Positions 1 to 15,334 of a stretch of DNA of 15,334 nucleotides are shown piece by piece. The position numbers and the translations under genes were made by a program. The DNA comes from an uncultured Desulfovibrio sp. (GTDB taxonomy: Bacteria > Desulfobacterota > Desulfovibrionia > Desulfovibrionales > Desulfovibrionaceae), in the NCBI GenBank assembly GCA_945871415.1, contig CAMBWG010000012.1, forward strand, positions 1-15,334, read 5' to 3'. Numbering within the stretch: the stretch's first letter is position 1; each line of letters opens with the position of its first letter. The notes beneath the pieces are model-generated. The model was not told where the DNA came from. It did not search any database and saw only the letters and a list, made by a program, of their open reading frames with translations.

Positions 1-519
1 GCGGATCAGTCGGCAGCGCATCCCCGTCTGCTGGCAGTGACGAGCTTCTTTGCCGACGAAACCCGCGCGCATGCCGAACTTCTGGCGCGCAGTCTGCGGG
101 AGGGCCTGCTGGACAATCTTGACATCATCGTCAAGCCGCACCCCTATCTGCCCGTGGAAGACCTGCTGCGCAAGCTGCTCGGCGACGATGCGCAACGCCT
201 GATCTTTGCCGACGGCCCCATTGCTGCGCAACTGCTTCCCGGAACCATCGTCTGGGCTTCCAACTCCACGACGGTCGCCCTCGAAGCCGCCCTGCGCGGA
301 CTGCCGCTCATGGTCATGCAACCCAGCGGCGACTTTGACCTCTGTCCGCTGCAAGACGTACCGGGGCTTGTCCGTACCGGTTCGCTGGAAGACGTGCGTC
401 GCGCGCTTTCCGCCGGCGCGCCCGTAACGCCCGGGCTGCAGCCTGACTTTCTGCGTCTGGACCCGGGCCTGCCCCGCTGGCGGACACTGCTGGGCATGAC
501 GCAGGCAGGCAGGCGGTAA
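1..519 (+). CDS. Surface-carbohydrate / glycosyltransferase-like protein, 3' partial
   Basis: The frame is open from base 1 to the TAA at 517-519, so the gene begins before the window; the internal GTG at 37 is not a likely start. The visible 172 residues look like the C-terminal half of a GT-B type sugar transferase or the related surface carbohydrate biosynthesis proteins. A beta-strand ends in the motif VKPHP (K and H often contact the sugar nucleotide). A second strand gives IVWASNSTTVALEAALRGLP, the usual serine/threonine plus glutamate pattern of the donor-binding loop. After this the protein is short and ends in a basic QAGRR tail. The likely role is transfer or processing of sugars for capsule, LPS or another surface glycan, in the cytoplasm. 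The fold is inferred from motifs only; substrate and exact family are unknown without the N-terminal half. Confidence 0.7.
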   Translation, partial: ADQSAAHPRLLAVTSFFADETRAHAELLARSLREGLLDNLDIIVKPHPYLPVEDLLRKLLGDDAQRLIFADGPIAAQLLPGTIVWASNSTTVALEAALRGLPLMVMQPSGDFDLCPLQDVPGLVRTGSLEDVRRALSAGAPVTPGLQPDFLRLDPGLPRWRTLLGMTQAGRR

Positions 520-521
520 TC

Positions 522-550
522 TTGAGTTTGCGGGGAATCCCGCATATGAT
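522..550 (+). promoter_or_regulatory. Sigma70-like promoter for ppiD with palindromic spacer
   Basis: TTGAGT (522-527) and TATGAT (545-550) are separated by exactly 17 bp, matching the sigma70 consensus at 4/6 and 5/6. It lies in the 84-bp gap before ppiD. Bases 529-544 of the spacer form a palindrome, TGCGGG-GAAT-CCCGCA, which could be an operator or a small hairpin. Transcription would begin near 557, at a second inverted repeat. Prediction from sequence only. Confidence 0.5.
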
Positions 551-557
551 GCGCTTT

Positions 558-577
558 CCTGCGGTTTCCACCGCAGG
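558..577 (+). other. Inverted repeat in ppiD leader
   Basis: CCTGCGG (558-564) and CCGCAGG (571-577) form a perfect 7-bp stem with a 6-base loop, ending 17 bases before the ppiD ribosome-binding sequence. There is no clean T-run directly after it (CAAAATCCGATTTT follows), so it is a poor terminator. It may be a 5' stabilising hairpin of the ppiD mRNA or the end of the upstream transcript. Confidence 0.4.
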
Positions 578-603
578 CAAAATCCGATTTTCCCGGAGAA
601 GGC

Positions 604-2499
604 ATGCTCGATTATTTTCGTTCCAACGCCCAGTCATTCGGCGTCAAATGTATTTTCGGCCTGATTATCCTGGTCTTCATCGGCTGGGGTGTGGGCAGTT
701 TTACGGATCACAGATCCGGCAATGTCGTTGCTACGGTCAACGGCGAGCCCATTACCATCAATGATTTTGAACGCGCCTACCAGCAGGCGGAATCCGAAGC
801 CATAACCCGCAATCCCGCCATGACGCGCGAACAGCTTGTCGCCTCCGGTCTTGGCGAAAGCGTGCTCCGGGATCTGATCCAGCAGATTCTGCTGCAGCAG
901 ACGGCAACGCGTCTGGGCCTGGGCGCAACGCCGCTGGAAATGCGCCGGGAAGTTGAGGGCATTCCCGCTTTCCAGAATGCGCAGGGGCGCTTCGATCCCG
1001 CCATTTACGAGCAGGTGCTGAACAATCAGCGCATGGGCATGGCGGAGTTTGAGCGCAGCCTTGCCAATCAGATCCGCCGGGACAAAATCCTGAGCATTCT
1101 TCAGGACGCGGCATGGACGGACCCCGCCGCCGCAAAACGGCATTACGATTACCTGCGTCAGAAGCGCCAGGTCAGCTGTTTGTTCCTGCCCGCGTCCGCA
1201 GCCACCGCAGCCGAACCTTCGGAAGAGGACATCAAGGCAGCCTACGAAGCCCGCAGGCAGAGCCTTGCCATTCCGCGCAAGGCGGCTGTCGAATTCGTAC
1301 GGGTTTCTCCGGAAAAGCTGGTTCCCGCCGCCGACATCAGCGATGACGATATCCGCCGCTGGTATGACGAGCATCCCCGCAGCTTTGTCACCCCCGAACA
1401 GGTCAAGGCGGCGCATATCCTTGTGCCTCTGACGCCCGATGCCGACGAAGCCGCTGTCAAAAAAGCCGAAGCCTCCATGGCGGCTATCCGCAAGGAACTG
1501 GACAGCGGCAAGAGCTTTGCCGCCGTTGCCGATGCCCACAACGGTCCGCAGGCTGCGGGCCGCGGCGGCGAACTCGGCTGGGTGGAACGCGACAAGCTCG
1601 TCAAGCCCTTTGCCGACGCCGCCTTTGCTCTGGAGCCGGGTAAAATTTCCGATGTGGTGCGCAGCCAGTTCGGCCTGCACCTCATCAAGGTGGAGGATCG
1701 CAAGGCCGCCGGTCGCGCCCCGCTGGATTCCGTCAAGGATGAAATCCGCGCCGACATTGCCAGGGAACGCGGCGCGGCGCGGCTGAGCGAAGCGCTGGAC
1801 GGCCTGCTGGAAGCAGCCATTCTCGGCACGCCGCTGGACAAGGCCGCCGCCAATTTCAATCTCAAGGCCGAAAAGACCGGCCTGCTTCCCCAGGCTGCTC
1901 TGGCCGAAGCTCTGGGCGTGGATGCCGCCGCGGCTGCGCCGCTTATGAAGCTTGCGGCCAATATGCCGCTGGACACGCCTCTTACCGCCGGAGAAACCTA
2001 CCTTGTCTGCCGCGTCGCCGGAGTGGAGGAAGCGCATACGCCGGAGCTGACCGCCGTGCGTGACGAGCTGGCAAAGACACTCCGCAAGGAAGCGGCCCTT
2101 CAGGCGGCTCTGGAAAAAGCCGCAACGCAACGCAAGGAACTGGAAAAGAACGCGCAGGGCGCGTCTCTGACCAAGGGTACCATGGATCGCGGCGGCGCGC
2201 TTCCCGGCTATGCGACCTCCGCCGCCGTCAGCGACGCCGTCTTCGGGACGGAAGTCGGTCAGTGGATCACGCCTGTTGCGGCCGACAGCACAACGCAGGG
2301 GCAGGGAGCTCTGCTCTGTCGCGTAGATGCCACCGAGCAGCCCGACGCCGCCGAATGGAACAGCATGCAGAACATCATGCAGCAGATTGCCACCGGCCAG
2401 CGTGCTCAGGCCATCTTCTCCATTTTCATGCGCGATCTGTTCAAGAATGCCGACATCAAGGTGCTGAATCCCGATATCGTGACCCGCAAGGCGGGTTAA
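604..2499 (+). CDS. ppiD: Membrane-anchored peptidyl-prolyl isomerase / chaperone PpiD (SurA N-terminal plus parvulin domain)
   Basis: A 631-residue protein, close to the usual PpiD length. Residues 1-12 are cytoplasmic (MLDYFRSNAQSF). Residues about 14-33 form one membrane anchor, and the rest should be periplasmic. A SurA-type chaperone segment follows (about 36-200, starting VATVNGEPITINDFERAY). Residues about 262-365 are a parvulin domain with its hallmarks: AAHIL (H271), GGELGWV and FGLHLIKV (H359). The C-terminal region carries a second, partial parvulin-like stretch (GGALPGYA, then VSDAVFGTEVGQW). The role is to help newly exported proteins fold at the inner-membrane face. The start is supported by GGAG at 595-598, five bases before the ATG. 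A promoter at 522-550 precedes it and a terminator hairpin follows at 2620-2656. PpiD is a clear match by architecture; whether the isomerase is active is inferred. Confidence 0.9.
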   Translation: MLDYFRSNAQSFGVKCIFGLIILVFIGWGVGSFTDHRSGNVVATVNGEPITINDFERAYQQAESEAITRNPAMTREQLVASGLGESVLRDLIQQILLQQTATRLGLGATPLEMRREVEGIPAFQNAQGRFDPAIYEQVLNNQRMGMAEFERSLANQIRRDKILSILQDAAWTDPAAAKRHYDYLRQKRQVSCLFLPASAATAAEPSEEDIKAAYEARRQSLAIPRKAAVEFVRVSPEKLVPAADISDDDIRRWYDEHPRSFVTPEQVKAAHILVPLTPDADEAAVKKAEASMAAIRKELDSGKSFAAVADAHNGPQAAGRGGELGWVERDKLVKPFADAAFALEPGKISDVVRSQFGLHLIKVEDRKAAGRAPLDSVKDEIRADIARERGAARLSEALDGLLEAAILGTPLDKAAANFNLKAEKTGLLPQAALAEALGVDAAAAAPLMKLAANMPLDTPLTAGETYLVCRVAGVEEAHTPELTAVRDELAKTLRKEAALQAALEKAATQRKELEKNAQGASLTKGTMDRGGALPGYATSAAVSDAVFGTEVGQWITPVAADSTTQGQGALLCRVDATEQPDAAEWNSMQNIMQQIATGQRAQAIFSIFMRDLFKNADIKVLNPDIVTRKAG

Positions 2500-2540
2500 T
2501 TCCGTCGGCACAATCAGCTTGGGACGCGGCCTGCCCCTCT

Positions 2541-2568
2541 CCCCCAAGCCTTTTCCCGGCACGCTTTC
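2541..2568 (+). repeat. C-rich intergenic motif, copy 1
   Basis: CCCCCAAGCC (2541-2550), then TTTTCCC and a GC/ACG/CTTTC tail, 42 bases after the ppiD stop. The same 10-mer followed by a similar tail occurs at 4677 and 13577, each time downstream of a plus-strand gene. This copy is the shortest and most degraded. Confidence 0.45.
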
Positions 2569-2607
2569 ATCATTCTGAAAGACGCGCCGGAAGCCGACAA
2601 AAAACAT

Positions 2608-2649
2608 GAGGCAACCACAGGGAAAAGAGGACAGCGCGCCTGTTGCCTC
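2608..2649 (+). promoter_or_regulatory. Possible anti-terminator pairing overlapping the ppiD/glmS terminator
   Basis: GAGGCAAC (2608-2615) is perfectly complementary to GTTGCCTC (2642-2649). This pairing uses the right arm of the terminator hairpin at 2620-2656, so the two structures cannot form together. The arrangement is that of an attenuator, but no leader peptide or ligand-binding domain is apparent and an 8-bp match could be chance. Confidence 0.25.
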
Positions 2650-2663
2650 TTTTCCCTTTTTCT
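2620..2663 (+). terminator. Rho-independent terminator between ppiD and glmS
   Basis: GGGAAAAGAGG (2620-2630) pairs with CCTCTTTTCCC (2646-2656). The stem is extended by ACAG/CTGT across a 2-base bulge, with loop CGCGC, and is followed by TTTTTCTTTT. It most simply ends the ppiD transcript. No convincing promoter lies between it and glmS, so glmS may be read through it or be controlled by it. Confidence 0.75.
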
Positions 2664-2709
2664 TTTGCGCCGGAGACATCCGGCCTCACACATGCAAGGA
2701 GACAATCCC

Positions 2710-4536
2710 ATGTGCGGCATCATCGGTTATACCGGACATCGTCCGGCAGTTCCTGTTGTTGTTGAAGGCCTGCGCCGTCTGGAGTATCGCGGCTATGATT
2801 CCGCGGGCGTAGCCTATGTGCAGCGCAACGAACTGCATATCACGCGGGCCCTGGGCAAACTGTCCGCGCTGGAAGAAAAGCTGGCTCTGAGCCCCGTCAC
2901 CATGGCGACCACGGCCATGGGCCATACCCGCTGGGCAACGCACGGCGTCCCTGCCGAACGCAACTCCCACCCTCATGCCTCCAACAGCGGCACTATTGCC
3001 ATTGTTCATAACGGCATTATCGAAAACTATCAGCAAATCAAAGATAAGCTGCTGAGCAAAGGCTATGTCTTTCACTCCGAAACGGATACCGAAGTTCTCG
3101 TCAATCTGATTGAGGAATGCCGGAAAACCGCTCCGGACCTCCTTCAGGCCTTTGCCGCGGCCCTGCGGCAGGCGCACGGCGCTTATGCCGTCTGCCTCAT
3201 GAGCAGGGACGAGCCCAATACGCTCTATGCCGCGCGCATGTCCGCTCCGCTTATTTTCGGTGTCGGTACCGGCGAAAACTTCATTGCTTCGGACATTCCC
3301 GCTTTCCTGCCCTACACCCGCAAGGTGCTCTTTCTTGAAGACGGAGAAATTGTTCGTGCAACAGCGACAAGCCACGAAATCATGCGCCTTGCGGATCTGG
3401 CTCCGGTCTCGCGCGAAATCCAGACCATTCAGTGGGACATGCAGGCGGCTCAGAAAGGCGGCTACCGTCACTTCATGCTCAAGGAGATTTTCGAGCAGCC
3501 CCGCGTGCTGCGCGACGGCCTGACCGGCCGCATCTCCCCTGACGACAATAGCATTGCCCTTGCGGAACTGGATGCCCTCCCCGTTCCCGAGCGTCTGCAT
3601 ATTGTTGCCTGCGGCACCTCCTATCATTCGGGCCTCTGGGCCCGTCATCTGCTGGAGTCCTGGGCGGGTGTGCCCACACAGGTGGAGATCGCCTCGGAAT
3701 TCCGCTATCGAGATCATCTGCTGCTGGGCAAAAACGACATGGTTCTTGTCATCAGTCAGAGCGGCGAAACCGCGGATACTCTCGCCGCCCTGCGCATTGC
3801 CCGGGAACAGGGCGTGCCCGTGCTGGGTCTCTGCAATGTTGTCGGTTCCAGCATTGCCCGCGAAGCTTCGGCCGTCTTCTACACGCAGGCGGGGCCGGAA
3901 ATCAGCGTGGCCTCCACAAAGGCCATGTGCAGCCAGATGCTGGCGCTGGCGCTCATTGCCCTGTACTGGGGCCAGCGGCAGCAACGGCTTTCCGCTGAGG
4001 AAATTGCCGCTCATGTCCGACAGTTCAACGCGCTGCCCGCCGCGCTGGAAACAGCGCTGCCCGCCATGCACGAACGGGCGCGCGAGCTTTCCCGCCGCTA
4101 TGCGCAGGCCCGCAACTTCTTCTATCTCGGGCGCGGTCTGTGCTATGCGCTGGCGCTGGAAGGAGCGCTTAAGCTCAAGGAGCTTTCCTATATTCATGCC
4201 GAGGGTTATGCGTCCGGGGAAATGAAGCACGGCCCCATTGCGCTGATTGACCCCTCCTTCCCCACCTTTGCGCTGGCGCTCGACGACAGCCTCTTTCCCA
4301 AGGTGCGCTCCAATATTGTGGAAGTGCAGGCCAGACAGGGCAAAGTCATTGCCCTGACCAATCCCGGCGCCGCGCTGGACGTGGACGATCTCTGGGAAAT
4401 TCCCGCCCTGCCCTCGCCCTTCTCCTCCTTCATGGCGCTGCCGGCCCTCCAGCTCTTCAGCTACGAGACGGCCGACTATCTCGGCAAGGATGTCGATCAA
4501 CCCCGCAATCTGGCCAAGAGCGTCACGGTGGAATAA
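2710..4536 (+). CDS. glmS: Glutamine--fructose-6-phosphate aminotransferase (isomerizing), GlmS
   Basis: Makes glucosamine-6-phosphate from fructose-6-phosphate and glutamine, the entry step to UDP-GlcNAc for peptidoglycan and LPS; a cytoplasmic homodimer in known cases. The protein is 608 residues, close to the 609 of E. coli. The ATG at 2710 is chosen over an in-frame ATG at 2665 because the Ntn-type amidotransferase must expose Cys2 after Met removal (MCGIIGYTG), and because AAGGAG (2696-2701) lies 8 bases upstream. The glutaminase domain shows GHTRWATHG, NSHPH, NGIIENY and SETDTE. Two SIS isomerase domains follow, with CGTSYHSG, SQSGETADTLAAL, SVASTKA, and ALKLKELSYIHAEGYASGE with MKHGP. 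The tail LAKSVTVE carries the catalytic lysine. A small GCCGGA/TCCGGC hairpin (2669-2684) sits just upstream of the ribosome-binding site. There is no partner gene such as glmU or glmM in the window. Confidence 0.97.
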   Translation: MCGIIGYTGHRPAVPVVVEGLRRLEYRGYDSAGVAYVQRNELHITRALGKLSALEEKLALSPVTMATTAMGHTRWATHGVPAERNSHPHASNSGTIAIVHNGIIENYQQIKDKLLSKGYVFHSETDTEVLVNLIEECRKTAPDLLQAFAAALRQAHGAYAVCLMSRDEPNTLYAARMSAPLIFGVGTGENFIASDIPAFLPYTRKVLFLEDGEIVRATATSHEIMRLADLAPVSREIQTIQWDMQAAQKGGYRHFMLKEIFEQPRVLRDGLTGRISPDDNSIALAELDALPVPERLHIVACGTSYHSGLWARHLLESWAGVPTQVEIASEFRYRDHLLLGKNDMVLVISQSGETADTLAALRIAREQGVPVLGLCNVVGSSIAREASAVFYTQAGPEISVASTKAMCSQMLALALIALYWGQRQQRLSAEEIAAHVRQFNALPAALETALPAMHERARELSRRYAQARNFFYLGRGLCYALALEGALKLKELSYIHAEGYASGEMKHGPIALIDPSFPTFALALDDSLFPKVRSNIVEVQARQGKVIALTNPGAALDVDDLWEIPALPSPFSSFMALPALQLFSYETADYLGKDVDQPRNLAKSVTVE

Positions 4537-4632
4537 ACAGGGCTTCCGGCCGGAGAGTGTTACACCAGAGCCCGTAAAAGCTTACGTCGCAACGGGCACG
4601 GCCTGCGGCCGACATTCGGTCGCTGCCGGCGC

Positions 4633-4709
4633 GGGAGGGCCAGCCTTTACGAAGGAAAGGCTCCCCGTAATTCTTCCCCCCAAGCCCCCTTTCCCCAGAG
4701 CGCGTTTTC
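4633..4709 (+). repeat. C-rich intergenic motif with upstream hairpin, copy 2
   Basis: A hairpin (AGCCTTT 4642-4648 with AAAGGCT 4656-4662, extended by GGG 4637-4639 and CCC 4663-4665) is followed by CCCCCAAGCC (4677-4686), CCCTTTCCCC and AGAGCGCGTTTTC. The C-rich part matches copies at 2541 and 13577. Its last 13 bases are also the left end of the palindromic repeat at 4697-4767, so the two repeats abut or belong to one composite unit. Confidence 0.45.
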
Positions 4710-4767
4710 CGCGAAACAACGCGCCGCAGGGATTGGGACGCGAAGCATTTCAAACTGAAAACGCTCT
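4697..4767. repeat. Palindromic intergenic repeat, element A
   Basis: A 71-bp unit whose ends are inverted copies: AGAGCGCGTTTTC (4697-4709) and GAAAACGCTCT (4757-4767), differing by a 2-base insertion. Bases 4740-4767 are the reverse complement of 4943-4970 with one mismatch in 28. Bases 4705-4717 are the exact reverse complement of 4993-5005. So A and B are two members of the same family in opposite orientation. It has no coding capacity and resembles REP-type or MITE-like elements. It lies between the glmS stop and the glmS terminator. Confidence 0.65.
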
Positions 4768-4777
4768 AAAACTACAA

Positions 4778-4818
4778 GGGAAGAGACCTCTCTCGCAGAG
4801 GTCTCTTCCCTCTTTTTT
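4778..4818 (+). terminator. Rho-independent terminator of glmS
   Basis: A perfect 14-bp stem, GGGAAGAGACCTCT (4778-4791) with AGAGGTCTCTTCCC (4797-4810), loop CTCGC, followed by TCTTTTTT. It lies 240 bp after the glmS stop, so the transcript carries repeat element A in its 3' untranslated region. Confidence 0.9.
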
Positions 4819-4898
4819 ACGTAATGACCATATCCGGCCTGCTTTTTTGTGGAACGGGCGAAATCTCCGGAAAGATCAGAAAAGTCTCTGTGGAGTTC

Positions 4899-4941
4899 AA
4901 AAAAACAGAGGCTGCCCCGGCCTTACAGCCGGGACAACCTC
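4899..4941 (-). terminator. Rho-independent terminator of the minus-strand membrane-protein gene
   Basis: Read on the minus strand, GAGGTTGTCCCGGC pairs with GCCGGGGCAGCCTC over 14 bp including two G-U wobbles, loop TGTAAG, then TG and seven T (plus-strand A at 4899-4905). The wobbles only pair in the minus-strand RNA, which fixes the direction. It faces the glmS terminator across about 80 bp with no visible gene. It is 178 bp after the stop of the gene at 5119-5877. Confidence 0.75.
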
Positions 4942-4942
4942 C

Positions 4943-5087
4943 AGAGCATTTTCAGTTTGAAATGCTTCGCATTTCAAACCATACGACCTGTCGTTTCGCG
5001 GAAAAAACGCGGTTTTTCCGCTCACTTCGGGCCGGCGGCGCCGTGCCGCCGCCTCGCGTTTCACCTTTTTCAGAGTTGAAACGCTCT
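4943..5087. repeat. Palindromic intergenic repeat, element B (long form)
   Basis: It starts AGAGCATTTTCAG and ends TTGAAACGCTCT, near-inverted ends shared with element A. Inside are several hairpins: an 11-bp perfect stem GTTTGAAATGC/GCATTTCAAAC with a 3-base loop (4955-4979), a 9-bp stem GCGGAAAAA/TTTTTCCGC (4998-5021), and GGCGGC/GCCGCC (about 5034-5050). It would be transcribed as the 3' untranslated region of the minus-strand gene at 5119-5877. The extra length over A looks like an insertion after the shared GTTTCGCGGAAAA core. Confidence 0.6.
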
Positions 5088-5088
5088 G

Positions 5089-5101
5089 GAGCATTTTCAG
5101 T
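5089..5101. repeat. Fragment of the palindromic repeat (element C)
   Basis: GAGCATTTTCAGT repeats 4944-4956 exactly, in direct orientation, immediately after element B. The match ends there, so this is a truncated third copy abutting the coding region at 5119. Confidence 0.5.
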
Positions 5102-5118
5102 ACAGCCCCGAAGGCGGC

Positions 5119-5877
5119 CTACTTCACGGGCGGCGCGGGACGCACGTCCGTGTCGTCCACATCGACCACATCCTCGGTATCGTCAGCCGGAGCCGCCGGG
5201 CTTTCCGGATTTTCTGGCGGCGCGGCCGGCGGGAGAGCCGGGGAGTCCGTCAGCTGATAGCCGCCGCCGGGCAGGGCCTCAAGCCCCTGACCGGAGGGCG
5301 CCAGCGGGACGCTGTTCTTACTGACGAGGACAATGCCCGTCTTTTCAAGGACTTCCCTCCGGAAAGCGTATTCCTGCTCCATTTGACGATGACGAAAAAC
5401 AAAAAACAGACGCCCCAGATAGCCCACGGCAAGGAAAGCGGCGGCGCCGCCCACGAACCACGGCACATAGGGTGTCAGCGCGCCGCCCGCAAGGCGCACG
5501 GCTTCCCAGAAATCTCCGAGGAAGATCATGGCCGCGCCCAGCAACAGCAGGCAGACCAGCAGCACGACTACCGGCGCATGGCGGACACAGGCATAAAAGC
5601 GCCGGACGCGCTGCGGCACCAGATTGGCATCCGGGGCATCCGGCGCGGCCTCCACCGAACCGTCCAGCGCCTTGCTCAGCACCAGACTGGAAAGCTGCAA
5701 CAGCAGAAAGAGAGCCACGGGCGCAACAACCGCGCCGACGATCCAGCCCAGCCAGGGGAACTGCACCACCGGCGTTCCGCCGGGAACGGCGGGCTCGGCC
5801 CGCATGATGCCGCAAAGCATGGCCACCACAGCCACGGCCAGTTCCAGCAGAACGACCGCAATGAACATATACCACAT
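5119..5877 (-). CDS. Four-helix membrane protein of unknown function
   Basis: I do not recognise this family. From the chosen ATG (5877) it is 252 residues. Predicted membrane helices are at about 2-24, 40-66, 101-121 and 138-161. A short cytoplasmic-looking stretch rich in basic residues follows (FRHRQMEQEYAFRREVLEK). The C-terminal tail from about 212 is rich in Pro, Ala and Asp (PPAAPPENP; DDTEDVVDVDDTD) and probably disordered. The frame stays open upstream to an ATG at 6021. That start overlaps the -10 box of a good minus-strand promoter (6020-6048), whose transcript would begin near 6013, and the extra 48 residues look unstructured. AAGGA four bases before 5877 supports the shorter form. 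The gene ends before a minus-strand terminator at 4899-4941 and stands alone, divergent from the epimerase gene. That it is expressed is inferred from the promoter, coding bias and terminator. Confidence 0.75.
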   Translation of the reverse strand: MWYMFIAVVLLELAVAVVAMLCGIMRAEPAVPGGTPVVQFPWLGWIVGAVVAPVALFLLLQLSSLVLSKALDGSVEAAPDAPDANLVPQRVRRFYACVRHAPVVVLLVCLLLLGAAMIFLGDFWEAVRLAGGALTPYVPWFVGGAAAFLAVGYLGRLFFVFRHRQMEQEYAFRREVLEKTGIVLVSKNSVPLAPSGQGLEALPGGGYQLTDSPALPPAAPPENPESPAAPADDTEDVVDVDDTDVRPAPPVK

Positions 5878-6019
5878 GGCGTCCTTTTTAGGATCGGAAC
5901 GATACAAACGGGACGCCGGACGCGCAGAACTCCAGCCCGCGTCGGCACGCATGCCGTGGGACGGCAGGGAACTTTTATCCAAGCTGCTACCCTCGCAAAA
6001 GGTTGATACGAACATGCTC

Positions 6020-6048
6020 ATAATAGCCGCCTTGCCCGCCCCTCACAA
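6020..6048 (-). promoter_or_regulatory. Sigma70-like promoter for the minus-strand membrane-protein gene
   Basis: On the minus strand, TTGTGA (plus-strand 6043-6048) and TATTAT (6020-6025) are 17 bp apart, matching consensus at 4/6 and 5/6. The start of transcription would be near 6013, giving a leader of about 135 bases before the ATG at 5877. That leader contains overlapping short inverted repeats (CGGCA/TGCCG at 5943-5956 and TGCCG/CGGCA at 5952-5966) that could form alternative hairpins. Confidence 0.5.
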
Positions 6049-6054
6049 GTCCTC

Positions 6055-6083
6055 TTGCCCGCGCCCGGCTTCTGACGTACCTT
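6055..6083 (+). promoter_or_regulatory. Weak candidate promoter for the epimerase-U32 pair
   Basis: TTGCCC (6055-6060) and TACCTT (6078-6083) with a 17-bp spacer: 4/6 and 3/6 matches. It is the best plus-strand candidate I found in the divergent region but is not strong. The real promoter could lie elsewhere between 5880 and 6150. Confidence 0.2.
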
Positions 6084-6157
6084 CTTACGACAGCGCGTCG
6101 GCATGCCATAGGCTCCGCCGTCCGCTCCCCCCGTTCATGACGCAGAAGGAGAACGCT

Positions 6158-7168
6158 ATGCATGTGCTTGTTACCGGCGCTGCCGGTTTTATCGGCTTCC
6201 ATCTCTCCCGCCGCCTGACAGCGGACGGGCATACGGTCGTGGGCATCGACAACCTCAATGATTACTACGATGTCCGTCTGAAAGAGGACCGTCTTGCCCA
6301 GCTGGCGGACTGCCGGAATTTCCGCTTTGAAAAGCTGGATCTTGCCGACAGCGCGGGCATGGCGGAACTGTTCCGGCGGGAGCGCTTCACTCATGTCGTC
6401 AATCTGGCCGCGCAGGCAGGCGTCCGCTACAGCCTGATTAATCCCGCCTCCTATATTTCCTCGAATCTGGTGGGCTTCGGTAATATTCTGGAAGGATGCC
6501 GCCAGACGGAAGTGCAGCATCTGGTCTTTGCCTCGTCCTCGTCCGTTTACGGGCTGAACACGCATCAGCCTTTTTCGGAACATGACAACGTGGATCATCC
6601 GGTAAGCCTCTATGCGGCTTCCAAGAAGAGCAATGAGCTCATGGCGCACTCCTACAGCCACCTGTTCAATATTCCCTGCACAGGGCTGCGCTTCTTTACT
6701 GTCTACGGACCGTGGGGGCGGCCGGACATGGCGCTGCAGCTTTTTGCCCACGCCATCATGCGCGGCGAACCCATCAAGGTTTTCAACGAGGGCCGCATGC
6801 GCCGGGACTTCACCTATATCGACGATATCGTGGAAGGCATGGTTCGCCTGCTACCCCTGCCTCCGGCGCGCACTCCGGACTGGAATGCCGAACAGCCCGA
6901 TCCGGCGTCCAGCTCCGCCCCCTGGCGCATTTTCAATATCGGCAACAACCAGACTGTCCAACTCAACGACTTTATCGCCACACTGGAAGACGCTCTGGGC
7001 AAAAAGGCCAGGCGCGATCTGCTGCCCATGCAGCCGGGCGATGTGGAAGCCACATGGGCCAGCATAGACGCGCTGTCGTCGCTGACCGGCTTTGCTCCGG
7101 TAACGCCTCTGGCCGAAGGCATTGCCCATTTTGTGAAGTGGTTCAAGGAATACTACAATTATGCCTGA
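6158..7168 (+). CDS. NAD-dependent sugar epimerase, UDP-glucuronate 4-epimerase-like
   Basis: A 336-residue extended short-chain dehydrogenase/reductase. The dinucleotide-binding loop is TGAAGFIG (G7, G10, G13), with D31 placed to bind the NAD ribose. The DNLNDYYDVRLKEDRL stretch after D31 is typical of the UDP-glucuronate 4-epimerase (CapI/LpsL/WbnF) branch. The catalytic serines lie in FASSSSVYG (126-129) and the pair Y152/K156 in YAASKK. The conserved LRFFTVYGPWGRPDMA and RRDFTYIDDIVEG segments of that branch are also present. It should interconvert UDP-glucuronate and UDP-galacturonate in the cytoplasm for capsule or LPS. The ATG at 6158 is preceded by AAGGAG six bases upstream. Its last 8 bases overlap the U32 gene, implying coupled translation. 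Epimerase family is certain; the exact UDP-sugar is inferred. Confidence 0.9.
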   Translation: MHVLVTGAAGFIGFHLSRRLTADGHTVVGIDNLNDYYDVRLKEDRLAQLADCRNFRFEKLDLADSAGMAELFRRERFTHVVNLAAQAGVRYSLINPASYISSNLVGFGNILEGCRQTEVQHLVFASSSSVYGLNTHQPFSEHDNVDHPVSLYAASKKSNELMAHSYSHLFNIPCTGLRFFTVYGPWGRPDMALQLFAHAIMRGEPIKVFNEGRMRRDFTYIDDIVEGMVRLLPLPPARTPDWNAEQPDPASSSAPWRIFNIGNNQTVQLNDFIATLEDALGKKARRDLLPMQPGDVEATWASIDALSSLTGFAPVTPLAEGIAHFVKWFKEYYNYA

Positions 7169-9353
7169 TCTTGTTGTTCCCGCCTCTGCCGCTGCGGAAG
7201 TAACTCCCGAAATCCTGGCGCCCGCCGGCGATGCGCCCTCCTTTCTGGCGGCGCTTGCCGCCGGAGCGGACGCCATCTACCTTGGCCTGAAACATTTCTC
7301 GGCCCGCATGCAGGCCGAGAACTTCGGCCTTGCGGAACTGTCCCGTCTGACGGATCTGGCCCATGCCGAAAACGCCCGTGTCTATGTGGCCATGAACACG
7401 CTGGTAAAGCCGGGCGAGCCTGCCGCGGCCTATCGCCTGATTGCGCGCCTGGCCCGTCAGGTCAGCCCCGACGGGCTCATTGTGCAGGACCTTTCCTTTC
7501 TGGATATTGCCCGGCAGGCCGGGTTTGAAGGGGGGCTGTTTCTTTCCACGCTGGCCAACATCACCCATCCGCAGGGTCTGCTGACAGCCCGAGCCCTGGG
7601 AGCCGACCGCGTCATTCTGCCGCGCGAACTGTCCATCGACGAAATCCGTCTCATGGGCGAAGCCTGCCCCGAAGGGCTGGATCTGGAATGTTTCGTCCAC
7701 GGCGCATTGTGCTATTGCGTTTCGGGGCGCTGCTACTGGTCCAGCTACATGGGCGGCAAGAGCGGTTTGCGCGGACGCTGCGTGCAGCCCTGCCGCCGCG
7801 TTTACCGGCAGGGAGGCGCGGCGGCCCAGGCCCTGCAGCGCCAGGCGGAACGCAACGAACGGGACAACCGCGACGGGCGCGACGGACGCAACGGCCGCCC
7901 GGCGCAGGACCGCAACCGGCGTCCGCAAAAAACCGGCAAGGGACGCGACGGGCGTTTCTTCTCCTGTCTGGATCTTTCGCTGGATGTTCTGGCAAAGACG
8001 CTGCGCAGCGTGCCCCATCTGACATCCTGGAAGATCGAGGGACGCAAGAAAGGACCGCATTACGTCTATCATGTGGTTACGGCGTACCGTATGCTGCGTG
8101 ATCATTCGCAGGATCCCCGCGCCCGCAAGGATGCGGAAGCCATTCTGCAAATGGCGCTGGGACGTCCGGGCAGCCGGGCTCGCTTCCTGCCGCAAAAGGA
8201 AAATCTTGTTCCCACGGATCCCTCGGGGCAGACCAGTTCCGGTCTGCTGGCGGGCAAGATAAAAATCACGCCCGAGGGACAGGTCATCATCAAGCCGCAT
8301 TTCGAGCTGCTTCCGCAGGATTATCTGCGCATCGGCGTCGAAGATGAGCGCTGGCATGCGACTCTGCCCGTCACCCGCCGCACGCCCAAGGCCGGGACGC
8401 TGCAGCTGCGTCTGCCGAAGCACAAGACACCCAGGGCCGGAACTCCGGTCTTCCTTATCGACCGGCGCGAACCGGAACTGATGCAGCTGCTCCGCCACTG
8501 GCAGGCGCGGCTGGATGCCATGCCCGCCCGGCCAACCCGCATGGTCGAGGAGGCTCCCCGCCTGCCCCGGCCGCTGGGCGGCAAGGCTCGTCCCCGGCCG
8601 GATATGGTCGTGCGCCCTGGGCTGCCGCAGGGCAGAGAAACACGCGGCAGCCGCAATCAGCTCATGGCTCTGTGGCTGTCTCCGCGCACGGCGGACATCT
8701 CCCGCACCATCGCCCCCAGAATATGCTGGTGGCTGCCGCCCGTCGTCTGGCCCGAGGAAGAGGAGGGACTGCGCCGCCGCATCGCCCATCTCTGCCGGGA
8801 GGGCGCGCGGCACTTTGTCTGCAATGCTCCCTGGCAGCGCGATCTCTTTCCCGCTCCCCTGCTGGAAAGCATGACTGCCGACGCTGCGGACACATCCCGC
8901 AGAGAAGGCGAAGGGCTGGATCTGCTGGCCGGACCTTTCTGCAATATAGCCAATGCTCCGGCTCTGGGCGTGCTGGCGCGCATGGGTTTCTCCGGCGCAT
9001 TCATCAGCCCTGAACTGGCCGCCGAGGACATTCTTGCCCTGCCCCGCCAGAGTCCCCTCCCCCTGGGCATGGTGCTGTCCGGCTTCTGGCCTGTAGGCAT
9101 CAGCCGTTTCGGTCTGCTGGGCGTCAAGGCCAACGAGCCCTTTGTCAGCCCCAAGGGAGAAGTCTTCTGGGCGCGCACCTATGGCGGCAATATCTGGTTG
9201 TATCCGGGCTGGCCGCTGGATCTGACATCCAAACGTCAGGAGCTTGTCGCCGCGGGCTACAGCTTCTTTGCGCATCTGGAGGAGCATACGCCGCAGGATC
9301 TGCCCGAAACACGCCGCCAGAGCCTGTTCAACTGGGAAGGCGCGCTTCTCTAA
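7161..9353 (+). CDS. U32 family protein (RlhA/TrhP-type RNA hydroxylation-like), with Arg-rich insert
   Basis: A 730-residue U32 protein. The N-terminal barrel begins EILAPAGDAPSF and contains GADAIYLGL. The family signature ECFVHGALC, SGRC, RGRC, QPCRRVY spans residues 176-215. C184, C191, C207 and C211 fit the Fe-S ligand pattern of U32 enzymes. KIEGRKKGPHYVYHVVTAYR follows, as usual. Although classed as peptidase U32, characterised bacterial members hydroxylate rRNA or tRNA bases (RlhA, TrhP) or ubiquinone precursors (UbiU/V); RNA modification is the more likely job here. Residues 217-265 are an inserted stretch with 12 arginines in 49 residues and repeated DGR/NGR tripeptides. The remaining C-terminal half is long and carries PFCNIANAPAL. 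The ATG lies inside the end of the epimerase gene; AAGGA is 11 bases upstream, rather far, which suits reinitiation. A terminator follows directly. Confidence 0.85.
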   Translation: MPDLVVPASAAAEVTPEILAPAGDAPSFLAALAAGADAIYLGLKHFSARMQAENFGLAELSRLTDLAHAENARVYVAMNTLVKPGEPAAAYRLIARLARQVSPDGLIVQDLSFLDIARQAGFEGGLFLSTLANITHPQGLLTARALGADRVILPRELSIDEIRLMGEACPEGLDLECFVHGALCYCVSGRCYWSSYMGGKSGLRGRCVQPCRRVYRQGGAAAQALQRQAERNERDNRDGRDGRNGRPAQDRNRRPQKTGKGRDGRFFSCLDLSLDVLAKTLRSVPHLTSWKIEGRKKGPHYVYHVVTAYRMLRDHSQDPRARKDAEAILQMALGRPGSRARFLPQKENLVPTDPSGQTSSGLLAGKIKITPEGQVIIKPHFELLPQDYLRIGVEDERWHATLPVTRRTPKAGTLQLRLPKHKTPRAGTPVFLIDRREPELMQLLRHWQARLDAMPARPTRMVEEAPRLPRPLGGKARPRPDMVVRPGLPQGRETRGSRNQLMALWLSPRTADISRTIAPRICWWLPPVVWPEEEEGLRRRIAHLCREGARHFVCNAPWQRDLFPAPLLESMTADAADTSRREGEGLDLLAGPFCNIANAPALGVLARMGFSGAFISPELAAEDILALPRQSPLPLGMVLSGFWPVGISRFGLLGVKANEPFVSPKGEVFWARTYGGNIWLYPGWPLDLTSKRQELVAAGYSFFAHLEEHTPQDLPETRRQSLFNWEGALL

Positions 9354-9364
9354 CAGCGTTTTCA

Positions 9365-9397
9365 GGGGAAAGGGGACACATCCCCTTTCCCTTTTTT
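9365..9397 (+). terminator. Rho-independent terminator after the U32 gene
   Basis: GGGAAAGGGG (9366-9375) pairs with CCCCTTTCCC (9382-9391), loop ACACAT, then six T. It begins 12 bases after the stop codon. AGCGTTTTCAG just before it (9354-9364) equals the end sequence of the repeat family at 4697-5101 and may be a remnant. Confidence 0.88.
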
Positions 9398-9430
9398 ATT
9401 TTCCTGTCATCCGGCACACCAGATATGCTT

Positions 9431-9444
9431 ATGCCCCGGGGCAT
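9431..9444. promoter_or_regulatory. 14-bp perfect palindrome upstream of the methyltransferase gene
   Basis: ATGCCCCGGGGCAT is a perfect palindrome with no spacer, 18 bases before the ATG at 9463. A weak -10-like TATGCT (9424-9429) lies just upstream, so the palindrome would cover the transcription start. It could be a binding site for a dimeric repressor. A transcript hairpin is less likely, since there is no loop. Confidence 0.35.
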
Positions 9445-9462
9445 CCCATTCAGGATCTTATC

Positions 9463-10278
9463 ATGCACTCACAGGCCCTGACGGAAAGCCGCGACGCACG
9501 ACAGCGTTTTCCTGCGGGACTTCTGCAACCCGAAGGTTGCGCCCGTTTCGGTATGGACGCCCTGCTGCTGGCTGCCTTTGCGGCCCGCAGCCTGCATGGA
9601 CTTTCTCCGGCGGGACGTGCGCCGGTTCTGGAGCTGGGCTGCGGTGTCGGCGCGGCACTGCTGACTGTCGCTCTGCTGGAAGAAAATATTACGGCGCTGG
9701 GAGTGGAACACAACCCGGAACTGACGCAGGCGGCGGAGGAAAATATTCTTCGGCTGGGCCTGGCGGGCAGACTCCATGTGCTGCGCGGCACACTGCCAGC
9801 CGGTGAATGCCTGCGCCGCTGCCGGGACTGGCTGGCCGACCAGCCGTCAGGGAAACAGGGGGCGGCGCTGGTTCTTGCGAACCCACCCTACTGGATGCGT
9901 CGTGAAGGCCGGACATCCTCCCGTGCGCTTGTGGAAACGGCGCGACGCGACACCGACACGACACTGGACGCCTTCTGTCTGAGCGCTGCCGCACTGACAC
10001 GACACAAGGGATACTTCTGTTGCATTTATGATGCCCGCATGCTGCCCAGACTGTTTGAAGCCTGTGCCCGCCATCGCCTGGGTATCCGACGTCTGTTGCC
10101 GGTGCACCCCCGCAAGGGACAGCCTGCGGGACGAATTCTTCTGGAAGCCCGCAAGGGAGCCGCCCACGAATTACACATAGAAGAAGCCCTCTACCTGCAC
10201 CCCTCCAATGCGGAAGAAAATGTGCGCTGGACCCCGGAGGCTCTTCAATTTTGTCCCTTTCTTGGGAGACCGTCATGA
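9463..10278 (+). CDS. TrmN6-like class I methyltransferase (predicted N6-adenine)
   Basis: A 271-residue Rossmann-fold SAM methyltransferase. The N-terminal FPAGLLQPEGCARFGMDALLL matches the start of tRNA1(Val) A37 N6-methyltransferases (TrmN6/YfiC). The SAM loop is LELGCGVGA (59-63). The catalytic motif NPPY is at 140-143, typical of enzymes that methylate an exocyclic amino group of adenine. The ATG is chosen for AGGA (9452-9455) seven bases upstream; longer versions would run back through the terminator at 9365-9397. The stop overlaps the start of the EndoQ-helicase gene as ATGA, so the two are translationally coupled. The RNA target is the family default. Because of its partner, a DNA target cannot be excluded from sequence alone. 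It is slightly longer than E. coli TrmN6. Confidence 0.85.
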   Translation: MHSQALTESRDARQRFPAGLLQPEGCARFGMDALLLAAFAARSLHGLSPAGRAPVLELGCGVGAALLTVALLEENITALGVEHNPELTQAAEENILRLGLAGRLHVLRGTLPAGECLRRCRDWLADQPSGKQGAALVLANPPYWMRREGRTSSRALVETARRDTDTTLDAFCLSAAALTRHKGYFCCIYDARMLPRLFEACARHRLGIRRLLPVHPRKGQPAGRILLEARKGAAHELHIEEALYLHPSNAEENVRWTPEALQFCPFLGRPS

Positions 10279-13200
10279 GCGTTATCGCCGATCTGCATAT
10301 TCATTCCCGCTTTTCCCGTGCCACCAGCAAGCAACTCACGCCTCGACATCTGGCGGCATGGGCGCAATGCAAGGGCATCCATATCCTTGGAACAGGAGAC
10401 TTCACACACCCGCAATGGCGCACAGAATTACGCGAACAGCTTACACTTGATGAAGAGAGTGTTTTTTACAAACTTAATGTTCCACATGAAACGTTGGATT
10501 TCATGCAAGACACACCACAACCAAAAAACTCGGAACCACTCTTTTGTCTGCAAACAGAAATCAGCTCAATCTACAAGCGTGGTGGAAAAACACGCAAAGT
10601 CCACAACCTTGTTTTTGTGCCCACTCTGGAGGATGCGGATAAACTTTCGCAACGACTGGCTCATATCGGCAACCTCGCTTCCGACGGCCGTCCCATCCTT
10701 GGCCTCGACTCCCATGATCTGCTGGAAATTGTGCTGGAGACTTCTCCGGATGCAATCCTGATTCCCGCCCATATCTGGACGCCCTGGTTTTCTCTCTTCG
10801 GTTCCAAATCCGGCTTTGATCATATCGAGGAATGCTTCGGGGATCTGTCCCCGCATATCTTTGCACTGGAAACAGGGTTGTCCTCAGACCCAGCCATGAA
10901 TCGTCTTGTCAGCGCCCTTGACGGCTACGCGCTTATTTCCAATTCCGACGCCCACTCCGGAGCCAACCTTGGCCGAGAAGCCAACCTCTTTGACGGTCGC
11001 GTCACCTACCATTCCATGTTTGCCGCACTGCGCGCCGCGGCGCAACGTTCGCCTGCGGACTCTCCGGACTGCCGCTTCCTCGGGACCATGGAGTTCTATC
11101 CCGAAGAAGGAAAATACCATCTTGACGGACATCGTGCCTGCGGCGTTGTTCTCGAACCTGAAGAGGCCCATAAGCTCAACGATATCTGCCCGGTCTGCGG
11201 CAAGCCGCTGACCATTGGCGTACTTCACCGCGTCTGGGAGCTTGCTGACCGCGACGCGGCTCCCGCGCTCCCCGCCGAGCCGGAAGCCCGTCCTCTGATT
11301 CCTCTGCCGGAGCTGATAGGAGAAATTCTTGGCGTTGGCAGCGGCTCCCGCAAGGTACAGCAACGTTATGCCGAACTGCTCCGCAATCTGGGTCCGGATC
11401 TCGACATCCTCTGCCGCATGCCCGAAGATCGCATCCGGGCGCACTGGGAGCCTCTCGGCGAAGCCGTCGCCCGCATGCGTCGCGGCGATGTCATACGACA
11501 GGGCGGCTATGACGGCGAATACGGCGTCGTGCGCGTCTTCAGCCCCGAAGAGCAGGCCGGGCTGGGCGGCTCAGCCAGACGCGCCTCTCTCCTCTCACCC
11601 CGCAAAGCCGCAACACCCGTCACCGTCACCCGCCGCAGGGCCCCGGTACAGCCCGCCGCAGCTCCAGCGACGGTTACGGCTCCCGCCGTCTTTGCCTTCT
11701 CGGCGGATCAGCAGACAGCCTTAGAGGCGGGACCGCAGCCCGTGCTTGTGCTGGCGGGTCCCGGCGCGGGCAAAACCCGCGTTCTTGTGGGACGTCTGCA
11801 ACGGCTGCTCTCACAGGGGCTGCCGCCGGAATCTCTGCTGGCGCTGACCTTTACCCGCCGCGCCGCTGCGGAAATGCGCGAACGTCTTGCGGCTCAGACG
11901 GAAGGGACGCTGCCCCGTTGCGACACCCTCCACGGCTATGCCTGGAGTCTGCTTCACAAGGCGCTGCCGGAATGCGTTCTGCTTCCCGAAGCCCCGGCCC
12001 GCGCGCTCTTCAATGCCGCCAATGCGACTCTCCCCGCCGCGGAGCGCCGCCGCCTCTGGGAAAGCCTGCAACTTGCGCGCGAACAGGGCCGCGCCCTGGA
12101 GGAGCTGCCTCCCGAGGCTGCGGAAGCAGCCCGCCGCTATTGTGACCGCAAGCAGCAGGGGGAGCATCTGCGAGTGGATTACGCGGACTTGCCCGGCTGG
12201 CTTCTGCTGCACCGCTCCGGCCCGCACACGATCGGGGAAGCGGAAGCCGCCGCCTCATGGCTGCCGCCCCGCCTGCGGGAAGCCGCCGCCGCAGCGCCCG
12301 GCACTGTGCCGACGCAGGTGCTTGTGGACGAAGCGCAGGACCTTTCCCCCATACAGCTTGCGCTGATCCGGGCCCTGCTGCCGCCCGACGGCAGCGGTTT
12401 CTTCGGCATCGGCGATCCGGATCAGGCAATCTACGGTTTCCGCGGCGCGGGAGGACAGAGTGAAAGTGTCTTCCAGCGCTGCTGGCCCTCGTTGCAGGTG
12501 CTGCGTCTCGGTATCAGTTACCGGGCAAGTCAGGCGGTTCTCGACATGGCGCAACGCCTGCTTCAGGGGCACGGCCATTGCGGTTCTCTTACCGCCGCAC
12601 AACCGCAGACAGCGTTCCTTCACCTCTTTGCAGCTTCGGATGAACAGGCCGAAGCCCGCTGGATAGCCCGCCGTACGGTTGCTCTGCTCGGCGCAACGTC
12701 CCACAGTCTGCTTGACGCCGCCCAACAGACAGAACTGGACGGCACGCTTTCGCCGGGCGATATTGCCGTACTGGTTCGCCTTCGCGCACAGATTCCGCCT
12801 ATCCGCGCCGCGCTGGAACATGCCGGTATCCCCTGCGCCGCCCCGGAAAGCGCCCCCTTCTGGCAGGATCCGCTCTGTGCCGCCGTTCTACGGACTCTCT
12901 GCGGCCTGTCACAGGCTGACACGACGGAAGAAGAAGTGCTCCACCTCCCGCCGCTTCCCCGCTGCAACGGCAGCCTGCCGTCCCCTGCGGCCCTTACGGA
13001 CTGGCTTGCCGCACACGCGGGCATTGATCCCGCGCTTCTTTCCGGCGGGCCGTGGCAGGAGCTGCTCCGCCTCCGCGAAGATTGCGGAAGCTGGCCCGCG
13101 CTTCTGGAGCGCATTGCGCTCTTGCAGGAACGCGATCTTGTCCGCAGCAAGGCCGAGCATGTGCAGCTCATGACGCTGCACGCCTCCAAGGGACTGGAGT

Positions 13201-13502
13201 TCAAAGCCGTCTTTCTCCCCGGTCTGGAAGAAGGGCTGCTGCCCCTCCGCCGTGCCGCACTGGGAATGCACGCGGAGGATGGCGCCGAAGCCCCGCTTGA
13301 AGAAGAACGCCGTCTGCTCTATGTCGGCCTGACGCGCGCCGCCTGCGCGATCTTCGCCAGCCATTGCGCGCATCGCCGTCTCTACGGCAAGGAGCTGCGT
13401 CTGCCGCCCTCCTCCTTCCTGCCGCTGGTGCAGGACTGCTGCCGCGTCACAACGCTTAAGCCCCATACCCGGCGGGAGCAGCAGTCGCTTTCGCTGCTGT
13501 AA
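10275..13502 (+). CDS. Endonuclease Q-like PHP nuclease fused to UvrD/Rep-type helicase
   Basis: A 1075-residue fusion. Residues 1 to about 422 match endonuclease Q (TIGR00375 type), which in characterised cases nicks DNA 5' of deaminated bases. Visible features are PHP metal motifs DLHIHS (D6, H8, H10), GTGDFTHP (D42), AHIWTPWFS and SNSDAHSG (D225, H227), and the EndoQ zinc region RACGVVL with CPVCGKPLTIGVLHRVWELADR (C289, C305, C308). A Pro/Ala/Arg-rich linker (about 423-478) leads to a complete SF1A helicase: Walker A AGPGAGKT (494-501), Ia LTFTRRAAAEM, DEAQD (685-689), GDPDQAIYGFRGA, GISYRASQ, LMTLHASKGLEFKAVFLPG and YVGLTRA (R1021). All motor motifs look intact, so ATP-driven unwinding and nicking may act together in DNA repair or defence. 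The ATG at 10275 overlaps the methyltransferase stop, with GGGAG six bases upstream. Bases 10441-10620 are only about 39% GC. Confidence 0.92.
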   Translation: MSVIADLHIHSRFSRATSKQLTPRHLAAWAQCKGIHILGTGDFTHPQWRTELREQLTLDEESVFYKLNVPHETLDFMQDTPQPKNSEPLFCLQTEISSIYKRGGKTRKVHNLVFVPTLEDADKLSQRLAHIGNLASDGRPILGLDSHDLLEIVLETSPDAILIPAHIWTPWFSLFGSKSGFDHIEECFGDLSPHIFALETGLSSDPAMNRLVSALDGYALISNSDAHSGANLGREANLFDGRVTYHSMFAALRAAAQRSPADSPDCRFLGTMEFYPEEGKYHLDGHRACGVVLEPEEAHKLNDICPVCGKPLTIGVLHRVWELADRDAAPALPAEPEARPLIPLPELIGEILGVGSGSRKVQQRYAELLRNLGPDLDILCRMPEDRIRAHWEPLGEAVARMRRGDVIRQGGYDGEYGVVRVFSPEEQAGLGGSARRASLLSPRKAATPVTVTRRRAPVQPAAAPATVTAPAVFAFSADQQTALEAGPQPVLVLAGPGAGKTRVLVGRLQRLLSQGLPPESLLALTFTRRAAAEMRERLAAQTEGTLPRCDTLHGYAWSLLHKALPECVLLPEAPARALFNAANATLPAAERRRLWESLQLAREQGRALEELPPEAAEAARRYCDRKQQGEHLRVDYADLPGWLLLHRSGPHTIGEAEAAASWLPPRLREAAAAAPGTVPTQVLVDEAQDLSPIQLALIRALLPPDGSGFFGIGDPDQAIYGFRGAGGQSESVFQRCWPSLQVLRLGISYRASQAVLDMAQRLLQGHGHCGSLTAAQPQTAFLHLFAASDEQAEARWIARRTVALLGATSHSLLDAAQQTELDGTLSPGDIAVLVRLRAQIPPIRAALEHAGIPCAAPESAPFWQDPLCAAVLRTLCGLSQADTTEEEVLHLPPLPRCNGSLPSPAALTDWLAAHAGIDPALLSGGPWQELLRLREDCGSWPALLERIALLQERDLVRSKAEHVQLMTLHASKGLEFKAVFLPGLEEGLLPLRRAALGMHAEDGAEAPLEEERRLLYVGLTRAACAIFASHCAHRRLYGKELRLPPSSFLPLVQDCCRVTTLKPHTRREQQSLSLL

Positions 13503-13530
13503 GCGCAGGGTTTACTGATTTATTTTTTTG

Positions 13531-13581
13531 GGGGGGAAGGGAAACCCCTCTGCCGGCGCAAGAGGTGCTTCCCTTCCCCCA
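13531..13581 (+). other. Long hairpin after the EndoQ-helicase gene
   Basis: GGGGGAAGGGAA (13533-13544) pairs perfectly with TTCCCTTCCCCC (13570-13581), with an inner CCTCT/AGAGG stem. There is no T-run after the right arm; instead seven T precede seven G on the left. It is the only strong structure near the end of the operon and may act as the 3' end or an RNA stabiliser, but it is not a classical terminator. Confidence 0.5.
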
Positions 13582-13612
13582 AGCCCCCCATTCTTTCCCC
13601 AGCGCGCTTTAT
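13577..13612 (+). repeat. C-rich intergenic motif, copy 3
   Basis: CCCCCAAGCC (13577-13586), CCCC, ATTCTTTCCCC, then AGCGCGCTTTA. It matches the copies at 2541 and 4677 and overlaps the right arm of the long hairpin by five C. All three copies lie on the plus strand within about 40-140 bases of a stop codon. Confidence 0.45.
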
Positions 13613-13707
13613 TCAGGAGGACCGGGCGTTGCGGCTCCCCTGTTGCTTTCCTTACATCGCCGTCCCCCGGAATTACAAAAGGCATACAGGGAAGCGTCCT
13701 TACGTAA

Positions 13708-13740
13708 TAAAAAAGGACGGGCTGTCAACGAACCCGTCCT
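13708..13740 (-). terminator. Rho-independent terminator (distal), minus strand
   Basis: On the minus strand AGGACGGG pairs with CCCGTCCT (13714-13721 and 13733-13740), loop of 11, followed by TTTTT-ATTA. It is the stronger of two hairpins that would stop transcription of the small gene at 13939-14193. Confidence 0.7.
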
Positions 13741-13751
13741 GAGGACAAACA

Positions 13752-13778
13752 GAAAAGCGCCGCGAAACACGCGGCGCT
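13752..13778 (-). terminator. Rho-independent terminator (proximal), minus strand
   Basis: A perfect 9-bp GC-rich stem AGCGCCGCG/CGCGGCGCT (13756-13764 and 13770-13778) with a 5-base loop. On the minus strand it is followed by TTTCTGTTTG, a short T-run. It lies 160 bp after the stop of the gene at 13939 and is backed up by the second hairpin at 13708-13740. Confidence 0.55.
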
Positions 13779-13880
13779 GCGAGCGAAAAATATGTATCCG
13801 GCAGCTTCCGGCCGTACGCACGAAACAGCGCGAGGCGGAAAGCTCCGGCAAGCCCCTGACGAAGGCGACAGGCAATGACT

Positions 13881-13901
13881 CCCGTTCCACATCCGAACGG
13901 G
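13881..13901. other. Inverted repeat just after the small minus-strand gene
   Basis: CCCGTTC (13881-13887) and GAACGGG (13895-13901) form a 7-bp stem with a 7-base loop, about 40 bp after the stop at 13939. No T-run on either side. Possible RNA stability element. Confidence 0.4.
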
Positions 13902-13938
13902 AAAACTTGCGTCGGGAATCAGGGATAAAAGCAGGAAA

Positions 13939-14193
13939 TCAGTCGAGCCAGGTATCGTCTTCCAGAACCTTATAGCCGCGCACCATCAAGTAACGCACCC
14001 CGTCCAGTTCATCCACAATACCCGTCACTTCAACGGGCACGCTGACCTCGTCGTCGAGATCGACGCCCGCGCCGCGCGGCACGATACGGTATTCTTCATC
14101 ATCCTGCTGGCGCACCGCCACACGGGCCTGACGTGGATCGGCTGCCCGGGGAACGGGCGTCACATACCCCTTGATGGTCATCAGATTGCTCAT
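13939..14193 (-). CDS. Small acidic protein of unknown function (84 aa)
   Basis: I do not recognise this protein. Its 84 residues contain no membrane segment, signal peptide or cysteine. Alternating hydrophobic residues (MTIKGYVTPV; SVPVEVTGIVDELDGVRYLMVRGYKVL) suggest a compact beta-barrel such as an OB-type fold, and it is rich in Asp/Glu (QQDDEEYR; DLDDEVSVPVE). A clean stop, terminators downstream (13708-13778), a candidate promoter (14332-14360) and the protein-like composition support a real gene. The ribosome-binding sequence is weak (AAGAG close to the ATG). It lies 215 bp downstream of the NapH-like gene on the same strand, so they could share a transcript or be separate. Function unknown. 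Confidence 0.75.
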   Translation of the reverse strand: MSNLMTIKGYVTPVPRAADPRQARVAVRQQDDEEYRIVPRGAGVDLDDEVSVPVEVTGIVDELDGVRYLMVRGYKVLEDDTWLD

Positions 14194-14331
14194 GACTCTT
14201 ACACTCTTCTGGCGTGAAATCTTTGCTCAGGACAGGTTCCCCCGCCCCGGCAGGCACGGTTCCCGGTTCTGTACGCCGCTTTGCCGGAGAGGCTGTTCAC
14301 GGCAGGTTTCCCATAAGAACCGACCCTAGGA

Positions 14332-14360
14332 CGTATAGCCTTTTTGGATTTTCCGCGCAA
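14332..14360 (-). promoter_or_regulatory. Candidate promoter for the 84-aa gene
   Basis: On the minus strand TTGCGC (plus 14355-14360) and TATACG (14332-14337) are 17 bp apart, matching consensus at 3/6 and 4/6. It lies in the 215-bp gap after the NapH-like gene and would give a leader of about 130 bases. No clear terminator separates the two genes. Confidence 0.3.
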
Positions 14361-14408
14361 GGCCCCGCTGCGGATCAGCTCGGGCATATGCGTCCGCGCC
14401 GGCTGCCG

Positions 14409-15320
14409 TCAGCGCATCCAGGTCAGAGCCCTCCCCTTGTCGGCACAGGTCTGAATGCAGTCGCCGCAGCGGGAACAGCGCAGGGGATCCGGACCGCCCC
14501 TGCGGCGCGGCTGAACCCGAAGCGTACAGGCAGCTCCGCACGGCTGTTCCGCCTTGCAGGAACAACGCCCGGCCTGCCAGCGCACCGGCAGCGCCCAGCT
14601 CAAGCCCAGCCGCCCGCACCGGGCACCCAGCCAGGCGGCGGCCCCGAGCAGCAGCCCCTGCGGACAACAGAAACGACACCAGAGGCGTTCGCCGGACAGA
14701 AATTCAAGCAGCAGCACAGTCCCGGGGAAAACAAGGAGATCGAAAAGCAATCTGCCGGGACCCTCAAGAGCCGCCATCAGAGGCGCCAGAGACAGCGTCC
14801 CCGGAAAGGACAGCGCCGTCAGGGCAGGATACCCGCAAAGAGCCAGTCCGATCCCGAAGGCCAGCACAGCCGTCCGGCTGACAAGCTCATGACGGCCGGT
14901 AACGGCTCCTCTGCGCGTCGCTTTTCCGCCCAGCGCCATAACGGCTTCGGAAAACAGACCATAGGGACAGATCCAGCCGCAAAAGACTCTTCCCAGAAAA
15001 AAGGCCAGCACAAGCGAGCTGCCGACGCCCCAGAGGAGCCTGACCGACGGCGTCGCCCCGCCTGCCAGCGTCTGCAACAGCGCCGCCGGGTCCCCGAAGG
15101 GCCAGCCGAAAATATCCAGAGCAAAAAGGGAACCGCTGATGCCGTGCAGCCCCGCGGCATTCAGCCACGGCAGCGCACAGAAAAGGGCGAGAACTCCCAC
15201 GCGGGAAAGATGGCGCAGCAACGAAAATCTGATGTTCACCGGGCATCCCCCGCGGCATGATGGGGCGGCATGTTTTCCCGGCAAATTGTCAAACGAAAGT
15301 TGACACAAAGAACACCCCAT
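14409..15320 (-). CDS. NapH-like 4Fe-4S membrane polyferredoxin
   Basis: Up to 303 residues, membrane-bound, of the NapH/MauN-type polyferredoxin family, which passes electrons from the quinone pool to periplasmic reductases. Hydrophobic segments lie at about 39-58, 92-112, 148-170 and 190-209, with the two hallmark motifs FCGWICP (C114, C118) and WCRFCCP (C215, C219). At the C-terminus one ferredoxin motif is clear (C282, C285, C288, C292). An upstream cluster (C253, C255, C261, C265) has irregular spacing. An in-frame TGA at 15327-15329 limits the start. The ATG at 15320 adds a Cys-rich leader (C3, C6, C22, C26), but its AAGGA sits only two bases away. A GTG at 15239 behind GGGGGA gives a 276-residue protein nearer the usual NapH length. 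No other electron-transfer gene is in the window, so the partner reductase is unknown. Confidence 0.82.
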   Translation of the reverse strand: MGCSLCQLSFDNLPGKHAAPSCRGGCPVNIRFSLLRHLSRVGVLALFCALPWLNAAGLHGISGSLFALDIFGWPFGDPAALLQTLAGGATPSVRLLWGVGSSLVLAFFLGRVFCGWICPYGLFSEAVMALGGKATRRGAVTGRHELVSRTAVLAFGIGLALCGYPALTALSFPGTLSLAPLMAALEGPGRLLFDLLVFPGTVLLLEFLSGERLWCRFCCPQGLLLGAAAWLGARCGRLGLSWALPVRWQAGRCSCKAEQPCGAACTLRVQPRRRGGPDPLRCSRCGDCIQTCADKGRALTWMR

Positions 15321-15334
15321 CTTCCTTCATTTTT

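What the first reader, a model, noticed from the sequence alone, without database searches (positions are those of the whole stretch)
10275..13502. Endonuclease Q fused to a complete UvrD-type helicase
Seen: PHP metal motifs and the EndoQ zinc region in residues 1-422, then all SF1A helicase motifs (K500, DEAQD 685-689, R1021), joined by a flexible linker. Known: stand-alone EndoQ nicks DNA 5' of uracil, hypoxanthine and related lesions, mostly in archaea and a few bacteria. Inference: one polypeptide could nick at a damaged base and unwind from the nick, a self-contained alternative to glycosylase-initiated repair, or it could attack foreign DNA containing modified bases.
Basis: partly seen in the sequence, partly recalled or inferred. 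Interest (0 to 1): 0.7.

Follow-up and report, generated by a model that had tools for sequence, protein, structure and literature searches.

The report
DNA-damage nickase fused to DNA-unwinding motor
This bacterium has a gene for one long protein that joins an enzyme predicted to nick DNA beside damaged (deaminated) bases to a motor that unwinds DNA, and most sampled members of its class have such a gene while lacking the usual starter enzymes of that repair, so it may be how they remove uracil from their DNA.

The parts
10275..13502 (+). EndoQ-UvrD fusion gene, 1075 aa, ATG start; its first four bases (ATGA) overlap the stop of the upstream gene
   Evidence: full-length relatives
10275..11561 (+). 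EndoQ-type nuclease (residues 1-429): D6, H8, H10, E95, H110, H166, SDAH 224-227; pocket G201, S203
11130..11198 (+). Zinc-binding-like region H286-x2-C289 ... C305-x2-C308 (first ligand His instead of Cys)
11568..11690 (+). Disordered linker (residues 432-472); where many relatives outside the class keep an internal QxxLF motif, this one has only RRASLL (435-440)
   Evidence: pLDDT under 50; alignment; motif counts
11691..13466 (+). UvrD-type SF1A helicase (residues 473-1064): Q479, GPGAGKT 495-501, DEAQD 685-689, GDPDQAIYGFRG 713-724, ASKGLEF 970-976, VGLTRA 1017-1022
13479..13499 (+). C-terminal sliding-clamp-binding-like motif QQSLSLL (residues 1069-1075)
9418..10278 (+). Upstream methyltransferase (weak TrmN6-like), overlapping by ATGA; neighbour, not part of the proposed mechanism
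   Evidence: a homologue lies upstream of the fusion in 3 of 4 same-genus loci read (in L130 with a gap of about 1.8 kb), not hit in the 1.41 Mb genome

Best explanation
A clamp-tethered nick-and-unwind repair enzyme for deaminated bases. The N-terminal EndoQ-type domain flips uracil, hypoxanthine or an abasic site into its pocket and nicks the strand just 5' of it, leaving a 3'-OH and the lesion on the 5' end of the downstream strand. The linked SF1A helicase loads at that nick and, moving 3'-to-5' on the intact strand, peels off the lesion-bearing 5' flap. The C-terminal motif binds the sliding clamp, which brings in polymerase for refilling; a flap nuclease and ligase finish. Shown here: domain anatomy, kept residues, distribution, motif enrichment. 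Inferred: every biochemical step, helicase polarity, clamp binding and the order of events. The nick chemistry is taken from studied EndoQs.
For: Kept catalytic and pocket residues and fold. EndoQ activity is reported for Pyrococcus, Methanosarcina and Bacillus pumilus (PMC4357722 and PMC6202378, passages); E76A, H84A and H139A abolish activity, and H139, G169 and S171 hinder normal T and A (PMC8307549, passages). PMC4357722 (passages) proposes strand displacement by a polymerase, or helicase removal together with EndoV, after the nick. The helicase partner is kept: one fusion clade of 91 rows, SH-aLRT 94; separate helicases next to EndoQ score 466-607 bits with the fusion-helicase profile against 325-403 for 21 UvrD/PcrA-type proteins of the class. 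142 of 149 class genomes have a fusion-sized frame, and all 21 of those that I read hold the helicase; UDG 36, EndoV 1, Nfo 68 of 149. Looser clamp pattern in the last 15 residues: 44 of 49 fusions and 20 of 27 unfused EndoQs among named genomes, 0 of 21 UvrD/PcrA; shuffle means 2.0, 0.7, 0.3. Archaeal EndoQ binds PCNA through a C-terminal PIP box and is stimulated by it (PMC4858679, passages).
Against: No activity measured. The shortage of UDG, EndoV and Nfo in the class may go back to one or few ancestral events, so it is not many independent observations; fusion genomes elsewhere keep UDG (63 of 65; 43 of 47). ExoIII is present in 146 of 149 and could handle some lesions; HhH-type glycosylases that may act on uracil were not searched for. 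Among the window's close kin the clamp motif is weaker: strict QxxL[FL] in 36 of 120, looser pattern 45 of 120, though the core [LIM]xL[LFIM] is in 100 of 120; the internal motif is absent from 22 of 22 class loci. Four class genomes seem to lack an intact fusion (G350, G382, G422, G428), so it is not strictly essential; G422 has neither an EndoQ nor a UDG hit.
Confidence: 0.6

Rival explanations
1. The EndoQ half recognises some other lesion or DNA structure (ribonucleotide, mismatch, oxidised pyrimidine), and the protein is a general nick-and-unwind excision enzyme, comparable to a UvrC/UvrD or MutL/UvrD pair in one chain.
For: Most fusion genomes outside the class keep a UDG, so uracil alone does not explain the fusion there; PfuEndoQ also cuts 5-hydroxyuracil, dihydrouracil and AP sites (PMC11354406, passages). 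Six listed genomes of Blautia's phylum (G481, G584, G643, G733, G754, G775) have a second, short EndoQ frame besides a fusion-sized one, which suggests divided labour.
Against: The pocket residues checked are unchanged, and Methanosarcina too keeps UDG and EndoQ side by side (PMC6202378, passages).
Confidence: 0.2
2. An anti-phage enzyme that cuts and unwinds foreign DNA with modified or uracil-containing bases.
For: PADLOC models of GajB and other UvrD-type helicases match the C-terminal half (best 169.5 bits); a review says bacterial EndoQ may take part in antiviral defence (PMC8307549, passage).
Against: EndoQ match in 148 of 149 class genomes; same order of epimerase, U32 and fusion genes in the 4 same-genus loci read, one of them a 1.41 Mb genome; the EndoQ tree largely groups rows by family. 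The PADLOC matches lie in the helicase half, and no GajA-like family was found among the 5 window neighbours scanned.
Confidence: 0.1
3. Two independent activities on one chain by accretion: the helicase works elsewhere and the EndoQ half acts alone, without coupling.
For: A 41-residue disordered linker, of variable length among relatives; five rows in the fusion clade have EndoQ with no helicase seen in the stretch read (L036, L038, L056, L109, L111).
Against: The pair stays joined or adjacent in titles from many phyla, and adjacent unfused helicases score with the fusion helicases rather than with UvrD/PcrA.
Confidence: 0.1

Closest known systems
Endonuclease Q (PfuEndoQ, TkoEndoQ, MacEndoQ, Bacillus pumilus EndoQ)
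   Same: PHP fold, catalytic Glu/His/His, SDAH, pocket Gly/Ser, C-terminal clamp-binding-like motif in many stand-alone forms
   Different: Here fused to a helicase; first zinc ligand His instead of Cys; under the TIGR00375 equivalog cut-off; clamp-like motif after the helicase
UvrD / PcrA / Rep (SF1A helicases)
   Same: Helicase motifs and overall fold; about 22-26% identity in the listed Foldseek rows for UvrD, PcrA and Rep
   Different: Far under the UvrD, PcrA and Rep equivalog cut-offs; each of 34 class genomes also has a stronger, separate UvrD-type match; clamp-like tail, which 0 of 21 class UvrD/PcrA-type proteins show
UV damage endonuclease and other nick-first (alternative excision) repair
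   Same: Single nick 5' of the lesion, then strand removal (PMC4357722, passage)
   Different: Unrelated nuclease fold and no covalently joined helicase (recalled, not tested)
Gabija GajB
   Same: UvrD-type helicase core
   Different: No GajA partner among the 5 neighbours scanned; fused to a PHP nuclease

Membership tests
EndoQ | Catalytic ligands equivalent to Pfu E76, H84, H139 | tested here: met
   E95, H110, H166; 40 of 40 chosen domains; role of these residues from PMC8307549 (passages)
EndoQ | Lesion-pocket residues G169, S171 | tested here: met
   G201, S203; 40 of 40
EndoQ | Four-cysteine zinc site | tested here: inconclusive
   H286, C289, C305, C308; His can bind zinc, metal not modelled
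EndoQ | EndoQ fold over the whole domain | tested here: met
EndoQ | 5' nicking at dU, dI, AP sites | not testable with these tools
   needs an assay
TIGR00375 equivalog (NCBIfam) | Score over the curated cut-off of 326.6 bits | tested here: not met
   154.6 bits; 0 of 297 genomes of the phylum and 2 of 299 of Blautia's phylum pass; a relative of that family, not filed as the equivalog
UvrD / PcrA / Rep equivalogs | Score over the curated cut-offs (911-1168 bits) | tested here: not met
   152-193 bits; a UvrD-like SF1A helicase, not UvrD itself
SF1A (UvrD-like) helicase | Helicase motifs I, II, III, V, VI and fold | tested here: met
   motif names recalled
Sliding-clamp client | C-terminal Q-L-x-L-F type motif | tested here: inconclusive
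   QQSLSLL in this protein is a degenerate form; family-wide enrichment; consensus QLxLF from PMC4549789 (passages)
Sliding-clamp client | Binding to DnaN | not testable with these tools
   needs SPR or pull-down
Gabija | GajA nuclease gene next to GajB | tested here: not met
   5 neighbouring window proteins scanned by Pfam and NCBIfam, none of that kind; the other window genes were not scanned

The most novel reading that the evidence does not exclude
Most of a bacterial class (Desulfovibrionia) repairs deaminated bases without uracil-DNA glycosylase or EndoV, by one clamp-tethered polypeptide that nicks 5' of the lesion and unwinds it away; the same enzyme, as a fusion or split operon, is an overlooked DNA repair pathway spread over many bacterial phyla, gut anaerobes included.
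Probability: 0.4. Interest if true: 0.8.

Novelty: new variant of a known kind. Interest (0 to 1): 0.62.

Why it matters
[quoted passage not shown] A class of anaerobes in which 113 of 149 genomes have no UDG-superfamily hit, but 142 of 149 have a fusion-sized lesion-nickase gene, makes glycosylase-free uracil repair in bacteria directly testable. It would also give one answer to what follows the EndoQ nick, for which the archaeal work offers proposals, and a single-chain, ATP-driven tool for lesion-directed strand opening. Source names seen are 'UvrD-helicase domain-containing protein', 'DNA helicase' or 'uncharacterized protein (TIGR00375 family)', so the nuclease half is easily overlooked.

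Tried and rejected
Idea that the fusion tracks absence of UDG everywhere: rejected. Idea that the fusion is the cell's only UvrD: rejected, all 34 class genomes examined have a stronger UvrD-type match in another frame of 622-899 aa, the window's own at G000:C280. Idea of a fixed operon partner: of 19 neighbourhoods compared, only the 4 same-genus ones share the epimerase and U32 genes next to the fusion. Idea of several independent fusions: the quick trees favour one fusion clade with later losses (6 changes each), though many forks are weak and roots are midpoints. PADLOC defence membership: helicase half only. The clamp motif in bacterial EndoQ is not new: PMC4858679 already notes it for bacterial homologues (passage); what is added here is its place in fusions.

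Literature: 7 library searches. None of the listings or of the passages that I read names an EndoQ-helicase fusion. PMC4357722 draws bacterial EndoQ homologues with total lengths and names Desulfovibrio, in a figure that is not held, so the authors may have seen the fusion. Subscription papers (e.g. Shiraishi 2017, seen only as a cited reference) were not read. Of no paper did I read more than passages.

Limits: one search scored only the 7994 candidates sharing most words and lists 120. One search lists only part of its matches, and in it only frame length, not the helicase, was seen. In the class, too, 142 is a count of frames of 900 aa or more; the helicase half was read in 21 of them. One search dropped 11 duplicates, and L112 (too short) fell out; one search used 80 loci plus 51 chosen of 107 earlier rows; one search dropped pieces under 330 aa or 80 bits, and one of its 21 UvrD/PcrA rows (L242) is a long branch and may be another paralogue; one of its 10 unfused helicases (L186) is a piece of a broken fusion. 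Motif counts use related sequences, so shuffles overstate significance; proteins cut by locus ends are left out. UDG negatives not printed by the tool were taken as those absent from the printed positives (12 gaps, as the tool says).
Full report

Where it lies. The window is one contig of a 79% complete, 435-contig assembly. One same-genus genome has a contig of 3,251,440 bases, the same length as the longest contig of one search hit named Desulfovibrio desulfuricans, so the genus is taken to be Desulfovibrio (inference; class and phylum names follow from it). In the same-genus loci L129, L130 and L131 the order epimerase, U32, methyltransferase, fusion is kept (in L130 with a gap of about 1.8 kb before the fusion); in the 1.41 Mb genome G356 the epimerase, U32 and fusion remain and there is no methyltransferase hit. 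The other loci compared share at most a displaced methyltransferase hit (L136, L137).

How common. In 297 genomes from the window's phylum, 193 have an EndoQ-type match. By my hand count, at least 76 have an open frame of 900 aa or more over it, most others about 400-510 aa; in the 34 distinct long frames outside the class that I read, all 34 hold the helicase. In 149 genomes of the class, 148 have a match and 142 an open frame of 900 or more; 21 of 21 such frames read hold the helicase. Of the other seven class genomes, three are cut by contig ends (G287, G354, G433), two have EndoQ with no helicase in the stretch read (G382, G428), one is broken (G350) and one has no match (G422). In 299 genomes of the phylum of Blautia schinkii (Bacillota by title), 155 have a match, and at least 32 genomes in the listed rows have a frame of 1000 or more (hand count). 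Of 80 loci kept from named genomes, 51 are fused (one of them, L186, broken), 9 have a helicase gene next door, 18 show none and 2 are cut.

History. With Desulfobacterota alone, a branch with SH-aLRT 98 separates 64 rows that hold all the fused ones from 43 that hold none, with 6 changes. With 131 rows from many phyla, all 84 fused rows lie in one group of 91 (SH-aLRT 94; 6 changes), with 4 split, 2 lone and 1 cut row. Titles of fused rows give 11 phyla (Bacillota, Thermodesulfobacteriota, Myxococcota, Chloroflexota, Fibrobacterota, Elusimicrobiota, Gemmatimonadota, Bacteroidota, Spirochaetota, Latescibacterota, Glassiibacteriota) plus candidate division KSB1; most are metagenome bins and may be misassigned. 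Split pairs lie in the neighbouring group (L151, L161, L164, L225, L031/L089), in L181 near the midpoint root, and inside the fusion group (L174, L180, L189, L227). The split helicases long enough to score give 466-607 bits with the fusion-helicase profile, against 325-403 for 21 class UvrD/PcrA-type proteins, which form one side of a branch of weak support (65). The link with this helicase may therefore precede the fusion.

Repair context. In the class: UDG superfamily 36 of 149 (two strong, G371 and G319, then G431 at E 1e-22, the rest 2e-18 or weaker), EndoV 1 of 149 (G371, which also has a strong UDG), Nfo 68 of 149 over cut-off (74 with any match), ExoIII 146 of 149. In the window's genus: 38 of 38 fusion-sized frame, UDG 3, EndoV 0, Nfo 0, ExoIII 37. 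In the rest of the phylum sample 265 of 285 have a UDG, against 0 of 12 in the window's family in that same sample. Among carriers of a long frame outside the family 63 of 65 have a UDG (hand count; the two without are G140 and G292), and 43 of 47 among genomes of 47 of the 51 fused named loci. The fusion is thus not a response to UDG loss in general; it may have allowed that loss in this class. Because that loss is probably shared by descent, it is few observations and not 107.

Clamp motif. Many stand-alone EndoQs end in QLKLF, QMSLF, QQSLF and the like. Counts in the last 15 residues with the looser pattern: unfused 38 of 47 (phylum) and 20 of 27 (named genomes); fused 20 of 33 (phylum, class included), 44 of 49 (named genomes), and 45 of 120 close kin; UvrD/PcrA control 0 of 21. 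Shuffle means are 1.4, 0.7, 1.2, 2.0, 6.0 and 0.3. The strict pattern QxxL[FL] gives 36, 19, 19, 42, 36 and 0. A QxxL[FLY] motif survives within 40 residues after the EndoQ domain in 20 of 34 phylum fusions outside the class and 31 of 50 in named genomes, but in 0 of 22 class loci and 4 of 119 close kin. Close kin keep the core [LIM]xL[LFIM] in the last 12 residues in 100 of 120 (shuffle mean 5.4). PMC4858679 (passages) shows PCNA binding by archaeal EndoQ and notes the motif in bacterial homologues; its place at the end of the helicase, and the two-motif state, were not found in the passages read.

Mechanism. EndoQ leaves the lesion at the 5' end of the downstream strand. A 3'-to-5' motor that loads on the intact strand at the nick would move towards the lesion side and strip it off, while the clamp keeps polymerase at hand. 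This gives the helicase a clear job and would explain selection for joining the two; polarity and loading are inferred from the UvrD family, not shown.

Verdict. Real, well conserved, new as a described system as far as the searched library shows, built of two known families: a new variant of a known kind, with a directly testable claim about uracil repair in a whole class.

Noticed in passing
class Desulfovibrionia: Most genomes have no UDG-superfamily and no EndoV hit; the window's genus also has no Nfo hit (0 of 38).
   Followed up: partly
L109 (G382), L111 (G428), L036, L038, L056: EndoQ-type genes inside the fusion clade with no helicase in the stretch read.
   Followed up: partly
L037: EndoQ and helicase frames in the same frame separated by a single stop codon; a near relative (L074) has the uninterrupted fusion.
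   Followed up: no
L087, C-terminal end: A fusion with an extra C-terminal stretch holding a CxxC, thioredoxin-like by eye, beyond its QMKLF motif.
   Followed up: no
genomes G481, G584, G643, G733, G754, G775: A short EndoQ frame and a long fusion-sized frame in the same genome.
   Followed up: no
window 9418-10278 and 10275: Stop of the methyltransferase gene overlaps the start of the fusion gene (ATGA), suggesting translational coupling.
   Followed up: partly
window 5119-6021 (-) and 13939-14193 (-): Two genes with no Pfam or NCBIfam match; each has a relative near the fusion in at least one same-genus locus.
   Followed up: no
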